Origin: Burkholderiales bacterium | Lineage (GTDB): Bacteria; Pseudomonadota; Gammaproteobacteria; Burkholderiales; Burkholderiaceae_E | Assembly: GCA_003577305.1 (NCBI GenBank) | Contig: QEVL01000016.1 | Coordinates: forward strand, 1-64,000 | DNA: 64,000 nt | Direction: 5' to 3' | Part shown: positions 1-64,000 of the stretch, one piece after another | Numbering within the stretch: the stretch's first letter is position 1 | Layout of the letters: every line of letters starts with the position of its first letter | Position numbers and translations under genes: made by a program | The notes under the pieces: generated by a model | What the model saw: the letters and a program-made list of their open reading frames with translations, nothing else | The model's database searches: none | What the model was told of the DNA's origin: nothing

Positions 1-181
1 ACTACCCATGAGTCGACTCGCTTCTTCTCCAAGGCTTCGCTCCGACGCCGCGCACGGCGCGGCTCGGAACGATAGTTTACCTATTTACGGATAAGTTCTT
101 ATCGTCCCGTATCGCCACGTTCCGACTTGGTTCGACGCATCGCCCGATGAACGGGCTGCCCTCTTCGGAGCGATCGACGCA

Positions 182-3100
182 GTGTGCGCCGAGGTCGACG
201 CACGTCTGCCAGCCACCGGCTTCAACTTTGGCATCAATGTCGGGCAGTCGGCAGGCCAGACCGTCCCTCACCTTCACCTTCACGTGATACCGCGGCGCGC
301 TGGTGACGTACCGGATCCGCGCGGGGGTGTGCGTTACGTCATCCCGGAGAAGGCCAACTACCTGGCGGCGGAGAATAGGCCGCCAAACATCCTGCGCGCC
401 AGGGAGCCGCGGATACTCGAAACGCTGCTCACGACCGGTGGCGACAATCCTCTTCTGATCCAGCTCGAACGCGATCTATCCGACGCGCGGTCGCTGGACG
501 TCGCAGTGGCGTTCGTCATGCCGAGCGGTGTCGAGCGGCTTTACCCACATTTCGAGGATCTTCTCGAGCGCGGCGGCGGCCTTCGGCTATTGACGGGTGA
601 CTATCTCGACGTCTCCGATCCGAACGCGCTCCAAAGGCTCGTCGACTTGCGCGCACTCTACGGCGAGGAAAAATGCCAGCTGAGAGTGTTCGAGAGTAAG
701 GGCAAAAGCTTTCATCCGAAGGCCTACGTGGTCTCGCATGTCGGAGGGAGAGGCGCGGCCTACGTCGGAAGCTCGAATCTTTCCGCATCGGCCCTCGTAG
801 ATGGAATCGAGTGGAACTACCGCATCCTTTCTTCGCGCGATGCCGATGGTTGGCAGCAGGTGAGCGACGCGTTCCAGGCCTTGTTTGGCCACCCTGCGAC
901 GCGAGAGCTGGACGAATCGTGGCTCTCCGAGTACCGCCGCCGCAGACACGTGCCGAGCGATCGCGGGACTGATGCCGAAGCGGAAATTGAGGTGCCGCCT
1001 CCGCCGCCGGCGCCCAACGTCATCCAGACCGAGGCGCTCGTGGCATTGGCCAAGACCCGGGACGATGGCTATCGCGCCGGTCTCGTCGTCATGGCAACGG
1101 GTCTGGGCAAGACCTGGCTCGCAGCGTTCGACAGTGCGGATCCAAAGTACCGGCGTGTTCTATTCGTCGCGCACCGGCAAGAAATTCTCAGTCAGTCGAT
1201 CGCGACGTTTCGGCGAATTCGGCCAAACGCGTCGATCGGCCTATATATTGGGAGCGAGCGAGCACCCGAAGCGGACATCCTGTTCGCATCGATCCAGACG
1301 CTAGGTCGGAACGAGCACTTGCGGCGCTTCGATTCGAGGGCCTTCGACTATATCGTCGTCGACGAGTTTCATCACGCGTCGGCGCCGACGTACCGACGCC
1401 TGATCGATCATTTCGAGCCGCAGTTCCTGCTCGGTCTAACCGCTACCCCTGAGCGTACCGACGGCGGAGACCTCTTGGCGCTGTGCCAAGAAAACCTGGT
1501 CTTTCGTTGTCTGGTGCCGAGAGGAATCGAGGAAGGGTTGCTTTGCCCCTATGACTATTTCGGCGTCCCCGACGACGTCGATTACGCGAACATACCTTGG
1601 CGTAGCACGCACTTTGACGAAGAAGCGCTGACCACGGCGGTCGCCACTCAGCGTCGAGCCGACAATATTATCGAACAGTGGCGCAAGCGCGGTGGTAAGC
1701 GGACCCTCGCCTTCTGCGTCTCGCAGCGTCATGCCGACTTCATGCGGCGCTGCTTCTCTGATCAAGGCATAGCCTGCGCGGCAGTGCACGCCGGACCATC
1801 GGCCGATTCCCGCTCGGTTTCTCTGGAGCGTTTGGCGGCTGGAGACTTGCAGGTGATCTTTGCCGTCGACATGTTCAACGAGGGAGTCGACGTTCCTGCG
1901 ATCGACACGGTGATGATGCTTCGGCCCACCGAGTCGCAGATCGTCTGGTTGCAGCAATTCGGTCGCGGCTTGCGAAAACACGGGGACAAGCGGCTGACGG
2001 TCATCGACTACATCGGCAACCATCGCAGCTTCCTGCTCAAGGCCCGCACGTTACTAGAACTCGTGGGCGGGGGCGATCGCGCGTTGTCCGCAGCGCTCGA
2101 ACGGATCGAAGCAGGGACTTACGAGCTGCCGCCCGGCTGCGAGGTCACCTACGATCTCGAGGCCCTGAACATCATGCGCGCGCTGCTTAGGATACCGGCC
2201 GATCCGGCTGATGCACTGCGCGAGTACTACTTAGACTTCCGAGAGAGAAACGGCGCGCGGCCTAGCGCCTCCGAGGCCTTCCACGACGGCTATCTCCCGC
2301 GCACGGCGCGACGGGCTCACGGATCGTGGTTTGGCTTCGTCTCGACCATGGGCGACCTGGAAGGCGAGGAGAGGCAAGCACTCGATATCGCGCGGCCGTT
2401 CTTGGAGGCGCTGGAATCGACCAAGATGACGCGCAGCTTCAAGATGCTCGTGCTCCTGGCGATGCTGAACACCGACACGCTTCCCGGCAGCGGCATACGA
2501 ATCGACGACCTCAGCGTCGAGTTCGTCCGACTCGCCCGTCGCAACCCGAAGCTCGCCGGCGACCTCGGGGCTGCCGTCGACGACGGCAGTGACGCACGGA
2601 TTCTGATCGAGCGGAACCCTATCGCGGCGTGGACCGGCGAAGGCGCAGTTCCGGGGGGTGCAGCATTCGCGTACTCGGCGAACGTCTTTCGCTATCGGCA
2701 ATCGATTCCGGATTCAGCACGAGCGGGATTCCAGCGACTCGTTCGGGAGCTCGCCGAATGGCGGTTAGCCGAGTATCTGTCGCGCACTGACGAGACGCCG
2801 TTGCAGAACGCGTTCACGATGAAGGTCAGCCATTCGGCCGGACAACCGATTCTCTTTCTGCCGGATCGCTCGAAGGTTGCGGGCATCCCCGAGGGTTGGC
2901 AGTCGGTGTTGATTAACGGCAGACCCCATCGGGCAAACTTCGTGAAGATTGCCGTCAACGTCGTGCGTGCGGCGGATAGCGACGACAACGCACTGCCGGC
3001 GATCCTTCGCGGATGGTTCGGTCACGATGCGGGGCGCCCAGGAACTAACCACGCCGTAATTTGCGAGCATGTCGAGGGCGAGTGGGTCATGCGCCCGGCC

Positions 3101-3610
3101 ACGCACCGCGGTGACGACGAGGCGGAGGTGTTCAAGCGCTATTCGCGCGAGCAGATTCCCCGCCTATTCGGCGACCAGTTTTCGGAGGCGCGCTGGAACT
3201 CGGGCTTCGTATTGATTACTCCGGAGAATCCGAGGTACGTCATCCTCTTGGTGACGCTTCACAAAGGAGACATGGCAAGTCAGTTTCAGTACGGCGACCG
3301 CTTTCTCGCGTCCGACTTGTTCCAGTGGCAGAGCCAGAATCGTACAAGGCAATCCGGCAAGCACGGTACGTTGATAAGTGATCACGCGACTCTGGGCGTC
3401 TCGGTGCACTTGTTCGTCCGTTCCGAGAAGAAGCGAGCGGGTGGCGCCGCAGCACCGTTCGTCTATTGCGGGCCTGTGACGTTCGTGGATTGGGATGGCG
3501 AGGCGCCCATTACGGTGCGTTGGCGGTTGTCGCAGCCTTTGCCGACCCGTTTGATCGCCGAGTTCAAAGTTGCGTCGTCAGGGGAGTCCCCGGACTCGAG
3601 AAATGGATAA
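182..3610 (+). CDS. HIT-PLD-DEAH helicase-DUF3427 fusion protein, 5' end damaged
   Basis: Large multidomain nucleic-acid enzyme. From the GTG at 182 the protein has 1142 residues. It starts inside a HIT nucleotide-hydrolase domain (His triad HLHLH at residues 30-34), followed by a phospholipase-D-like nuclease motif (HPK near 177, GSSNLSAS near 197). An SF2 helicase core follows: Walker A MATGLGKT near 304, DEFH near 393, TATPER near 420, motif VI QQFGRGLRK near 590. A long C-terminal DUF3427-type region completes it. Homologues carry a complete HIT domain; here the reading frame stays open and HIT-like upstream of 182 (VLIVPYRHVP) but is cut by TAA at 92-94, just where the first HIT strand should start. 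The HIT part is therefore probably truncated, while PLD and helicase look intact. The role is unknown; DNA or RNA surveillance or defence is inferred from the architecture. Confidence 0.85.
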   Translation: MCAEVDARLPATGFNFGINVGQSAGQTVPHLHLHVIPRRAGDVPDPRGGVRYVIPEKANYLAAENRPPNILRAREPRILETLLTTGGDNPLLIQLERDLSDARSLDVAVAFVMPSGVERLYPHFEDLLERGGGLRLLTGDYLDVSDPNALQRLVDLRALYGEEKCQLRVFESKGKSFHPKAYVVSHVGGRGAAYVGSSNLSASALVDGIEWNYRILSSRDADGWQQVSDAFQALFGHPATRELDESWLSEYRRRRHVPSDRGTDAEAEIEVPPPPPAPNVIQTEALVALAKTRDDGYRAGLVVMATGLGKTWLAAFDSADPKYRRVLFVAHRQEILSQSIATFRRIRPNASIGLYIGSERAPEADILFASIQTLGRNEHLRRFDSRAFDYIVVDEFHHASAPTYRRLIDHFEPQFLLGLTATPERTDGGDLLALCQENLVFRCLVPRGIEEGLLCPYDYFGVPDDVDYANIPWRSTHFDEEALTTAVATQRRADNIIEQWRKRGGKRTLAFCVSQRHADFMRRCFSDQGIACAAVHAGPSADSRSVSLERLAAGDLQVIFAVDMFNEGVDVPAIDTVMMLRPTESQIVWLQQFGRGLRKHGDKRLTVIDYIGNHRSFLLKARTLLELVGGGDRALSAALERIEAGTYELPPGCEVTYDLEALNIMRALLRIPADPADALREYYLDFRERNGARPSASEAFHDGYLPRTARRAHGSWFGFVSTMGDLEGEERQALDIARPFLEALESTKMTRSFKMLVLLAMLNTDTLPGSGIRIDDLSVEFVRLARRNPKLAGDLGAAVDDGSDARILIERNPIAAWTGEGAVPGGAAFAYSANVFRYRQSIPDSARAGFQRLVRELAEWRLAEYLSRTDETPLQNAFTMKVSHSAGQPILFLPDRSKVAGIPEGWQSVLINGRPHRANFVKIAVNVVRAADSDDNALPAILRGWFGHDAGRPGTNHAVICEHVEGEWVMRPATHRGDDEAEVFKRYSREQIPRLFGDQFSEARWNSGFVLITPENPRYVILLVTLHKGDMASQFQYGDRFLASDLFQWQSQNRTRQSGKHGTLISDHATLGVSVHLFVRSEKKRAGGAAAPFVYCGPVTFVDWDGEAPITVRWRLSQPLPTRLIAEFKVASSGESPDSRNG

Positions 3611-4322
3611 GACGCTCTCGTTGCCCGGAGTCGATAGCGAAGGGGCAGCCATTGCCGCGACGAAGGCGGGGCTCTCGGCATTCTGGGATTGGTTCGATGA
3701 CTCTGTAGTGATCGATCGCCATGGCAGGCCGGTAGTGGTCTATCGTGGCGAATACGGAGCGCCCGACTTGGCCCCCTTCTTGAGTACGCGACTTGGCTCC
3801 CTTTCGTTCGGGGACCGTGAAACGGCGTTGGGTTATGCCCGTCATCCAAACAGACTGGGAGAGATTCCAACATATCCGAGGGTTCATGCGGCGTACTTGG
3901 CAATTGGGAACCCGGTCGTCAACCAGCCGGACGATCCGTTTATAGAATTGACGACGCTCGAGGCTGTACTTGGACGGAACAACGCTGAGCGAATCGCGAA
4001 GAAGCTCGCTACATGGATCATGCAGACATCGCCTTGGGTGAACGGCGAAATTCGTGCGAAGTCAGTCGAAGAATTTCTTGATACCCACCCAGACGCGCTT
4101 GCACGCCTGTATGTTCAGGCCTTTCCGCTTTTCGACGACCCGGAGGAAGTTGCCCATATGAAGGCGGCCGGTTTTGACGGGGCGATCTACGGAGGTGCGG
4201 GGCTGAATGCCGGCGCGGTCGAGTATCGGGTATTCGATGCGGACTCTGTCCGGGAAGTGCCGTCAGAGGTCATCAGCGGTCTAACAAGTTCGCTGCGTGA
4301 CTATTGGAGGAATTGCCGATGA
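3603..4322 (+). CDS. ADP-ribosyltransferase-like protein
   Basis: 239 residues, probably a mono-ADP-ribosyltransferase fold of the kind found in phage polyvalent proteins and toxins. Visible pieces: YRGE (Arg48) where this family has a Y-H/R-G-T strand; SLSFGDRETALGYA (Ser66/Ser68) like the STS/FFS motif; and AVEYRVFDADSVRE (Glu207) as the C-terminal strand with the candidate catalytic Glu. This gives a possible R-S-E triad. The ATG at 3603 lies inside the end of the helicase gene (8-nt overlap), implying translational coupling; a TTG at 3570 would add 11 residues. Base composition is less GC-rich than most of the window, suggesting acquisition. The target and activity are unknown, and the family assignment rests on short motifs. 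Confidence 0.6.
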   Translation: MDKTLSLPGVDSEGAAIAATKAGLSAFWDWFDDSVVIDRHGRPVVVYRGEYGAPDLAPFLSTRLGSLSFGDRETALGYARHPNRLGEIPTYPRVHAAYLAIGNPVVNQPDDPFIELTTLEAVLGRNNAERIAKKLATWIMQTSPWVNGEIRAKSVEEFLDTHPDALARLYVQAFPLFDDPEEVAHMKAAGFDGAIYGGAGLNAGAVEYRVFDADSVREVPSEVISGLTSSLRDYWRNCR

Positions 4323-4432
4323 CGCGCTGGGCCGCTCTTCTAGCTTGCGTAATCTCTTTGGACGCATGCGGCGCGACGATCTATCTATGCAAAGCCTATA
4401 GCCGCGGGTCATTCTGGTCGAGTGACTGCTGA
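4319..4432 (+). CDS. 37-residue lipoprotein-like peptide
   Basis: Too short for usual gene callers but well marked: ATG at 4319 overlaps the stop of the preceding gene (ATGA) and a strong GGAGG lies at 4306-4310, 8 nt upstream. The peptide has a short hydrophobic N-terminus with a lipobox-like LDAC, then YLCKAYSRGSFWSSDC. The last part resembles the start of small proteobacterial lipoproteins with a CKAYSGGxFWSS-like motif, which normally continue beyond the third Cys. The TGA here therefore suggests a truncated family member. It could be a membrane-anchored partner of the helicase/ART genes or only a remnant. Confidence 0.5.
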   Translation: MTRWAALLACVISLDACGATIYLCKAYSRGSFWSSDC

Positions 4433-4467
4433 TGGCTGGAATGCCGCATTCGCTGACCTCCAACCGA

Positions 4468-4696
4468 CTACTGCCGCCTACACCGCGCTCGAAGGCCGCA
4501 CCTTCCGCGCCAGCGCCCTTACCCGCGGCCCCTGGGACCCCAATCACCAACACGCCGGCCCCCGATCGCCGTCGTCTGCCGCGCCGTTGAGCAAGCCGCC
4601 CACGAGCACGGCCCCGCCGAATCGGCGCTCTACGACGCCCAAGTCCTGATCGGACGCGCGACGCAGAGCCTGGTGGTGCGGCTGCGATCGTCGTGA
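4468..4696 (+). pseudogene. Degraded, internally deleted copy of the thioesterase gene at 10048-10869
   Basis: The stretch matches the intact gene 5.5 kb downstream in two blocks. Block one (about 4468-4609) corresponds to its first ~45 codons (shared peptide pieces FRASALTRGP, HQHAG). It runs directly into block two (about 4613-4696), which corresponds to the last ~25 codons (ESALYDxQ, RATQSL). About 600 bases are missing between them. Block one also lacks one C in the C-run near 4560, which shifts the frame. No complete reading frame remains; the copy ends with the matching TGA. Confidence 0.75.
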
Positions 4697-4741
4697 GCCA
4701 TTGACGAAGAATGGCACTGCTCACGCTCTCGATGGCATGTC

Positions 4742-5155
4742 GTGGCGAACGCGAAGCAGATCGCCAATGCGGTAGCAGGGTCTTACGGCAAGGACGCCGG
4801 AGACGGCCTGCTGAAGTTGCTGGCGGGTCACTGGGGCGCGGTCAAGGCGCTCACCGATTCGGCGAAGAGCAAGTCCGTCGCCGGTGAAGACAAGGCGATG
4901 AACGATCTCGGCATGAACGCCGGCGCGATCGCGAAGTTCCTGGCCGGTGCCAACCCCAACTGGAAAGAGAGCGACCTCGATTCGGCGCTGCTGATGCACG
5001 GCGGCGATCACCGCAAACAGGTCGACCTGATGATGTCCAGGGCGCCGAAGGGCGAACAGGGTGCGGCGTGGACCGAAATGCAGCACCACATGGACATGAT
5101 TGCCGACGCGCTCGCTGATGGCATCGCGAAGCAGTTCCCCGACAAGGCGAACTGA
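4742..5155 (+). CDS. Small helical protein of unknown function
   Basis: 137 residues from a GTG start; no ATG exists in frame between the upstream stop (4694) and this GTG. Predicted soluble and alpha-helical, without cysteines or membrane segments. I do not recognise the family. The C-terminal ~45 residues (GDHRKQVD, AAWTEMQHHMD, IADALADGIAKQFP) recur in a partial gene at 19367-19570, so this is a mobile or duplicated local family. No convincing Shine-Dalgarno precedes the GTG. It converges on the efflux pump genes. Confidence 0.6.
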   Translation: MANAKQIANAVAGSYGKDAGDGLLKLLAGHWGAVKALTDSAKSKSVAGEDKAMNDLGMNAGAIAKFLAGANPNWKESDLDSALLMHGGDHRKQVDLMMSRAPKGEQGAAWTEMQHHMDMIADALADGIAKQFPDKAN

Positions 5156-5185
5156 GCCGGACAAGACCGCCCGCGCGCATCGGCC

Positions 5186-6748
5186 TCACCGATGCGCCGG
5201 AAGCGGCCGCGTGATCCAGATGAACCCGCACAGCAGCACGAACAGCACCGCCGAACCGTAGAAGAGGTCGTTGGCCGACAGCGTGTAGGCCTGCTGCTCG
5301 GCCATCTGCTCGATGGCCTCGAGCGCCTGGGCGGGCGACAGGCCGAGCCCTTGCAATCGGGCGAACGCGTCGGCGGCGCCGATGCTGTCGCGGCTCACTG
5401 CCTCGGCCAGGTGCGCGTGGTGCATCGAGGCGCGGTGGTCCCACAGCGTGGTGGAGATCGATGTGCCGAACGAGCCGGCCAGGATGCGGAAGAAGTTGCT
5501 CAGGCCGGAGGCGGCGGCGATGCGCTCGGGCGGCAGGCCCGAGAGTACGATGGCCACCAGCGGCACGAAGAAGAACGCCACCGCCACGCCCTGCACGATG
5601 GTCGGAATCACGATCGAGACGAAGTCGGCCTGGGTGTCGAAGAGCGAGCGCAGCCACAGCACCAGTGCGAAGACCACGAAGGAGATCGTGGCGAGCAGGC
5701 GCGCGTCCCACTGGCCGATCTTGCGGCCGACGATCGGCGTGAACACCGCCGCCAGCAGCCCCACCGGCGCGAGCGCCATGCCGGCCTGGGTGGCGGTGTA
5801 GCCGAGGTATTGCTGCAGCCACAGCGGCAGGATCACCACGTTGCCGAAGAACAGCGCGTAGGCGAGCGCCAGCGCGGCCACGCCGGCCGAAAAGTTGCGC
5901 CCCCGAAAGAGCGACAGGTCGATCACCGGGTGCTCCTCGGTGAGCTCCCAGACGAGAAAGACGACCAGCCCGACGAGCGCCACCAGGCCCAGCACGACGA
6001 TGGTGCCCGAGGCGAACCAGTCGAGCTCCTTGCCCTTGTCGAGCATGATCTGCAGCGCGCCCACCCAGAGCACGAGCAGCGAGAGGCCCACCACGTCCAC
6101 CGGCAATTTGCGGCGCGGCGTCTCGCGGTGCCGGTAGATTGCCAGCGTGAGCGCGGCGGCGAACAGGCCCACGGGAATGTTGATGTAGAAGATCCACGGC
6201 CACGAGATGTTGTCGGTGATCCAGCCGCCCAGCAGTGGGCCGGCCACCGGCGCGATCAGCGTCGTCATCGACCACATCGCGAGCGCGGTGCCCGAGCGGT
6301 GCCGCGGGTAGCTCGCCAGCAGCAGCGTCTGCGACAGCGGCACCATCGGCCCGGCCACGGCGCCCTGGAACACGCGAAACGCGACCAGCCACTCGATCGA
6401 AGGCGCCAGGCCGCACAGCCAGGAAGCGAGCACGAACAGCAGCACGCTCGCCACGAACAGGCGCACCGTGCCCACGCGCTGCGTGAGCCAGCCGCTGAGC
6501 GGCACCGAGATCGCGTTGGCCACGCCGAAACTCGTGATCACCCAGGTGCCCTGGCTGATACTCACGCCCAGGTCGCCCGAGATCGCCGGAATGGAGACGT
6601 TGGCGATCGAGGTGTCGAGCACGTTCATGAACGTGGCGAGCGACAGCGCGAAAGTGCCCAGCACCAGCGCACCGCCGGTGAGCGGCGGTGGCGTGCCGTT
6701 GCCGCCGGCCGCGCGCGCTTCAGCGGCCGGAGGCGGCGCGTCGGCCAA
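5186..6748 (-). CDS. emrB: DHA2-family multidrug efflux permease, EmrB type
   Basis: 520-residue inner-membrane transporter, the proton-driven component of an EmrAB-type tripartite pump. It is rich in hydrophobic segments (about 14 expected). Family motifs visible: LDTSIANVSIPAI in the first helix, GTWVITSF, a motif-A-like GWLTQRVG, and the motif-C region SMTTLIAPVAGPLLGGW, followed by WPWIFYINIPVG. The start overlaps the end of the membrane-fusion gene by 29 nt. Last gene of a MarR-nodT-emrA-emrB operon. Substrate not predictable. Confidence 0.92.
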   Translation of the reverse strand: MADAPPPAAEARAAGGNGTPPPLTGGALVLGTFALSLATFMNVLDTSIANVSIPAISGDLGVSISQGTWVITSFGVANAISVPLSGWLTQRVGTVRLFVASVLLFVLASWLCGLAPSIEWLVAFRVFQGAVAGPMVPLSQTLLLASYPRHRSGTALAMWSMTTLIAPVAGPLLGGWITDNISWPWIFYINIPVGLFAAALTLAIYRHRETPRRKLPVDVVGLSLLVLWVGALQIMLDKGKELDWFASGTIVVLGLVALVGLVVFLVWELTEEHPVIDLSLFRGRNFSAGVAALALAYALFFGNVVILPLWLQQYLGYTATQAGMALAPVGLLAAVFTPIVGRKIGQWDARLLATISFVVFALVLWLRSLFDTQADFVSIVIPTIVQGVAVAFFFVPLVAIVLSGLPPERIAAASGLSNFFRILAGSFGTSISTTLWDHRASMHHAHLAEAVSRDSIGAADAFARLQGLGLSPAQALEAIEQMAEQQAYTLSANDLFYGSAVLFVLLCGFIWITRPLPAHR

Positions 6749-7982
6749 GATTGGCCTCGATGATTTCGCGGATCATCGCGTCGGCTGCGTGAGCTGCGCT
6801 GGCCGCGCCGCCTGCCGGCGCCGGGCCGGCATCGGCCTGCGCCAGCGCGGGCGGCTGCGTGCGCGGCGCTTCGGCCAGCAGCGGGCCGCTCTGGTCGTGC
6901 AGGTCGATCTTCACCTGCATCGACAGCCCGACGCGCAGCGGGTGCTCGCGCAACTGCGCGGCGTCGAGCGCGATGCGCACCGGCACGCGCTGCACCACCT
7001 TGATCCAGTTGCCGGTGGCGTTTTGCGGCGGCAGCAGTGCGAAGGCGGCGCCGGTGCCCGCGGCCAGCCCGGTCACGCGGCCGTCGAACTCGACCTTGCC
7101 GCCGTAGAGATCGGCGGTGAGCTTCACCGGCTGGCCGATGCGCACGCCGCGCAGCTGCACTTCCTTGAAATTGGCCTCCACCCACACCTGGTCGAGCGGA
7201 ATCACCGCCATCAGCGGCGTGCCCGCCTGCACGCGCTGGCCTACCTGCACGCTGCGGCGCGCCACGTAGCCCGAGACCGGCGCAGGCAGCGTGGTGCGCT
7301 CGAGCGCGAGCCAGGCTTCGCGCACCGCAGCGGCCGCGCGCAGCACGTTCGGATGCTCGCGCACCGGCGTGCTGCCGGTGAGCGCCTGGTTCGCCTCGAA
7401 CTGCCGGCGCGCGACGACGACCGCCGCGCGCGCAGCACTGGCGGCCGCGGCGGCCTCGTCGATCGCGCGCCGCGCGTGACCGAGCTCCTCGCCGCTCACC
7501 GCGCCGCTGGCGCCGAGGTGCTGGCGCCGCTGCAGGTCTTCGCGCGCGCGTTCGAGCTCGATGCGCGCGCGCGCTTCGTCGGCTTCGCGCTGCTCGATGC
7601 CGGCGCGCAGCGTGGCGTTGGCGGCGTCGAGCGAAGCCGCTTCGCGCACCGCCTGCGCGAGCTGCGCCTGTGCCTGCGCGAGCGCCACGCGTGCGTCGGC
7701 CGGGTCGAGCAGCGCGAGCGGCTGGCCCGCCTCGACCCGGTCGGTGTCTTCCACGTTGATGGCGAGCACCGTGCCGGCGATCTGCGGCGTGATCTGCACC
7801 AGGTGCCCCTGCACGTAGGCGTTGTCGGTGTCGACGTAGTGCTGGCCGACGAGCGTCCACCAGGCGCCGTAGCCGGCGCCGGCGAGCAGCACGACCAGCG
7901 CGACCAGCGCCAGGCCGATGCGGCGCCGGCGTCCGCGCTTGCGGGGCGAGGCAGGCGCGGTGCTGGCGGTCTCGTCACTCAC
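6720..7982 (-). CDS. emrA: HlyD/EmrA-family membrane fusion protein
   Basis: Periplasmic adaptor linking the EmrB permease to the outer-membrane channel. About 420 residues from the GTG at 7982, which has a GGAG 8 nt upstream and overlaps the upstream stop by 8 nt; another GTG at 8012 would add 10 residues but has no ribosome site. An Arg/Lys-rich cytoplasmic start (PRKRGRRRR) and one transmembrane helix precede a biotinyl-lipoyl strand (DTDNAYVQGHLVQITPQIAG), a long coiled-coil hairpin (Ala/Gln/Glu rich) and the barrel (TLPAPVSGYVARRSVQVGQR). Confidence 0.92.
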   Translation of the reverse strand: MSDETASTAPASPRKRGRRRRIGLALVALVVLLAGAGYGAWWTLVGQHYVDTDNAYVQGHLVQITPQIAGTVLAINVEDTDRVEAGQPLALLDPADARVALAQAQAQLAQAVREAASLDAANATLRAGIEQREADEARARIELERAREDLQRRQHLGASGAVSGEELGHARRAIDEAAAAASAARAAVVVARRQFEANQALTGSTPVREHPNVLRAAAAVREAWLALERTTLPAPVSGYVARRSVQVGQRVQAGTPLMAVIPLDQVWVEANFKEVQLRGVRIGQPVKLTADLYGGKVEFDGRVTGLAAGTGAAFALLPPQNATGNWIKVVQRVPVRIALDAAQLREHPLRVGLSMQVKIDLHDQSGPLLAEAPRTQPPALAQADAGPAPAGGAASAAHAADAMIREIIEANLGRRAASGR

Positions 7983-9420
7983 GATGGGTCTCCGATCGAT
8001 CGCTGCGTTCACTGTCGTTGCCGCGGTAGCCGCCGCCTAGCGCGCGCACCAGCGCGAGGTCGAGGTCGACCCCGCGCGCGGCCAGTTCGATGCCGTTGCG
8101 CCGCTCGGCGAGCACGCCCGACTGCGCCGACAGCACGGTGAGGTAGTTCGCCAGTCCGGCGCGGTAGCGCTCGAGCGCGAGCGCATCGGCGGCTTCTGCG
8201 GCGGCGCGCGCGGCGTCCTGCTGAACGCGCTGGCGTTCGAGCGAGCGCAGCGAGGCCAGCTGGTCGCCCACTTCGCGCACCGCGCCGGCCACGGCGGCGT
8301 TGTAGCCGGCCACCGCCGCATCGAGGTCGGCGGTCTTGCCGCGCAGGTTCGCGCGCAGCCGCCCGGCATCGAACACCGGCAGGCGCAGCGCCGGGCCCAC
8401 GCCCCAGACGCGGCTGCCGCCTTCGAGCCAGTGCGTGAAGCCCAGGCCCGAGAAACCGACGAAGGCGGCCAGGTTCACGTCGGGATAGAACTCCGTGACC
8501 GCCGCGTCGCGATCGCGCAGCGCCGCCTCGATGCGCCAGCGTGCGGCGACGATGTCGGCGCGCCGCCCGAGCAGGTCGGCGCCGATCGGCCCGGAGTACG
8601 CCTCGCGCGCCGTGGCCGGCATCGCGGGCGACAGGTCGGCGAGCGCCTCGGCCGGCTGCAGCGTGAGCGCGGCCAGCGCATTGCGCGCGAGCGCGGCCTG
8701 CTCGTCGAGCGCCTCGGCCTGCCCGGCCGCCTCGGCCACCGCGCGCTCGGCCTGGCGCAGCTCCACTTCGGTGTCGAGGCCCGCGCGCGCGCGTTGCGCA
8801 ACCAGCTCGCGCAGCTGCGTGCGCTGGCGCAGCGTGTCGGCGGCCAGCTCACGCAGCGCCACCACCCGCGCGAGCTGGAACCATGTGCGCGTCACTTCGG
8901 TCGAGAGCAGCACGCGGGCCGCCTGCAGGTCGGCCTGCGCGGCGCGCGCCTGGCCGAGCGCGGCGTCGAGCAACGCGCGGTTGCGCCCGAACAGATCGAG
9001 TTCCCACGCGGCGTCGAGCCGCACCGAGTTGCTGGTGAGCACGCTGCCCGCGATCGGCGGCGGAAAGAGGTCGTGCTCCGAATAGCGTTGGCGCGAGGAG
9101 GCGAGCGAGCCCGACACCTGCGGCTGGCCTGCGGCGTCCACCGCCTGCGCGAGGCTGCGCGCCCGTTCGAGGCGGGCCTTCGACACCGCGAGCGTGGGGT
9201 TGTCGGCGAGCGCGCGCTCGACGAGCGCATCGAGCCGCGCGTCGCCGAAACGCTCCCACCAGCGCTCGCCGGGCCAGTCGAGCCGGGTCGTGTCGGCGGG
9301 CGCCACGCCCAGGCTGCGCACGTCGATCGGCGCGGCGGCCGGCTCGATGCCGGCGTGGCTCGCACAGCCGGCCAACACGAAGAGCGCCCCGGCTGCGGCG
9401 CATCCGCGCATGCGCGTCAT
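7975..9420 (-). CDS. NodT-family outer-membrane efflux lipoprotein
   Basis: 481 residues; TolC-like channel of the efflux pump, anchored by a lipid. Signal peptide with lipobox (ALFVLAGCASH, Cys near residue 18). Then the NodT pattern: WWERFGDARLDALVERAL near the start, two outer-membrane efflux repeats and the C-terminal GLANYLTVLSAQSGVLAER. The ATG at 9420 overlaps the regulator's stop (ATGA), so it is translationally coupled. The frame stays open upstream, but that part is antisense-like and lacks signal features. Confidence 0.92.
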   Translation of the reverse strand: MTRMRGCAAAGALFVLAGCASHAGIEPAAAPIDVRSLGVAPADTTRLDWPGERWWERFGDARLDALVERALADNPTLAVSKARLERARSLAQAVDAAGQPQVSGSLASSRQRYSEHDLFPPPIAGSVLTSNSVRLDAAWELDLFGRNRALLDAALGQARAAQADLQAARVLLSTEVTRTWFQLARVVALRELAADTLRQRTQLRELVAQRARAGLDTEVELRQAERAVAEAAGQAEALDEQAALARNALAALTLQPAEALADLSPAMPATAREAYSGPIGADLLGRRADIVAARWRIEAALRDRDAAVTEFYPDVNLAAFVGFSGLGFTHWLEGGSRVWGVGPALRLPVFDAGRLRANLRGKTADLDAAVAGYNAAVAGAVREVGDQLASLRSLERQRVQQDAARAAAEAADALALERYRAGLANYLTVLSAQSGVLAERRNGIELAARGVDLDLALVRALGGGYRGNDSERSDRSETHRE

Positions 9421-9911
9421 GATTGGCGCTTCGGGGTGTCTGCGGCAGCGCGCTCGTGCCGGCCATTGTCGATCATGCGCACCAGGTAGGCGCGCAACTG
9501 CTCGAACTCCTTTCGGTCGAACCCTGCGAGGTGGACGTTGTTGGCGTGCGCGAGCCCGGCCGGCACCTGTGCGGCCGCCTGCTCGCCGGCAGGCGTGAGT
9601 TCGAGCACCCAGACGCGCCGGTCTTCGCGCGAGCGGGTGCGGCGGATCAGGCCCTTGGCCTGCAGCCGGTCGAGCGTGCGCGTCATCGCGCCGGCATCGA
9701 GGTCGAGCGCCTGCGCAAGCGCGGCCGCAGTGCGCGCCCGGCCGCGGGCGATCAGCAGCAGCGGCCCCCACTGCGCATCGGTGAGGTCGTATTCGGCCAT
9801 CGTGCGATCGATGCAGTGCGTGAACGACATCCTGAGCTGGCGCACCAGGAAACCGACGCTCTCGCCCGCCGGGTAGGTGGCCGCGTCGTAGAAGGGTTTC
9901 GCGGAAGTCAT
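9417..9911 (-). CDS. MarR-family transcriptional repressor of the efflux operon
   Basis: 164 residues with a winged helix: recognition region TAAALAQALDLDAGAMTRTLDRLQAKGLI followed by the wing RTRSREDRRVWVLELT. First gene of the operon and coupled to the outer-membrane gene. A palindrome lies 14 bp upstream of its start, so autoregulation and control of the pump in response to a phenolic or drug ligand is likely (inference from MarR/EmrR practice). Confidence 0.92.
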   Translation of the reverse strand: MTSAKPFYDAATYPAGESVGFLVRQLRMSFTHCIDRTMAEYDLTDAQWGPLLLIARGRARTAAALAQALDLDAGAMTRTLDRLQAKGLIRRTRSREDRRVWVLELTPAGEQAAAQVPAGLAHANNVHLAGFDRKEFEQLRAYLVRMIDNGRHERAAADTPKRQS

Positions 9912-9924
9912 GCGGCAATATAAT

Positions 9925-9934
9925 TGCCTAGGCA
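9925..9934. promoter_or_regulatory. Palindromic operator candidate for the MarR regulator
   Basis: TGCCTAGGCA is a perfect 10-bp palindrome in an AT-richer pocket, 14 bp before the marR start codon and between the efflux operon and the divergent thioesterase gene. Size and position suit a MarR dimer. Flanks are not symmetric. Confidence 0.5.
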
Positions 9935-10047
9935 GCTATCGTCAAGTCGGCCCGATCAGCCGGCCCGATCGGGCGCCGGCGGCTCGCATGCGCCCGCGGC
10001 CCGCCTTATGATCGACCGATTCCCGGCACGACACCCGGACCATCAAC

Positions 10048-10869
10048 GTGACCCGCCCGCAAGAACTCTCTGCCCCCTCGGCTGCGTACGCCGCGCTCGA
10101 CGCCCGCAGCTTCCGCGCCAGCGCACTCACCCGCGGCCCCCGGGATCCCGGCCACCAGCACGCCGGCCCCCCGATCGCGCTGGTCTGCCGCGCCGTCGAA
10201 CAGGCCGCGCACGAGCACGGCCTCACCCACGTCGCGCGCCTCACCGCCAACCTGTTGCGGCCCGTGCCGATCGGCGACGTCGTCGTCGAAGTGATGACCG
10301 ATTACGTCGGCCGCAACGCCGGGCACTTCTCCGCGCACCTGCTTGCGGGCGGCAAGGAGGTGGCGCGCTTCACGGCGCTCGTGCAGCGCGAGTCGGCCGC
10401 GAAGTTGCCGGCCGACCTTCCCGGTCATCCGTTGCCGATGGCGCCGCGCACGCCGGAAGAGTCGCCGGTGGTCACGTTTCCGTTCGCCGGCGCGCAGCTC
10501 TGCTACGCCGATCTGGTCGAGACGCGCGCCGCGCAGGGCATGTTCTGGAAGGGGCCGTGCGCGATCTGGTTTCGCCAGCGTCATCCGCTGGTAGAGGGCG
10601 AGACGCCGAGCCCCTATCAGCGCGTGCCGGTGGCCGCCGATTCCGGCAACGGCATCAGCGGCGTGCTCGACTATCGGCGTCACAGCTTCGTGAACTCCGA
10701 TCTCACCATCAACCTGCTGCGGCGTCCGGTCGGCGAGTGGATCTGCCTCGATGCGCGCACCGCGCTCGGCCCCGACGGCGGCGGCCTGGCCGAATCGGCG
10801 CTCTACGACGTGCAGGGGTTCATCGGGCGGGCGACGCAGAGCCTGGCGGTGCGTTTGCGGTCGGGCTGA
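10048..10869 (+). CDS. TesB-like acyl-CoA thioesterase family protein
   Basis: 273 residues, double hot-dog thioesterase-superfamily protein (4HBT_3/TesB-like). The N-terminal half has FRASALTRGP, HQHAGPPIALVCRAVEQ and ARLTANLLRPVPIG; the C-terminal half has NSDLTINLLRRPVGEWICLD and ESALYDVQGFIGRATQSLAV, both typical of this family. GTG start chosen because it sits just before the conserved N-terminus. Single-gene unit divergent from the MarR operon. Acyl substrate unknown. A broken relative is at 4468-4696. Confidence 0.8.
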   Translation: MTRPQELSAPSAAYAALDARSFRASALTRGPRDPGHQHAGPPIALVCRAVEQAAHEHGLTHVARLTANLLRPVPIGDVVVEVMTDYVGRNAGHFSAHLLAGGKEVARFTALVQRESAAKLPADLPGHPLPMAPRTPEESPVVTFPFAGAQLCYADLVETRAAQGMFWKGPCAIWFRQRHPLVEGETPSPYQRVPVAADSGNGISGVLDYRRHSFVNSDLTINLLRRPVGEWICLDARTALGPDGGGLAESALYDVQGFIGRATQSLAVRLRSG

Positions 10870-11052
10870 GCGCGTTCGGCCTCGCATGGCGCGCCGTTTG
10901 TGCCCGACAGCGCCTCACTTGCTCAGTAGCCCCTGTCCGACAATTTCCGGGCCGCTCACAGCTGGAATTGCGCCATTCGGCCGCCCATCCAGAAGCCTGG
11001 ATACATCTTCTGAATAATCGAACCGCGCGTTCAGACGAATTCAGGTTTGCCG

Positions 11053-11979
11053 ATGGGAAACATGGTCCAGCAGACCGCCCTTATTCTCGGTGTCCTCGCT
11101 GCCGGCTTCCTTGGCCCCGCTCTGGCGATTGCGGCGCTGGTGTTGCGACGGCGCCGCGCTCGGGCGCGCCGAAGGACGCCTCTCTCGGAGGATATGTTGC
11201 GTCCTCCAGGCCATACGTTGCGGAAGCAACTCGACGACGCCAGCATCGACCTGCAGTGGGATGTATTCCAGCTCGTGACCATACCCCTCCTGACCTTGGC
11301 CATCCTTCTGGGGCAGGGCCACCTGCATGGCGACCTTCGAGCAGTCATGCATCTGGCGCCGTTGTTCGCAGTTGGGGTCCTGGCATTCATCGGGTTCATG
11401 GTGAGGAAGCTCTGGAAAGCCGGAGAGCGACTGGACCGTCTCAGAGCCGGCCTCGATGCCGAGCTCGCTGCAGCTCAGGAGCTCGACAAATTGATGCGGC
11501 AAGGTGCGATCCTGTTCCACGACTTTCCGGCGAACGACTTCAACATCGATCACGTCGTAGTCTCCGGCGAGGGCGTTTTTGCGATCGAGACGAAGGGCTT
11601 CACCAAGCCCAATGGCGGACGGGGCAAGGCGGACGCCACCGTCGAGTTCGATGGAAGCATCCTGCGGTTTCCGGGCTGGACCACCAAAGCGCCGCTGGAA
11701 CAGGCTCGAGGACAGGCCACCTGGCTGGCCAAATGGCTCGGCGAGGCAGTCGGTGCCCCGATTCGAGTGCTTCCAGTCCTTGCCCTGCCGGGCTGGTATG
11801 TGAAGCGTACCGGCCGTGGCGATGTGCGGGTCTTCAACGGCAAGGAATTGGCCGGACTCCTGAAGGCACGTGGTGCGCAGTCTTTGTCACCGCAGGACGT
11901 ACAACGCGTCGCGCATCAGCTCGAGCAACGATGCCGTACCGTCGAACCGATGCTGTCAGAAAGAATGCGGGCGGCGTAG
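11053..11979 (+). CDS. Membrane-anchored NERD-domain protein
   Basis: About 308 residues. One N-terminal transmembrane helix and a basic stretch (LRRRRARARRRT), two more hydrophobic segments around residues 75-120, then a NERD (nuclease-related) domain: GAILFHDFPAN, FNIDHVVVSGEGVFAIETKGF, and a C-terminal helical part. The D-x(n)-ExK core of the nuclease fold is visible as DHVVV...FAIETKG. ATG at 11053 is preferred over TTG 11047. Its stop overlaps the next start by one base (TAGTG). Confidence 0.8.
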   Translation: MGNMVQQTALILGVLAAGFLGPALAIAALVLRRRRARARRRTPLSEDMLRPPGHTLRKQLDDASIDLQWDVFQLVTIPLLTLAILLGQGHLHGDLRAVMHLAPLFAVGVLAFIGFMVRKLWKAGERLDRLRAGLDAELAAAQELDKLMRQGAILFHDFPANDFNIDHVVVSGEGVFAIETKGFTKPNGGRGKADATVEFDGSILRFPGWTTKAPLEQARGQATWLAKWLGEAVGAPIRVLPVLALPGWYVKRTGRGDVRVFNGKELAGLLKARGAQSLSPQDVQRVAHQLEQRCRTVEPMLSERMRAA

Positions 11980-12539
11980 TGCGCTTCGACGGCAAGCTCT
12001 CGAGGTGGAACGACGACCGCGGCTTCGGTTTCATCACTCCGACCCTGGGCGGCGACGACGTGTTCGTCCATGCTTCGGCCTTCCCGCGAGACGGGAAGGC
12101 TCCGCGCCTGCATGAGACGCTCTCGTTCGAAGTCGAATTGAACAAGGAGGGCAAAAAGCGCGCTACCAGGGTCCGTCGTCCTGGCAGTTCCCGGTCAATC
12201 GTATCGCGCGAGCGCGAGGCCCTGCCATCGAGCCGGACGCGCAGCCTTTCCGGTCGCGTAGTGGGTGTCGCGCTGGCGGTTGCGATCGGCGTTTTCGGCT
12301 TTTCGGAGTATTCACAGAGAGTGGGCCGCGGATCTGATGTGCCATCGGCTGCCCGGCTCGCGGCGCAGGAGGACCGTTCGAGCGCGCCCGTCTTCCAGTG
12401 CGACGGTCGAACTCATTGTTCACAAATGACCTCGTGCGCCGAAGCCAAATACTTCCTCGCGAACTGCCCGGGCACGAAGATGGACGGGGATCGCGACGGG
12501 ATCCCTTGCGAGCAGCAGTGGTGCGCGGGCGCCTATTGA
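11979..12539 (+). CDS. Cold-shock domain protein with C-terminal excalibur calcium-binding domain
   Basis: 186 residues from the GTG overlapping the NERD stop. N-terminus is a cold-shock fold (GKLSRWNDDRGFGFI, DDVFVHASAF). A basic linker and one transmembrane helix (VVGVALAVAIGVFGFSEY) follow. The C-terminus is an excalibur domain: CDGRTHCSQMTSCAEAKYFL and DGDRDGIPCEQQWC with its DxDxDG calcium loop. A nucleic-acid-binding domain on one side of the membrane and a Ca-binding domain on the other is the expected topology. Coupled to the NERD gene. Confidence 0.85.
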   Translation: MRFDGKLSRWNDDRGFGFITPTLGGDDVFVHASAFPRDGKAPRLHETLSFEVELNKEGKKRATRVRRPGSSRSIVSREREALPSSRTRSLSGRVVGVALAVAIGVFGFSEYSQRVGRGSDVPSAARLAAQEDRSSAPVFQCDGRTHCSQMTSCAEAKYFLANCPGTKMDGDRDGIPCEQQWCAGAY

Positions 12540-12711
12540 CTGCGCCTCTCGCGCTCGCGCAAGCAACGCCAACGCGCCGGAGCGGTGAGGACATGGTTGC
12601 AGGCGCCGGACAGGGGTGCCGAACGCGGTGTTGAGCACGCTGACCATTCGCCGCATGTCCTCGACCATCGGCGCTACAGACGGCGAGGCATGGCGCCGCA
12701 TAGTCTCGGCA

Positions 12712-12740
12712 TTGCCTCATCGTGGACATCCATCTTATAT
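12712..12740 (+). promoter_or_regulatory. Promoter candidate of the tumE-tumA pair
   Basis: TTGCCT at 12712-12717 and TTATAT at 12735-12740 are 17 bp apart. Transcription would start around 12747, almost at the tumE ATG (12750), implying a very short or no leader. The overlapping TATATT (12738-12743) would fit even closer. Confidence 0.4.
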
Positions 12741-12749
12741 ATTGCTAGC

Positions 12750-13037
12750 ATGCAATACACGGCAGCCGTCCTGCTCGCGTACGCTAAGGAAGTCCGGGAC
12801 GACGGCTCCATCGTGGAGATCGTGATCTGGGAGGTTCCCCGACCCTTGCCGCCATGCTCGCATCGATACAAGTATCGCCTGTATTACGGCTTGTCGGGTG
12901 AGTGTCGAGTGCGATACGACAACGAGCGCGGCAAGGGTGATCACCGGCACTTCGGGGAGCAGGAGGGCGAGTACGCCTTCGTGTCGATCGAGCAGTTGCT
13001 CGACGATTTCCGTTCCGACGTTGAGCGTTGGGGGTGA
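12750..13037 (+). CDS. tumE: TumE-family toxin
   Basis: 95 residues. Matches the TumE (formerly DUF6516) toxin pattern: GSIVEIVIWEVP, HRYKYRLYYG, RYDNERGKGDHRHFGEQEG, YAFVSIEQLLDDF. The Y-D-N-E-R-x-K-G-D-H-x-H block is the conserved centre. The ATG at 12750 is chosen for homology length and because it directly follows the promoter-like hexamer. The antitoxin starts 2 nt after the stop. Confidence 0.85.
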   Translation: MQYTAAVLLAYAKEVRDDGSIVEIVIWEVPRPLPPCSHRYKYRLYYGLSGECRVRYDNERGKGDHRHFGEQEGEYAFVSIEQLLDDFRSDVERWG

Positions 13038-13039
13038 CC

Positions 13040-13393
13040 ATGAAGGCGATCATCGAGGTATCTCGCCGGGGCTCGGTGTTCCGCTCGGCGGCGCAGCAGG
13101 TCAGGGCCGCGCGTCGCGGCGGCTCGACGGACTTCCGGCTCGGTTTCGAATCGGCACGATCACTGTTCGCCGAGTTGACGCCTGCGCGGCTCGACTTGCT
13201 CGCAACTCTGCGAGGCCTCGGACCCTGCAGTGTCTACGCGCTCGCCAAGGCGGCGGAGCGCAACTATTCGAACGTCCATACGGACGTGTCGCGCCTCGAG
13301 GAACTGGGTCTGGTGGAGCGTTCGGAAGATGGCAGCGTGTCGGTGCCGTTCGAGTCGGTGGAGATTCGGGTTCCGCTTGCGCAGGTGGCGTAG
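13040..13393 (+). CDS. tumA: TumA-type winged-helix antitoxin
   Basis: 117 residues, HTH DNA-binding antitoxin partner of TumE. Winged-helix region LDLLATLRGLGPCSVYALAK, NYSNVHTDVSRLEELGLVER and a strand SVSVPFESVEIRVPL. The ATG at 13040 is used rather than the upstream TTG because it gives the usual 2-nt spacing to the toxin. Expected to bind the toxin and repress the promoter at 12712. Confidence 0.8.
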   Translation: MKAIIEVSRRGSVFRSAAQQVRAARRGGSTDFRLGFESARSLFAELTPARLDLLATLRGLGPCSVYALAKAAERNYSNVHTDVSRLEELGLVERSEDGSVSVPFESVEIRVPLAQVA

Positions 13394-13589
13394 CGCGATC
13401 TGGCCTTTTCGCGGACGGTTCGCCCGTGCCGGCCCCGTCGAGTCAAGTGGCGTACGTCGAGATTCCCGCGTAACGGCACTGTGTACCGATACGCATCGCC
13501 GGTCGCGCGCCCAGTAGCATCTGCCGCTACCGCCTGCGAAGGCGGTGTCGAACCCGATGCAGGTGTCGGCCGCACGCGGACCGCTCCAG

Positions 13590-13618
13590 TTGCGATCTAT
13601 ACCACTAAGTGGCATAAT
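13590..13618 (+). promoter_or_regulatory. Promoter with operator in the spacer, higB-higA
   Basis: TTGCGA (13590-13595), a 17-bp spacer and CATAAT (13613-13618). The spacer holds the dyad CCACTAAGTGG (13602-13612) abutting the -10, a natural site for the HigA antitoxin. Start of transcription would be near 13625, only a few bases before the higB ATG. Confidence 0.6.
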
Positions 13619-13629
13619 CGCTCGGCCCG

Positions 13630-14046
13630 ATGAGGAGAGTCTTCAAGACCCGCTTCTTTGGTCGATGGGCCCGAAAGTCAGGCCTGTCGGATCGTGCGCT
13701 GTGTCGCGCGCTGCAAGAGATGGCCAGCGGCCTGATCGATGCCGACCTCGGGGGCGGTCTCGTCAAGAAGCGGATCCAGCTGGCCGGGCGCGGCAAGCGG
13801 GGCGGGGCCAGGACGCTCGTGGCTACCGACAAGGCCTGTCGCTGGTTCTTCCTGTTCGGATTCGGGAAGAACGAGCGGTCGGACGTGAGCAGCGACGAGC
13901 TCGAAGCGCTGCGCGAACTCGCTGCCGATCTGCTGGCCAGGACCGCAACGCAGCTCGATGAAGCGGTCGCTGATGGGGCCTTGCAGGAGATATGCCGTGG
14001 TGACCAAGCGAAAACCGAAGAGCCGGATACTCGAGGCTGTTCATGA
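13630..14046 (+). CDS. higB: RelE/HigB-family toxin
   Basis: 138 residues of the RelE-like type II toxin family PF06296: VFKTRFFGRWARKSGLSDRAL, EMASGLIDADLGGGLVKKRI, GRGKRGGARTLVAT, WFFLFGFGKNERSDVS. The basic residues of the ribosome-dependent RNase surface are present. The usual product ends near LQEICRGDQ; here the frame runs on about 15 residues inside the antitoxin gene. The mRNA would be nearly leaderless. Confidence 0.85.
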   Translation: MRRVFKTRFFGRWARKSGLSDRALCRALQEMASGLIDADLGGGLVKKRIQLAGRGKRGGARTLVATDKACRWFFLFGFGKNERSDVSSDELEALRELAADLLARTATQLDEAVADGALQEICRGDQAKTEEPDTRGCS

Positions 14047-14320
14047 AACCGCCAGCGACCTGCATCGCCTGCGTTTCATCGACAAGCGCAAGATGCAGGC
14101 GTACGACGCGCTGTGCCTGTCGCCGGTGCCCGAATACGACGCAGCAAGGATCCGCGAGCTGCGCGAGAGCCTGCGTCTGAGTCAGTCGGTTCTGGCGGCA
14201 GTGCTCAACACCAGCGTCTCCACGGTTCGCAAATGGGAGATCGGCGACAAGAAGCCGAGCGGACCGTCGTCGAAGCTGCTCGATCTCATCGAACGCAAGG
14301 GGCTCGAAGCGGTGCTGTGA
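13997..14320 (+). CDS. higA: HigA/XRE-family antitoxin
   Basis: 107 residues; XRE helix-turn-helix at the C-terminus (LRLSQSVLAAVLNTSVSTVRKWE, GDKKPSG). The GTG at 13997 is preceded by AGGAGA at 13985-13990. The ATG at 13958 has no such site. The gene overlaps the toxin by 50 nt, so its translation probably depends on ribosomes on higB. Its 3' end overlaps the convergent SAM-synthetase gene by 35 bp. Confidence 0.85.
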   Translation: MVTKRKPKSRILEAVHETASDLHRLRFIDKRKMQAYDALCLSPVPEYDAARIRELRESLRLSQSVLAAVLNTSVSTVRKWEIGDKKPSGPSSKLLDLIERKGLEAVL

Positions 14321-15431
14321 AGTGCCCCCACCGGGCCCGATCGGCAAGCGCGCCCTGCACCTCGCCGATCAGCCGGCGCGAAACCATGGCGGTGCGCAGC
14401 GCCTGCGCGTTCGGCAGCCCGGCTTCTTCGGCGCGCACTGCCCGGCCGTCGAGCCACACCGAAATGGCGGCCGGGTGCGCGCCGCCCGGCTCGTAGCGCA
14501 ACTCCACGCGTGCGTCGCGCCGCGCCTGCTTCGCCGCGCGCAGTGCCAGTTTGCGCGCCAGCACGCCCCCGGCGCGGTCCACCTTGTTGAAGTCCTTCCC
14601 CGACCAGGCGCCGCCGCCGATCGGCACCGTCGGTCCGTAGGCATCGATTACGAGTTTCTTTCCGGTCGTGCCGTTGTCGCCGTTGGGCCCGCCCGCGACG
14701 AACATGCCGGCGCCGTTCAGCGCGATCTCGGGCATCTCCTTGCCGGCGCAGGCGCGCGCGACCGCTTCCTCGGCGATGCGCCGCAGCGCCAGCCAGTCCG
14801 AGCCCACGTGATGGTTCAGCGAGATCGACACGCGCTGCGGCTGCCACTTGCGCCCGTCGGTGCGCACCTGTGCGAGCACCTTGCCGTCGGGCCCGATCTG
14901 TCCCGCGCCGCGCTGCGCCCTGAGCCGGAACAGCTCGCGGCCGATCCGGTTGGCGAGCCAGTGCGCCGGCGGCAGCTGGTGCGTCGCGGCCATCGTGTTC
15001 GCATAGCCCACGCAGATCGCCTGGTCGTCGCAGAGGTGGCGCTGCTCGCGCTCGCCGGGCTCGAATTCGCCGAAGCACAGCGCGGTGTCGATGCGCAGGC
15101 TCTCGGGGTGCGGACCCCAGAGGTGGCCTGCGGCGTCCTCGCCGTAGCCGGCCTCGGCATAGCTGCGGCGCACCAGCGCCGCGATGTCGAGCGCATCGAG
15201 CACCGAGCGGTGCGCAGCGATGCGTCCGGTGACGAAGACGCGATCGAACACGCAGGCGATCTCCACGCCGCACTGGCCGAGCGCGTCGCCGCGCATCACG
15301 TGTTCGACGATCGCGTCGGCGGCGGCATCGCAGAGCTTGTCGGGATGCCCGGGCAGCACGAACTCGGCGGACTCGGTCCAGGCCGGGTCGGTGTCGCCGG
15401 GAGCGATGGGTGTCTCGATGGTCGATCTCAC
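14286..15431 (-). CDS. Divergent S-adenosylmethionine synthetase (MetK paralogue)
   Basis: 381 residues from a GTG with GAGGA 8 nt upstream. Methionine adenosyltransferase motifs are present but altered: GHPDKLCDAAADAI (ATP/Met site), GAGMFVAGGPNGDNGTTGKK and GGGAWSGKDFNKVDR (P-loop-like glycine run). Between them the sequence departs strongly from housekeeping MetK, so it is a paralogue. It lies 67 bp after the VWA gene and is probably cotranscribed with the MoxR operon. SAM production from ATP and Met is likely; what the operon needs it for is unclear. Confidence 0.75.
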   Translation of the reverse strand: MRSTIETPIAPGDTDPAWTESAEFVLPGHPDKLCDAAADAIVEHVMRGDALGQCGVEIACVFDRVFVTGRIAAHRSVLDALDIAALVRRSYAEAGYGEDAAGHLWGPHPESLRIDTALCFGEFEPGEREQRHLCDDQAICVGYANTMAATHQLPPAHWLANRIGRELFRLRAQRGAGQIGPDGKVLAQVRTDGRKWQPQRVSISLNHHVGSDWLALRRIAEEAVARACAGKEMPEIALNGAGMFVAGGPNGDNGTTGKKLVIDAYGPTVPIGGGAWSGKDFNKVDRAGGVLARKLALRAAKQARRDARVELRYEPGGAHPAAISVWLDGRAVRAEEAGLPNAQALRTAMVSRRLIGEVQGALADRARWGHFTAPLRAPCVR

Positions 15432-15498
15432 GTCGGTGTCCTCGTGGATGTCGATGTGTCGTTGTGGATGTCGATGCGGTTGCCGATTCCCGCGCGCT

Positions 15499-16869
15499 TC
15501 AGGCCGGCAGGCGCAGCACCGGCGCGCCGATCGCTTCGGCGAAGCGGCCGCTGCCCGCGTGCGTGATCGCCGCGACCAGGCGCACGCGGCGGCGCTCGAG
15601 CTCGGCACGGTGGTCGTGCGGCACCGCGCCCACCCAGCCGTCGGTGACGACCAGCGCGCGCTTCGCGCCGGATGCAAGCAGATGCCTGGTGACCGCGTCG
15701 ATGTCGGTGCCGCCGGTGCCGAGCCGCACGCCGGCGCGCAACTGCGCGTGCGTGAGCGCGCCGATCGCGGTCGAAAACCCCCAGACGACCGGCTCGACCA
15801 GGTCGGCGCAGCTCACCAGCGCCGCATAGAGCGCGGGCAGCACCTGGTCCATCGAGCCCGAGACGTCGAGGTAGACGCGCACGCGCTCGACCGGACTGCG
15901 CTGGCGTGCGATCGATTCGCCGGCCACGAGCAGCGGCTCGGCGCCGAGCAGGCGCTGGAGCGCGGCGCGGCGGTCGTGGCCGGCGTCGAACGGCGCGAGC
16001 GTCGGCGTGGCACTCGCGTGGATGCGCTGCGCGAGACCGTGGCCCGCGCGGCCGGCGGCGCGCGCGATCGCCTGGCGCAGCACGCGCACCGTCCGCGCGC
16101 GGCGCACGCCCGGCGGCAGGTGCTCCTCGCGCAGCTCGGCGCCCTGGTCGCGGCCGCTGCGACGCGCGAGCATCGGCCAGCGCGCGACGATGTCGCGCAC
16201 TTCGCGCAGCGCCTCGGGGTGCAACGACGCATCGGGTCCGTCGTGATTGCCGAGCAGCGGCGTGCCTTCGACCGCCAGCCCGGTGCCGGTGCGTGCGAGC
16301 AGGCGGTACAACTCCTCGGTGGTCACCGATTCGTCGCTGTAGAGCCGCCAGTGCGTGTGCGACAGCGCATCGCACGCGCCGGTGGGCGGGCGGCTGCCGC
16401 CGGCGCGCTTCGGCCGCCAGCCGGCGGGCGGGGCGAGCAGTCGCGCCGGACCTTCGACGCCGTCGACGAACTGCGCGAAGAAGCCGGTGTGGCGCGGCTC
16501 GGGGAACAGCCGGCACAGCTGCGCGTTGATCAGGCAGTCGAAGGCCCAGTTCTGCGCCGGCGTCACGCGCGGGTAGAGCCGCGTGTGGCCGAGCAGCACG
16601 TGGTAGAGCTCGTGCAGCACCAGCATGGCCAGGTGCTCGTCGGTGCGGCAATGGCGCGCGACGAACGCCGGGTTCACCAGAAGCCGCGAGCGCGTGCCCG
16701 TGCTCACGCAGGCGGTGGGCACCTGCGCCGACGCCTCGATCGACAGCAGCGAGAGCAGCTTGCCGAACGCCTGGTGGGTGACCGGCACGCAGGCGTAGAT
16801 GCGGTCGCGCAACTGGCGCACGATGCGCTCGCGCGCAACGGCGGTGTCGGTGTCGTCGACGGCGGTCAT
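15499..16869 (-). CDS. VWA-like metallopeptidase, DUF2201 family
   Basis: 456 residues. N-terminal putative zinc metallopeptidase (HELYHVLLGH at 86-95, HExxH) and C-terminal von Willebrand A-type domain with a MIDAS-like DVSGSMD near residue 337 and TGGTD later. This pairing of a DUF2201-type protein with a MoxR ATPase is a known chaperone-like arrangement. The ATG overlaps the stop of the upstream gene (ATGA). Confidence 0.85.
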   Translation of the reverse strand: MTAVDDTDTAVARERIVRQLRDRIYACVPVTHQAFGKLLSLLSIEASAQVPTACVSTGTRSRLLVNPAFVARHCRTDEHLAMLVLHELYHVLLGHTRLYPRVTPAQNWAFDCLINAQLCRLFPEPRHTGFFAQFVDGVEGPARLLAPPAGWRPKRAGGSRPPTGACDALSHTHWRLYSDESVTTEELYRLLARTGTGLAVEGTPLLGNHDGPDASLHPEALREVRDIVARWPMLARRSGRDQGAELREEHLPPGVRRARTVRVLRQAIARAAGRAGHGLAQRIHASATPTLAPFDAGHDRRAALQRLLGAEPLLVAGESIARQRSPVERVRVYLDVSGSMDQVLPALYAALVSCADLVEPVVWGFSTAIGALTHAQLRAGVRLGTGGTDIDAVTRHLLASGAKRALVVTDGWVGAVPHDHRAELERRRVRLVAAITHAGSGRFAEAIGAPVLRLPA

Positions 16870-17540
16870 GCCGGATCTCCGGTGTCGTCGCTGGCGGATG
16901 CCGGGGCGCCGAGCGGCAGGTAGTAGTCGAAGTCGGTCGAGTCGACCCAGCTGCCGGGCGCGCCGCCGAGGAACAGCCCGGCGCTCGGCGCGCGCGAACG
17001 CACGAACAGGCCGCCCGCGGTGCCCGCGAGCAGCCGCAGCGCGGCGAGCGGCTCGAGGCGGCACGCTGCGGCGCGTGCGCGCGACTTCGCCGGACGTGCG
17101 AGCAGCAGCAGCGGCAAGTCCATCGGCCCGAGCGCCTCGATGTGATCGAGGAATTCGTCGTGCAGTGCGGCCGTCGACAAGGCCTCGCAGGCGCGGCGCG
17201 CAGCGTCGAGCGCCTCGGGCGCCGCGCAGCCCGCGCGCAACAGCGCGACCGCGTCGAGCAGGTCGATCGGCACGCTCGAGCCGATGCCTCGCGCGATGTC
17301 GCGGCCGCAGGGCCGGTGCGCGCATCCGTCGTGCAGCAAGCCGACGAGGTGCACGCGCGCGAACAGCACGCCGCTCGGGCCCGAGGCGCGGGCGGCGCGC
17401 TGGCCGTTGCGGGGGCGCGGCGTGCGCGAGCGCGAGTCGCCGGCCGTGTGCAGCGGCCGCAGGTCGATCACGCTGCGCGGCGGCACCGACATGTTGTGCA
17501 GCGCTGCCGTGCAGCGTGCCGCGGAATCCCGCGCGTTCAT
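16866..17540 (-). CDS. Unknown protein coupled between moxR and VWA genes
   Basis: 224 residues, no family recognised. Starts MNARDSAARC; centre rich in Ala/Leu helices (LLDAVALLRAGCAAPEALDA), then FVRSRAPSAGLFLGG and an acidic tail with DSTDFDYYLP. ATG overlaps the moxR stop and its own stop overlaps the VWA start, both as ATGA, so the three proteins should be made in proportion. Probably an adaptor or substrate of the MoxR/VWA pair (inference). Confidence 0.65.
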   Translation of the reverse strand: MNARDSAARCTAALHNMSVPPRSVIDLRPLHTAGDSRSRTPRPRNGQRAARASGPSGVLFARVHLVGLLHDGCAHRPCGRDIARGIGSSVPIDLLDAVALLRAGCAAPEALDAARRACEALSTAALHDEFLDHIEALGPMDLPLLLLARPAKSRARAAACRLEPLAALRLLAGTAGGLFVRSRAPSAGLFLGGAPGSWVDSTDFDYYLPLGAPASASDDTGDPA

Positions 17541-19081
17541 GCCGCGAGCTTCGCCGGTGCCGCGGCGGGCCGGCGCCTGCGGGGCGGCACCGCGCGCGGC
17601 TCTCGCGCGGGCCTGGCCGGCGGCGCGAACAGCCGTGCAAGCTTCGCGTCGCGCGCGATCACCGCGGCTGCGTCGAACGCCGCGTTCTCCACCGCGAACA
17701 GCGTGTAGAGCAGGTTGCCGAGCGAGGCCTGGCGCTCGTCGGCCGGGTCGAGCTTCACGATCGCCGCGAGCATTGCGTTGAAGCGCGTGAGCTCGGCGTG
17801 CGTGAGCTGCAGGCGGTGCGCCGGGTCGCGCTCGAAGTCGAGAATGCGGCCCAGCGGCGCGGCCAGCATCTCGAGCGTCGGCGCGTTGACCGCGTCGCGC
17901 TCGGCCAGGCGCGGCAACAGGTGGCGCGCGAGCAGGTAGCGGCCGGGAAGGTCCTGCGCGGCGAACGCGTCGGCCACCAGCGCCGAGAATGCGGTGCGCG
18001 ACAGCGCGCCCTCGGGCAATGCGAGTGCGAGCGCCACGCGACGCAGCGGGTCGGGCTCGCCGCGCAGCCGCGCGAGCGGCGAGTCGAGCGGCTCCCCGGC
18101 CAGTTCGACCGCGTGGCGGTGCAGCGCGAGCAGCGCCGACTCGGCGGGCGCGCGCCCCTGCGCGCGCTGGGGCAGGCCCCAGCGCAGCGCCTCGAGCGCG
18201 GAGTCCGCGATGTCGGCGGCGTCGCGGCCAGCGGCCGCGAGCACCTCGCGTGCCGCGTGAACGAAGTGCGTCGACCGGCGCAGTATCGCGGCGCGGCGCC
18301 CCGAGATCGCGAGCTTCGCTTCGGTGAGCGGCGCGACCAGCGCGTCGACGTAACCGGTGACCCAGGCGTCGAACCACTCGACCGACAGCGCAACGCGCTC
18401 GCGCGTGGCGGCGACCAGCGCGGGCAGGCCGTCGTCGCCAGCAGGCGATGCGTCGCCGCCCGCCGGCGCGTCGTCGCCGTGCGCGATCAGCAGCCTGCGT
18501 TCGGCGGGCTCGAGTTCCGCGAGCGACGGCAGCGCCACCACGAACGCGAAGCGGTCGGCGAGCGCCGGATCGAGCGGCTGCGAGCCCAGATACGCGTCGT
18601 CGGGATCGCCCGCGTCGTCGAATGCGGCCGGCGGGTTCATCGCGGCCCAGCGGTAGCGCAGCGATTCGAGCGCCACGCCCATCGCGCGCCGCTCGTGCAC
18701 GATCGAGAACAGCTTGTTCTGCACTTCGGGACGGCAGCGCGAGATCTCGTCGAGGAACACCGACTGCGCGCCCCACAGCGTGGCGGGCGTGCGCAGGTAC
18801 TGCAGGCCGTCGCGCGCTTCGTTGGGCACGGGGAAGCCGAGCAGGTCGTCGAACGACACCAGGCTCGCGTTGTAGTGCCGGTGATCGAGCTTCAGCGCGG
18901 CGGCTGCGCGGTTGAGCAGCGCCGACTTCGCGCTGCCGTGCGGACCGATCAGCAGCATCGGCGCTTCCGAGGCCAGCGCCGCGAGCACGATTGCGTCGAG
19001 GTGGTCCAGCCCGTACAGGCCGAGTGCGCGCAGCGGGCGCGCGACGCGCGGCGCTTCGGCCGCGCGGGTCTTCTTTGGCAT
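17537..19081 (-). CDS. MoxR-family AAA+ ATPase
   Basis: 514 residues. Walker A GPHGSAKS from residue 46, Walker B SVFLDEISR with D111/E112, sensor-like RWAAMNPP and the arginine region LDPALADRF. The long Ala-rich C-terminal half is larger than in core MoxR proteins. First gene of the minus-strand MoxR-unknown-VWA operon. MoxR/VWA pairs assemble or load cofactors into protein complexes; the client here is unknown. Confidence 0.85.
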   Translation of the reverse strand: MPKKTRAAEAPRVARPLRALGLYGLDHLDAIVLAALASEAPMLLIGPHGSAKSALLNRAAAALKLDHRHYNASLVSFDDLLGFPVPNEARDGLQYLRTPATLWGAQSVFLDEISRCRPEVQNKLFSIVHERRAMGVALESLRYRWAAMNPPAAFDDAGDPDDAYLGSQPLDPALADRFAFVVALPSLAELEPAERRLLIAHGDDAPAGGDASPAGDDGLPALVAATRERVALSVEWFDAWVTGYVDALVAPLTEAKLAISGRRAAILRRSTHFVHAAREVLAAAGRDAADIADSALEALRWGLPQRAQGRAPAESALLALHRHAVELAGEPLDSPLARLRGEPDPLRRVALALALPEGALSRTAFSALVADAFAAQDLPGRYLLARHLLPRLAERDAVNAPTLEMLAAPLGRILDFERDPAHRLQLTHAELTRFNAMLAAIVKLDPADERQASLGNLLYTLFAVENAAFDAAAVIARDAKLARLFAPPARPAREPRAVPPRRRRPAAAPAKLAA

Positions 19082-19366
19082 GACTGCCGCTCCTCTTTAG
19101 CGGATTCGGCGAAGCGCCCGGGACCGCAAGCCGGATCAAATCCCCCGGACCCGTGACGTGGGTCAGGCGTTGCAGCCGGACAGGCGCCCGGCGGCGAATC
19201 GATCAGGAGTCGTGCTCCACGACCGGCGTGGCAGGGGTTCGAGAAGCTGCTGTGCCCTGCGTGGAGAGCGTCATGACGTCACCCGTTTGGTTGCCGTTGT
19301 CGTGGCCGCATCCGCTTTCGCGAGCCACCTTGCCCGGGGAGGCAGGTTGGCAGGGGAATCCCCTTC

Positions 19367-19570
19367 GTGATGCGAGAGCCGATTATCGCCGATCGCGCGG
19401 CCGCGCTCAAGTACGGCGCCGACCACCGCAAGCAGGTCGATCCGACGATGTCCAACGCGCCCGTGACGGAACAGGTCGCGGCCTGGACCGGGATGCAGCA
19501 TCATATGGACGCGATCGCCGACGCGCTGTCCGATGGCATCGCGAAGCAGTTTCCCGCCAGGGTGAACTGA
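19367..19570 (+). pseudogene. Fragment of the small-protein family seen at 4742-5155
   Basis: 67-codon frame whose last ~50 codons match the C-terminus of the 4742-5155 protein (GADHRKQVD, AAWTGMQHHMD, IADALSDGIAKQFP), clearly also at DNA level. The first ~15 codons are unrelated, and the N-terminal two thirds of the family are missing. Probably a decayed copy, though a short expressed peptide cannot be excluded. The 285 bases before it (19082-19366) show no gene. Confidence 0.65.
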
Positions 19571-19572
19571 GC

Positions 19573-19689
19573 AACCTGCTCGCGATCGTGAAGACCCGGC
19601 TGCTGTCGCTCACCGTCGTGCTGGCGATCGGCTTCGTGCTGCTGGTGTCGCTGCTGCTCGGCGTGCTGCTGCGCGCGGTGCTCGACTGA
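19573..19689 (+). pseudogene. Membrane-segment remnant resembling YihY/BrkB family
   Basis: The frame following the fragment above encodes a single hydrophobic stretch (KTRLLSLTVVLAIGFVLLVS, then LLLGVLLRAVLD and stop). It resembles one internal helix of YihY/ribonuclease-BN-like proteins. No start with a ribosome site is visible and the rest of the family is absent, so it is read as a relic. Confidence 0.4.
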
Positions 19690-19695
19690 TTGCGC

Positions 19696-20232
19696 TCAAC
19701 GCATCGCCTTGCCCACCATCTGCAGGATGTCGTCGAGCGGGTTGCCGTCGCCGTTCAGGTCGAGGATCGACGCGAGGCCGCCCGGGCCGCCGCCCGGCTG
19801 CCGGGACGGCTGTGCCGCGACGCTCGCGCCCTGTTGCCTCGCCATCAGCCCGGCGACCACCATCGCCAGCATCGGCAGCATCTTCTTCAGCAGCGAGGTG
19901 TCCAGCCCGGTTTGCGTGGATGCGTTCTGCGCGACCGCGCGGCTCACCTCCCTGGAGCCGAAGATCTGCCCGAGCACGTCGTTGCCGCGGTCGAGGTTCG
20001 TCGGCTCGGACGCGAGTACTTCGTCGAGCAGCCCGCCGCCGCCGAGTTGCCCCAGCAGGCCGCCCAGGCCCTCGAGGCCCGACGGCTGCGCCTGCGCCTG
20101 CCTCTTGAATCCGCCGAGAATCGCCGGCAGTAGCGCTTCGGTGCCGCTGGCCGCCTGCGACTCGCTGACGCCCAGTTCGCGCGCCATCGACTGCAGGCCG
20201 CCCATCTGGGCAAGGATGTCGGTGAGTTGCAT
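19696..20232 (-). CDS. DUF937 family protein
   Basis: 178 residues. DUF937 pattern: MQLTDILAQMGG, LGVSESQAASGTEALLPAIL, GGLLGQLGGGGLLDEVL, VLGQIFGSREVSRAVA, LKKMLPMLAMVVAGLM. The C-terminus has DLNGDGNPLDDIL, a calcium-loop-like sequence. The ATG at 20232 has AAGGAGG upstream. Function of the family is not established. Followed upstream by the DksA-like gene on the same strand. Confidence 0.8.
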   Translation of the reverse strand: MQLTDILAQMGGLQSMARELGVSESQAASGTEALLPAILGGFKRQAQAQPSGLEGLGGLLGQLGGGGLLDEVLASEPTNLDRGNDVLGQIFGSREVSRAVAQNASTQTGLDTSLLKKMLPMLAMVVAGLMARQQGASVAAQPSRQPGGGPGGLASILDLNGDGNPLDDILQMVGKAMR

Positions 20233-20259
20233 GATGAACTTGCCTCCTTGTTCCAACCG

Positions 20260-20643
20260 TCAGCGACCGGCCTTGCGCTTCTCGTGCTCGCGCTGGCAGT
20301 CGATGCAGCGCTTGGCGGTCGGGTAGGCGAGCAGCCGCTCGTAGGCGATGTCGGCGCCGCAGTCGATGCACTCGCCGTAATTGCCGGCGGCGATGCGCTG
20401 GCGCGCGCCGATGATGTCGCGCACGTCCTGAAGGTTCTGGCGAATGAGCGGATCGTCCACCGTCGCGAGCCTGGCGAGCAGCGCTTCGTCGGAAGCTTCG
20501 TCGACGCTTGCGCCGAGCGTAACCTCCTGCCGCTCTTCGTCCTGGCCGGAGAACAGCGAGCGGATCTCGCGGAACTCCCGGGTCCACCTCTCGTTCATCA
20601 TCGCCTCGAGGTGTTCGATCTGCTTCTGGTCGAGTCCGGGCAT
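20260..20643 (-). CDS. DksA/TraR-family zinc-finger protein
   Basis: 127 residues. C-terminal four-cysteine zinc finger (C92, C95, C113, C116; motif CIDCGADIAYERLLAYP) after a helical N-terminus, the layout of short DksA-like RNA polymerase regulators. It lacks the DxxDxA tip motif of full DksA, so it is more like TraR/YbiI-type proteins. Same strand and just upstream of the DUF937 gene. Confidence 0.88.
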   Translation of the reverse strand: MPGLDQKQIEHLEAMMNERWTREFREIRSLFSGQDEERQEVTLGASVDEASDEALLARLATVDDPLIRQNLQDVRDIIGARQRIAAGNYGECIDCGADIAYERLLAYPTAKRCIDCQREHEKRKAGR

Positions 20644-20790
20644 GTCCGCTTCCCTCCGAGTGTCCGTTCCGCGCGGCTGCGCGGCTTCACGCCATGCTAA
20701 CCTCGGACGATTCTATCCCGCCGACGCTCGGCCGCCGCCGGCAGCCCGCTGCCGCGACCGACGCGCCGGCCCTCCCGCTGGGGGAAGCCG

Positions 20791-21210
20791 ATGGTCGAAC
20801 TCCTCGTACCGGTCGATGGCTCCAAGCCGGGGCTGCGCGCGGTCAGGCACGCGATCAGGCTGGCCGAAGGCGGCCTGCAGGCCCGGGTGCTGCTGCTGAA
20901 CGTGCAGCCCGAGCTGCCGCGATCGCGTTCGCGCGCGGAAAAGCGCAGCGACATGCTGCGGCAAATCGAAGCCGCCGACGAAGCGGTGCAGCCTGCGGTG
21001 ACGCTGCTCGAGCGCGCCGGTGTCGCGCACGAGCGCTGCCTGCGCAGCGGCGCTCCGGCCGAGACGATCCTCGAGCTCGCGCGCGAGAGGCAGTGCGCCG
21101 CGATCGTCATGGGCACGCGCGGCCTGGGTGCCGTGGCCGGGCTGGTGCTCGGCTCGGTCGCGGCGAAGATCGTCCAGCTCGCTCCGGTGCCGGTCACGCT
21201 GGTCAAGTAG
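20791..21210 (+). CDS. Universal stress protein, UspA family
   Basis: 139 residues, one Usp domain. Begins VELLVPVDGSKPGLRAVRHA; ATP-binding signature GTRGLGAVAGLVLGSVA near residues 107-124, so probably nucleotide-binding. GGGGGAAG precedes the ATG. Single gene; a second Usp lies at 32505. Confidence 0.92.
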   Translation: MVELLVPVDGSKPGLRAVRHAIRLAEGGLQARVLLLNVQPELPRSRSRAEKRSDMLRQIEAADEAVQPAVTLLERAGVAHERCLRSGAPAETILELARERQCAAIVMGTRGLGAVAGLVLGSVAAKIVQLAPVPVTLVK

Positions 21211-21358
21211 CGATCGCGTGTCGATCCGCGACCTCGGTTTCCCGCTGCGGCCGCGCGCAGGCGCCCGCCGATGCGGGAGCCCTGCGCCGCTCGATTTCCG
21301 ACGCCGCGCGGGCTGGCCGAACTGATCGAGTCGCCACCGGTTTCGACCGGCCTGGCCG

Positions 21359-22072
21359 TCAGGACGGGATCTTCAGCCCTCGTGCCACTGCGGGGCGCTC
21401 GACGAACGCCGCGAGCGCGCGCGCCACTTCGCGGAAGTCGCCGAAGCCGACCAGGTCGCCGGCCTCGTAGAAGCCGACGAGGTTGCGCACCCACGGGAAG
21501 ATCGCGATGTCGGCGATCGTGTAGGTGTCGCCCATGACCCACTTGCGGCCGGCGAGGCGCTTCTCCAGCACCCCGAGCAGGCGCCTCGACTCGGCGGCGT
21601 AGCGGTCACGCGGGCGCTTGTCCTCGAACTCCTTGCCGGCGAACTTCGTGAAGAAGCCGAGCTGGCCGAACATCGGTCCGATGCCGCCCATCTGGAACAT
21701 CAGCCACTGCAGCGTCTCGTAGCGCTCGGCGGGGTCGGCCGGCATGAACGATTCGCGGCCTTCGCGCGCGCGCTTGTCCGACAGGTAGATCAGGATCGCC
21801 CCCGATTCGAACAGCCCCAGCGGCTTGCCGCCGGGACCATCGGGATCGATGATGGCCGGAATCTTGTTGTTCGGGTTCAGCGACAGGAATTCAGGCGACA
21901 TCTGCTCGTTCGCCTGGAAGCTCACGGCGTGGGCTTCGTAGGGCAGGCCGGTCTCCTCGAGCATGATCGAGGCCTTCACGCCGTTCGGCGTGGGCCACGA
22001 ATAGAGCTGGATGCGGTCCGGATGCTTCGCGGGCCACTTCTTCGTGATCGGGAAAGCGGAGAGATCGGCCAT
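21359..22072 (-). CDS. Glutathione S-transferase, YfcG/YghU (Nu) type
   Basis: 237 residues. Thioredoxin-like N-domain with IQLYSWPTPNGVKASIMLEE (TPNG is the Nu-class active-site loop), NPNNKIPAI (cis-Pro) and ESGAILIYLSDK (Glu-Ser glutathione contact). The helical C-domain ends YTIADIAIFPWVRN. Probably a disulfide-bond oxidoreductase or glutathione transferase. The DUF2853 gene lies 7 bp upstream on the same strand. Confidence 0.93.
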   Translation of the reverse strand: MADLSAFPITKKWPAKHPDRIQLYSWPTPNGVKASIMLEETGLPYEAHAVSFQANEQMSPEFLSLNPNNKIPAIIDPDGPGGKPLGLFESGAILIYLSDKRAREGRESFMPADPAERYETLQWLMFQMGGIGPMFGQLGFFTKFAGKEFEDKRPRDRYAAESRRLLGVLEKRLAGRKWVMGDTYTIADIAIFPWVRNLVGFYEAGDLVGFGDFREVARALAAFVERPAVARGLKIPS

Positions 22073-22079
22073 GTCCCGC

Positions 22080-22391
22080 TCAGCCGAGCTTGCCCAGCGT
22101 GCCGGTGGCCTCGGCGAGCAGGTAGTAAAACGTCACGCGGCTCTTGCGCCGCTCGCCCTTCATTTTTTCGACCACCGTCTTGATGCCGGCGTCGGCCGCA
22201 GCGGCGTCGAGTCCGAGCTTCTTCGCGGCGAAGCCGTCGCGCACGGCGGCCAGTTCCTGCGGATCGGAGGTCGCGACGAGCGACGAGTCGACGTTGCGAA
22301 GCGCGATGCCGCAGTAGTTCACGATCGTCTTGACCGCGGCTTCGTCGACATTGGCGGTGTACTTCCTGATATCGGCTGCGTAGTCGCTCAT
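22080..22391 (-). CDS. DUF2853 family protein
   Basis: 103 residues: DYAADIRKYTANVDEAAVKT, AVRDGFAAKKLGLD and RVTFYYLLAEATGTLGKL match the small DUF2853 family, whose function is unknown. The gene precedes the GST gene by 7 bp and is probably cotranscribed. Confidence 0.8.
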   Translation of the reverse strand: MSDYAADIRKYTANVDEAAVKTIVNYCGIALRNVDSSLVATSDPQELAAVRDGFAAKKLGLDAAAADAGIKTVVEKMKGERRKSRVTFYYLLAEATGTLGKLG

Positions 22392-22494
22392 TCGGAGTCT
22401 CCGGAAAGTGTGCGTGGGAGTTGCTGCAACGCGGCGGGCGATGGCCGAGGCGGCGAGCCGCCCCGACCGGCGCCCCGGCGGCTCCGATCATACG

Positions 22495-23001
22495 TCAATC
22501 GACGAGCAACGGCCGCAGCTGCGCCACTTCGCAGTCGGTTTCCGTGCCGCGCCGCTCGATTACCGCGAAATCGCCGTCGGCAAGCGCCAGCAGGGAGTGA
22601 TGCCAGACCCCGCGCCGAAACGTCACCCCGCAGTCGCCGGCGGCGCGAAACGCAGCGAGCGTCGCGGCGTCGGGCGCTGCCTCTCCGAGTGCGACCACTA
22701 CCACGAACGGGGTGCCCCCGAGGGGCAGGAAGGTCTGGCTGCCGAGCCGGTGCCGCTCGAGCTCCCGTATTTCGATGGGCGAGCACGCCGCGCTCGCGCG
22801 AAACACGCTCAGCGACGGGCGCCCCCCGTCGTCCAGCACATCGGGCTCGGGCATCTCGACGCGCGTCGAGGTGCCGGCATTGATGCTGCGCCCTTCGCGG
22901 CCCTTGCTCGTCACCACGTCGCCGTAGGGCGCGAACGACTCGACCGTGAGCGGCCGAAGCGCGAGCCTGGGCGCGCCGCTCAGAAGTTGATTCCCAGCCA
23001 T
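22495..23001 (-). CDS. allA: Ureidoglycolate lyase family protein (AllA-like)
   Basis: 168 residues. AllA-like cupin: FAPYGDVV, SINAGTSTRVEM, SVFRASA, ELERHRLGSQTFLPLGG, RRGVWHHSLLAL. AllA splits ureidoglycolate to glyoxylate and urea in allantoin breakdown. It is the last gene of the amidase-liv operon and overlaps livF by 22 bp, suggesting the imported compound is a ureide, amide or urea derivative. Other genes of allantoin catabolism are absent here. Confidence 0.8.
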   Translation of the reverse strand: MAGNQLLSGAPRLALRPLTVESFAPYGDVVTSKGREGRSINAGTSTRVEMPEPDVLDDGGRPSLSVFRASAACSPIEIRELERHRLGSQTFLPLGGTPFVVVVALGEAAPDAATLAAFRAAGDCGVTFRRGVWHHSLLALADGDFAVIERRGTETDCEVAQLRPLLVD

Positions 23002-23714
23002 TCGCGCACCTGCGCGTGCAGGTCGCCCGCGAAGTCTTCCGGGCTACCCTCGGCGGTGATCTGACCCAGGCTCATCACGTAGATGTGGTCGGACATCGCC
23101 ACCACGCGGCGCACGTTGTGGTCGACCAGCAGGATGCCCATGCCGGACTTCGCGAACGAGTCGATCCACTGGAACACTTCGGCGGCGACCCGCGGCGACA
23201 ACCCGATGCTCGGCTCGTCGATCAGGCAGACTTCGGGCTGCACCATGTAGGCCTTGGCGAACTCGAGCGACTTCTGCTGGCCGCCGGAGAGGTCGCCGGC
23301 CTGCGCCGAGAGTTTTTCCTTCAGCACCGGGAACCGCTCGAGCGTGTCGGCGTAGCGCTGCTCGATCACCGCGCCGAACTGCCGGCGACGGCCTTCGAGC
23401 GCGAGCCGCAGGTTCTCGGCCACCGTCATGTACGGGAACAGGCTCGATTCCTGCGGGATGTACCAGAGCCTGTCGTCGATCATCGTGTGCGGGGCCTTTC
23501 CGGAGATGTCGCGTCCGGCGAGCGTGACCCGACCCGATTTCGGGCGCAGGAAACCGCACAGGGTTTTCATCAGCGTCGACTTGCCCGCGCCGTTCAGTCC
23601 GATCAGGCCGCTGATGCGCCCGGCACGCACCGTGAGCGAGACGTTGCGCAGCACGTCGATGTCGCCGAGGTAACCGGAGGTGACGCCCTCCATCGCCAGC
23701 AGGACGTCAGCCAT
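22980..23714 (-). CDS. livF: Branched-chain amino-acid/amide-type ABC transporter ATPase, LivF type
   Basis: 244 residues. Walker A GLNGAGKST, signature LSGGQQKSLEFAKA, Walker B VCLIDEPSIGLSP, switch His in LLVDHNVRR. ATG at 23714 chosen (MADVLL). Start overlaps livG by 8 bp. Belongs to the HAAT family importing amino acids, amides or urea. Confidence 0.92.
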   Translation of the reverse strand: MADVLLAMEGVTSGYLGDIDVLRNVSLTVRAGRISGLIGLNGAGKSTLMKTLCGFLRPKSGRVTLAGRDISGKAPHTMIDDRLWYIPQESSLFPYMTVAENLRLALEGRRRQFGAVIEQRYADTLERFPVLKEKLSAQAGDLSGGQQKSLEFAKAYMVQPEVCLIDEPSIGLSPRVAAEVFQWIDSFAKSGMGILLVDHNVRRVVAMSDHIYVMSLGQITAEGSPEDFAGDLHAQVREWLGINF

Positions 23715-24453
23715 GTGCCTGCCCCTCGCCGCCGGCATCGACTTCCTCGCCGAGGTAGGCCTCGATCACTGCCGGGTCGTTCAGCACGCGCTGCGTCGGG
23801 CCGTCGGCGAGCACCTTGCCGGCATTCATGCAGACCGAACGTGGACACAGTTCGACCACCACCGGCATGTCGTGGCTCACCAGGATGAAGGTCTGGCCGC
23901 TCTCGTTGCGGCGACGGATGAACGCCGCCATCGTCTCCTTCATCGTCGGGTGCACCGCGGCAAACGGTTCGTCGAGCAGCGCGACACGCGGCGGCACCAT
24001 GAAGCAGGCCCCGAACTCGAGGAGCTTCTTCTGGCCGCCCGAGAGCTGTCCTCCGTCCAGGTGCATCACGTGGCCGAGCTTCAGTTCTTCGAGCAGCTCG
24101 ACCGCCCGTCGCTCCGCCTGCGCTTCGTTCAGTCCCATCGCAATCCCGCAGACGAGCAGGTTGTCGAAGGCGCTCACGCGGTTGAACACGCGGGTCATCT
24201 GGAACATGCGCAGCACGCCCAGCCGGGTGAGCTGCGTCGGGTTCAGGCCGAGCACGCTGCGGCCTTCGAGCTGCACCTGTCCGGCGTCGGCGCGCATGTG
24301 GCCCGAGAGCAGGTTGAGCAACGTGGTCTTTCCCGAGCCGTTGGGCCCGATCAGGCCGAGCAGTTCTCCCTGGGCGACGTCCATGCCGACGCGATCGACC
24401 GCGCGCAGGCCGCCGAAGCGCTTCTCGACGCCACGAATCTCGAGCAGCGCCAT
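23707..24453 (-). CDS. livG: ABC transporter ATPase, LivG type
   Basis: 248 residues. Walker A GPNGSGKTT, LivG-typical RMFQMTRVFNRVSAFDNLLV, signature LSGGQKKLLEFG, Walker B VALLDEPFAAVHP, switch His in LVSHDMPVV. The ATG overlaps the livM stop by one base (TGATG). LivG/LivF form the ATPase heterodimer. Confidence 0.92.
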   Translation of the reverse strand: MALLEIRGVEKRFGGLRAVDRVGMDVAQGELLGLIGPNGSGKTTLLNLLSGHMRADAGQVQLEGRSVLGLNPTQLTRLGVLRMFQMTRVFNRVSAFDNLLVCGIAMGLNEAQAERRAVELLEELKLGHVMHLDGGQLSGGQKKLLEFGACFMVPPRVALLDEPFAAVHPTMKETMAAFIRRRNESGQTFILVSHDMPVVVELCPRSVCMNAGKVLADGPTQRVLNDPAVIEAYLGEEVDAGGEGQAHG

Positions 24454-25433
24454 CACGTCCCCTTCGCTGCGCCCGGCGCGGTCTGGCGTCGCCGCACGGC
24501 CGCTTCGCGCACCAGCCCCCAGAGGCCTTCGCGGAAAAAGCGCGCGAACACGATCACCAAGGCCGCGAACACGATCATCTGGATGTTGCCGACGTCGCGC
24601 AGCATCTCGGAGGCCACGTAGACCAGCACCGCGCCGATCAGCGGCCCCACCAGCGTGCCCATGCCGCCGATCACCACCATCGCGATCACTATGCCGGTCT
24701 GCGCGATCATGCCGAGCTCGGGACTCACCAGCTGCGCGAAGGTGCCGTAGAGGCCGCCGGCGAAGCCGCAGATCGCGCAGCTCACGAGAAATGCCAGCGT
24801 CTTGGCGCGCACCACGTCGATGCCGCGGCTCGCCGCGCCGATCTCGTCGTCGCGGATCGCCTGCAGGAAGCGGCCGGTGGGCGAGCGCAGCAGCAGGAAC
24901 ACGCCGATCGTCACCGCGGTGAGCGCGGCGAGGAACAGGTAGTAATTTCCCAGGCGGCTGTCGGTGAGCGCCGGCACATTCAGGCCCTGGTCGCCGCGGG
25001 TGAAGTCGATCGAGTTGTAGATGACCAGCCGCACGATCTCTGCGAACGACAGCGTGGTGAGCGCAAGGTAGGGACCCGAGAGCCGCAGCACGATCCGCCC
25101 GAGCAGCAGTCCGATGAGGCCGGGCACCACCAGCGACATAGGCAGGCCGACCCACAGTGGCACTTTCCAGTGCCACGCCAGCAGCGCCGTGGTGTAGCCG
25201 CCCAGCATCGCGAAGGCCGCCGGGGCGAGCGAGAACTGTCCGGTGTAGCCGGCGAGCAGGTTCCAGCCCATGGAGAGCATCGCGAAGTACATGCTGACGA
25301 TCAGCACGCCGAGCCAGTACGGCGAAGTGACCGCCAGCGGCACGAGCGCGAGCACCGCGAGCACCACGAGGGACAGGCGCGTCTCCTGCGTGAGCTTGCT
25401 GCGCAGGAAATTCGGATGACGGGGCGCCTGCAC
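24453..25433 (-). CDS. livM: ABC transporter permease, LivM type
   Basis: 326 residues, many hydrophobic helices. Family motifs NLLAGYTGQFSLAPAAFAML, GPYLALTTLSFAEIVRL, QAIRDDEIGAASRGIDV, VIGGMGTLVGPLIGAVL. Three bp after livH. Confidence 0.92.
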   Translation of the reverse strand: MQAPRHPNFLRSKLTQETRLSLVVLAVLALVPLAVTSPYWLGVLIVSMYFAMLSMGWNLLAGYTGQFSLAPAAFAMLGGYTTALLAWHWKVPLWVGLPMSLVVPGLIGLLLGRIVLRLSGPYLALTTLSFAEIVRLVIYNSIDFTRGDQGLNVPALTDSRLGNYYLFLAALTAVTIGVFLLLRSPTGRFLQAIRDDEIGAASRGIDVVRAKTLAFLVSCAICGFAGGLYGTFAQLVSPELGMIAQTGIVIAMVVIGGMGTLVGPLIGAVLVYVASEMLRDVGNIQMIVFAALVIVFARFFREGLWGLVREAAVRRRQTAPGAAKGT

Positions 25434-25436
25434 GAC

Positions 25437-26327
25437 CTAGACCTCGCGCGTCCGTTCGCCGAACAACCCTTGCGGGCGCAACAGCAGTACGAGGATCAGC
25501 AGCACCAGCCCGAAGGTGTCGCGGTAGTCGTACGAGATGTACACCGCGCCGAAGCTCTCGAGGACGCCGAGTGCGAGCGCCGCGACGATGCTTCCGGGGA
25601 TCGAGCCCATGCCGCCGATCACGACGATCACGTAGGACTTCACCGCGGGGAAGATGCCGACGTCGGGCGCCGGGTTGATGATGGGCGCGAGCAGGGCGCC
25701 CGCGAGCGCGGCCAGCACACCCGAGGCCATGAAGATGATGCTGCTCGCGCGCGCAGTGTCGATGCCGGCGATCGAGGCGCCGAGCCGGTTCTGCGCCACG
25801 GCCTGCACCTGCCGGCCCCACAGCGAGCGCTTGATGAACAGCGCCAGCCCCGCGAGCAACACGATCGCCAGGCCGGCAGTGATCAATTTCTGGCCGCTGA
25901 GCATGAACGGCCCGAGCGCCATGCGCGTGACCTCGGACAGCGCCGGACCGCGCACCGGGTAGGGCCCGACGATCTTGTCGACCAGGTTGATCAGCAGCAG
26001 CGACAGGCCGAAAGTGACCACCACCGCGTATTCGTCCTTCATCAGCGCCCACGAGCCGTAGCCGGCGTACAGCGGACGCATCAGCCAACGCTCGGTTGCC
26101 CAGCCGAGCAACGCGCCCGAGGCGGCCGCCACGGGGAGTGCGAGCCACGGGGAGACGCCGAGCGCGAGCGAGACCAGCGTGTAGGTGTAGGCGCCCACCA
26201 TGTAGAACTCGCCGTGGGCGAAGTTCACGACCTTCAGGATTCCGAAGATCATGGTGAGGCCGACCGCCATCAGCGCGTAGAACAGTCCGATGATCAGCCC
26301 GTTGACGAACAGATCGAGAGCGAGCAA
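25437..26327 (-). CDS. livH: ABC transporter permease, LivH type
   Basis: 296 residues. LivH motifs: LFVNGLIIGLFYALMAVGLT, NFAHGEFYMVGAYTY, VQAVAQNRLGASIAGID, VIGGMGSIPGSIVAAL. Separated from livK by 88 bp containing a strong hairpin. Confidence 0.92.
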   Translation of the reverse strand: MLALDLFVNGLIIGLFYALMAVGLTMIFGILKVVNFAHGEFYMVGAYTYTLVSLALGVSPWLALPVAAASGALLGWATERWLMRPLYAGYGSWALMKDEYAVVVTFGLSLLLINLVDKIVGPYPVRGPALSEVTRMALGPFMLSGQKLITAGLAIVLLAGLALFIKRSLWGRQVQAVAQNRLGASIAGIDTARASSIIFMASGVLAALAGALLAPIINPAPDVGIFPAVKSYVIVVIGGMGSIPGSIVAALALGVLESFGAVYISYDYRDTFGLVLLILVLLLRPQGLFGERTREV

Positions 26328-26363
26328 TCGAGTCTCCGCGCGGCGCGGCGGAGTCTTCGCCCC

Positions 26364-26393
26364 GCGCGGCCGCTTCGTGGCTGGCGGCCGCGC
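26364..26393. terminator. Strong GC hairpin between livK and livH
   Basis: GCGCGGCCGC (26364-26373) and GCGGCCGCGC (26384-26393) form a perfect 10-bp stem with a 10-nt loop in the only sizeable gap of the operon. No U-run follows on the transcribed strand, so it is more likely an mRNA-stability or pausing element protecting the upstream livK message than a full terminator. Confidence 0.5.
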
Positions 26394-26415
26394 TGTGGCG
26401 CGGCCGGGCTTGTCG

Positions 26416-27627
26416 TCACTTCGCGGGCTTGAGCACCTTGTCGATCTGCAGCGGCTGGCCCGGAACCTGGATCAGCGTGGTCTTGCTGACCGGCTGGTTC
26501 ACCTCTGTGAGCTGGTAGGTGACATAGGGGATGTCGACCCACTGCTGGTACTTGTAGCCCGGCTCCTGCGAGAACGAGAATTTGCCGCGCGCGCCCTCGA
26601 ACTGGATGCCCTGCAGCGCCTTGATGATCGCGGCGCCGTCGGTCGACTTCGCCTGCTCGATCGCGCGAGCGACCAGCAGCACCGAGTCGACCCCCTGGAA
26701 GATGAGCCGGTTCGGCTCGGTCTTCGCCTGCTTCTGGTAGATCTCGCCGACCTCCTTGCCCAGCGCCGGCATCGGCATCGCCGGGTGGTACAGGCCGAAG
26801 GCCAGCATGTACTTGCCGGCTTCCTTCACGTTCTGCCAGAAGTCGGGATAGTCGGCAATGCCAGCGCCGTCATAGAAGGCGGTCTTCGCGCTGGGTGCGA
26901 CGCCCTGCTCGTAAAACTGGTTCATCAGGATGTAGGCGGCCGGCGGCAGCATCACGTTGACGACCAGATCGGGCGGATTCGCGCGCAGCGGCAGCACCGC
27001 GGGCGTGAAGTCCTTGCCGGCGCGGTCGAGCGCGACGTACTTGTACTGTATCTGCGGCGCCATCTGCTTCAGGAATTCGCCGAGCAGCTTCGCTTGCCCG
27101 ATGCCGTAGTCGGTGTTCTCGGCGAACGCGACCACGCTCTTCACCTTGAGCGCCGCGATCGTCTCGGCCATGGCCGACGAGACGCGGGTGTTGTAGTTGC
27201 CCGGGTTGAAGACCTCGGGATAGCCCTTCGTGCGAATGTCGTCGGACCAGCAGTTGGTGTTGACGTACGGCGTCTTGTAGCGATGAGCGACCTCGATCTC
27301 GGCCAGGCAGACCGAACTCTGGTGACCGCCGGTGACCGCGACCACCTTGTCGCGCGTGATCAGCTTCTCGGTGGCGGCGCGCCCTTTTTCGGGGATGCCC
27401 TGGTTGTCTTCGTAGACGACCTTGAGCGGGCGCCCGAGCACTCCGCCCTTGTCGTTGAGCATCCTGACGGCGATCTCGACACCGTCCTTCACCTGGGTGC
27501 CCTGCACGACCGAGCCGGGGGGCGACTGGGCAATGCTCACGCCGATGACGATCGGCTCGGCCGCATACGAGGCGGCAGCCAGCGCGGTCGCCGAGGCGGC
27601 GAGCGCGATCCGGAACAGGTTCTTCAT
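26416..27627 (-). CDS. livK: Periplasmic substrate-binding protein, LivK/urea-amide type
   Basis: 403 residues with a Sec signal (MKNLFRIALAASATALAAAS, cleaved near YAA). Peripla_BP_6 fold: IVIGVSIAQSPPGSVVQGTQ, NDKGGVLGRPLKVVYEDNQG, AVTGGHQSSVCLAEIEV, TPYVNTNCWSDDI. AAGGAG precedes the ATG. Captures the substrate for LivHMGF. The ligand cannot be told; the amidase 11 nt upstream hints at an amide. Confidence 0.9.
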   Translation of the reverse strand: MKNLFRIALAASATALAAASYAAEPIVIGVSIAQSPPGSVVQGTQVKDGVEIAVRMLNDKGGVLGRPLKVVYEDNQGIPEKGRAATEKLITRDKVVAVTGGHQSSVCLAEIEVAHRYKTPYVNTNCWSDDIRTKGYPEVFNPGNYNTRVSSAMAETIAALKVKSVVAFAENTDYGIGQAKLLGEFLKQMAPQIQYKYVALDRAGKDFTPAVLPLRANPPDLVVNVMLPPAAYILMNQFYEQGVAPSAKTAFYDGAGIADYPDFWQNVKEAGKYMLAFGLYHPAMPMPALGKEVGEIYQKQAKTEPNRLIFQGVDSVLLVARAIEQAKSTDGAAIIKALQGIQFEGARGKFSFSQEPGYKYQQWVDIPYVTYQLTEVNQPVSKTTLIQVPGQPLQIDKVLKPAK

Positions 27628-27638
27628 GGTGTTCTCCT

Positions 27639-29192
27639 TCAGGGGGTCGTCTTCAGCAGGTCTTCGAGGCGGGCGGCGACGTTCAGCACGCGCCAGTCGT
27701 CGCCGCGCCGGCCGGCGATCTGCACGCCGATCGGCAGGCCGTTGTCGCCGCGGCCGCAGGGCAGCGTGAGTGCGGGCATGCCGGTGAGGTTGAACGGCAT
27801 CGTGAGCGCGGTGACGGCGGTGTGCAACGGGATGTCGCGGCCGCCGATGCGCGCCGAGCCGGCTCCGGAGCGCGGGGGCTCGATGCGCAGCGTCGGGGTG
27901 ACCAGGACATCGACCTCGCGCATGGCGGCGGCAAACATTGCGGCGAGCACCGCGCGCCCGCGTTGAGCGCGCACGTACCAGGTGGCAGGCAGGAACTGGC
28001 CGACTTCGAGGCGCACGCGCACGTCGGCGCCCAGCGTTTCGGGGCGCTCGACCAGCCGTTGCCAGTGCAACTCGGTTGCCTCGCTGCACAGCGTCACGAA
28101 CTGCAGCGCGGCGCTGCGTTCGACACCGGGCAGGTCGATCGGGACCAGCGCAGCGCCGTCGTCGCGCATGCGCGCGAGCACGGCGCGCACCGCACGCGCC
28201 ACGTCGTCGGCCAGCGGGTCGTAGAAGTAGTTCTCGGGCACCCCGACGCGCAGGCCGGCGAGCGGTGCGGGAGCGGCGACCCGCGCCGGTTGGCCGGCCA
28301 TCACCGAGAACATCAGTGCTGCGTCGGTCACGCTGGCGGCGATCGGCCCGATGTGGTCGAGGCTCGCGCCGAGCGTCTGCGCGCCCTCGCGCGCAATCGC
28401 GTCGAAGCTCGGCTTGAAGCCGACCACGCCGCAGCAGGAAGCGGGCAGGCGGATCGAGCCGGCGGTGTCGGTGCCGATCGCGAGCCTGACGATGCCAGCC
28501 GCGACCGCGGCGGCCGAGCCGCCGCTCGAGCCACCCGGGGTGTATCCGGCTGCGCGGGGATTGGCCACCCACCCGTGGTGGGGGTTTTCGCTGGTGATGC
28601 CGTAGGCGAGTTCGTGCAGATTGGCAGTGCCGACGACGAGCGCGCCGGCCTCGCGCAGTCGCGCGACCGCGAGTGCATCGTGCGCGGAAGGTGCCGGCGC
28701 CGGTCCGCCGCTGCCGTTGGTCTGCGGAAAGCCGGCGACCGGCATCAGGTCTTTCACCGCCACTGGCACGCCCATCAGCGGCATTGGCGCCCCGCCGCGC
28801 AGGCGTTGTGCCGCGACCGAGGCCGCCGTGTCGAGCGCGGCGGGTTCGGCAAGCGCGATGAATGCGTTCAGGTGTTTCTGCCGCACCGCTTCGGCAAGCG
28901 CCGCCTGTGCCGGGGCTGCGGCGCGCTCGGGCGCGGCACGGCAATCGCGCGCGATCGCGGCTGCGCCGCCGGCATCGTCGGAGGGTGGCGTGCCGCCGTC
29001 GGCGACCACCGCCGGCGGTTGCGAGAGGTAGCCGAGCTCGGGCTCGGGCCGCAGCGCGTCGAATACGTCGAGTTCGGGCAGGTTGACGCGCAGCCGTTCC
29101 AGCCACGCGGCATGCCGGTCGACGTGCGGGTAACGGCCAAGGCGCGCGATGCCGTCTACGGATAGCTCGAAACGCTCGAGGAGGTCGGTCAT
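27639..29192 (-). CDS. Amidase-signature hydrolase
   Basis: 517 residues, Ser-cisSer-Lys amidase. Catalytic Lys147 in GVPVAVKDLMPV, cis-Ser222/223 in GGSSGGSA, nucleophile Ser246 in GTDTAGSIRLPAS. An N-terminal extension of ~100 residues precedes the core, longer than in GatA. First gene of the minus-strand operon with livKHMGF and allA, so it probably hydrolyses the imported amide or ureide. Divergent from the FadR-type regulator. Confidence 0.88.
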   Translation of the reverse strand: MTDLLERFELSVDGIARLGRYPHVDRHAAWLERLRVNLPELDVFDALRPEPELGYLSQPPAVVADGGTPPSDDAGGAAAIARDCRAAPERAAAPAQAALAEAVRQKHLNAFIALAEPAALDTAASVAAQRLRGGAPMPLMGVPVAVKDLMPVAGFPQTNGSGGPAPAPSAHDALAVARLREAGALVVGTANLHELAYGITSENPHHGWVANPRAAGYTPGGSSGGSAAAVAAGIVRLAIGTDTAGSIRLPASCCGVVGFKPSFDAIAREGAQTLGASLDHIGPIAASVTDAALMFSVMAGQPARVAAPAPLAGLRVGVPENYFYDPLADDVARAVRAVLARMRDDGAALVPIDLPGVERSAALQFVTLCSEATELHWQRLVERPETLGADVRVRLEVGQFLPATWYVRAQRGRAVLAAMFAAAMREVDVLVTPTLRIEPPRSGAGSARIGGRDIPLHTAVTALTMPFNLTGMPALTLPCGRGDNGLPIGVQIAGRRGDDWRVLNVAARLEDLLKTTP

Positions 29193-29281
29193 CTGCGGGT
29201 GAGCTGCGCGTTCGCGCGATTGTCGGGAATGTGGATGTGTACCCTCGCGCGCTACGCTATAGTGCGCGGCAGACCGGTCGG

Positions 29282-29296
29282 ACTGGTCTGACCAGT
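29282..29296. promoter_or_regulatory. FadR-type operator between regulator and amidase operon
   Basis: ACTGGTC-T-GACCAGT is a perfect 15-bp dyad, almost the textbook FadR-family pattern TGGTNNNACCA. It sits 36 bp before the regulator ATG (29333) and 90 bp before the amidase start, the right place to control both. TATAGT at 29258-29263 could be a nearby -10. Confidence 0.65.
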
Positions 29297-29332
29297 TTGC
29301 GGCCATGGTGCCCAGAGAACCTTCGGCTGTCA

Positions 29333-30031
29333 ATGTCGATCATGACCACCGTCGAACGCGTCGCGCAGCAGCTTCAGACGCGGATTCGACGCAAGGAGTG
29401 GGCGCGTCGGGGCAAGCTTCCCGGCCAGCGCCAGCTGTCCGAGGAACTCGGCGTGAGCCGCGCCTCGCTGCGCGAGGCGATCACGATGCTCGAGAGCCTC
29501 GGACTGCTGCGCAGCGAGGCGGGGCGGGGCGTATTCATCGTTCGACCCGGCGAGAAGACCGCGGATGCGATCCGTGGGCGCTGGCGTTTCCAGGGCCGCT
29601 ACGCGCTGCGCGACGTCTACCTGGTGCGCAACGAACTCGAGGAACTCGCCGCGGCAATGGCTGCGGGCGCAATCACGCGGGCGGGTCTCGCACGGCTTCG
29701 AGTCACGATCGAGCGCATGCGCGCTGCTGCCGACGCGGGCAACTTGGTGGGGATGTCGGAGGCCGATCGGGCATTTCACGCGCACATCTTCGAGATCGCC
29801 GGCAGCCCGATGCTGCGCGACATCGCGGAGGGCATCGCCGACGTCATCGAGAGCAGCCGGCAGCTGGCTTTCGCAGACCGTGAGCGGGTGCGCGAACCGA
29901 TCGACGAGCACCTGCGGATCGTCGAGGCGCTGGCCACGGGAAGCCCGAAGGCGGCGCGCGCGGCGATGCGCGCGCACATCCGCAACGCCGCCGATCGCGT
30001 CGGCCTCGCGCTCGGAATTCCCGGAGCCTGA
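29333..30031 (+). CDS. GntR/FadR-family regulator (FCD)
   Basis: 232 residues. N-terminal winged helix (GKLPGQRQLSEELGVSRASL, REAITMLESLGLLR) and C-terminal FCD ligand domain with metal-binding His (SEADRAFHAHIFEIAGS, EPIDEHLRIVEAL, MRAHIRNA). ATG at 29333 chosen; ATG 29342 would also do. Divergent from the amidase-liv-allA operon, which it most likely regulates through the 15-bp dyad. Confidence 0.88.
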   Translation: MSIMTTVERVAQQLQTRIRRKEWARRGKLPGQRQLSEELGVSRASLREAITMLESLGLLRSEAGRGVFIVRPGEKTADAIRGRWRFQGRYALRDVYLVRNELEELAAAMAAGAITRAGLARLRVTIERMRAAADAGNLVGMSEADRAFHAHIFEIAGSPMLRDIAEGIADVIESSRQLAFADRERVREPIDEHLRIVEALATGSPKAARAAMRAHIRNAADRVGLALGIPGA

Positions 30032-30082
30032 CAGGAAACGCGCATGCAGCGCATCCTGGTCACGATCGAGCGCGCCCCGTGT

Positions 30083-30391
30083 TCACCGCTCGGGAGGCAC
30101 GGCCTCGCTGGCCGGCGAGCGTGCCGCTTCGGCCAGCACGTAGCGCAGGCACTCCTCGACGCCGGTTGCCGACAACGCCTCGCCGGGTCGCGGCGTGAGC
30201 GCGAGCACCGTGGCGTCGCCGTCGCGCCGCGTGTCGCAGGCGCCGATCTTCGCGCACTCGCCCGACGGACAGGACCACCAGCTCGTGCTGCGACAGGCGC
30301 ACACCCGGTCGAAGACGTCCTGCTCGTCGCGAGTGGCGTTCACGATCCGGACCAGCAGTTCGTTGCCTTGCCTTTCGATCCTGAAACCCAT
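30083..30391 (-). CDS. Small cysteine-containing hypothetical protein
   Basis: 102 residues, family not recognised. Supported by AAGGAGGAGAG just before the ATG. Contains a Cys cluster (VCACRSTSWWSCPSGECAKIGAC), possibly metal-binding or disulfide-linked, then TVLALTPRPGEALS and GVEECLRYVL. Convergent with the FadR-type gene; single-gene unit. Confidence 0.6.
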   Translation of the reverse strand: MGFRIERQGNELLVRIVNATRDEQDVFDRVCACRSTSWWSCPSGECAKIGACDTRRDGDATVLALTPRPGEALSATGVEECLRYVLAEAARSPASEAVPPER

Positions 30392-30620
30392 CTCTCCTCC
30401 TTCGCGGCCGCGGCCGCCGCCGCTTCGTGCGCGGCATCGGGCTCACTCTATCCCCCCGCGCCGCCATGTCAACCTGCGGATCCGGCCTGCGTCGGCTCCG
30501 GTCGTTGCGGGTCGACGCGTCATCGCGCAGCGGCACCGCGCGGCGCCGCCGCTGCCCGGCGTGCGGCCGCTCCCCCAGCCGCGCAGCCGCTATCATCGGC
30601 GCCGAGCCGGATGTGCGACG

Positions 30621-31244
30621 ATGCAGACCGTAGCCGTCATCGACTTCGAGACCACCGGCATTTCGCCCGACGCGGGCGCGCGTGCGACCGAGATCGCCGC
30701 GGTGCTGCTTCGCGACGGCCGCGTCGTCGACCGCTACCAGAGCCTGATGAATGCGGGCACCTGGGTGCCGCCGTTCATCGAGCAGCTCACCGGGATCAGC
30801 AACGCGATGGTGCGCGCCGCACCGCCGGCGCGCACGGTGATGCGCGAAGTCGCCGACTTCGTCGGCGTGCATCCGCTGGTGGCGCACAACGCGTCGTTCG
30901 ACTGCAGGTTCTGGGACGCCGAGCTCGGCCGCATCGGACGCAGGCGGATGCAGGAGTTCGCCTGCACGATGCTGCTCGCGCGGCGCATCTATCCCGAGGC
31001 ACCGAACCACAAGCTGGGCACGCTGGTGGAGTTCGCGGGCCTGCCGGTGGCGGGCCGGCATCACCGCGCGCTGGCCGACGCCGAGATGGCGGCCAGCCTG
31101 CTGATGAGGCTCGAGCAGGAGCTCGAGCGACGGTTCGGGCTCGGGCCGATCACGCACGAATTGCTGCGCGAGATCCAGTCGTCGTCTCGCCACGCGATGC
31201 ACGAGTGCATCGCCCGGCACGGCGGTCGCGTCCGACGCGTGTAA
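30621..31244 (+). CDS. DEDDh 3'-5' exonuclease, DnaQ-like
   Basis: 207 residues. Exo I DFETTG (D8, E10), Exo II HNASFDCRFW, Exo III HHRALADAEMA: the complete DEDDh set of the DNA polymerase III epsilon-like family. The ATG at 30621 directly precedes Exo I. Shorter and different in its C-terminus from replicative epsilon, so probably an accessory exonuclease. Confidence 0.9.
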   Translation: MQTVAVIDFETTGISPDAGARATEIAAVLLRDGRVVDRYQSLMNAGTWVPPFIEQLTGISNAMVRAAPPARTVMREVADFVGVHPLVAHNASFDCRFWDAELGRIGRRRMQEFACTMLLARRIYPEAPNHKLGTLVEFAGLPVAGRHHRALADAEMAASLLMRLEQELERRFGLGPITHELLREIQSSSRHAMHECIARHGGRVRRV

Positions 31245-31278
31245 CGGCGACCGAGCCGCGCACCGCGACGGCCCGCGC

Positions 31279-32373
31279 TCAGCGCGCTGCCAGCCGCCGC
31301 AGCTGCAACGTCCACGCGCCGAGCCCGGCGATCAGCGCCGCGAAACCGATCCAGCCTCCGAGCCACGGCACGCGCGAAGCGAGCGCGAGCACCAGCACGC
31401 CGAGCATGGCCGCGACGACGCGCCACCCGGTGCGATCGGCGCGGGCCGACGCGCCGCGCGCCAGCAGCCAGTCGCCGACCGCGATGCCCGTGCTGGCCCA
31501 GGCCACCGGCAACAGCGCGAGCCAGGCGAACACGAGCAGCAGCGCGAGCGGAACGCCGATGATGGTCACGAGCAGCAGCACGGCGGCGATCGGCGCGCAG
31601 ACGAGCGCCACGAAGCCGAGCACCAGGCTGAAACCCGGCCGGCCGCGCAGCGATTCCGAGACCGAGGCGCTGAGCCGCGGCGTGACGGCCACCAGCAGCG
31701 CCGCCAGCAGCATCAGGCCGGTGGTCCAGAACAGGCCGGCGCCCCGGCGCATCTCTCGCGCTTCGGACGACCACTTCGCCAGGTCGGGGCCGACGCGCAC
31801 GATCTCGCCGACGACCTGCGCGGCAGGGTCGCGCTCGAGCGGCTCGGTGCTGCGATACCGCAGCGTGCCGGCGATGCGCGCATTCGGCCCGATCTCCAGC
31901 GTGCCGGCGACCGCCTCGACGTCGCCGCCGATCGGCGCGTCGATCAGCAGGGTTCCGGCGCCCGCGCTCAGGTGGCCGTTGACCGCGCCGCGCACCGCGA
32001 TGCGGCCGGCCGCCGCGCCCAGGTTGCCGGCGATCTGTGCCTTCGGCCCGATCTCGATCTCGCCGCCGGCGAGTCGCGCGTTGCGCGCCACGCGCCCGAC
32101 CAGCGAGAGTTGCCCGGCCGCCGCGTGCACCGATTGCCCGACGCTTCCGCCGATGCGGACCTTGCCGCCCGCCGCGACGACGCCGCCGGCGACGTCGGTG
32201 TCGACGTCGACGCTGCCGCCAGCGGCGATCAGGTCGCCTGCCACGGGCGCGACCTCGGTGACGGTGCCGCCGGCGACGAAACGGTCGGACGCCGGCGGCG
32301 CGGCGCGCGCGAGCGGCGCGCCGCCGGCAATCGACAGGGCGACGAACGACGCAGCGACGGTCGCGGAGCGCAT
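31279..32373 (-). CDS. Bactofilin-like beta-helix membrane protein
   Basis: 364 residues. Signal peptide, then about 140 residues of repeated short turns (VAGDLIAAGGSVDVDTDVAG, GKVRIGGSVGQSV, GAVNGHLSAGAGTLLIDAPIGG) like a right-handed beta-helix of the polymer-forming bactofilin type. The C-terminal half has about five transmembrane helices (SLVLGFVALVCAPIAAVLLL). The helix would lie in the periplasm, unlike cytoplasmic bactofilins. Role unknown. Confidence 0.75.
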   Translation of the reverse strand: MRSATVAASFVALSIAGGAPLARAAPPASDRFVAGGTVTEVAPVAGDLIAAGGSVDVDTDVAGGVVAAGGKVRIGGSVGQSVHAAAGQLSLVGRVARNARLAGGEIEIGPKAQIAGNLGAAAGRIAVRGAVNGHLSAGAGTLLIDAPIGGDVEAVAGTLEIGPNARIAGTLRYRSTEPLERDPAAQVVGEIVRVGPDLAKWSSEAREMRRGAGLFWTTGLMLLAALLVAVTPRLSASVSESLRGRPGFSLVLGFVALVCAPIAAVLLLVTIIGVPLALLLVFAWLALLPVAWASTGIAVGDWLLARGASARADRTGWRVVAAMLGVLVLALASRVPWLGGWIGFAALIAGLGAWTLQLRRLAAR

Positions 32374-32504
32374 GGTTTACTCCCCACGGTGTGGGCCGTT
32401 GTCGCCACGATACACCCGCGCCGTCGTCGTCTCGAGTCGGGGTCGATGCGCCCGGCGGGCGGAGCGTTCATACTCCCGACCGAGATCCGGCCCGGAGACA
32501 CGCC

Positions 32505-32951
32505 ATGTACGACCGCATCCTCGTCCCCATCGACGGCAGCCCCACCTCCGAGCGCGCGCTCGCCGAGGCCGCCGGGCTCGCCCGGCTGTGCGCCGCGAAG
32601 CTGCGCCTGCTGCACGTGATGGATCCGCTGATGTACATCACCGGCTACGAGCGGCCCGACGTGTTCGTGCGCGAGATCGAGCCGGCGCTGCGCAAGGCCG
32701 CGCAGGACCTGCTCGCCAAGGCGCGCGAAAGCGTCACCGACGAACGGGTGCAGGTCGAGACGGCACTCGTCGAAAGCCAGGGCGAGCGGGTGTCCGACAT
32801 CATCGTCGAGCAGGCGAAGGCCTGGCCGGCCGACCTCGTCGTGATCGGCACGCACGGCCGGCGCGGGGTCGATCGGGTGCTGATGGGCAGCGATGCCGAG
32901 CAAGTGGCGCGCCGCTCGCCGGTGCCGGTGCTGCTGGTGCGGATGAAGTAG
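32505..32951 (+). CDS. Universal stress protein, UspA family
   Basis: 148 residues. YDRILVPIDGSPTSERALAE at the start and the ATP-binding signature GTHGRRGVDRVLMGSDAEQV at the end, followed by SPVPVLLVR. Single Usp domain. ATG 32505 lies directly before the conserved start. Confidence 0.93.
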   Translation: MYDRILVPIDGSPTSERALAEAAGLARLCAAKLRLLHVMDPLMYITGYERPDVFVREIEPALRKAAQDLLAKARESVTDERVQVETALVESQGERVSDIIVEQAKAWPADLVVIGTHGRRGVDRVLMGSDAEQVARRSPVPVLLVRMK

Positions 32952-32991
32952 GCGCGCCGGGCCCGGCGGGCCGGCGGAGCGCCCTGCGGGC

Positions 32992-33024
32992 TTGACTCTG
33001 CTTTCGGACCAGTCCAGACTGGTC
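32992..33024 (+). promoter_or_regulatory. Promoter/operator of the Phd-VapC pair
   Basis: TTGACT (32992-32997), then an inverted repeat GACCAGTC-CA-GACTGGTC (33007-33024) that covers the expected -10 (CAGACT, 33015-33020, 17-bp spacing). The antitoxin ATG follows at 33028. A dimeric antitoxin bound here would block the promoter. Confidence 0.6.
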
Positions 33025-33027
33025 TGC

Positions 33028-33321
33028 ATGAAACCCACTCTCGTCGCTGCCGAACCCGTCAGCGCTTACGACGCGAAGACTCACCTGCCCAGGCTGCTCG
33101 AGCGCGCCGCGAAGGGCGAGCGTTTCGTGATCACGCGCCACGGCAGGCCGGTCGCGCAACTCATCCCGTTCGAAGATGCCGATGCCGCCGCGATCGGCCG
33201 CGCGCTCGAGAGGGTGGAAAAGATCCGTGCGCAACTGGCGCGACAGGGGGTCACGCTCGCCGGTGCGCTCGCGCAGGGCGAAACCGTGCGCGAACTCGCG
33301 CACGCGGGCCATCGCTACTGA
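33028..33321 (+). CDS. Phd/YefM-family antitoxin
   Basis: 97 residues. SAYDAKTHLPRLLERAAKGE and FVITRHGRPVAQLIPF are the Phd/YefM DNA-binding N-domain; the C-terminal helix should wrap the toxin. Twenty-one bp before the PIN toxin gene. Likely autoregulated through the inverted repeat just upstream; the mRNA would start at or next to the ATG. Confidence 0.88.
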   Translation: MKPTLVAAEPVSAYDAKTHLPRLLERAAKGERFVITRHGRPVAQLIPFEDADAAAIGRALERVEKIRAQLARQGVTLAGALAQGETVRELAHAGHRY

Positions 33322-33342
33322 CCACTCCCGCCCGGGCAGCCG

Positions 33343-33618
33343 ATGGCCTTCGTCATCGACGCTTCGGTGGTGCTCGCGTGGCTGCTGCCCGACGAGCGCA
33401 GCGAGGCCGCGCAGCGCCTGCTGCGGCGCGCCGTCCACGAGCGGCCGCGCGCGCCGTCGCTGCTGATGCTCGAAGTCGGCAACGCGCTGCTGCAGGCCGA
33501 GCGGCGCACCCGCCTGTACCGGGCGGCGCGACTCGAATTGCTCGATGCGCTCACCGCCTTGCCGATCGCGCTCGAACCGGTCGCCGCCGACGCCATGTTG
33601 CGCGCCGGCGGGGCCTGA
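33343..33618 (+). CDS. VapC-type PIN toxin, C-terminally shortened
   Basis: 91 residues against about 130 for the family. N-terminal catalytic Asp (FVIDASVVLAWLLPDE) and the Glu helix (APSLLMLEVGNALLQAERR) are present. The C-terminal part with the remaining acidic residues (usually a YDAAYLELA-like helix) is missing; the frame ends at RAGGA. RNase activity is therefore doubtful. Confidence 0.8.
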   Translation: MAFVIDASVVLAWLLPDERSEAAQRLLRRAVHERPRAPSLLMLEVGNALLQAERRTRLYRAARLELLDALTALPIALEPVAADAMLRAGGA

Positions 33619-33643
33619 ATGCGCGCGGCGCGGACCCGATCGT

Positions 33644-34084
33644 TCAGCCGTTGCTGCCGCTGATGTAGTGCTGCAGCTGCTCGATGACGAACTGCTGTTC
33701 CGAAATGATGTCGCGCACGAGGTCGCGCATCGACAGCACGCCGACCAGCTTGCCCTCGTCGATCACCGCCAGGTGGCGTACGCGGTGCTCGGTCATCAGC
33801 GCCATGCAGTTCTCGTTGCTCTCCTGCGGGTTCACGTACATGACGGGCGTCGTCATCAGCGCGCTCACCGGCGTCTCGCGCGAATCGCGGCCCATCAGTG
33901 CGCCCTTGCGGGCGTAGTCGCGCTCGGTGACGATCCCGACGATCTTCTCGCCGTCGACCACCACCAGCGCACCGATGTCGCGGTAGGCCATCGCTTCCAG
34001 CGCCTGGCGCACCGTCGCCGACGGCGCGATCGTGTGAATGACCTGGTCGGGCTTCGAACGCAGGATGCTCGATACCGGTTTCAT
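33644..34084 (-). CDS. Tandem CBS-domain protein
   Basis: 146 residues, two CBS motifs: VIHTIAPSATVRQALEAMAY with IGALVVVDGEKIVGIVTERD, and VMYVNPQESNENCMALMTEH with RHLAVIDEGKLVGVLSMRDL. Adenine-nucleotide-sensing module; soluble, no partner domain. ATG at 34084 chosen as it begins KPVSSIL, the family start. The 255 bp to the next gene hold an 18-bp perfect palindrome (34226-34243). Confidence 0.92.
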   Translation of the reverse strand: MKPVSSILRSKPDQVIHTIAPSATVRQALEAMAYRDIGALVVVDGEKIVGIVTERDYARKGALMGRDSRETPVSALMTTPVMYVNPQESNENCMALMTEHRVRHLAVIDEGKLVGVLSMRDLVRDIISEQQFVIEQLQHYISGSNG

Positions 34085-34225
34085 GGCTGCCTTCGGAGAT
34101 TGTCGGGGCGCCGGCGCGCTGCAGGGAGGCAGCGCTCGCTCGCGGTCTGCGGCTGCCGGGTCACGAGCGCAGAGTCTGACGCGAGCGCGCCGTTGCCGCA
34201 ACCGTCCCGATCAATGCCTGTCGAT

Positions 34226-34243
34226 CGCGATCGGCCGATCGCG
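34226..34243. repeat. 18-bp perfect palindrome in the CBS/SpmAB-like intergenic gap
   Basis: CGCGATCGG-CCGATCGCG, centred between two divergent genes. No flanking promoter is obvious. In GC-rich DNA such CGATCG-containing palindromes can be chance; an operator is possible. Confidence 0.35.
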
Positions 34244-34339
34244 GCGCCGATGGCCGATCGCCGCGCCGCGCGCCGATCCGCTGCGCGACGCCGGGGCGCG
34301 GCTGGATGGCGCGCCGGTTTCCGGTCATGATGCGCGCGC

Positions 34340-35635
34340 ATGAACTGGATCTTCCTCGGCATCGTGCTTGCCGCCTTCGCCGTCGCCGGCTGGCGGCAGT
34401 TCGCGCACGTGTCGGTGGCAGGCGCGCCGTCGCCGATGGAGGTGCTGTCGAGCTCGATGATCTCGTCGGCCGGCGGCGCCGTGGAGCTGGCGATCGGCCT
34501 GGTCGGCGTGATGGCGCTGTTCCTCGGGCTGATGAAGGTCGCCGAGGAAGGCGGGCTGCTCACCGTGATCGCGCGCCTGATCCGGCCGCTGATGACGCGG
34601 CTGTTCCGGGAGGTGCCGCCCGAGCACCCGGCGATGGGGGCGATGATCCTCAACCTCTCGGCCAACGCACTGGGCCTGGGCAACGCGGCGACGCCGTTCG
34701 GCATTCGCGCGATGCAGGAGCTCGACCGGCTCAATCCGCGGCCCGGCACCGCGACGAACTCGATGGCGTTGTTCCTCGCGATCAACACGTCGAGCGTCAC
34801 GCTGCTGCCCACCGCGGTGATCGCGCTGCGCGCGGCGGCCGGCTCGTCGGACCCGGCGGGCATCCTGCCGACGACCCTGTTCGCATCGATCTGCGGGACG
34901 ATCGCGGCGGTGCTCGCGGCGCTCTGGCTGGCGCGCTTCTTTCCGGTGGGCGCCCCCGACGCTGCCGCGGCCGGCATCGACCGGCCCTGGATTCGCGACG
35001 GCGCGCAGCGCGAGGCGCTGCCGGCGGACCCTGGCGCGTATCCGCCCTGGGCCTCGGTGCTGGCGATCGGCGGCCTCGTCGCGCTGATCCCGCTCACGAT
35101 CGTCTGGGGCAAGACGCTGTCGCCGTGGATCGTGCCGGGCCTGATGGCCGGCTTCCTGCTCTTCGGCGCGCTGCGCGGCGTGCGCGTCTACGAGGCGTTC
35201 GTCGAAGGCGCGAAGGAGGGCTTCCGGGTGGCGGTGCGCATCATTCCGTACCTGGTCGCGATCCTGGTGGCGGTCGGCATGCTGCGTGCGAGCGGCGCGC
35301 TCGATGCGACCGTGGCCGCGCTCGGCCACTACACCGCGAAGGTCGGGCTGCCGCCCGAGGCGCTGCCGATGGCGCTGCTGCGCTCGCTGTCGGGGTCGGG
35401 CGCCTATGGCGTGATGGCGTCGATCATCAACGACCCGGCGATCGGCCCAGACAGCTACACCGGCTACCTGGTGAGCACGCTGCAGGGCTCGAGCGAGACG
35501 ACCTTCTACGTGCTGGCGGTGTACTTCGGCGCGGTGCAGGTGCGCCGCGTGCGCCACGCGCTGGCCGCAGCGCTCGTCGCCGACCTGGTTGCGGTGATCG
35601 CCGCAGTGGTGATCTGCCGCTGGCTGTTCGCGTAG
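34340..35635 (+). CDS. Nucleoside-recognition membrane protein, fused SpmA/SpmB type
   Basis: 431 residues, about 10 hydrophobic segments, two Gate-type halves. First half: MILNLSANALGLGNAATPFG and AINTSSVTLLPTAVIALRA (SpmA-like). Second half: LSGSGAYGVMASIINDP and STLQGSSETTFYVLAVYFG (SpmB-like). Despite the spore-maturation name, such fusions are common in non-sporulating proteobacteria and act as transporters of unknown substrate. Confidence 0.88.
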   Translation: MNWIFLGIVLAAFAVAGWRQFAHVSVAGAPSPMEVLSSSMISSAGGAVELAIGLVGVMALFLGLMKVAEEGGLLTVIARLIRPLMTRLFREVPPEHPAMGAMILNLSANALGLGNAATPFGIRAMQELDRLNPRPGTATNSMALFLAINTSSVTLLPTAVIALRAAAGSSDPAGILPTTLFASICGTIAAVLAALWLARFFPVGAPDAAAAGIDRPWIRDGAQREALPADPGAYPPWASVLAIGGLVALIPLTIVWGKTLSPWIVPGLMAGFLLFGALRGVRVYEAFVEGAKEGFRVAVRIIPYLVAILVAVGMLRASGALDATVAALGHYTAKVGLPPEALPMALLRSLSGSGAYGVMASIINDPAIGPDSYTGYLVSTLQGSSETTFYVLAVYFGAVQVRRVRHALAAALVADLVAVIAAVVICRWLFA

Positions 35636-35704
35636 CGACTGCTGAACGCGTGCCGGAATCCGGTTACACTCGACACGGCGCGTGGGGTCGAAGATGGCCC
35701 GCGC

Positions 35705-35800
35705 GCATCTGCTGGGGGTGCCGCGCCGCAGATCCGTCTGCGGCGCAGCTGAGACCAAACCCTTCGAACCTGATCGGGGTAATGCCCGCGCAGGGAAGCC
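35705..35800 (+). ncRNA. TPP riboswitch (THI element)
   Basis: Conserved thiamine-pyrophosphate aptamer pieces in order: GGGGTGCC (35715-35722), a GC hairpin, CTGAGA (35749-35754), ACCCTTCGAACCTGATC (35759-35775), GGGGTAATGCC (35776-35786) and AGGGAAG (35792-35798). The last piece closes P1 and is also the ribosome-binding site of cytX 7 nt later, so TPP binding should hide it and stop translation. No terminator follows. A TACACT (35665-35670) could be the -10. Confidence 0.93.
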
Positions 35801-35803
35801 GCC

Positions 35804-37117
35804 ATGACGACGATCGCCCGCAACACCGCCCTGATTCCGCTGTCCGCCGCCGACCGGCTGTTCGGCTGGCGCGACCACGCCGCGCTGTGGCTCAGCCTCG
35901 GCGTGGGCCTGCTGGTGATGCAGGTGGGCGCCTACCTGGTGCCGGCGCTCGGCACGCAGGCGGCGCTCGCGGCGATCGTCGGCGGCTCGGTGATCGGCGC
36001 CGGCCTGCTCGGCTGGACCGCGAAGATCGGCTGCGACAGCGGGCTCTCCAGCGCCGGCCTGATGCACGCCACTTACGGCAGCAGCTTCGCGCGGTTGCCG
36101 GTGGTGCTGAACATCGCCCAGCTGATCGGCTGGACCACTTTCGAGACGGTGGTGATGCGCGACGGCGTGCTCGGAATCGCGAGGCAGGCGGGCGCGATCG
36201 CGCCGCTCGCCGACCCGGCGACAGCAGCCCCCGGCGTCGGCGATGCGACCGCGACGCTGCCGCTGCCCGAAGTGCTGGTCACGCTGGCGTTCGGCCTGCT
36301 GCTGGTCGGCCTGCTGACGGGTTCGATGGTCGGGCTGGTGCGCAAGTTCATCGGCCGCTTCGGGCTGCCGCTGGTGATCCTGTCGCTGCTGTGGCTGTCG
36401 TGGCAGTTCCTCGGCAAGGCGCAGGCGATCGGCTGGTCGACGGTCTGGAACCGGCCCGGCGACGGCGGCATGAGCACGCTGGCGGCGCTCGACCTGGTGA
36501 TCGCGATGCCGATTTCGTGGCTGCCGCTGGTGGCCGATTTCTCGCGGCACGGCCACGACGGCCGCAGCGCGCTGCACGGCACCTGGCTCGGCTACGCGGT
36601 CGCCAACGTCTGGTGCTACGCGCTCGGGGTGCTGGTGGCGCTCACCACGCCGTCGCCCGATCTCGTTTCGGCATTGCTGCTCGCGCAGGGCGGACTGGTC
36701 GCGCTCGGCCTGATCCTGATCGACGAAGTCGACAATGCCTACGGCGACCTGTACTCGGCATCGGTGGGCGGCCACAGCCTGGCTCCCGGCTGGAGCACGC
36801 GCCGCTGGGCCGTGCAGCTGGCGGTGCTGTGCACCGCGCTGGCACTGGTGCTGCCGATGCACAGCCTCGAGCCGTTCCTGCTGATGCTCAGCTCGGTGTT
36901 CGTGCCGCTGTACGGGGTGATTCTCGGGCGGCTGGGCGGCCGGGCCGACGTGCCGTCGCTGGTGGGCGCAAGGCGTGTGGATCGCAGCGCGGTCGTGATC
37001 TGGGTGCTCGGCGTGGCCGTCTTTCACCTGCTGCCGCAGGTCTCGACGCAGCTCGGCTCGGCGCTGCCGACGCTGGCCCTGACCTTCGTGCTGGCGCGCC
37101 TGACGCGCAAGACCTGA
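35804..37117 (+). CDS. cytX: CytX, hydroxymethylpyrimidine (NCS1-family) transporter
   Basis: 437 residues, NCS1-type permease with about 12 helices: GWRDHAALWLSLGVGLLVMQ, IVGGSVIGAGLLGWTAKIG, GLMHATYGSSFARLPVVLN, PISWLPLVADFSRHG. Identified as CytX by sequence and by the TPP riboswitch directly upstream; imports thiamine precursors of the HMP type. The ATG lies 7 nt after the aptamer's AGGGA. Confidence 0.92.
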   Translation: MTTIARNTALIPLSAADRLFGWRDHAALWLSLGVGLLVMQVGAYLVPALGTQAALAAIVGGSVIGAGLLGWTAKIGCDSGLSSAGLMHATYGSSFARLPVVLNIAQLIGWTTFETVVMRDGVLGIARQAGAIAPLADPATAAPGVGDATATLPLPEVLVTLAFGLLLVGLLTGSMVGLVRKFIGRFGLPLVILSLLWLSWQFLGKAQAIGWSTVWNRPGDGGMSTLAALDLVIAMPISWLPLVADFSRHGHDGRSALHGTWLGYAVANVWCYALGVLVALTTPSPDLVSALLLAQGGLVALGLILIDEVDNAYGDLYSASVGGHSLAPGWSTRRWAVQLAVLCTALALVLPMHSLEPFLLMLSSVFVPLYGVILGRLGGRADVPSLVGARRVDRSAVVIWVLGVAVFHLLPQVSTQLGSALPTLALTFVLARLTRKT

Positions 37118-37118
37118 T

Positions 37119-37147
37119 TTGACAGGCCCGGCGCCATCGGCTTACCT
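37119..37147 (+). promoter_or_regulatory. Promoter candidate for metXW
   Basis: A perfect TTGACA at 37119-37124 starts right after the cytX stop, with a weak TTACCT 17 bp later (37142-37147). Transcription would begin near 37154, just before the SAM-II aptamer at 37162. Confidence 0.5.
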
Positions 37148-37161
37148 TTGCCCCGGTCTCA

Positions 37162-37216
37162 TCGCGCCGATTTGAAGATCAGCTTGCGGGCGCGTTACAA
37201 GTACGGCTAAAGCGGC
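37162..37216 (+). ncRNA. SAM-II riboswitch
   Basis: Matches the SAM-II consensus piece by piece: TCGCGCCGATTTGAA (P1 5' strand and loop 1), TTGCGGGCGCG (pseudoknot strand plus P1 3' strand), ACAAGTACGGCTAAAG (loop 3 and conserved GCTAAA). P1 is CGCGCC (37163-37168) with GGCGCG (37189-37194). It senses S-adenosylmethionine and turns off metX. See the terminator entry for the expression platform. Confidence 0.9.
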
Positions 37217-37235
37217 CAGGCCCACGACCGATCGA

Positions 37236-37267
37236 GCCCGACCCGCAAGCAAGCCGGTCGGGCTTTT
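37236..37267 (+). terminator. Intrinsic terminator in the metX leader
   Basis: GCCCGACC (37236-37243) pairs with GGTCGGGC (37256-37263), followed by TTTT (37264-37267). It lies about 20 nt after the aptamer and 30 nt before metX. Its 5' arm and loop (37242-37250) are also perfectly complementary over 9 nt to 37182-37190 inside the aptamer, giving an alternative antiterminator. Confidence 0.85.
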
Positions 37268-37297
37268 CGTTTCCAGCACAGCTTCCGTCTCGCAGAC

Positions 37298-38506
37298 TTG
37301 AACCACGCCCTCGAGTCACAGATCCTGTCGCCGCCGCCTGGCTCGGCAGGCATCGTCACGCCGCAGCGGATGCGCTTCGAGCAGCCGCTGGCGTTGCGCA
37401 GCGGCGCATCGATCGCCGGCTACGAGCTCGTCTACGAAACCTACGGCACGCTGAACGCCGAGCGCTCGAACGCGGTGCTGGTCTGCCACGCGCTGAACGC
37501 GGGCCATCACGTGGCCGGTGTCTACGCCGACGACCCCGACAACCTCGGCTGGTGGGACAGCATGGTGGGGCCGGGCAAGCCGGTGGACACCGAGCGCTTT
37601 TTCGTCGTCGGCGTGAACAACCTCGGCAGCTGCTTCGGGTCGACCGGTCCGATGAGCATCGACCCGGCCACCGGCAAGCCCTACGGTCCCGATTTCCCGG
37701 TGGTCACCGTCGAAGACTGGGTGCACGCGCAGGCGCGGCTCGCCGATGCGCTGGGCATCGGGCGCTTCGCCGCGGTGATGGGCGGCAGCCTGGGCGGCAT
37801 GCAGGCGCTTGCGTGGACCACGCTGTATCCGCAGCGCGTCGCGCACTGCGTCGCGGTGGCGACCGCGCCGAAGCTGTCGGCGCAGAACATCGCGTTCAAC
37901 GAGGTCGCGCGCCGGGCGATCATCACCGACCCCGATTTCCACGGCGGACGCTTCTACGATCACGGCGTGGTGCCGGCCCGCGGACTGCAGGTGGCGCGGA
38001 TGATCGGCCACATCACCTACCTGTCCGACGACGTGATGGGCGAGAAGTTCGGCCGCGCGCTGCGCCGCCACGTGACCGACACGGTGCTGCGCAACGACTA
38101 CCGGTTCACCTTCGACGTCGAGTTCGAGATCGAGTCGTACCTGCGCTACCAGGGCGAGAAATTCTCGGGCTACTTCGACGCGAACACCTACCTGCTGATC
38201 ACGCGCGCGCTCGACTACTTCGATCCTGCGCTGTCCTGCGGCGGCGACCTCGCGCGTGCGCTCGCGCCGGCGCAGGCCGACTTCCTGCTGGTGTCGTTCA
38301 CCACCGACTGGCGCTTCGCGCCCGGACGCAGCCGCGAGATCGTCGAGGCGCTGCTCGCCAACGGGCAGCGCGTCACCTACGCCGAAGTCGACGCGCCGCA
38401 CGGGCACGACGCGTTCCTGCTCGACGACCCGCAGTACATGGCGGTGATGCGCAGCTGGTTCGAGCGCGTGCACCGCTCGGTGCGCGCGCCGGGAGGCGCG
38501 CGATGA
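37298..38506 (+). CDS. metX: Homoserine O-acyltransferase MetX
   Basis: 402 residues, alpha/beta hydrolase. [10 protein letters not shown], nucleophile elbow [10 protein letters not shown], late Asp in [11 protein letters not shown] and His in [11 protein letters not shown] form the Ser-Asp-His triad. Acylates homoserine in methionine synthesis; many betaproteobacterial MetX enzymes use succinyl-CoA, so acetyl versus succinyl is open. TTG at 37298 is the only common start before the conserved GIVTPQ. Controlled by the SAM-II leader. Confidence 0.93.
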
Positions 38507-39129
38507 CGACGGGCGCGGCGGCGCACGGGCCCGGGGGCCAGGGAAACGGCCTGCGCGCCGACCTCGCGCGGATCGCCGACTGGATCGCGCCCGGTTCGCA
38601 CGTGCTCGACCTCGGCTGCGGCGACGGCGCGCTGCTGGCGTACCTCCAGTCGGCCAAGGGCTGCAGGGGATACGGCGTGGAGATCAACGACGAGCAACTG
38701 CTCGCCTGCATGCGCAAGGGCGTCGACGTGATCCAGCAGGACATCGAGGCGGGGCTGGGCATGTTCCACGCGCCGTCGTTCGACGTGGTCGTCCTGTCGA
38801 TGGCGATCCAGATGACGCACCAGACCGAGCGCGTGCTGCGCGAGATGAGCGAGGTCGGCCGCGAAGGCATCGTGTCGCTGCCGAACTTCGGTCACTGGAC
38901 CCACGCCTGGTCGCTGCTGCGCGGGCACATGCCGGTGTCGCGCGAGCTGCCCTTCGAGTGGTTCGACACGCCGAACCTGCACATGTCGACGGTGCGCGAC
39001 TTCGAGGACTTCCTGCGCCGCCTCGGGCTGGTGATCACCGGCCGCGTGTTCCTGCGCGATGGCAAGCCGGCCGGCTGGCTGCCGGCGCTGCGTTCGACGC
39101 AGGCGATCTACCGTTTCAGGCGGGGGTGA
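38503..39129 (+). CDS. metW: MetW, methionine-biosynthesis methyltransferase-like protein
   Basis: 208 residues. SAM-binding motif [66 protein letters not shown]: MetW. The ATG overlaps the metX stop (ATGA). MetW is needed for MetX activity in several proteobacteria, consistent with coupling. Confidence 0.93.
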
Positions 39130-39139
39130 GTCGCGCCGC

Positions 39140-39436
39140 TCAGCGCACGTCGGCGTACTCGGGCGTGCGCGCGATCACCACCCGCACGTACGAGCAGGTC
39201 GGCACCAGCCGGATCCTGCCGGCGCGCGCCCACTGCACCACCGCGTCGACCAGCCGGCGCGCGAAGTTGCCCCCGCGCATGGCCGGATCGACCCAGGTGT
39301 GGTCGACCACCGCCACGCCGTCGGCGAGCGAGTAGGTGAGCTCGGCGATGCGCCGGCCCTCGCGTTCGATGAAGAACTCGCCGCGACGTCCATCGGACTC
39401 GTGCCGGATCGGATCTTCGACGGGGGGTGCGGTCAT
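39140..39436 (-). CDS. Small GNAT acetyltransferase, YjdJ type
   Basis: 98 residues of the compact GCN5-related family PF14542: GEFFIEREGRRIAELTYSLA, VVDHTWVDPAMRGGNFARRL, LVPTCSYVRVVI. The acetyl-CoA loop R-G-x-x-x-A-R-R is visible. Downstream of the sugar dehydrogenase gene on the same strand by 47 bp; convergent with metW. Confidence 0.88.
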   Translation of the reverse strand: MTAPPVEDPIRHESDGRRGEFFIEREGRRIAELTYSLADGVAVVDHTWVDPAMRGGNFARRLVDAVVQWARAGRIRLVPTCSYVRVVIARTPEYADVR

Positions 39437-39483
39437 GCCGGATTCGGATGGCGTGCAATCGGGAAGGGGAAGGGCCGGATCGG

Positions 39484-40641
39484 TCAGCCGGTCGGCGCAA
39501 GCCGCAGCAGCCGGCCGTCGGTCTCGTCGGTGAGAAGATACAGCAAGCCGTCGGGCCCCTGGCGCACGTCGCGCACCCGCTCGCCGAGGTCGGTGAGGAG
39601 CCGCTCCTCGCGCACGATGGTGTCGCCGTCGAGTTCGAGGCGCGCGAGCAGGCGAAACTTCAGCGAACCGACGAACAGGCTGCCCTGCCAGCCGGCGTAG
39701 CGGTTGCCGGTGCAGAAGGCCATGCCGGAGGGTGCGATCGACGGTGTCCATTGCCACAGCGGCGGCGTCACGTCGGCGCGCTCGGTGCCTTCGCCGATCT
39801 TCGAGCCGGTGCCGTATTCGCGCCCGAAAGTGATCACCGGCCAGCCGTAATTGGCGCCGGCGCGCTCGATGTTGACCTCGTCGCCACCCTGCGGGCCGTG
39901 CTCGTGCGTCCACAACTGCCCGGTCGCCGGATGCAGCGCCGCGCCCTGCACGTTGCGGTGGCCGTACGAGTGGATCTCGGGCAGTGCGCCGGCGCGTTTC
40001 ACGAACGGGTTGTCCGGCGGCACGCTGCCGTCGGGGCGGATGCGGACGATCTTGCCGTAGTGGTTGTCGAGCGTCTGCGCGCGATCGCGCTGCGAATAGC
40101 GGTCGCCGAGCGTGACGAACAGCGTGCCGTCGCGCGCGAACACCAGCCGCGAGCCGAAGTGGTTGCCGCCGGAGGTGCGGTCTTTCTGGGCGAAGATCAC
40201 GCGCGCATCGCGCAGCGCGGGGGCCGTGCCGTCGACGAATCGGGCGCGCGCGACCGCAGTGCGCGCGCCGCCCGCTCCCGGCTCGCTGAACGAAAGGAAG
40301 ACCGCCCGATCGCGCGCGAAATCGGGGCCGAGTGCGAGGTCGAGCAGCCCGCCCTGGCCGCCGGCCTGCACCCTCGGCACGCCGGGCAGCGGTGCCGACA
40401 TGCGGCCGTCGGGCGACACGATGCGCAAGCGCCCCGGGCGCTCGGTGACCAGCATGCGGCCGTCGGGCAGGAACGCGAGCGACCATGGATGCTCCAGGCC
40501 GCGCGCCAGTTCGACGACCTCGATCGAGCGTGGGGCGGCTGCCAGTGCGGTCGAGCGCGTGGCGGCCGCGCCGAGCACGGGCGTTGCCGCCAGCGTGCGC
40601 AGCAGCCCGCGACGGCGAAAGTCGGGGCCCGGGCCGCTCAT
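39484..40641 (-). CDS. PQQ-dependent aldose sugar dehydrogenase family protein (YliI-like), Tat-exported
   Basis: 385 residues. Tat signal DFRRRGLLRTLAATPVLGAA. Six-bladed propeller signature: LEHPWSLAFLPDGRMLVTER, GGLLDLALGPDF, GNHFGSRLVFARDGTLFVT, YGHRNVQGAALHPATG, WTHEHGPQGGDEVN. Oxidises an aldose in the periplasm using PQQ. Coupled to the enoyl-CoA hydratase gene (ATGA). Confidence 0.9.
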   Translation of the reverse strand: MSGPGPDFRRRGLLRTLAATPVLGAAATRSTALAAAPRSIEVVELARGLEHPWSLAFLPDGRMLVTERPGRLRIVSPDGRMSAPLPGVPRVQAGGQGGLLDLALGPDFARDRAVFLSFSEPGAGGARTAVARARFVDGTAPALRDARVIFAQKDRTSGGNHFGSRLVFARDGTLFVTLGDRYSQRDRAQTLDNHYGKIVRIRPDGSVPPDNPFVKRAGALPEIHSYGHRNVQGAALHPATGQLWTHEHGPQGGDEVNIERAGANYGWPVITFGREYGTGSKIGEGTERADVTPPLWQWTPSIAPSGMAFCTGNRYAGWQGSLFVGSLKFRLLARLELDGDTIVREERLLTDLGERVRDVRQGPDGLLYLLTDETDGRLLRLAPTG

Positions 40642-41447
40642 TGCGGTCGCCGTTTCTCGTCGAGCAGCCGCGCGAGGCGCGCGCGCAGCTCTTCGGATGC
40701 GAGGCTCTCGCGGTACGCGTCGGCCATCGACGCCATCGCCGCGCGGCCGGCCTCGCTCTCCAGGCCGGCGCGCGCGAGCGCGTGCAGGTGCTGCTTCATC
40801 TGCGCGACCACGCCGGGTGCGGTGCGCGAAATGTTGTCCAGGTAGGCGTCGACGCGCGTGCACAGCGCGTCGCGCGGCACCAGGTCGGTGAGGAAACCGA
40901 TGCGCAGCATCTCGTCGGATTCGATCGTCATCGCGGTGAGCATCAGCTTGCTCGCTGCGGGCAGGCCGAGCCGCGTCAGGTAACGTCGCAGGCCGCCGGG
41001 GTAGTAGTGCAGGCCGAACTTCGCGGCCGGCATGAACATCTTCAGTCCGGGCGAGCCGATGCGGAAGTCGCAGCACAGCGCGAGGTCGGTCGCACCGCCG
41101 TAGACGCTGCCGTTGAGCGCCGCGATCGTCGGGAACGGCAGCGTTTCGAGCGCGTCGAGCATGCGCTCGAAGCGCGCGTCGAGTTCGTCGACGATCGCCT
41201 GCAGCGTGTAGCCCGAGCTGAAGGTCTTCTCGCCGGCGCCGGTGATCACCAGCGCGCGCGTGCCCCCGCCGGTGGCCAGCTGCTCGAACAGCGCGAGCAG
41301 CGCGTCGACGTCGGCCGGGTCGAGGCGGTTGTGTTCGGCCGGACGGTTCAGCGTGAGCCGCACGAGGTTGCCGGCGCGCTGCGCGAGCGGGGCGCCCGCG
41401 TGCGCGGCGAGCGGTTCGGCGGCGACGCCGGCGAAGCGGTCAGCCAC
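40638..41447 (-). CDS. Enoyl-CoA hydratase/isomerase family protein
   Basis: 269 residues from a GTG. Crotonase fold: VRLTLNRPAEHNRLD, ALVITGAGEKTFSSGYTL (oxyanion loop 1), ALNGSVYGGATDLALCCDFR (oxyanion loop 2), KFGLHYYPGGLRRYL. Overlaps the cupin gene by 8 bp and the dehydrogenase gene by 4. Substrate unknown; part of the RuBisCO-like operon. Confidence 0.88.
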   Translation of the reverse strand: MADRFAGVAAEPLAAHAGAPLAQRAGNLVRLTLNRPAEHNRLDPADVDALLALFEQLATGGGTRALVITGAGEKTFSSGYTLQAIVDELDARFERMLDALETLPFPTIAALNGSVYGGATDLALCCDFRIGSPGLKMFMPAAKFGLHYYPGGLRRYLTRLGLPAASKLMLTAMTIESDEMLRIGFLTDLVPRDALCTRVDAYLDNISRTAPGVVAQMKQHLHALARAGLESEAGRAAMASMADAYRESLASEELRARLARLLDEKRRPQ

Positions 41448-41907
41448 TGCTTTCGTCTCCGGTGCGGATGAACGCGGCGACCTGCGGCGTGCGCCGCAGC
41501 GCGGCGAGTTCCTGCGCATCGGGCAGTTGCGGGCGGTCGCGATCCTTGTCGACCAGGCACAGGAAGCCGAGCGGCGAATCGGCGTCGGCCCGGAACTGGT
41601 GCCAGGCGAGCGGCGGCACCCTGACCAGGTCGTGCGCCGCCACCGCATGCACCTGGTCGCCGACCAGGCAGCGGCCGCGCCCGCGCAGGATCATGACCGC
41701 GTGCGCATGCCGATGGCGCTCGAGCGTGGAGTAGCCGCCGGGCGCGATCTCGAAGTAGCGCCATTCGCAGGGCAGGTCGTGCTCGTGAAACAGCACCTGC
41801 CGCGTGATGTCGCGAAACGGCGCGCTGCCTTCTTCCTTGTAGCGCGCGAGGTCGACGCGCTCCCAGCGGAAGCCGGGCTGCGCCTTGCGGATCGGGGAGT
41901 CGGTCAT
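41440..41907 (-). CDS. Cupin protein paired with RuBisCO-like protein
   Basis: 155 residues, single cupin with metal ligands in STLERHRHAHAVMILRGRGR and VPPLAWHQF. N-terminus FRWERVDLARYKEEGSAPFR. In Rhodospirillum rubrum a cupin next to the RuBisCO-like gene is 1-methylthioxylulose-5-phosphate methylsulfurylase; sequence type and position here fit that, but the assignment is inference. Starts 2 nt after the RLP stop. Confidence 0.75.
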   Translation of the reverse strand: MTDSPIRKAQPGFRWERVDLARYKEEGSAPFRDITRQVLFHEHDLPCEWRYFEIAPGGYSTLERHRHAHAVMILRGRGRCLVGDQVHAVAAHDLVRVPPLAWHQFRADADSPLGFLCLVDKDRDRPQLPDAQELAALRRTPQVAAFIRTGDESSG

Positions 41908-41909
41908 GA

Positions 41910-43061
41910 TCAGGATTGCCGCGCTTCGAAGGCCTGTGCCACCCTTGCGGCGAATGCGCCGGCGCGCGCCGGCATCGCGTCGCCCGCGGCCAGCAGGTTG
42001 CCGCCGATCAGCAGCATCGTATCGGGTCCGTAGTCGTCGAGCATCTCCGCGACCCGCTCCACGCTCATGCCGCCCGCGGCCACCGGCAACGCCGGCGCGT
42101 GCGCGCCCAGCGGCGCGCGAGCGGCGGCGGCAATTGCCAGGCAGTCGTCGCGCGGGTAGCTGAAGCGCCCGCCCCAGTTGGGAAAGATGGTCGCGTCGGC
42201 GCCGAAGAGCCGGAACAGCTGCCCGAGCAGCAGCGGCGCGGCGATGCGGGCCTGCCCCGCGAGCGCCGGGTGCGCGAGCAGCAGCACGCCGGCCTCGGCG
42301 CGTACCTGTTCGACGAAGCCGGGCACGCCGAGGATCATCGGGCAGGCGAGCGCGGCCGCGACGCCTTCGTCGCGCAGCAGCGCGAGTTGTGCGGCCAGTC
42401 GCCGCGGGCCGCCCGACAGGCTGGGCGCGTAGACCGAGCGATGCCCGGCGAGCGCGTCGCCGTCCTGCGCTTTCTCGCGGTTGGCGCGCTCGATCGCCGC
42501 CTGCACCCGCGGCACGCGCTGCGCGAACGGCGCGCAGGCCTGGTCGGCGATGCCGTGGTCGTCCTTGATCACGTCGATGCCGGCGCGCGCGAAGGCGTAG
42601 GCCAGCGCGGCCAGCGCTTCGGGCGCGAGCCCCTGCGGCTTGAGCGCGGTGCAGCTCAGCGGCCGGCGGGTGCCTGCAGCGCCCACTGCGGCGCGCCAGC
42701 CGTCGATGCCGTAGCGCGGCCCGGGCAGCGCGGCGAGCATCGGCGCCGGCAACTGCAGGTCGACCAACCCCACGTCGGGCTGCAGCGAGCAGTTGCCGAA
42801 CAGCACGTTCATCAACTGGCCGGGTTCGCCGCCCACAGTCTCGGCAGCGAGCGCGATCTGCACGTCGAAGCTTCCGGGCGCATCGCGCACGGGTTCGATC
42901 GACTGCACCTTGCCGACCACTTCGCTGCGCACGCGCGCGTCGCGCACCGCCTCGGGCGGCATCTCGATCGACTGCTCGATCGCGAGCGCCTGCGCGCGCG
43001 CCTCGATCGCCCCGGAAGGGCATCGGATGCGATAGCGGGCCGACATGCGCTCGGACGACAT
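41910..43061 (-). CDS. RuBisCO-like protein (form IV)
   Basis: 383 residues, shorter than true large subunits. KPQGLAPEALAALAYAFARA keeps the Lys of the KPK loop; GIDVIKDDHGI has the carbamylated-Lys region, with Glu replaced by His (KDDH instead of KDDE); later PSLSGG, FPNWGGRFSY and PVAAGGMSVERV line the phosphate sites. Such proteins are isomerases or decarboxylases in methylthioadenosine salvage or apionate paths, not CO2 fixers. First gene of the operon. Confidence 0.85.
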   Translation of the reverse strand: MSSERMSARYRIRCPSGAIEARAQALAIEQSIEMPPEAVRDARVRSEVVGKVQSIEPVRDAPGSFDVQIALAAETVGGEPGQLMNVLFGNCSLQPDVGLVDLQLPAPMLAALPGPRYGIDGWRAAVGAAGTRRPLSCTALKPQGLAPEALAALAYAFARAGIDVIKDDHGIADQACAPFAQRVPRVQAAIERANREKAQDGDALAGHRSVYAPSLSGGPRRLAAQLALLRDEGVAAALACPMILGVPGFVEQVRAEAGVLLLAHPALAGQARIAAPLLLGQLFRLFGADATIFPNWGGRFSYPRDDCLAIAAAARAPLGAHAPALPVAAGGMSVERVAEMLDDYGPDTMLLIGGNLLAAGDAMPARAGAFAARVAQAFEARQS

Positions 43062-43143
43062 GCGCCAAGCATAGCGCGCGGGCCGGGCGGATTAGGACGT
43101 CGGTGGAATTGCGGCCGCAACGCGGCGTCGATAGCTTGGGCGC

Positions 43144-46100
43144 ATGGCTACGACACCGATTTCCCGCAACCCGCTCCGCGGCCGAGCCGTCCTCGTTCGC
43201 CGCGCCGTCGCCGCGGCTGTCGCCTGCGGTGCGGCGATGGCGCCGGCGCTGTGCGCGGCAGCGCTCGCAACCTGCTCGCCGGCCGGCGGGGCGCCCGCCC
43301 GCGCCTCGGGCGCCGGGCTCTCGTTGGGCGGGGCGATCGGCCCCGGGGTGGGCGGCAGCGGCGTCGACGCCTTCGTCGCTCGGCTGGCCGGCGAGCCGGA
43401 CGCGCCGCCGCCCTCGGTCTGCGGGGTCGCGCCACCTGCGACGGACGCGGCCGCGCAGGCGCAAACCGGCAGCGAACCGGCCAGCCTGCCTGCGTCGGGC
43501 ATCGATCGGGCCGCCGGCAATCCGGTCGACGTGGCCACCGGCAACAAGTACCACCGCCAGGTCGACGTCGATCTGCCGCATCCCGAGTCGAGCTCGCTGT
43601 CGTCCGAAGGCCCGGCTGCCGCGCTCGGCATCGGGCAGCACGACTCGCTGCTGTTGCGCTTCGCGCGGCACTACAACAGCCGCAGCGATTTCGCGTTGTC
43701 GCTCGGGCGCGGCTGGAGCCACAGTTTCGACACGCGGCTCGCGCGCGTGCTGCGCGGCCAGCGCGTCGAATTGCAGCTCATCCAGGCCGACGGCCGGCGC
43801 ACGGTCTTCGAGCGTGGCGCCGACGGCGGCTGGGGCACCGGGCGCGTCGCCGACGGGCTGATCGAAGAGAACCCCGCCGATGCCGCGGCGAGCTTCGTCT
43901 GGCGCTGGCCGGGCGGGCGCCGCGTTGTCTTCGACGCGCAGGGCCGGCTCGCGTCGATCGTCGCTGCCGACCTCGACACGATTCGCCTGCGCCGCGACGA
44001 GGCCGGCCGGCTGGTCGAGGCGAGCGACAGCTCGGGCCGTGCGCTCGGCTTCGAGTATTCCGGTGCGCACCTGGTCGCTCTGCGGCTGCCCGACGGCCAG
44101 CGCGTCGAATACGGCTACGACGAGCACGGCCAACTGGCCACGGTGCGTTATCCCGATGGCCGCACGCTGCGGCATCACTACGAAGATGCGCGCGCCTTCC
44201 ACCTGCTCACCGGCATCACCGACGCCGACGGGCGCCGCAGCCGCTACGCGTACGACGACGCGCGCCGTGCCGTGCTGTCGCAGGCCATCGGCCGATCCGA
44301 AGCGCAGGCGCTGCGCTTCGCCTACCGGCTGCCGCCGCGCGCCGGCGCGCCGGGTTCGACCACCGTCACCGTCGGTAATCAGGTCAGCCGGTTTCGCTGG
44401 GTCGAGCGGGCGGGCAGCGGCGCGGCGCTGCTCGCCACCGACGGCGCCGGCTGCGAACAGTGCCCGCCGATGGGCGTGCGCGCTTCGCTCGATCGCGACG
44501 GGCGCATCGTGTCGATCGGATCGATGACGATCCGCCACGATGCGCTGGGCCGCGTGGTCGAGCGGCGCGTGGCCGCGGGCAGCGGCGCGGCTGGCAACAA
44601 GGCGGCCGGCAGGGAAGCGGCCAGCTCCGAAGCGAGCGACTGGGTCGAGCGGCTGCACTACGCGGAGCCCGACCCGCTGGCCGGGCCGACGCGCATCGAG
44701 CGCTCCAGCGTCGTCGCGGGCCGCACGCTGGTGCTCGCGATCGGCTACACCCGCCGCGGCCAGGTGGCCGCGATCGACGTGGCCGGGTTCGCGCCGGGGC
44801 GCGACGCGCCCGAAGCGGTCTCGGCCGCGTTGCGGCTGCAGTATGCGGAGTCCGGGCCCGCCCTCGGCAAGCTGGTGGCGATCGCGCGCGACGGCGGCAG
44901 CCAGGGCGTGGTGCGCACCGTCTTCGTCCACGATGCGCAGCGCCGGCTCGTGCGCATCGGCCACGCGGCAGTGCTCGCGCACACGATCGAGCGCGATGCG
45001 ATCGGCCGTCCGATCGTCGAACGCCTGCCCGACGGCAGCCAGCGAACGCGCGCGTTCGACGCCGGCTGGCGCCTGGCCTCGAGCAGCCAGCGCGGCGCGG
45101 GCGTGCGCTTCGAATACGACGATGCCGGGCGCCCTCGGGCGGTGGAATGGTCGGGTGGCGAGCGCTGGACGCTGCGGCTGCGCAGCGACGGCGTCGAGAT
45201 CGAGTCCAATCACGGCTGGCGGCGCAGCTTCGCCGCCGGTGGCGAACGCGCGGCTCCGGCGCCCGCGGCCACCGCGGCGCTTCCGGTGGCGATCGCGAGC
45301 GCCACGCCGGGCCGCCAGACGATCGTCGACGCGGCGGGCGCCCGCACCGATTTCCTGTACGACGACCTCGGCCGGCTGGTCGAAGTGCGCTCGGCGCGCA
45401 CGGGTTCGCGCCGGCAAGGCTACGACGCGCTCGGGCGGCTCGCGCGCATCGAGCACGCCGACGGCCGCCTCGATCTGCGCCGGCACGACTTCGCCGGCCG
45501 CGTGATGCGCCGCGAGCAGATCGCCGGCGACGAGCGCATCGTCACCCGCTTCGGCTACGAAGGCGGGCGACTCGTCACGATCGATCATCCGGTGCAGCGC
45601 TCGGTCGCGCGCCACGATGCGCTCGGTCGCCTGGTCGAACTCACGCACGAGCGCAACGGCGCCAGTTGGCGGCAGGCGTTCTCCTACGATGCGCGCGGGC
45701 GCCTCGCCACGCGCGAGTTGCCCGATGGTTCGCGGCTGCTGCAGGCCTACGACGCGCAGGGCCGCGACGATGCGCTCGGCCTGCTCGCGCCGGGGGCCAG
45801 CGAAGTGCGCTGGCTCGCGCGGCGGGCGGCGCCGCGTGGCGGCGAGTCGCTCGCGCTGGAACTGGGCAACGGCATCCGCTTCGAGCGGCAACTCGACGGC
45901 GCGGGGCGGCCGGCGTCGATGCGCTGGTTGCGCGCCGCCGCGCACTCCGAAGAGGGCGCGCCGGCCGCGCGAGCCTGGAATGCGCTCGATCCCGGCACGC
46001 TGCCGTTTCGCAGGCTGCGCTGGCATCGACTCGGGGTGCCGCTGTCGATCGATCACGAGTTCGGCGAGGATCGCTACGGCTACGACCGCTTCGGGCGCCT

Positions 46101-47844
46101 GATCGTGCGCGAACGTCACGCGCCCGATGCAGCGCCGGATGCCGCGCCCGAGCACGTCGAGTACTTCCTGCACGACGCCCTGGGCGAGCGGCTGGCGGCG
46201 CGCAGGCGCGACGGCAGCGACTGGCACGCGCCCGATCCGCGGCACAACGCGCAACCGGATGCATCGGGGCGCCCCACCCGCCTGGGCGCGCTCGCGCTGC
46301 GCTACGGCGCGCAGGGCCGCATCGTCGAGGCGCGCGGCGAGCAGGGCGCCACCCGTTATGCCTACGACGCATTCGGCGTGCGGGCCGCGCGCAGCGGGCC
46401 ATCGGGCGAACGCGGGTTCCTGCATCACGCGGGCGCGCTGGTGGCCGAGACCGATGCCGAGGGGCAGCTCGCGCGCCAGTACCTGCGCTGGCGCGGGCAG
46501 CTCGTCGCGGTGCTCGAGCATCGGCGAGCTTCCGGCGGGCGGCGCGCAGCGCCCGACTCGCTCACCTGGATCCACGTCGACCATCTCGGCGCGCCGATTG
46601 CCGCCACCGACGAAGCGGGGCGCGTGGTGTGGCGCGGCGACTTCGACGCGTTCGGGCGCCTCGCGCGCGAGCGCGGCGGCTTCCGGCAGCCGCTGCGCCT
46701 GCCAGGCCAGTACTTCGACCCCGAGACCGGCCTGCACGACAACGTGCTGCGCAGCTACGACCCCGATGCCGGCCGCTACCTCGAGCCCGATCCGCTCGGG
46801 CTCGCCGCCGGGCTGAATCCGTTTGCGTACGTCGACGGCAACCCGCTCGTGGCAACCGATCCGCTCGGCCTGCTCCTGTTCGCGTTCGACGGCACCGGCA
46901 ACGGCCCCACCGGCCAGAACGGCGAAGACATCTCCAACGTGCGCAAGTTCTTCGAGCAGTCCGACGATCCCCACAAGTGGTACATGGCCGGCGTCGGCCG
47001 CGACGACCCCGGCAGCGGCATCGAGGGCGGGGCGCTCGACCTGATCGACGCGCGCAGCGCGCGCGCCCGCGTCGACTGGATGCTCGGCACGCTCGACGCG
47101 TTCCTCGACGACTCCTGGATCGGCAAGTCCGCCCCGATCGACGTGATCGGGTTCTCGCGCGGCGCCGCGATGGCGCGCGACTTCGTCAACCGGGTCGCCA
47201 CATTGATCGACGCGCGCCATTACCTGGCGCGCGGCATCTGCGTCGACCTGCGCTTCCTCGGCCTGTGGGACACCGTTGCCCAGTTCGGGCTGCTCGGTTC
47301 GGGCAACGCGCGCTGGCAGCTGGCCATTCCGTCGGCGGTGCGCGCCGCCTTCCACGCGGTGGCGCTGAACGAGCGCCGCGCGCTGTTTCCGCTCGAGTCG
47401 GCGCTCGGCGGCGGCGGCTTCGTGGTCGAGCGCGGCTTCATCGGCGACCACTCCGACGTGGGCGGCGGCAACGCCGAGGGCGACCTCTCCGACATCTCGC
47501 TCGCCTGGATGACGCAGATGGCGCGCTCGATGGGCGTGCCGGTGCGCGAACTGCAGTACGCCGACCGCTACGTCGCCGACCCGCGAATCCACGCCCGCAA
47601 CTACAGCGGCATGGGCGACCGCTACGTCTACCGGCGCGATGCGCGCGGGCGGATTGCCGCCCGCACCACCCAGCGTGCAGGCGCGATCGGCGGCATGAGC
47701 TGGCGCGACACCGCGGCCTTCCTGGTGCCCTACACGCGTCGCGGCATCGACGGGCGCGGCCAGCCGTCGATCGTCGGCAGGGTCGACATGCGTGCCTATG
47801 CCGCGTGGCTGAAGGCCTCGTACGGCATCGAGATCGGTTACTGA
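43144..47844 (+). CDS. Rhs-repeat protein with C-terminal Tle1-like phospholipase (DUF2235)
   Basis: 1566 residues. Secretion-like N-terminus (VAAAVACGAAMAPALCAAA), DUF6531-like start (NPVDVATGNKYH), a long RHS/YD-repeat shell (YDDLGRLVEVRS, YDAFGVRAARSG), and the core end DPETGLHDNVLRSYDPDAG, YLEPDPLGLAAGLNPFAYV. After DPLGL (about residue 1240) comes a DUF2235 domain: FAFDGTGNG, nucleophile GFSRGAAMAR (Ser1338), FLGLWDTVAQFG and GDHSDVGGG, the Ser-Asp-His set of Tle1 type VI lipase effectors. No PAAR or VgrG here. The next gene is on the other strand and is no immunity protein. Confidence 0.88.
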   Translation: MATTPISRNPLRGRAVLVRRAVAAAVACGAAMAPALCAAALATCSPAGGAPARASGAGLSLGGAIGPGVGGSGVDAFVARLAGEPDAPPPSVCGVAPPATDAAAQAQTGSEPASLPASGIDRAAGNPVDVATGNKYHRQVDVDLPHPESSSLSSEGPAAALGIGQHDSLLLRFARHYNSRSDFALSLGRGWSHSFDTRLARVLRGQRVELQLIQADGRRTVFERGADGGWGTGRVADGLIEENPADAAASFVWRWPGGRRVVFDAQGRLASIVAADLDTIRLRRDEAGRLVEASDSSGRALGFEYSGAHLVALRLPDGQRVEYGYDEHGQLATVRYPDGRTLRHHYEDARAFHLLTGITDADGRRSRYAYDDARRAVLSQAIGRSEAQALRFAYRLPPRAGAPGSTTVTVGNQVSRFRWVERAGSGAALLATDGAGCEQCPPMGVRASLDRDGRIVSIGSMTIRHDALGRVVERRVAAGSGAAGNKAAGREAASSEASDWVERLHYAEPDPLAGPTRIERSSVVAGRTLVLAIGYTRRGQVAAIDVAGFAPGRDAPEAVSAALRLQYAESGPALGKLVAIARDGGSQGVVRTVFVHDAQRRLVRIGHAAVLAHTIERDAIGRPIVERLPDGSQRTRAFDAGWRLASSSQRGAGVRFEYDDAGRPRAVEWSGGERWTLRLRSDGVEIESNHGWRRSFAAGGERAAPAPAATAALPVAIASATPGRQTIVDAAGARTDFLYDDLGRLVEVRSARTGSRRQGYDALGRLARIEHADGRLDLRRHDFAGRVMRREQIAGDERIVTRFGYEGGRLVTIDHPVQRSVARHDALGRLVELTHERNGASWRQAFSYDARGRLATRELPDGSRLLQAYDAQGRDDALGLLAPGASEVRWLARRAAPRGGESLALELGNGIRFERQLDGAGRPASMRWLRAAAHSEEGAPAARAWNALDPGTLPFRRLRWHRLGVPLSIDHEFGEDRYGYDRFGRLIVRERHAPDAAPDAAPEHVEYFLHDALGERLAARRRDGSDWHAPDPRHNAQPDASGRPTRLGALALRYGAQGRIVEARGEQGATRYAYDAFGVRAARSGPSGERGFLHHAGALVAETDAEGQLARQYLRWRGQLVAVLEHRRASGGRRAAPDSLTWIHVDHLGAPIAATDEAGRVVWRGDFDAFGRLARERGGFRQPLRLPGQYFDPETGLHDNVLRSYDPDAGRYLEPDPLGLAAGLNPFAYVDGNPLVATDPLGLLLFAFDGTGNGPTGQNGEDISNVRKFFEQSDDPHKWYMAGVGRDDPGSGIEGGALDLIDARSARARVDWMLGTLDAFLDDSWIGKSAPIDVIGFSRGAAMARDFVNRVATLIDARHYLARGICVDLRFLGLWDTVAQFGLLGSGNARWQLAIPSAVRAAFHAVALNERRALFPLESALGGGGFVVERGFIGDHSDVGGGNAEGDLSDISLAWMTQMARSMGVPVRELQYADRYVADPRIHARNYSGMGDRYVYRRDARGRIAARTTQRAGAIGGMSWRDTAAFLVPYTRRGIDGRGQPSIVGRVDMRAYAAWLKASYGIEIGY

Positions 47845-47881
47845 GCGCGCCCGGGCGCGGTGCCGCGGCCGGCGCGCGGGT

Positions 47882-48385
47882 TCAGCCGGTTTCGGGACCG
47901 AGGCCGCAGTAGCGGCCGCCCACGTAGACGAGCGGGCGCCGGTTCGCGGTGCGCACCCGCTCGACGCGTCCGATGAACAGGAGGTGGTCGCCCGCGACCT
48001 GCGTCGAATGGGTGCGGCACTCGATGTAGGCCGCGCACCCGTCGATCAGCGGCATCCCGCCCAGGCCGGTGTGCGTCGCGACGCCGTGGAACTTGTTGCG
48101 CACCGGCGAGGCGAAGCGCCGCGAGATCGCGGCCTGGTCTTCCGCGAGGATATTCACCGCGAAGTGCCCGGCGGCTTCGAACGCGTGCCGGCTCGAACTG
48201 CGCGTGCCCAGCGACCACAGGATGAGCGGCGGATCGAGCGACAGCGAGTTGAACGAATTCACCGTCAGGCCGACGTAGACGCCGTCGGCGTCCAGTGTGC
48301 TGATCACGGTCACGCCGGTGGGAAAGCTGCCGAGCGCCCGGCGCAACGCGGCCTGGTCGATGGCGGGGAGGGTTCGGATCGTCAT
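47882..48385 (-). CDS. Flavin reductase domain protein
   Basis: 167 residues. FMN-binding split barrel of flavin:NADH reductases: ALGSFPTGVTVIST, LTVNSFNSLSLDPPLILWSL, FAVNILAEDQAAISRRFA, GDHLLFIGRVERV. Usually supplies reduced flavin to a monooxygenase; none is adjacent. Divergent from icmF. Confidence 0.9.
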   Translation of the reverse strand: MTIRTLPAIDQAALRRALGSFPTGVTVISTLDADGVYVGLTVNSFNSLSLDPPLILWSLGTRSSSRHAFEAAGHFAVNILAEDQAAISRRFASPVRNKFHGVATHTGLGGMPLIDGCAAYIECRTHSTQVAGDHLLFIGRVERVRTANRRPLVYVGGRYCGLGPETG

Positions 48386-48466
48386 TTGCGGCCGATGCTA
48401 TCCGAATCGGCGCGCCGATCGGCGCCGACCCCGCCGGGCGGCGGCGACACACCCGGATAATTGACG

Positions 48467-48482
48467 TTGACGTAAACGTCAA
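48467..48482. promoter_or_regulatory. Operator candidate upstream of icmF
   Basis: TTGACGT-AA-ACGTCAA is a perfect 16-bp palindrome inside a longer AT-rich run of TTGACG/ACGTC half-sites (48461-48490), between the flavin reductase and icmF. The shape is like sites of MerR-type LiuR regulators of branched-chain acyl-CoA genes; the regulator is not in this window. Confidence 0.5.
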
Positions 48483-48568
48483 TTAACGTCGCAGGCTTGC
48501 CCGCCTCGCATCGCCCGCCCCTGCGGGCGATACTGGCGACGACACGCCTTGCGCACGGGATCACCGCC

Positions 48569-51500
48569 ATGACCGACCTGTCCGACCAGAAGAAGCTGGC
48601 CGCCTACCGGCTGAAGAACAAGGTGCGCTTCGTCACCGCCGCGTCGCTCTTCGACGGCCACGACGCGTCGATCAACATCATGCGGCGCATCCTGCAGAGC
48701 CGCGGCGCCGAGGTGATCCACCTCGGGCACAACCGCTCGGTGCGCGAGATCGTCGATTGCGCGCTGCAGGAAGACGCCCACGGCATCGCGGTCTCGTCCT
48801 ACCAGGGCGGGCACGTCGAGTTCTTCAGGTACATGATCGACCTGCTGCGCGAGGCGGGCGCGTCGCACGTGAAGGTGTTCGGCGGCGGCGGCGGCGTGAT
48901 CGTTCCGGACGAGATCGACGAGCTGCAGGCCTACGGCGTGGCGCGCATCTACAGCCCCGAGGATGGCCAGCGCATGGGGCTGCAGGGGATGATCGCCGAC
49001 ATGCTCGCGCGCTGCGACGTCGACCTGTCGCAGTACGCGCCGACCGACCTCGACGCGATCGTTGCACCGGCGAAGGGGCCGCTCGGCGCGTCGCGCCGCG
49101 CGCTGGCGCAGGCGATCACCGCGCTCGAACTGGGCCACGTCGCCGGGCGGCTCGACGAGGCCGGCTTCGCCGCCTGGCGGCGCGCGCTGCACGAGCGCGC
49201 CGAGGCGATCGGCACGCCCACGCTGGGCATCACCGGCACCGGCGGGGCCGGCAAGAGCTCGCTCACCGACGAGCTGGTGCGCCGCTTCAGGCTCGACCAC
49301 GACGACCGGCTGCGGCTGGCGATCGTCTCGGTCGATCCGACGCGCCGCAAGAGCGGCGGCGCGCTGCTGGGCGATCGCATCCGCATGAACGCGATCGACC
49401 ATCCGAACGTCTACATGCGCTCGCTCGCCACGCGCGAGGCCGGCAGCGAGATCAGCCGCGCGCTGCCCGACGTGATCGCGGCCTGCAAGGTCGCGGGTTT
49501 CGACCTGATCATCGTCGAGACCTCGGGCATCGGCCAGGGCGACGCGGCGATCGTGCCGCTGGTCGACGTCACCCTGTACGTGATGACGCCGGAGTTCGGC
49601 GCCGCGAGCCAGCTCGAGAAGATCGACATGCTCGACTTCGCCGACTTCGTCGCGATCAACAAGTTCGACCGCAAGGGCGCGATGGACGCGCTGCGCGACG
49701 TCTCCAAGCAGTACCAGCGCAACCGCGAGGCCTTCGCCCGGCGCCCCGACGAGATGCCGGTCTACGGCACGCAGGCCTCGCGCTTCAACGACGACGGCGT
49801 GACGGCGCTCTACCAGGGGATGCTGCCGCGGCTCGTCGAGTTGGGGCTGAAGATCCCGCCGCGCGCCGACGGCACGACCGCCGGCCGGCTGCCGAAGGCG
49901 GCGCTGCGGCACTCGTCGGGCCAGGTGGTGATCGTGCCGCCGCAGCGCGTGCGCTACCTCGCCGAGATCGCCGAGGCGGTGCGCGGCTACAAGCGGCACG
50001 CGCGCGAGCAGGCGCGCATCGCGCGCGAGGCGCAGCAATTGCACGAATCGGCGCGCATGCTGCGCGAGGACGACGGCGAGAAGAGCGGCGCGCGCAAGAC
50101 GGTGCAGGCGCTCGCCGAACAGCGCGAGGAGCGGCTCGACGCCGCTTCGAAGAAGCTGCTGGCGATGTGGCCGGCGATGCGCAAGGCCTACGCCGGCGAC
50201 GAATACGTGGTGAAGATCCGCGACCGCGAGATCCGCACGGCGCTCACCTGGACCTCGCTGTCGGGCACGAAGATCCGCAAGGTGGTGCTGCCGGGCTACG
50301 AAGACCACGGCGAGCTGCTGAAGTGGCTGCTGCTCGAGAACGTGCCGGGCTCGTTTCCCTACACCGCCGGGGTGTTCGCGTTCAAGCGCGAGAACGAAGA
50401 CCCGACGCGGATGTTCGCCGGCGAGGGCGACCCGTTTCGCACCAACCGGCGCTTCAAGCTGCTCTCCGAGGGCATGCCGGCCAAGCGTCTGTCCACCGCG
50501 TTCGACTCGGTGACGCTGTACGGCCACGATCCCGACCTGCGCCCCGACATCTACGGCAAGGTGGGCAACTCGGGCGTGAGCATCGCCACGCTCGACGACA
50601 TGAAGGTGCTGTATTCGGGCTTCGACCTGTGCGATGCGGCCACCAGCGTGAGCATGACGATCAACGGCCCGGCGCCGACGATGCTCGCGATGTTCATGAA
50701 CACCGCGATTGACCAGCAGGTGGAGAAGTTCGGCCGCGACAACGGCCGCGAGCCCACCGACGACGAACTCGCGAAGATCCGCGCGTGGACGCTCGCGACG
50801 GTGCGCGGCACGGTGCAGGCCGACATCCTGAAGGAAGACCAGGGGCAGAACACCTGCATCTTCTCCACCGAGTTCAGCCTGAAAGTGATGGGCGACATCG
50901 CCGAGTACTTCGTGCACCACGACGTGCGCAACTTCTACTCGGTGTCGATCAGCGGCTATCACATTGCCGAGGCGGGCGCGAACCCGATCAGCCAGCTCGC
51001 GTTCACGCTGTCCAACGGCTTCACTTTCGTGGAGGCCTATCTCGCGCGCGGCATGCACATCGACGACTTCGCGCCCAACCTGAGCTTCTTCTTCAGCAAC
51101 GGCATGGACCCGGAGTACACGGTGATGGGGCGCGTGGCGCGCCGCATCTGGGCGGTGGCGATGCGCGAGCGCTACGGCGCCAACGAGCGCAGCCAGAAAC
51201 TGAAGTACCACTGCCAGACGAGCGGGCGCAGCCTGCACGCGCAGGAGATTGCGTTCAACGACATCCGCACCACGCTGCAGGCGCTGATCGCCACCTACGA
51301 CAACGCCAACAGCCTGCACACCAACGCCTACGACGAGGCGATCACCACGCCCACCGAGGAGAGCGTGCGCCGAAGAACGAGAACCCGAACCAGGGCAGCT
51401 TCATCGTCGACGAGCTCACCGAGCTGGTGGAAGAGGCGGTGCTCGCCGAGTTCGAGCGCATCGCCGAGCGCGGCGGCGTGCTCGGCGCGATGGAGACCGG

Positions 51501-51858
51501 CTACCAGCGCGGCCGCATCCAGGACGAGAGCCTGCACTACGAGCAGCTCAAGCACACCGGCGAGTACCCGATCATCGGCGTGAACACGTTCCGCAACCCG
51601 CACGGCGACCCGATCCCGAAGACGCTCGAGCTGGCGCGCTCCACCGAGGAGGAGAAGCGCTCGCAGCTCGCGCGGCTCGCCGACTTCCACGCGCGCCACG
51701 CCGCCGAGGCGCCGGCGATGCTGCAGCGGCTGAAAGACACGGTGATCGGCAACGGCAACGTGTTCGAGGTGCTGATGGACGCGGTGCGCTGCTGCTCGCT
51801 CGGCCAGATCACCAACGCGCTGTTCGAGGTGGGCGGGCAGTACCGGCGCAACATGTGA
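48569..51858 (+). pseudogene. icmF: Fused isobutyryl-CoA mutase IcmF, frameshifted near its 3' end
   Basis: Domain order of IcmF: B12-binding ([15 protein letters not shown] near 30), MeaB-like GTPase chaperone (GTGGAGKSS near 227), linker, mutase barrel ([35 protein letters not shown]) and tail. It is in one frame to 51372, TPTEESVRR, then continues in another frame from 51373 as [16 protein letters not shown] to the stop at 51858. Compared with the family, about 15 residues (46 nt) that should join the two pieces are missing, so the frame shifts. As read, translation ends at 51583 with a nonsense tail. Either a real mutation or an assembly error. Interconverts isobutyryl- and n-butyryl-CoA. 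Confidence 0.85.
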
Positions 51859-51873
51859 AGACGATCGGCACGA

Positions 51874-52188
51874 TCAGCGGCCTTTGACGGGATTGCGGAC
51901 GTCGATGCCTTCGAACTGAAGGAGACCCGTGTCGGCAGAGTAGATCCGTCGCACGCCGTGTTCGCGCATGAGGGCGACGGTCCGGATGTCGAAGAAGAGA
52001 TTGCCGCTCGGGCTGCGCAGTTCGGCAATCACTTCGGAGAGCACGGACCGGTGCCGTGGGCCCGCGGAGAGCACGGTAAAGCGGGTGCTGGTCAACATCG
52101 GGGCCAGGAACGAGAACGCGCGCTCATGCTGAGGAGCGTCGCGGTTGGCGGCATACAGAAGAACGTTGGTGTCGATGACCCCCGACAT
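51874..52188 (-). pseudogene. PIN-domain toxin with internal deletion
   Basis: 104 residues against about 140. Starts like VapC (GVIDTNVLLYAANRDAPQHE) and ends like it (EVIAELRSPSGNLFFDIRTV, ALMREHGVRRIYSADTGL). The middle segment, with the helix carrying the second acidic residue (family WEFLRVATHPRVF-like), is replaced by a short APMLTSTRF. Probably inactive. Start overlaps the antitoxin stop by one base. Confidence 0.65.
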
Positions 52189-52418
52189 CAGGATTCGATC
52201 GCGGACTCCAGCGCGTCGCGATCGGCGATGTCGACGCGCGGGGCGCCCATCCGGAAGCGGGGCAGTTCGAAGCGGGCCGTCGCCTTCGAGCGTCTCTTCT
52301 GAAGACCCTCGGCGAGCAGTTCGTTGACGATCTCGGAGATCGAACGTCCTTCCCGCAGTGCCAGCTCGCGGACGGCCTGCATGCAGCCTTCTTCGAGGAT
52401 CAGCGTGGTTCGTTTCAT
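52188..52418 (-). CDS. Ribbon-helix-helix antitoxin (VapB type)
   Basis: 76 residues: KRTTLILEEGCMQAVRELAL and GRSISEIVNELLAEGL form the RHH DNA-binding fold, followed by a toxin-wrapping tail with FELPRFRMG. Pairs with the decayed PIN gene (TGATG overlap). A GAGAAT 6 nt before the ATG may be the -10, giving a leaderless message. Confidence 0.85.
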   Translation of the reverse strand: MKRTTLILEEGCMQAVRELALREGRSISEIVNELLAEGLQKRRSKATARFELPRFRMGAPRVDIADRDALESAIES

Positions 52419-52509
52419 GCGCTCATTCTCGCCGTGCGCCGGCGCCCGCGGCCGCCGCGAGAGGGGCGCGGCGCCGCGCGCGTCCCGGGCTACCGGATTG
52501 CGCGCCGCT

Positions 52510-54258
52510 TCAGACGGCCGCCGCCTGCGGCTGGCCGCCCGGGTGCGCCGCGGCGATCGCTGCCGCAGCGGCAGGTTCCGTGTTGCCGGCGGCGGTGCGC
52601 GCCTCCAGCGAAGCCAGGAACCGCCAGACGAACAGCAGCGTCACCGCCAGCAGGCCCGGATAACCGATGCCGGCGAGGATGTGCGGCAGCCAGGATTCGC
52701 CCGCTCGAACCGTGGGCAGGTTGAAGCTGAGCAGGCCGAGCGTGATGATCGCGCCGAAGATCCACATCGCGAGCAGCCAGGTGCCCGCCTCGAAGCCGCC
52801 GAGCGTGCGCCCCCAGCCGGTGGCCGGCCGTGCCGAGGCAGCGCCGGCGAGCGCGCCGGCGCTCGCCGCGGCTCCGTGCCCGGCCGGGCGCGTGGCGCGT
52901 GCGCCGAGCGTGAGCAGGTCGTAGACCACGACGATCGCGCCGATCGCGAAGACGAAGCCGAACACCGGCACGAGGATCTGGTAGGGCAGCATCGCGCGGC
53001 GCAGGTCGGTGCCGAACCAGTCGAGCCCGAGGATGCGCATCTCGTAGACCTGCACCGTGCCGCCGAGCGCGAAGGCGAGCGACATGCCGAGCATGCCGAG
53101 GAAGAGCAGCCAGAAGCCGAGCTTGCCCAGGCGCTGGTCGAACTTCCCGATGCCGTGCACTGCCGGAATCGCGAAGTAGGCCGCGGCCAGGCCGAGCATG
53201 CCGAAAGTGCCGAACAGCGCCAGGTGCGCATGGCTCGGCGTCACCCAGGTGCCGTGCGACCAGGCGTTGGTGAGCGCGAAGGTCATGCTGAACCCGAGGA
53301 TGCCGGCGCCCACCTGTTCGAGCACCACCGAGCCGAGAATGAAATAGAAGGCCGGCGCGTTGGCGAGCGGGTGCCGGTCGTGGTGCGCGTCGAGGTAGAT
53401 GTGCCAGAAGCAGAACACCAGCGGCAGCGGTTCGAGCGCGCTGAACAGCGACCCCCAGAACTGCCAGAACTCGGGCGTGCCGATCCAGAAGTAGTGGTGC
53501 GCGTTGCCCAGCAGGCCGGAGAGCCACACGAGCGTGACGCCCCAGAACACCGCATAGCCGACGGTGCGCACGTTCGCGCCGAACATCAGCACGATCAGGA
53601 AGCCGACCAGGCTGATGTGGATCACCTCCCAGACGCCTTCGACCCAGTAGTGCACCACGAACCAGCGGAAGTATTCCTGGCCGTCGAGCCGCTCGACGAA
53701 GAACATGCCGAACACCCACACCACGGTGAGCGCGCTCACGCCGATCGCCAGCCCCCGGTGGATCTCGTTCCACTGCTTCATCGCCGGGAAGGTGCGCAGC
53801 ACGATCGTGGCGAGGATCGCGAAGCCGATCAGGATCACGACGTCGGCGCCGCGCCCCGCGTCGATGTACTCGAGGCCCTCCTGGAGCCAGGGTTGGCCGG
53901 CCCACCAGCCGGCGATGCCGCGCTGTGCCAGCGTGAGCGTGAAGACGTTCCAGGCGACGACCACGATCAGTGCGTAGAAGAGCAGCTTCACCAGCCAGGG
54001 GGCGGCGAGTTCGCGCTTCGACAGCAGCGGCCCCACGTAGAGGATCGTGCCGATGAAGCCCGAGAGGATCCAGAGGATGCCGAGATTGGTGTGCTCGCTG
54101 CGCGCGACGTTGAAGTTCAGCGCTCCGGAGAGCAGCGCCGGCTCGACCCGCTGCGCGCCGACGATGAGCCCGAACACCACCTGCACCGCGAACAGCACGA
54201 GCATCAGCACGAAGAAGCGGTGGCTCAGCCGCTGCGTCTGGTATTCGGTGCGCATCAT
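52510..54258 (-). CDS. norB: Cytochrome-c nitric oxide reductase large subunit, NorB-like, C-terminally extended
   Basis: 582 residues; classical NorB has about 466. Haem-copper ligands: SEHTNLGILW, VVHYWVEGVWEVIH (FeB His and the NOR glutamates), GNAHHYFWIG (FeB His pair), ALEPLPL, HGTWVTPSHAHLALFG (haem ligands). These Glu residues mark NO reductase rather than cytochrome oxidase. After about residue 470 an Ala/Gly linker leads to two extra transmembrane helices (GFEAGTWLLAMWIFGAII, GYPGLLAVTLLFVW). Reduces NO to N2O. Coupled to the cytochrome c gene. Confidence 0.88.
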   Translation of the reverse strand: MMRTEYQTQRLSHRFFVLMLVLFAVQVVFGLIVGAQRVEPALLSGALNFNVARSEHTNLGILWILSGFIGTILYVGPLLSKRELAAPWLVKLLFYALIVVVAWNVFTLTLAQRGIAGWWAGQPWLQEGLEYIDAGRGADVVILIGFAILATIVLRTFPAMKQWNEIHRGLAIGVSALTVVWVFGMFFVERLDGQEYFRWFVVHYWVEGVWEVIHISLVGFLIVLMFGANVRTVGYAVFWGVTLVWLSGLLGNAHHYFWIGTPEFWQFWGSLFSALEPLPLVFCFWHIYLDAHHDRHPLANAPAFYFILGSVVLEQVGAGILGFSMTFALTNAWSHGTWVTPSHAHLALFGTFGMLGLAAAYFAIPAVHGIGKFDQRLGKLGFWLLFLGMLGMSLAFALGGTVQVYEMRILGLDWFGTDLRRAMLPYQILVPVFGFVFAIGAIVVVYDLLTLGARATRPAGHGAAASAGALAGAASARPATGWGRTLGGFEAGTWLLAMWIFGAIITLGLLSFNLPTVRAGESWLPHILAGIGYPGLLAVTLLFVWRFLASLEARTAAGNTEPAAAAAIAAAHPGGQPQAAAV

Positions 54259-55247
54259 TTCCTCGCGAGGCTGCGGATGTAGGCCACGATCGCTTCGCGC
54301 TGCTCGTGCGTCGTGAGGGTCTCGTAGCCCGGCATCACGCCGGCCGCGAATCCGGCTGCGATGCGCGCGTCGGGCTGGACGATCGACTGCTCCAGGTACG
54401 CGTCGTCGGCGGTCACCGTCGAGCCGTCGGTGAGCTTCGACTGCGAGCCGTACAGACCGCCCCAGCCCGGACCCACCTTGCGCTGGGTGTCGGTAGCGTG
54501 GCAGGCGAGGCAGCCGAGGTCCTGGACCAGCTTCGCGCCCTGCGCGGCCGGGTCGGCCGCGCTCGCGCCCGCCGCGGCGCCGGCAGGAGCCGGCGCCGCG
54601 GCGGAAGCGGACGCGGATGCTGCCGCCGAAGCGGTCGCCGCGGTCGCGGCGACCGCGGGCGCGCCGATGGCACCGGCAGCCGCGGCGGCGCGCGCGGCGG
54701 GCCACGGTGTCGGCGGCCAGCCCTCGGTGTTCATCGCCGAGGTGTACCTCAGGAACGCGATCAGCTGGCCGATCTCGTCGCGCGTGAACGGCAGGTTCGG
54801 CATGAAGGTGTTCGTGCCGCCACGGCGCTCGATGCGCTCGCGCGCGGCCGGATAGCGCTCGAGGTAGTCGTCGAACGAATCGGTGCCGGCGGCCGCAGCG
54901 ACGGCCGGGTTCTGCAGTTGCACCCGGATCGCGGCAGCGGTCGGCCAGGCGCCGGCCGAGGGCAGGAACGCGGCCAGCCACGCCGGCCCGGCGCGGCGAT
55001 ACAGGTCGGTGAGGTCGGGCCCGAAGTAGGCGCCGTTGCCGACGATCGTGTGGCAGCCCATGCAGTTGTACGCCTGGAAGACGCGCCTGCCCTCGACCGC
55101 CGAGTAGCGGTCGAACGACACCTCCTGCGGGAGCGCCTGCTTGCGCGGACCGACGAAGGAGAGGATCGAGAGCGCCGCGAACAGGACCGTCATGAGGCCC
55201 AGCACGGCCAGCGCGATGCGCCGTCTGCGCGGCTCGTCGTTGCACAC
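54255..55247 (-). CDS. norC: NorC-like membrane cytochrome c with a second c-type haem domain
   Basis: 330 residues from a GTG; NorC is usually about 150. An N-terminal anchor (ALAVLGLMTVLFAALSILSF) precedes a NorC domain with haem site YNCMGCHTIVGNGAYFGPDL. A long Ala-rich linker joins a second haem site GCLACHATDTQRKVGPGWGG with Met ligand in AAGVMPGYETL. The extra domain may accept electrons in place of a soluble cytochrome. The stop overlaps norB. Confidence 0.85.
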   Translation of the reverse strand: MCNDEPRRRRIALAVLGLMTVLFAALSILSFVGPRKQALPQEVSFDRYSAVEGRRVFQAYNCMGCHTIVGNGAYFGPDLTDLYRRAGPAWLAAFLPSAGAWPTAAAIRVQLQNPAVAAAAGTDSFDDYLERYPAARERIERRGGTNTFMPNLPFTRDEIGQLIAFLRYTSAMNTEGWPPTPWPAARAAAAAGAIGAPAVAATAATASAAASASASAAAPAPAGAAAGASAADPAAQGAKLVQDLGCLACHATDTQRKVGPGWGGLYGSQSKLTDGSTVTADDAYLEQSIVQPDARIAAGFAAGVMPGYETLTTHEQREAIVAYIRSLARK

Positions 55248-55249
55248 GA

Positions 55250-55483
55250 TCAGCGCTCCTCGTCGAGTTCGTGCCCGGCCTCGTGCTCGAACAGCTCGCG
55301 CAGGCTGCCGATGAAGACCTGGAAGACGTACACCGCGAGCACGAAGCCGAGCGCGAAGTACAGGTACCAGGCCAGTGGCGATTCGGGCCAGTATTCGAAG
55401 TCGCGCCAGAACGGCCACGACAGCAGCAGGCTGATTGCGCTGGCCGCGATCGAGATCAGGAGGTCGGTCGAACGCTGCGTCAT
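55250..55483 (-). CDS. Small two-helix membrane protein at the head of the NOR operon
   Basis: 77 residues: STDLLISIAASAISLLLSW and PLAWYLYFALGFVLAVYVFQ are two transmembrane segments, with an acidic tail HEAGHELDEER. Not a recognised family. Two bases before the norC GTG, so cotranslated; perhaps an assembly or stability subunit. Confidence 0.7.
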   Translation of the reverse strand: MTQRSTDLLISIAASAISLLLSWPFWRDFEYWPESPLAWYLYFALGFVLAVYVFQVFIGSLRELFEHEAGHELDEER

Positions 55484-55785
55484 GGGCGAGGCTCGCGACT
55501 GGTTGGAACACGGCTCGAAATCGAGCACGCGGGGATGGACGCAAAAGATATATACAAAATATACCAATTGCAATCGAATGGATTTCTCTTGGTCGCGCGC
55601 AACCGTCGACCCTTTCCGCGGCATCCTCGCGATCGATCCTGCTGCCGGTGAAGGCGGGCGACGCGACGATTCACGATATGCAATGCACTGCGCGTGAGGG
55701 TTGACGCCGACTGCGATGGAGAGGAAAGTTGCTTTCTCTTTACACCCCGACCGTCCGTTGACGGTGCACAAGAAAAGGGTGACGC
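55484..55785. other. Divergent regulatory gap, NOR operon / sulfur cluster
   Basis: 302 bp, no gene seen. It is AT-rich around 55540-55580, unlike its surroundings. It holds the NsrR-like dyad, and near 55720-55739 an imperfect small hairpin (AGAGGAAAG, TTG, CTTTCTCT) before the DsrE gene. Confidence 0.6.
55545..55567 (-). promoter_or_regulatory. NsrR-like binding site of the NOR operon
   Basis: Dyad centred on 55556 with half-sites GATATAT (55547-55553) and ATATACC (55559-55565), preceded by AA. This is the 11-1-11 spacing of NsrR boxes (AAGATGCATTT and its mirror) with most outer positions conserved. It lies 62 bp before the first NOR gene. NsrR is a nitric-oxide-sensing repressor; its gene is not in this window. 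Confidence 0.5.
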
Positions 55786-56178
55786 ATGGCTGCCAAGCCG
55801 ATCAGCATCATCGTCGTCGCTGGATCGAGGGAGCGCCTGCAGATGGCCGCGATGATCGCGGCGGTCGGGGCGGTGAGCGGGAACCCGGTCACGGTGTTCC
55901 TGTCGATGAACGCGCTGCAGTACTTCGTCAAGGGCGACCGGACGGCCGCACCGCCCGAGGGCCGCTTCGGCGAGCTTCTCGACGCGAAGAACGCGCCGCC
56001 GTTCAGGGCCATGTTCGAGCAGGCGGTCACGCTGGGCGACGCGAAGATCCATCCGTGCTCGATGGCGATGGACGTCATGGGGCTGGAGCCCTCCGCGCTC
56101 GAGCCGTGGCTGGCCGAACCGCTGGGCCTCACGAAGTTCCTCGGCGACGCGGCCGATGCGCAGATCTGGTCGTTCTGA
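55786..56178 (+). CDS. DsrE-family sulfur-transfer protein
   Basis: 130 residues: [53 protein letters not shown]. The Cys in IHPCSMA is the likely sulfur acceptor. First of four plus-strand genes with TusA, SQR-like and DUF1641 proteins. Confidence 0.85.
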
Positions 56179-56211
56179 ACGATTCGCCGACACACGAGCG
56201 AGGAAGGAGTC

Positions 56212-56442
56212 ATGGCCGAGAAAAGGGTGATCGACGCGCGCGGAAGCTTCTGCCCAGGTCCGCTGATGGAACTGATCGCCGGCATGAAGATGGCGCAGGT
56301 CGGCGACGAGCTCGAAGTGCTCTCGAGCGACAAGGGTTCGGCCAACGACATTCCCGAGTGGATCCACAAGGCGGGGCACGAGCACATCGGCACCCGCGAG
56401 GAGGCCGGTGTCTGGCACATATCGGTCAGGAAGGTGAAGTAG
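56212..56442 (+). CDS. TusA-family sulfur carrier
   Basis: 76 residues with the TusA motif IDARGSFCPGPLMELIAGMK; the Cys of CPGP carries persulfide. VLSSDKGSANDIPEWI follows as usual. GAGGAAGGAG precedes the ATG. Between DsrE and the SQR-like enzyme. Confidence 0.9.
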   Translation: MAEKRVIDARGSFCPGPLMELIAGMKMAQVGDELEVLSSDKGSANDIPEWIHKAGHEHIGTREEAGVWHISVRKVK

Positions 56443-56506
56443 GAAAGACGCAGGAGAGGCGGGCTGAAGCGACGGCCAGATACACGAACAACCGGAGGAC
56501 GAAGAA

Positions 56507-57640
56507 ATGCGCATCCTGATCATCGGCGGCGGCATGGGCGGTACGATCCTGGCGAACAATCTCGCGCGGCGGCTGGCGCCCGAACTGAAGACCGGCAAGG
56601 CAAGGATCACGATGCTGTCGGCGTCCGAGCGGCACTTCTACCAGCCGGGGCTGCTCTACCTGGCGTTCGGGCGCGTCACGCCCGACGAGCTGTACCGCGA
56701 CCAGGCGAGCCTGCTCGAGCCCGGCATCGAATTCCTCGTCGACCCCGCCGAGCAGTTCCTGCTCGACCAGAACCAGGTGCGGACGAAGAGCGGACGCACT
56801 TTCGACTACGACATCCTCGCGATCGCCACCGGATCGCGCCCGGTGCCCGAGCTGATCCCCGGCCTGGCGGAGAACTCCGAAACCTTCTATACCGAGGAGA
56901 CCGCGCTGAAGATGTTCAGGCGGCTGCGCGAGTTCGAAGGCGGCCGCGTCGTGATCGCGGTGGGCGTGCCGCACAAGTGCCCGATGGCGCCGCTCGAGAT
57001 CACGTTCATGCTGCACGATTACTTCAAGGACCGCGGCATCCTCGACAAGGTGAAGCTGCACTACACCTACCCCATCGGCCGCGTGCACAGCCTGGAGAAC
57101 GTCGCGAAGTGGGCGGCGCCCGAGATGGCGCGCCTCGGCATCACCTACGAGACGCTGTTCAACATCAAGGAAGTCGACGGAACCGCGAAGGTGGTGCGCA
57201 GCGAAGAGGGTTCCGAGACGCCGTTCGACCTGCTGGTCTCGATTCCCGCGCACCGCGGCATGGAGGTCATCGAGAAGAACAACCTCGGCACCGGCGGCTT
57301 CATCCCCACCCATCGGCACCAGCTCAACATGGAGGGTCGCAAGAACGTCTACGTGCTCGGCGACACGACCAACCTGCCGATCAGCAAGGCGGGCTCCACC
57401 GCGCACTTCGAGGCCGAGGCGCTCGGCGAGAACATCGCCGCGATCGTCAAGCTCGGCGCGCCGGTGCGCGACTACGACGGCAAGGTGTTCTGCTTCATCG
57501 AGGCCGGAAAAGACCGCGCCACCTACGCGATGTTCGACTATCTCAATCCGCCCGACCCGAAGCCGCCGACCAAGGCCATCCACTGGTTCAAGATGGCCTA
57601 CAACAAGCTGTACTGGACTTCCGCACGCGGCCTGCTCTGA
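56507..57640 (+). CDS. Sulfide:quinone reductase-like flavoprotein
   Basis: 377 residues. FAD site ILIIGGGMGGTILANNLA, SASERHFYQPGLLYLAFG, YDILAIATGSRPVPELIPG; second dinucleotide region GGRVVIAVGVPHKCPMAPLE with Cys158; GRKNVYVLGDTTNLPISKAG; Cys329 in GKVFCFIEAG. C158/C329 match the two redox cysteines kept in all SQRs; a third is absent. Probably membrane-associated through its C-terminal Trp/Tyr-rich helices. Oxidises sulfide or a carrier persulfide to the quinone pool. Confidence 0.85.
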   Translation: MRILIIGGGMGGTILANNLARRLAPELKTGKARITMLSASERHFYQPGLLYLAFGRVTPDELYRDQASLLEPGIEFLVDPAEQFLLDQNQVRTKSGRTFDYDILAIATGSRPVPELIPGLAENSETFYTEETALKMFRRLREFEGGRVVIAVGVPHKCPMAPLEITFMLHDYFKDRGILDKVKLHYTYPIGRVHSLENVAKWAAPEMARLGITYETLFNIKEVDGTAKVVRSEEGSETPFDLLVSIPAHRGMEVIEKNNLGTGGFIPTHRHQLNMEGRKNVYVLGDTTNLPISKAGSTAHFEAEALGENIAAIVKLGAPVRDYDGKVFCFIEAGKDRATYAMFDYLNPPDPKPPTKAIHWFKMAYNKLYWTSARGLL

Positions 57641-57658
57641 CCACCGGGAGGACCGAAG

Positions 57659-58456
57659 ATGGACACGCAGACCGGTGAACCGCGCGCGCTCGACGGCGAG
57701 ATCGAGCGCCTGGTGGCGGCGGCGGGCGACGCGCTCACCGACGAGATGGTCGGGCGCCTCGCGGGCACCGCGGCCGACGCGGCCGAACTGATGGACCAGA
57801 TCGCCCGGGCAGGGCTCGCCCGGGCGATTCCGGCGCTCGCGCAGATGGCGCACAACGGCGACCTCGAGCGCCTGGGCCAGCTCGCGCGCGTCTACAGCTC
57901 GGCGCAGGACTCGCTCACCGACGAGATGGTCGGGCGTCTGTCGGCCACGATCGGCGACGGGCTGGCGCTGATGGACCAGGTCAACCGCGCCGGCCTCGAC
58001 CGCGCGATTCCCGCGCTGGCCGAGATGGTGCACAACGGCGACCTGCAGCGGCTGGTGAAGCTCGCGCGCGTCTACGGCTCGGCCGAGGACGCGCTCACCG
58101 ACGAGATGGTCGGGCGGCTCACCGAAACGGTGGGCAATGGCCTGTCGCTGCTCGACCGCTTCGCACGCGGCGGCGCCGACCGGGTGATCGGCATCCTCGA
58201 GCGGCTGGAGAGCTCGGGCGCGCTGCAGAAGCTCTCGGAGACGCTGCCCGAGCTGACGGAGCGGATGTCGCGCATCCAGTCGATGCTCGGGGCAGTGGAG
58301 TCGGCGGCCGAGCGCACCCGCAGGCTGCCGCGCGCGCGCGGGGGCCTTGGCGGACTGTGGGAGTTGATGCGCGACCCCGAGGCGCAGGAGACGCTGCGCT
58401 TCCTGCTCGCGGTGGGCAAGGAGTTGCGCGGCACGCTGGCGGCGCCCCCGCGCTGA
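57659..58456 (+). CDS. DUF1641 protein with three 60-residue repeats
   Basis: 265 residues. DUF1641 proteins regularly follow SQR-like genes. Here the helical unit ALTDEMVGRL, LMDQ, RAGL, RAIPAL, HNGDL, RLxxLARVY is repeated about three times with exact 60-residue spacing; the ordinary DUF1641 core (RVIGILERLESSGALQKLSE) is at the C-terminus. Function not established; perhaps a scaffold for the SQR. Confidence 0.85.
   Translation: MDTQTGEPRALDGEIERLVAAAGDALTDEMVGRLAGTAADAAELMDQIARAGLARAIPALAQMAHNGDLERLGQLARVYSSAQDSLTDEMVGRLSATIGDGLALMDQVNRAGLDRAIPALAEMVHNGDLQRLVKLARVYGSAEDALTDEMVGRLTETVGNGLSLLDRFARGGADRVIGILERLESSGALQKLSETLPELTERMSRIQSMLGAVESAAERTRRLPRARGGLGGLWELMRDPEAQETLRFLLAVGKELRGTLAAPPR
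57732..58116 (+). repeat. In-gene tandem repeats with 180-bp period
   Basis: The block GCTCACCGACGAGATGGTCG occurs at 57733, 57913 and 58093, exactly 180 bp (60 codons) apart, with similar but diverged sequence between. The strict DNA identity points to recent duplication or gene conversion within the DUF1641 gene. Confidence 0.9.
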
Positions 58457-58462
58457 CCCGGT

Positions 58463-59290
58463 TCAGGGCTTGCGCCGGTAGATCACCCAGTACACCAGCG
58501 CCACCAGCACGCTGCCGCCCAGCAGGTTGCCGGCGATCACCGGCACCAGGTTGCCGGCCATTGCGGGCCACCCGAGCACGTCGGCTCCGGGTAGCGCGCG
58601 CAGTGTCGGGTCGGCCGCCAGCAGGAAGATCGCCAGCGGAAAGAAGAACATGTTGGCGATCGAGTGCTCGAAGCCGAGCGCCACGAAGGCGGCGATCGGC
58701 GGAACGATCGCGACCGACTTGTCGACCACGCTGCGCCCCGCGGCGGCCATCCAGACCGCGAGGCACACCAGCACGTTGCACAGCGCGCCGCGAGCGAAGG
58801 CGACGTCCCAGGGCAGCGCGGCCTTCGCCGCGGCGACCTCGACCGCCTTCTTCGCGACCAGCCCGCCGTTCAGCGAGCCGGTGTCGGCCAGCAGCACCAG
58901 CACCGCGAGGCCGGTGGCGCCGGCGAGGTTGCCCAGGCACACGACGAACCAGTTGCGCAGCAACTCGCGCGTGCCGACCTTCCCTTCGGCCCAGGCCATC
59001 GCCAGCAGGTTGTTGCCGGTGAACAGTTCGGCGCCGGCCACCACGACCAGGATCAGCCCGAGCGAGAACACCACGCCGCCGAGCACGCGCGAGGTTGCGA
59101 ACGACAGCGTCGGATCGCTCGCCACCAGCAGGAACGCGATCGATCCGAGGCCGACGAAGGCGCCGGCCAGCAAGGCCAGCATCGACATCGAGCGCAACGG
59201 CAGCCGCGCCTTGACCACGCCGATGGTTTCGATGCGCGCGGCGACTTCGTGCGGCGAGAACGCGTCGGAGCCGAAGATCTCGCCGGCCAT
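58463..59290 (-). CDS. Formate/nitrite transporter (FNT) family channel
   Basis: 275 residues from the ATG at 59290; a TTG at 59353 would add 21 Pro/Ala-rich residues. FNT features: FVGLGSIAFLLVASD, AGAELFTGNNLLAM (omega loop), LRNWFVVCLGNLAGA, GALCNVLVCLAVWMAAA, FVALGFEHSIANMFFFPLAI. Six helices expected. Could carry formate, nitrite or hydrosulfide; with sulfur genes on one side and NOR nearby, HS- or nitrite are both plausible. Convergent with DUF1641. Confidence 0.88.
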   Translation of the reverse strand: MAGEIFGSDAFSPHEVAARIETIGVVKARLPLRSMSMLALLAGAFVGLGSIAFLLVASDPTLSFATSRVLGGVVFSLGLILVVVAGAELFTGNNLLAMAWAEGKVGTRELLRNWFVVCLGNLAGATGLAVLVLLADTGSLNGGLVAKKAVEVAAAKAALPWDVAFARGALCNVLVCLAVWMAAAGRSVVDKSVAIVPPIAAFVALGFEHSIANMFFFPLAIFLLAADPTLRALPGADVLGWPAMAGNLVPVIAGNLLGGSVLVALVYWVIYRRKP

Positions 59291-59467
59291 CAGCGGGAAT
59301 CCGGGCGGGCGTGCGGCGGGGACGGTGGGTGCGATCGCTGGCGCATCGCGCAAGCTTACGCGATCGGCGCCGCCGGGCGGGTGCCGGCGCTGCGCTGCAG
59401 ATCGCGACTGCCGCGACGCAATATGTGCGTCGCAACATTTCTAAAAAGATCTACAAAGCGTCGATCT

Positions 59468-59481
59468 TTGATTCAGATCAA
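59468..59481 (+). promoter_or_regulatory. FNR/AcpR box of the bzd operon
   Basis: TTGAT-TCAG-ATCAA is a perfect FNR-type site. Its centre (59474.5) lies 41-42 bp before the expected start near 59516, with AATTAT (59505-59510) as -10: class II activation under anoxia. In Azoarcus the bzd promoter is activated by the FNR homologue AcpR, so the same logic is expected. Confidence 0.85.
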
Positions 59482-59512
59482 GGATCCGGGGGTGCCTGTG
59501 GCTCAATTATGT

Positions 59513-59528
59513 ATTCCGGTACCGGAAT
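59513..59528. promoter_or_regulatory. 16-bp perfect palindrome over the bzd start site
   Basis: ATTCCGGT-ACCGGAAT covers the predicted transcription start of the bzd operon. Position and symmetry suit a repressor operator released by the aromatic substrate or its CoA ester. It does not contain the TGCA repeats described for BzdR, so the repressor may be different. Confidence 0.65.
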
Positions 59529-59556
59529 GCGTATTTTGACCTGCGAGGAGAAAGCG

Positions 59557-60735
59557 ATGGCGACCGAATCCCCCCACGTGACCGAGGCCGGTCTCGACGA
59601 GATCCTCGAGTACTGCAACACGCTGCGCCAGGCGCCGATCCCCGCCGACGATGCGCTGCCGGAGGGATTCACCGGCACCATCGGGCACTTCCCGGTCTAC
59701 TTCCCCGAGGAGATCGCGCACTCCGCGGGCCTGCTGCCGGTGGGCATCCTGGGCGGCGGCAACAAGCTCGAACTGAAGCACGCCGACGCCCACATGGGCT
59801 CGTTCATCTGCTCGATCTGCCGCTCGACCACCGAGATGGGTCTGAACGGCGCGCTGGCCAACCTGTCGGGTTTCGTCACGCACCCGATCTGCGACGCTGC
59901 CAAGCACCTGGGAGGCATCTGGGCGCGCAACTTCCCCGAGCAGCTCGCGCAGATCCTGTACCTGCCGCAGAACGCGAACACGCCGGGAGCGGTGCGCTAC
60001 GTCGCCGCCGAATACCAGCGGCTGCGCGCCGAAATGGAGAAGAAGGCCGGCCGCACCGCCGACGACGAGAGCCTGCGCGCGAGCATCCGGGCCTACAACC
60101 GCAACCGGCGGCTGCTGCGCGAGCTCTATGCGATCCGGCGCGACGAGCCCTGGAAACTGAGCTGCACCGAGTCGTACCTGCTGCTGCGCGCGCGCACGCG
60201 CATTTCCTGCGAAGAGCACACCGCGCTGCTCGAGAGCGCGATCGCCGGAATCCGCGCGCGCAACCGCCAGGCGCAGGACAAGCCGCGCGTGGTGTTCGTC
60301 GGCGGTTTCTGCGAGCAGCCGCCGCTCGAGATGCTCGAGGCGATCGACGACAACTGCTACGTGGTCGACGACGACCTGCTGATCGGACTGCGCTGGCTCA
60401 CCGAGGACGTGCCCGAGACCGGCGATCCGGTCTGGGCGCTCGCCGAGAGCTTCATCGAGCGCTCGGCCGCCAGTCCGGTGCAGCACGACGAGCGCAAGAG
60501 CAAGGAAGGCTACCTGATGGACATGATCGCGTCGAGCAAGGCCGACGCCGCGATCGTCACCGCCGCGAAGTTCTGCGAACCCGGCCTGGACGAGCAGGTC
60601 GCCTGGTCCAAGCACCTCGACCAGGTGGGCGTGCAGTACCTGGTTCTCGAGTTCGAGGAAAAGATGACCTCGTTCGAGCAGATGGCGATGCAGCTCGAAA
60701 CCTTCGCCGAGTCGCTGCTGTTCGCCACCGCCTGA
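59557..60735 (+). CDS. bzdN: Benzoyl-CoA reductase subunit BzdN (BcrC-like)
   Basis: 392 residues. HgdB-type subunit of the ATP-dependent class I benzoyl-CoA reductase: HFPVYFPEEIAHSAGLLPVG, GSFICSICRSTTEMGL (Cys for the active-site cluster), FVTHPICDAAKHL, FVGGFCEQPPLEML. AGGAG precedes the ATG. Its length suits the Azoarcus type. Dearomatises benzoyl-CoA together with BzdO. Confidence 0.88.
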   Translation: MATESPHVTEAGLDEILEYCNTLRQAPIPADDALPEGFTGTIGHFPVYFPEEIAHSAGLLPVGILGGGNKLELKHADAHMGSFICSICRSTTEMGLNGALANLSGFVTHPICDAAKHLGGIWARNFPEQLAQILYLPQNANTPGAVRYVAAEYQRLRAEMEKKAGRTADDESLRASIRAYNRNRRLLRELYAIRRDEPWKLSCTESYLLLRARTRISCEEHTALLESAIAGIRARNRQAQDKPRVVFVGGFCEQPPLEMLEAIDDNCYVVDDDLLIGLRWLTEDVPETGDPVWALAESFIERSAASPVQHDERKSKEGYLMDMIASSKADAAIVTAAKFCEPGLDEQVAWSKHLDQVGVQYLVLEFEEKMTSFEQMAMQLETFAESLLFATA

Positions 60736-60748
60736 CCGGAGACACGAG

Positions 60749-62113
60749 ATGACCACAGCCACCGTCGAGAAACCCGCCGCGGGCGCCGCGGCAGCGCCCG
60801 CCGGCGCCGAATTCAACGCGCACCTCGAAGGCCAGCAGATGATGAAGGCCTGGTACGCGAACCTGGGGCTCGCGCGCGAGCGCGGGCAGAACGTCGCGAA
60901 CGTGTTCGTGATGGGCAACGCGGTCGAGATCCTGCGCACCTTCGACTTCCAGCTGGTGTTCCCCGAGATCAACTCGCTGCAGACCGGCGTGCGCAAGGTC
61001 TCCGAGGAATACCTGCGCGACTCCGAGGACTACGGCTACTCGCCCGACGTGTGCTCGTACGTGAAGGCCGACGTCGGCCTGATCCTGCGCGAGCAGAAGC
61101 ACCCGGCAGGCACCATTCCGAAGGCCGACATCGCGATCGCCTCGAACATGTGCAGCACCTTCATCAAGTGGGGCGAGATCTGGGAGCGCATGCTCAAGAC
61201 GCCCACTTTCGTGCTCGACCTGCCCGGCCAGCGCGGCGGCAACTGGCAGGTGCGTCCCGGCGACGCGCAGCACATGGCCGATGCGCAATGGGTCGAGGCG
61301 CAGTTTCGCGACCTGATCTCGCGCTGCGAGAAGATCACCGGACGGCGCTTCGACATGGACCGCCTCGCCGAGGTGCAGGATCGCGTGAACCGCATGGTGT
61401 TCCACTGGAACAACGTGATGGCGCTCAATCGCACCTGCCCGGCCCCGTACAACGCGATGCTCGACGGCCTCACCTACATCGGCATCATGAACGTCTACCG
61501 GGGCACCGAAGAAGGCGTCGACTACATGCGCCGCCTCGAGGAGCAGTTGCGCGCGAAAGTCGCGCGCGGCGAGGGCCGGGTCGCCGAGGAGCGCTTCCGG
61601 CTGCTGTTCTCGGGCACGCCCTGCTACGTGTCGATGCGCCGGCTGGTCGAGCTGTTCGAGAGCTGGGGCGGGGTGTTCGCCTACTCCGACTACCTCACCT
61701 TCGCCGCCGGCGGAATGGACGCCGGCGAGATGGTCTACGACACCTCGCGGCCGCTCGAGAGCCTGGCCGAAATCACGGCGCTGGCGGCGCAGCGCGGCCT
61801 GTCGAACCAGTTCTTCGCGCACGAGCGGCTCGCCCAGCAGCTGCGTGACTACGACGTCGACGGCATCGTGTTCCACGGCATCAAGAGCTGCCGTTTCGTC
61901 TCCTCGGGCATGGCCGACACGCGCAACTACCTCAACAAGCGGCTGAACATCCCGAGCCTGTACATCGAATCCGACCTGATCGATCCGCGCTACTGGTCCG
62001 ACGCGCAGATCAAGAACCGCGTCGACGCGTTCTTCGAGTCGCTGCAGCAGCGCGGCGGCGCGGCGCCCGCACCCGGCAGGCACGCCGACATCACGAGGGA
62101 GGCCCGGTCATGA
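60749..62113 (+). CDS. bzdO: Benzoyl-CoA reductase subunit BzdO (BcrB-like)
   Basis: 454 residues, the longer HgdB-type subunit: [88 protein letters not shown]. Conserved Cys residues should bind a [4Fe-4S] cluster. Follows bzdN by 13 bp and overlaps bzdP by 4 bp (ATGA). Confidence 0.88.
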
Positions 62114-62922
62114 GATACGTCGGCGGAGTCGACGTTGGATCGACGCAGACCAAGGCGGTGATCCTCGACGAGAACGGCAAGGTGGTCGGGCGCGCGCTGC
62201 TCGACATGGAAACCAGCATGGTGACGATCGCGCAGGACGCGTTCAAGGCGGCGCTGGCCGACGCCGGCATCGAGGAGGCGCAGGTGGCGCGGGTGGCCAG
62301 CACCGGCTATGGCCGCTACAACGTTTCGTTCGGCCACGAGCAGGTGACCGAGATCAGCTGCCACGCGCGCGGCGCGGTGGCACTGTTCCCGGGCACGCGC
62401 ACGGTGATCGACATCGGCGGCCAGGACACCAAGGCGATCGCGGTCAAGCCCGACGGGCAGGTGGCCGACTTCACGATGAACGACAAGTGCGCGGCAGGCA
62501 CCGGGCGCTTCCTGGGCGCGGCCTCCTACGCACTCGAGATGTCGCTCGGCGAGCTCGGTCCGCTCGCGCTGCAGTCGCAGAACCCGGTGCGCATCACCAC
62601 CACCTGCACCGTGTTCGCCGAGTCGGAGATCATCAGCCACCTCGCCAAGGGCATCCTGCCCGAGGACGTGCTGATGGGCGTGCACCAGGCGATCACCAGC
62701 CGCTGCGTGTCGCTCGCGCGGCGCGTCGGCGTGCATTCGGAAGTGACCTTCACCGGGGGCGTCAGCCGCAACGTGGCGATGGTCAAGCTGATCGAGGAGG
62801 CGGTGGGCATGAAGATCAACGTGAGCCCCGACGCGCACTTCTGCGGCGCGCTCGGCGCGGCGCTGGTCGCCCGCGAGCACGCCTTCGGAACCGCCGGCCT
62901 GCCGGCCGAAGCGCTGGCGTAG
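62110..62922 (+). CDS. bzdP: Benzoyl-CoA reductase ATPase subunit BzdP
   Basis: 270 residues, ASKHA-fold electron activator of the BcrA/D, HgdC family. [15 protein letters not shown] (phosphate loop), [14 protein letters not shown], and the two Cys loops [12 protein letters not shown] and [11 protein letters not shown] that hold the intersubunit [4Fe-4S] cluster. P versus Q is assigned by gene order only. Confidence 0.85.
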
Positions 62923-62931
62923 GAGGATCAA

Positions 62932-63903
62932 ATGCTCTACGTTGCTGGACTCGACATCGGATCGACCTACACCAAGGCGATCGCGCTCGACAGCGAGCGC
63001 AAGGTGGTGGGCACCGCGGTGCGGCGCACCGGCTTCAAGCTCGCGCAGGCCTCCGAGGCGGTCTTCGAAGACCTGCTGAAGAACTGCGGCCTGGAGCGTT
63101 CGCAGGTGGTCTACGTGGGCGCCACCGGCTACGGTCGCTACACCGTGCCGTTTCGCCACGCGCAGATGACCGAGCTCACCGCGCACGCGCAGGCGGCGGT
63201 GCACCTGTTTCCCGACACCCGCACCATCCTCGACATCGGCGGGCAGGACATCAAGGCGATCAAGGTCGACGGGGGCGGGCGCGTGAAGGCGTTCCGTCTG
63301 AACGACAAGTGTGCCGCCGGCACCGGGGCGTTTCTCGAGAAGACCGCCCGCTACCTGGGCCTGACCACCGAGGACATCGGCCCCTACGCGATGCGCGCGA
63401 CCTCGCCCAAGGCGATCAGCAGCGTGTGCGCGGTGTTCGCCGAATCCGAGGTGATCAACCACCTGTCCAACGGCATCGCGGCCGAGGACATCATGATGGG
63501 CGCGATGATCTCGCTCGGCGGGCGCGCGATCCAGCTGATGCGCCGCGTGGGCCTGGAGCCGGGCTACATGCTCACCGGCGGAATGACGCGCAACGAGGCG
63601 ATGGTCGCCGCGCTCGAGAAGGCGCTGGGCGACAGCTTCCACGTCGCGCCCAACGGACTGGGGCAGCTGAACGGCGCCTACGGCGCGGCCTACCTGGGGC
63701 TGCGGCGCGTCGAGAAGCTGCTGGCCGAAGGCAAGCCGATTCCGCCCACCGCCGCGCAGCAGGGGCAGTCGACGGCCAAGGCGGTGCGCCGCTGGTCGGC
63801 GATGGCGGCCACCCGCAAGCGCTTCGAACCGTGCCACAGCGGGGACGGATGCACGGTGCACGCCAAACGTCCTGCCGACGCGGCCGCGCAGGCTGCCGCC
63901 TGA
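62932..63903 (+). CDS. bzdQ: Benzoyl-CoA reductase ATPase subunit BzdQ
   Basis: 323 residues, second ASKHA activator: [70 protein letters not shown]. The C-terminus extends about 45 residues beyond bzdP with HSGDGCTVHAK. Nine bp after bzdP. The pair couples ATP hydrolysis to low-potential electron transfer into BzdNO. Confidence 0.85.
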   Translation: MLYVAGLDIGSTYTKAIALDSERKVVGTAVRRTGFKLAQASEAVFEDLLKNCGLERSQVVYVGATGYGRYTVPFRHAQMTELTAHAQAAVHLFPDTRTILDIGGQDIKAIKVDGGGRVKAFRLNDKCAAGTGAFLEKTARYLGLTTEDIGPYAMRATSPKAISSVCAVFAESEVINHLSNGIAAEDIMMGAMISLGGRAIQLMRRVGLEPGYMLTGGMTRNEAMVAALEKALGDSFHVAPNGLGQLNGAYGAAYLGLRRVEKLLAEGKPIPPTAAQQGQSTAKAVRRWSAMAATRKRFEPCHSGDGCTVHAKRPADAAAQAAA

Positions 63904-63961
63904 CGGTCACGACCGGCGATCGCACGCCCCCGGATCGACAGCAACACTCACGGAGGTTGCC

Positions 63962-64000
63962 ATGACCTACGTCGTCACCGAAGCCTGCATCAACTGCAAG
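63962..64000 (+). CDS. bzdM: Ferredoxin BzdM, 5' part (cut by window end)
   Basis: Thirteen codons: TYVVTEACINCK with the start of a CxxC cluster motif, the usual beginning of a 2[4Fe-4S] ferredoxin. GGAGG sits just before the ATG. In Azoarcus bzdM follows bzdQ and feeds electrons to the reductase. Confidence 0.8.
   Translation, partial: MTYVVTEACINCK

Follow-up and report, generated by a model that had tools for sequence, protein, structure and literature searches.

A truncated SauUSI-like type IV restriction gene, predicted from sequence, and its overlapping phage-type ADP-ribosyltransferase-like gene

The closest described relative of the large gene analysed here is SauUSI (PDB 7clg), a protein in which a PLD nuclease is followed by an SF2 ATPase and a C-terminal region whose SRA-fold domain is placed at 806-953 (PMC7913695). 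The adjoining gene resembles the ART-PolyVal family (PF18760) of ADP-ribosyltransferase (ART)-type domains. An active-site histidine and an H-Y-D active site are reported for this family (PMC5512222). Domains of this type are viewed as weapons delivered by phages and plasmids. Solo ARTs are also known from jumbo phages (Klebsiella Eowyn, Erwinia PhiEaH1). A further point of comparison is Thoeris with ThsC, where a HIT domain belongs to a defence locus with links to NAD chemistry; ThsC, a PADLOC-defined HIT protein, occurs in 2.4% of Thoeris systems and is proposed to act on an ADPR-type messenger (PMC8565338).

Among the titles and abstract openings listed from open-licence literature, none describes an ART beside a SauUSI-type enzyme, or a HIT domain fused to one, and this limited coverage does not prove absence. 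Here we describe such a locus at the left end of the window, i.e., the whole 64,000-nucleotide stretch that was analysed (Table 1).

Organisation of the locus

Table 1. Coordinates of the features at the left end of the window.
Feature	Position	Strand	Basis or remark
End of repeated, probably mobile, element; also start of contig C33	1..98	.	Cuts HIT domain
5'-truncated HIT-PLD-SF2 ATPase-DUF3427 gene (probable SauUSI-like type IV restriction enzyme)	98..3610	+	Pfam, PADLOC, sister comparison, SauUSI structure
HIT domain, C-terminal part, HLHLH motif (P0002 residues 2-40)	185..301	+	PF01230 2.3e-08, profile 59-97 of 98
PLD-like nuclease domain, HPK...GSSN (P0002 residues 117-228)	530..865	+	PF13091 4.6e-07
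SF2 ATPase, ResIII + Helicase_C (P0002 residues 280-599)	1019..1978	+	PF04851 3e-35, PF00271 2.4e-13
DUF3427, counterpart of SauUSI SRA-like target-recognition region (P0002 residues 982-1128)	3125..3565	+	PF11907 5.4e-19
ART-PolyVal-like ADP-ribosyltransferase-type gene, 239 aa, intact	3603..4322	+	Starts inside helicase gene end
37-residue ORF, probable N-terminal remnant of ~134-aa protein family	4319..4432	+	Not taken as component
Internally deleted, frameshifted copy of gene at 10048-10869	4455..4696	+	Downstream of 37-residue ORF

The HIT, PLD and ATPase signatures named in the preliminary description of this DNA were all recovered, both by Pfam and as motifs (HLHLH, HPK...GSSN, GLGKT, DEFH and QQFGRGLR). 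As in SauUSI, and in identical order, the protein carries a PLD nuclease with HxK and GSxN, an SF2 ATPase with Walker A, DExH and motif VI, and a C-terminal DUF3427/SRA-like target-recognition domain. The gene matches PADLOC mREase_IV (2.1e-110), its intact sister P0005 matches 7clg at 3e-88, and the DUF3427 profile aligns with 7clg residues 797-917 (6.3e-12). These matches place the gene in a restriction family, in line with the antiphage type first proposed, and it is probably a damaged gene for a SauUSI-like restriction enzyme of type IV, with a predicted antivirus function. The locus differs from SauUSI in the N-terminal HIT domain added in relatives of the gene (truncated in the window) and in the overlapping ART gene, while the recognition specificity here is a prediction only. 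Among solved structures, the HIT domain is closest to Ap4A phosphorylase and other HIT/FHIT proteins; that of the sister also matches PADLOC ThsC (2.3e-10). Another genome, G031, has a SauUSI-type enzyme accompanied by both a HIT stretch and a PRA-PH/MazG-like domain.

The window starts with base 1 of contig C33, and its first 99 bases have a 100% identical counterpart in the final 99 bases of contig C10, where the flank of the repeat is different. Both the homology with the sister gene and L031, a separately deposited, 99.98% identical contig, begin at base 98, and there is an in-frame TAA at 92-94. This leaves a truncated HIT domain, whose match covers Pfam profile positions 59-97 of 98, as opposed to 6-97 in P0005, and relatives with an intact HIT domain exist. 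The cut at base 98 is made by the end of the repeated, probably mobile, element. Position 182, previously taken as the gene start, is a GTG, the earliest surviving in-frame ATG/GTG/TTG, but the repeat end, the sister homology and the start of L031 rule it out as the natural one. The missing 5' part was found nowhere else in the assembly (a weak test, the genome being 90.7% complete), and a search of plasmids for the repeat end was negative.

Both gene overlaps claimed at the outset are real: the ART gene starts with ATG at 3603, eight bases before the end of the helicase stop codon (3608-3610), and its own stop (4320-4322) shares ATGA with the next ATG at 4319. The latter opens the 37-residue ORF, which had been described as a lipobox peptide and the third member of a module. 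Its only plasmid match with an annotated gene (Variovorax; 58% over 24 residues, E 4) is to the start of a longer protein with no cysteine at the supposed lipobox, this being the one weak homologue compared. There is no other copy in its own genome, and the ORF runs on into pseudogene debris, a copy of a gene that we take to be thioesterase-like. In view of the weak longer homologue without the cysteine and of the adjoining debris, we reject a lipopeptide component and with it the three-gene module, and the ORF is probably, on this weak match, a remnant of the N-terminus of a protein of ~134 aa.

Seven window frames run against Pfam gave efflux, MarR, TumE-type toxin and HTH proteins and one frame without a match; there is therefore no clear defence island among them. 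The Thoeris partners of HIT proteins are TIR and SIR2/SLOG or macro proteins, and none was present in these seven frames; a further difference from Thoeris is the fusion of the HIT domain to a restriction enzyme. Neither RNA families (positions 1-12000) nor tRNAs (entire window) were found.

The ADP-ribosyltransferase-type gene

The second gene appears to encode a variant of the ART-PolyVal type. It matches phrog_8642 (2.6e-30), and PF18760 recognises 28 of the 41 sequences aligned (E<=0.01), although the window protein itself scores 15.4 bits against a gathering cut-off of 31.2. The alignment is built from the window, L032 to L034 and all viral loci except L050 and L066 (37 of 39); the same-strain L031 is likewise omitted, and there are no phage or plasmid records in it. 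A DG motif and the C-terminal glutamate are conserved, as in ART-PolyVal. Of the triad suggested earlier, R48-S66/68-E207, the outer residues stand (R48 in 41/41 sequences, E207 in all 40 without a gap there), whereas the serines vary: position 66 is S in 33/41, and position 68 has 25 S, 10 T and 6 Y. The H-Y-D site is thus not that of this alignment, which has an arginine where the histidine is reported for the family (PMC5512222). The window gene also differs from ART-PolyVal in being solo and chromosomal.

The predicted structure (pLDDT 87, pTM 0.84) places R48, S68 and E207 in strands 46-50, 67-70 and 206-210, respectively. Its fold matches in BFVD are strong and include proteins named ART-PolyVal, the best being the Eowyn ART, whereas solved ART structures match only weakly (E 0.05-1, TM about 0.2-0.35). 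Only one PDB fold match reaches E<=0.001, and this is to a pre-ejectosome protein of a cyanophage; none of the 10 PDB matches obtained with the ART sequence profile is an ART. The original assignment as ART-like is upheld by relatives and predicted fold, and the NAD pocket expected with it is predicted from fold and motif only.

Comparison of the window with L032 (213 codons) gave a dN/dS of 0.18 at dS 0.85; the ART gene is under purifying selection. The family resides mostly in phages and plasmids, nearly all relatives found being phage, plasmid or viral-contig records. It is rare in the genomes sampled (2/398, 1/74 and 2/399; the samples overlap and each includes the genome of origin).

Recurrence of the helicase-ART pairing

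A pattern scan of genome contigs identified four ART loci, L031 to L034. L031 is the same strain as the window, or nearly so. L032 comes from a close relative (helicase 90%, ART 74%, relative to the window) and retains the overlap of the ART start with the helicase gene, with a GTG codon and AGGAGG upstream. Both contigs are assigned to bins that carry the names of other phyla and are therefore probably mis-binned. L033, from a Bradyrhizobium MAG, carries an ART (41%) on a 5.2-kb contig, beside a HIT-PLD gene whose helicase part (51%) is found at the end of a different contig of the MAG. This ART lies 110-140 bp upstream of the HIT-PLD-helicase gene and points away from it. It has no in-frame ATG ahead of the domain, only TTG, and may be a phage remnant.

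In a tree of 48 ARTs (without L031, L004, L050, L066, L076, G1498 and G389), the window and L032 fall on the branch of the jumbo phages (97/93), and L033 sits among other phage contigs (100/99). The pairing is thus found on two branches, and the refuting case first named, no recurrence beside this helicase family, did not arise. A crude estimate of chance adjacency is 4e-6 per ART locus. The jumbo-phage ARTs differ from that of the window in being phage genes, that of Eowyn following an Appr-1-p processing gene and not a helicase.

The ART is missing from four of seven HIT-PLD-helicase loci (G014, G008, G1010 and G1224) and is therefore optional; G1010 is syntenic with L033. No ART was found in the 1.3 to 9.5 kb flanks of the helicases of G031, G757, G635, G533, G075, G587, G1010 and G1224, a search that recovered L033 as positive control, nor across the entire G014 contig and a 10-kb stretch of G008. 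Conversely, at three further bacterial loci the ART stands without a helicase of this type in the vicinity: L034 of Massilia, G1498, whose ART is decayed by an internal stop, and G389, a partial match to a fragment. Neither a helicase nor a HIT gene stands beside the ART in 39 viral loci (tblastn), in the four phage records fetched of 50 matched (L003-L006) or in the five plasmid records fetched of nine matched (L007-L010, L076).

Possible relationship of the two genes

Because a similar pairing occurs in a distant bacterium, bacteria may have recruited a phage-type ART beside the same HIT-fused type IV restriction gene more than once. That the ART serves there as an accessory partner of the enzyme is our preferred reading, given tentatively and a little short of an even chance; the odds that the two are functionally coupled are about even. 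The core gene would encode an ATP-dependent, modification-dependent restriction enzyme with an N-terminal HIT nucleotide-hydrolase domain, most of which the element has removed in this genome. If the protein works as SauUSI does, its DUF3427/SRA-like end would recognise modified cytosine in incoming DNA, the ATPase would translocate and the PLD domain would cut. The ART, captured from the phage- and plasmid-borne family, would be kept as an optional accessory. Its most likely role would be that of a second-line effector that depends on NAD+ and is translated together with the restriction enzyme; it would modify a macromolecule belonging either to the infected cell or to the invader. Against this reading speak the loci without an ART, including the syntenic G1010, the ARTs of L034, G1498 and G389 without a helicase, the divergent L033 gene lacking an ATG on its short contig, and the sub-threshold PF18760 score with weak matches to solved ARTs.

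The main rival, a real possibility that we rate as less than an even chance, is that the ART is what remains of a phage or integrative element which landed by chance beside the restriction gene, at an insertion hotspot, with an accidental overlap and no joint function. The predominance of phage, plasmid and viral-contig records among its relatives fits such an origin, as do the stop-interrupted and fragmentary solo copies, the L033 gene grouping with phage contigs without an ATG, the debris to the right of the ART and the element on the left, and closely related loci without it. Two separate ART branches beside one rare enzyme family, and an overlap kept in two lineages at the dN/dS given above, speak against a relic.

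The idea first put forward, that the ART adds ADP-ribose or a nucleotide to a target, while the HIT domain fused to the restriction enzyme takes the adduct off or processes it as antidote or off-switch, is improbable. It draws on the precedent of ThsC and the likeness of the sister HIT domain to it, but the HIT domain is broken here while the ART is intact and under purifying selection, four of the seven HIT-PLD-helicase loci do without an ART, and the best structural matches are Ap4A phosphorylase and HIT/FHIT proteins. We reject an obligate HIT-ART pair, given the broken HIT domain and the optional ART. Slightly less probable still is a captured anti-restriction gene whose product would modify and restrain the restriction enzyme, for self-protection or regulation. 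The ARTs of polyvalent proteins are thought to target the host at an early stage of infection or transfer (PMC5512222, PMC9503650), but an ART is absent from sister and syntenic loci that do have the restriction gene.

A bolder form of the preferred reading, which we consider unlikely, is that HIT-fused SauUSI-type enzymes repeatedly and independently recruit phage-derived ARTs as an NAD+-dependent second arm, the HIT domain handling the nucleotide product, so that sensing and cutting of modified DNA would be joined to ADP-ribosylation. If true, this would be a mixed restriction and NAD-chemistry defence made from the invaders' own weapon. 

The fusion of HIT domains to SauUSI-type enzymes, together with the HIT stretch and PRA-PH/MazG-like domain of G031, suggests that type IV restriction includes a step in which nucleotides are processed. 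The presence of ARTs from two branches beside a host restriction enzyme suggests that hosts can convert phage-type ARTs into parts of their own defence.

The large gene and its interrupted HIT domain

Pfam domains identified in the large gene comprise a HIT remnant, a PLD-like domain, ResIII/Helicase_C and DUF3427, and a motif search recovered HIT, PLD, Walker A, DExH and motif VI. The top PADLOC model was mREase_IV (2.1e-110). The intact sister protein P0005 matched the SauUSI structure (7clg; 3e-88), ThsC (2.3e-10) and many HIT structures, including Ap4A phosphorylase and FHIT. A profile built from six DUF3427 ends matched SauUSI residues 797-917 (6.3e-12); according to an excerpt of PMC7913695, the SRA-fold target-recognition domain of SauUSI spans residues 806-953. 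A methyltransferase fusion of a SauUSI-like enzyme was also observed in genome G757 (see table).

The sister helicases of G014 (89%) and G008 (71%) are HIT-PLD-helicases of 1208 and 1201 residues, respectively. Homology between the window and G014 starts at base 98, bases 1-99 recur at the terminus of contig C10, next to a different flank, and contig L031, 99.98% identical to the window, begins at base 98. Therefore, the HIT domain is broken off by an end of a repeated element. The lost 5' part of the gene was not found in its own assembly (3.1 Mb, 46 contigs, 90.7% complete; the window is bases 1-64000 of C33). Compared with G014, the remaining gene has a dN/dS of 0.146 overall and 0.10-0.19 per 200-codon block; judged by these ratios it appears free of decay, though most of the divergence may predate the insertion. 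A SprT-like gene lies directly upstream of the helicase gene in G014 and G008, and in two sister loci (L012, L013) this metallopeptidase gene overlaps the helicase start, which suggests a protease or DNA-protein-adduct theme.

Coordinates of features in the window and in related loci
Locus	Position	Strand	Feature
Window	98-3610	+	Large gene; first remaining start 182
Window	3603-4322	+	ART, 239 codons
Window	4319-4432	+	37-codon ORF
Window	4742-5155		137-aa frame
Window	4983-5157, 19398-19572		Repeat copies, 80% alike
Window	10048-10869		Gene with a deleted copy 3' of the peptide
Window	12585-13037		TumE-type toxin domain
Window	13958-14320		HTH protein
L012	779-1303		SprT-like gene
L013	773-1303		SprT-like gene
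L033	910 (start)	-	HIT-PLD gene
L033	TTG 1022 or 1049 (start)	+	ART
G1498	C3:373110-373643		ART with internal stop
L006 (Klebsiella phage Eowyn)	2546-3558		Appr-1-p gene with ART directly 3'
L108 (G031:C40:8000-24000)	6249-9066		HIT stretch, PLD-helicase with N-terminal PRA-PH (MazG-like)
L109 (G757:C26:1-16000)	3214-7053		N-terminal methyltransferase domain fused to PLD-helicase-DUF3427

The ART-PolyVal-like protein and the downstream peptide

The overlaps among the three frames claimed in the preliminary description are borne out by their coordinates. The window ART matched PF18760 (Pfam) weakly (0.032, under the cut-off) and phrog_8642 strongly; PF18760 was matched by 28 of the 41 aligned members. 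Among the proposed active-site residues, R48 is invariant in the 41 aligned sequences and E207 is conserved in 40/40 ungapped ones, with S, T or Y at position 68 (25, 10 and 6 of 41). R48, S68 and E207 lie on strands in a confident AlphaFold model made from the 41-row alignment (pLDDT 87.3, pTM 0.84). Foldseek found 58 phage-protein matches to this model in BFVD (E<=0.001), several named ART-PolyVal; the sole PDB match passing 0.001 was a cyanophage A4 pre-ejectosome protein, followed at ranks 2-39 by PARP and tankyrase domains with low TM-scores (E 0.05-1). On the basis of the profile, alignment and fold results, the protein is therefore named an ART-PolyVal-like variant, not a certified family member.

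Relatives were found in 50 phage records (every one of the 40 matches listed exceeding 200 kb), 9 plasmid records and 39 IMG/VR loci, many of them embedded in very long frames, as in polyvalent proteins. In the jumbo phage Eowyn, the ART and the adjacent gene annotated as an Appr-1-p processing enzyme form a possible ADP-ribose writer-eraser pair.

The peptide is similar to the beginning of a Variovorax protein of 134 residues (58% over 24 residues; weak, E 4), with ATIYLCKAY and FWS visibly common to both; the lipobox once ascribed to it is not upheld by this weak homologue, which has no cysteine at that position. Located 3' of the peptide is a deleted copy of a gene that we take to encode a thioesterase. 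Further to the right, duplicated sequence recurs, one repeat copy falling within a 137-aa frame with no match among the libraries tried, and the TumE-type and HTH genes may form a toxin-antitoxin pair.

Recurrence of the helicase-ART pairing

When the genome_contigs collection (84,980 species) was scanned with a pattern from the first ART alignment, 118 stretches matched, among them four loci encoding an ART relative. L031 is the same strain as the window, or nearly. In L032 the helicase is 90% and the ART 74% identical to those of the window, and their overlap is kept as GTGGATAG, preceded by AGGAGG; ART similarity stops at residue 213, the frame continuing into different sequence. The bins of L031 and L032 are named Planctomycetaceae and Microbacteriaceae, a probable case of mis-binning in public MAGs. 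In L033, from the Bradyrhizobium MAG G802, the ART (41% identical) and the HIT-PLD gene are on opposite strands, and the helicase part (51% identical) is at the extreme end of a second G802 contig. The ART of L034 (Massilia), with no helicase within 20 kb, is read as situated in an integrated element.

In overlapping whole-genome samples, each counting the own genome as one positive, the ART was present in 1/61, 2/398, 1/74 and 2/399 genomes. The solo copy in G1498 is a decayed chromosomal relic; no helicase occurs within about 9 kb of it or of a partial ART match in G389. Hence the proposed neighbourhood across genomes recurs in L032 and L033 and fails at L034, G1498 and G389: a HIT-PLD gene adjoins the ART in two of five separate bacterial loci or lineages (the window lineage, L033, L034, G1498, G389).

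The ART is present at 3/7 HIT-PLD-helicase loci (the window, L032, whose HIT part is off the contig, G014, G008, G802/L033, G1010 and G1224). The G014 helicase is close to that of L032 (dS 0.08); no ART was found beside it up to the contig end, 79 bases past the gene, or elsewhere in that genome. G1010 shares synteny with G802 to the left and right of the ART position, where it carries different sequence. No ART was found in the helicase flanks searched in G008 and G1224, nor in the whole G008 genome. PLD-helicase matches occurred in 17/369 genomes of the class sample (1e-60) and 3/397 of the order of G802 (1e-100), counts that may be low, as two candidates were scored per genome. A clear HIT fusion was seen in the class sample in the own genome only, with a weak HIT match upstream in G757.

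Joint function or element relic

A maximum-likelihood tree of 48 ARTs (INDEPENDENCE) has one group, supported at 97/93, of the window, L032, Eowyn, the Erwinia phage PhiEaH1 and one viral contig; L033 groups with two contigs of phages at 100/99. The deeper splits are poorly supported, and the branch of Eowyn is long. Thus, the pairing arose at least two times, or an old pairing swapped its ART. It is nearly as likely as a joint function that the ART is a phage or integrative-element leftover, placed beside the restriction gene by accident. Between the window and L032, the ART has a dN/dS of 0.18 (dS 0.85, 213 codons) and is thus under selection; it has diverged further than its helicase (dS 0.85 vs 0.35). 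The crude chance of adjacency, computed from 3/397 genomes with 4000 genes assumed, is ~4e-6 per locus, an order-of-magnitude guide that ignores defence-island clustering.

In the open-licence literature searched by words, no account of HIT with PLD helicases, DUF3427 or ART was found, and neither a HIT-fused SauUSI nor an ART beside one was named in titles or abstract starts among the matches listed.

If it acts like SauUSI, the large protein would cut modified incoming DNA; the task of the HIT domain may be hydrolysis of an adduct or messenger of nucleotide type. For ThsC in Thoeris, a HIT-type nucleotide-hydrolysis role was proposed by PADLOC's authors (PMC8565338, excerpt). In G031, a HIT stretch directly precedes a PRA-PH-PLD-helicase frame, with type I R-M, PtuA-like and PDC-M07A-like genes nearby. 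This arrangement is a further link between nucleotide hydrolases and this kind of enzyme. For the ART, the preferred reading is an optional second arm, which would be co-translated with the restriction enzyme.
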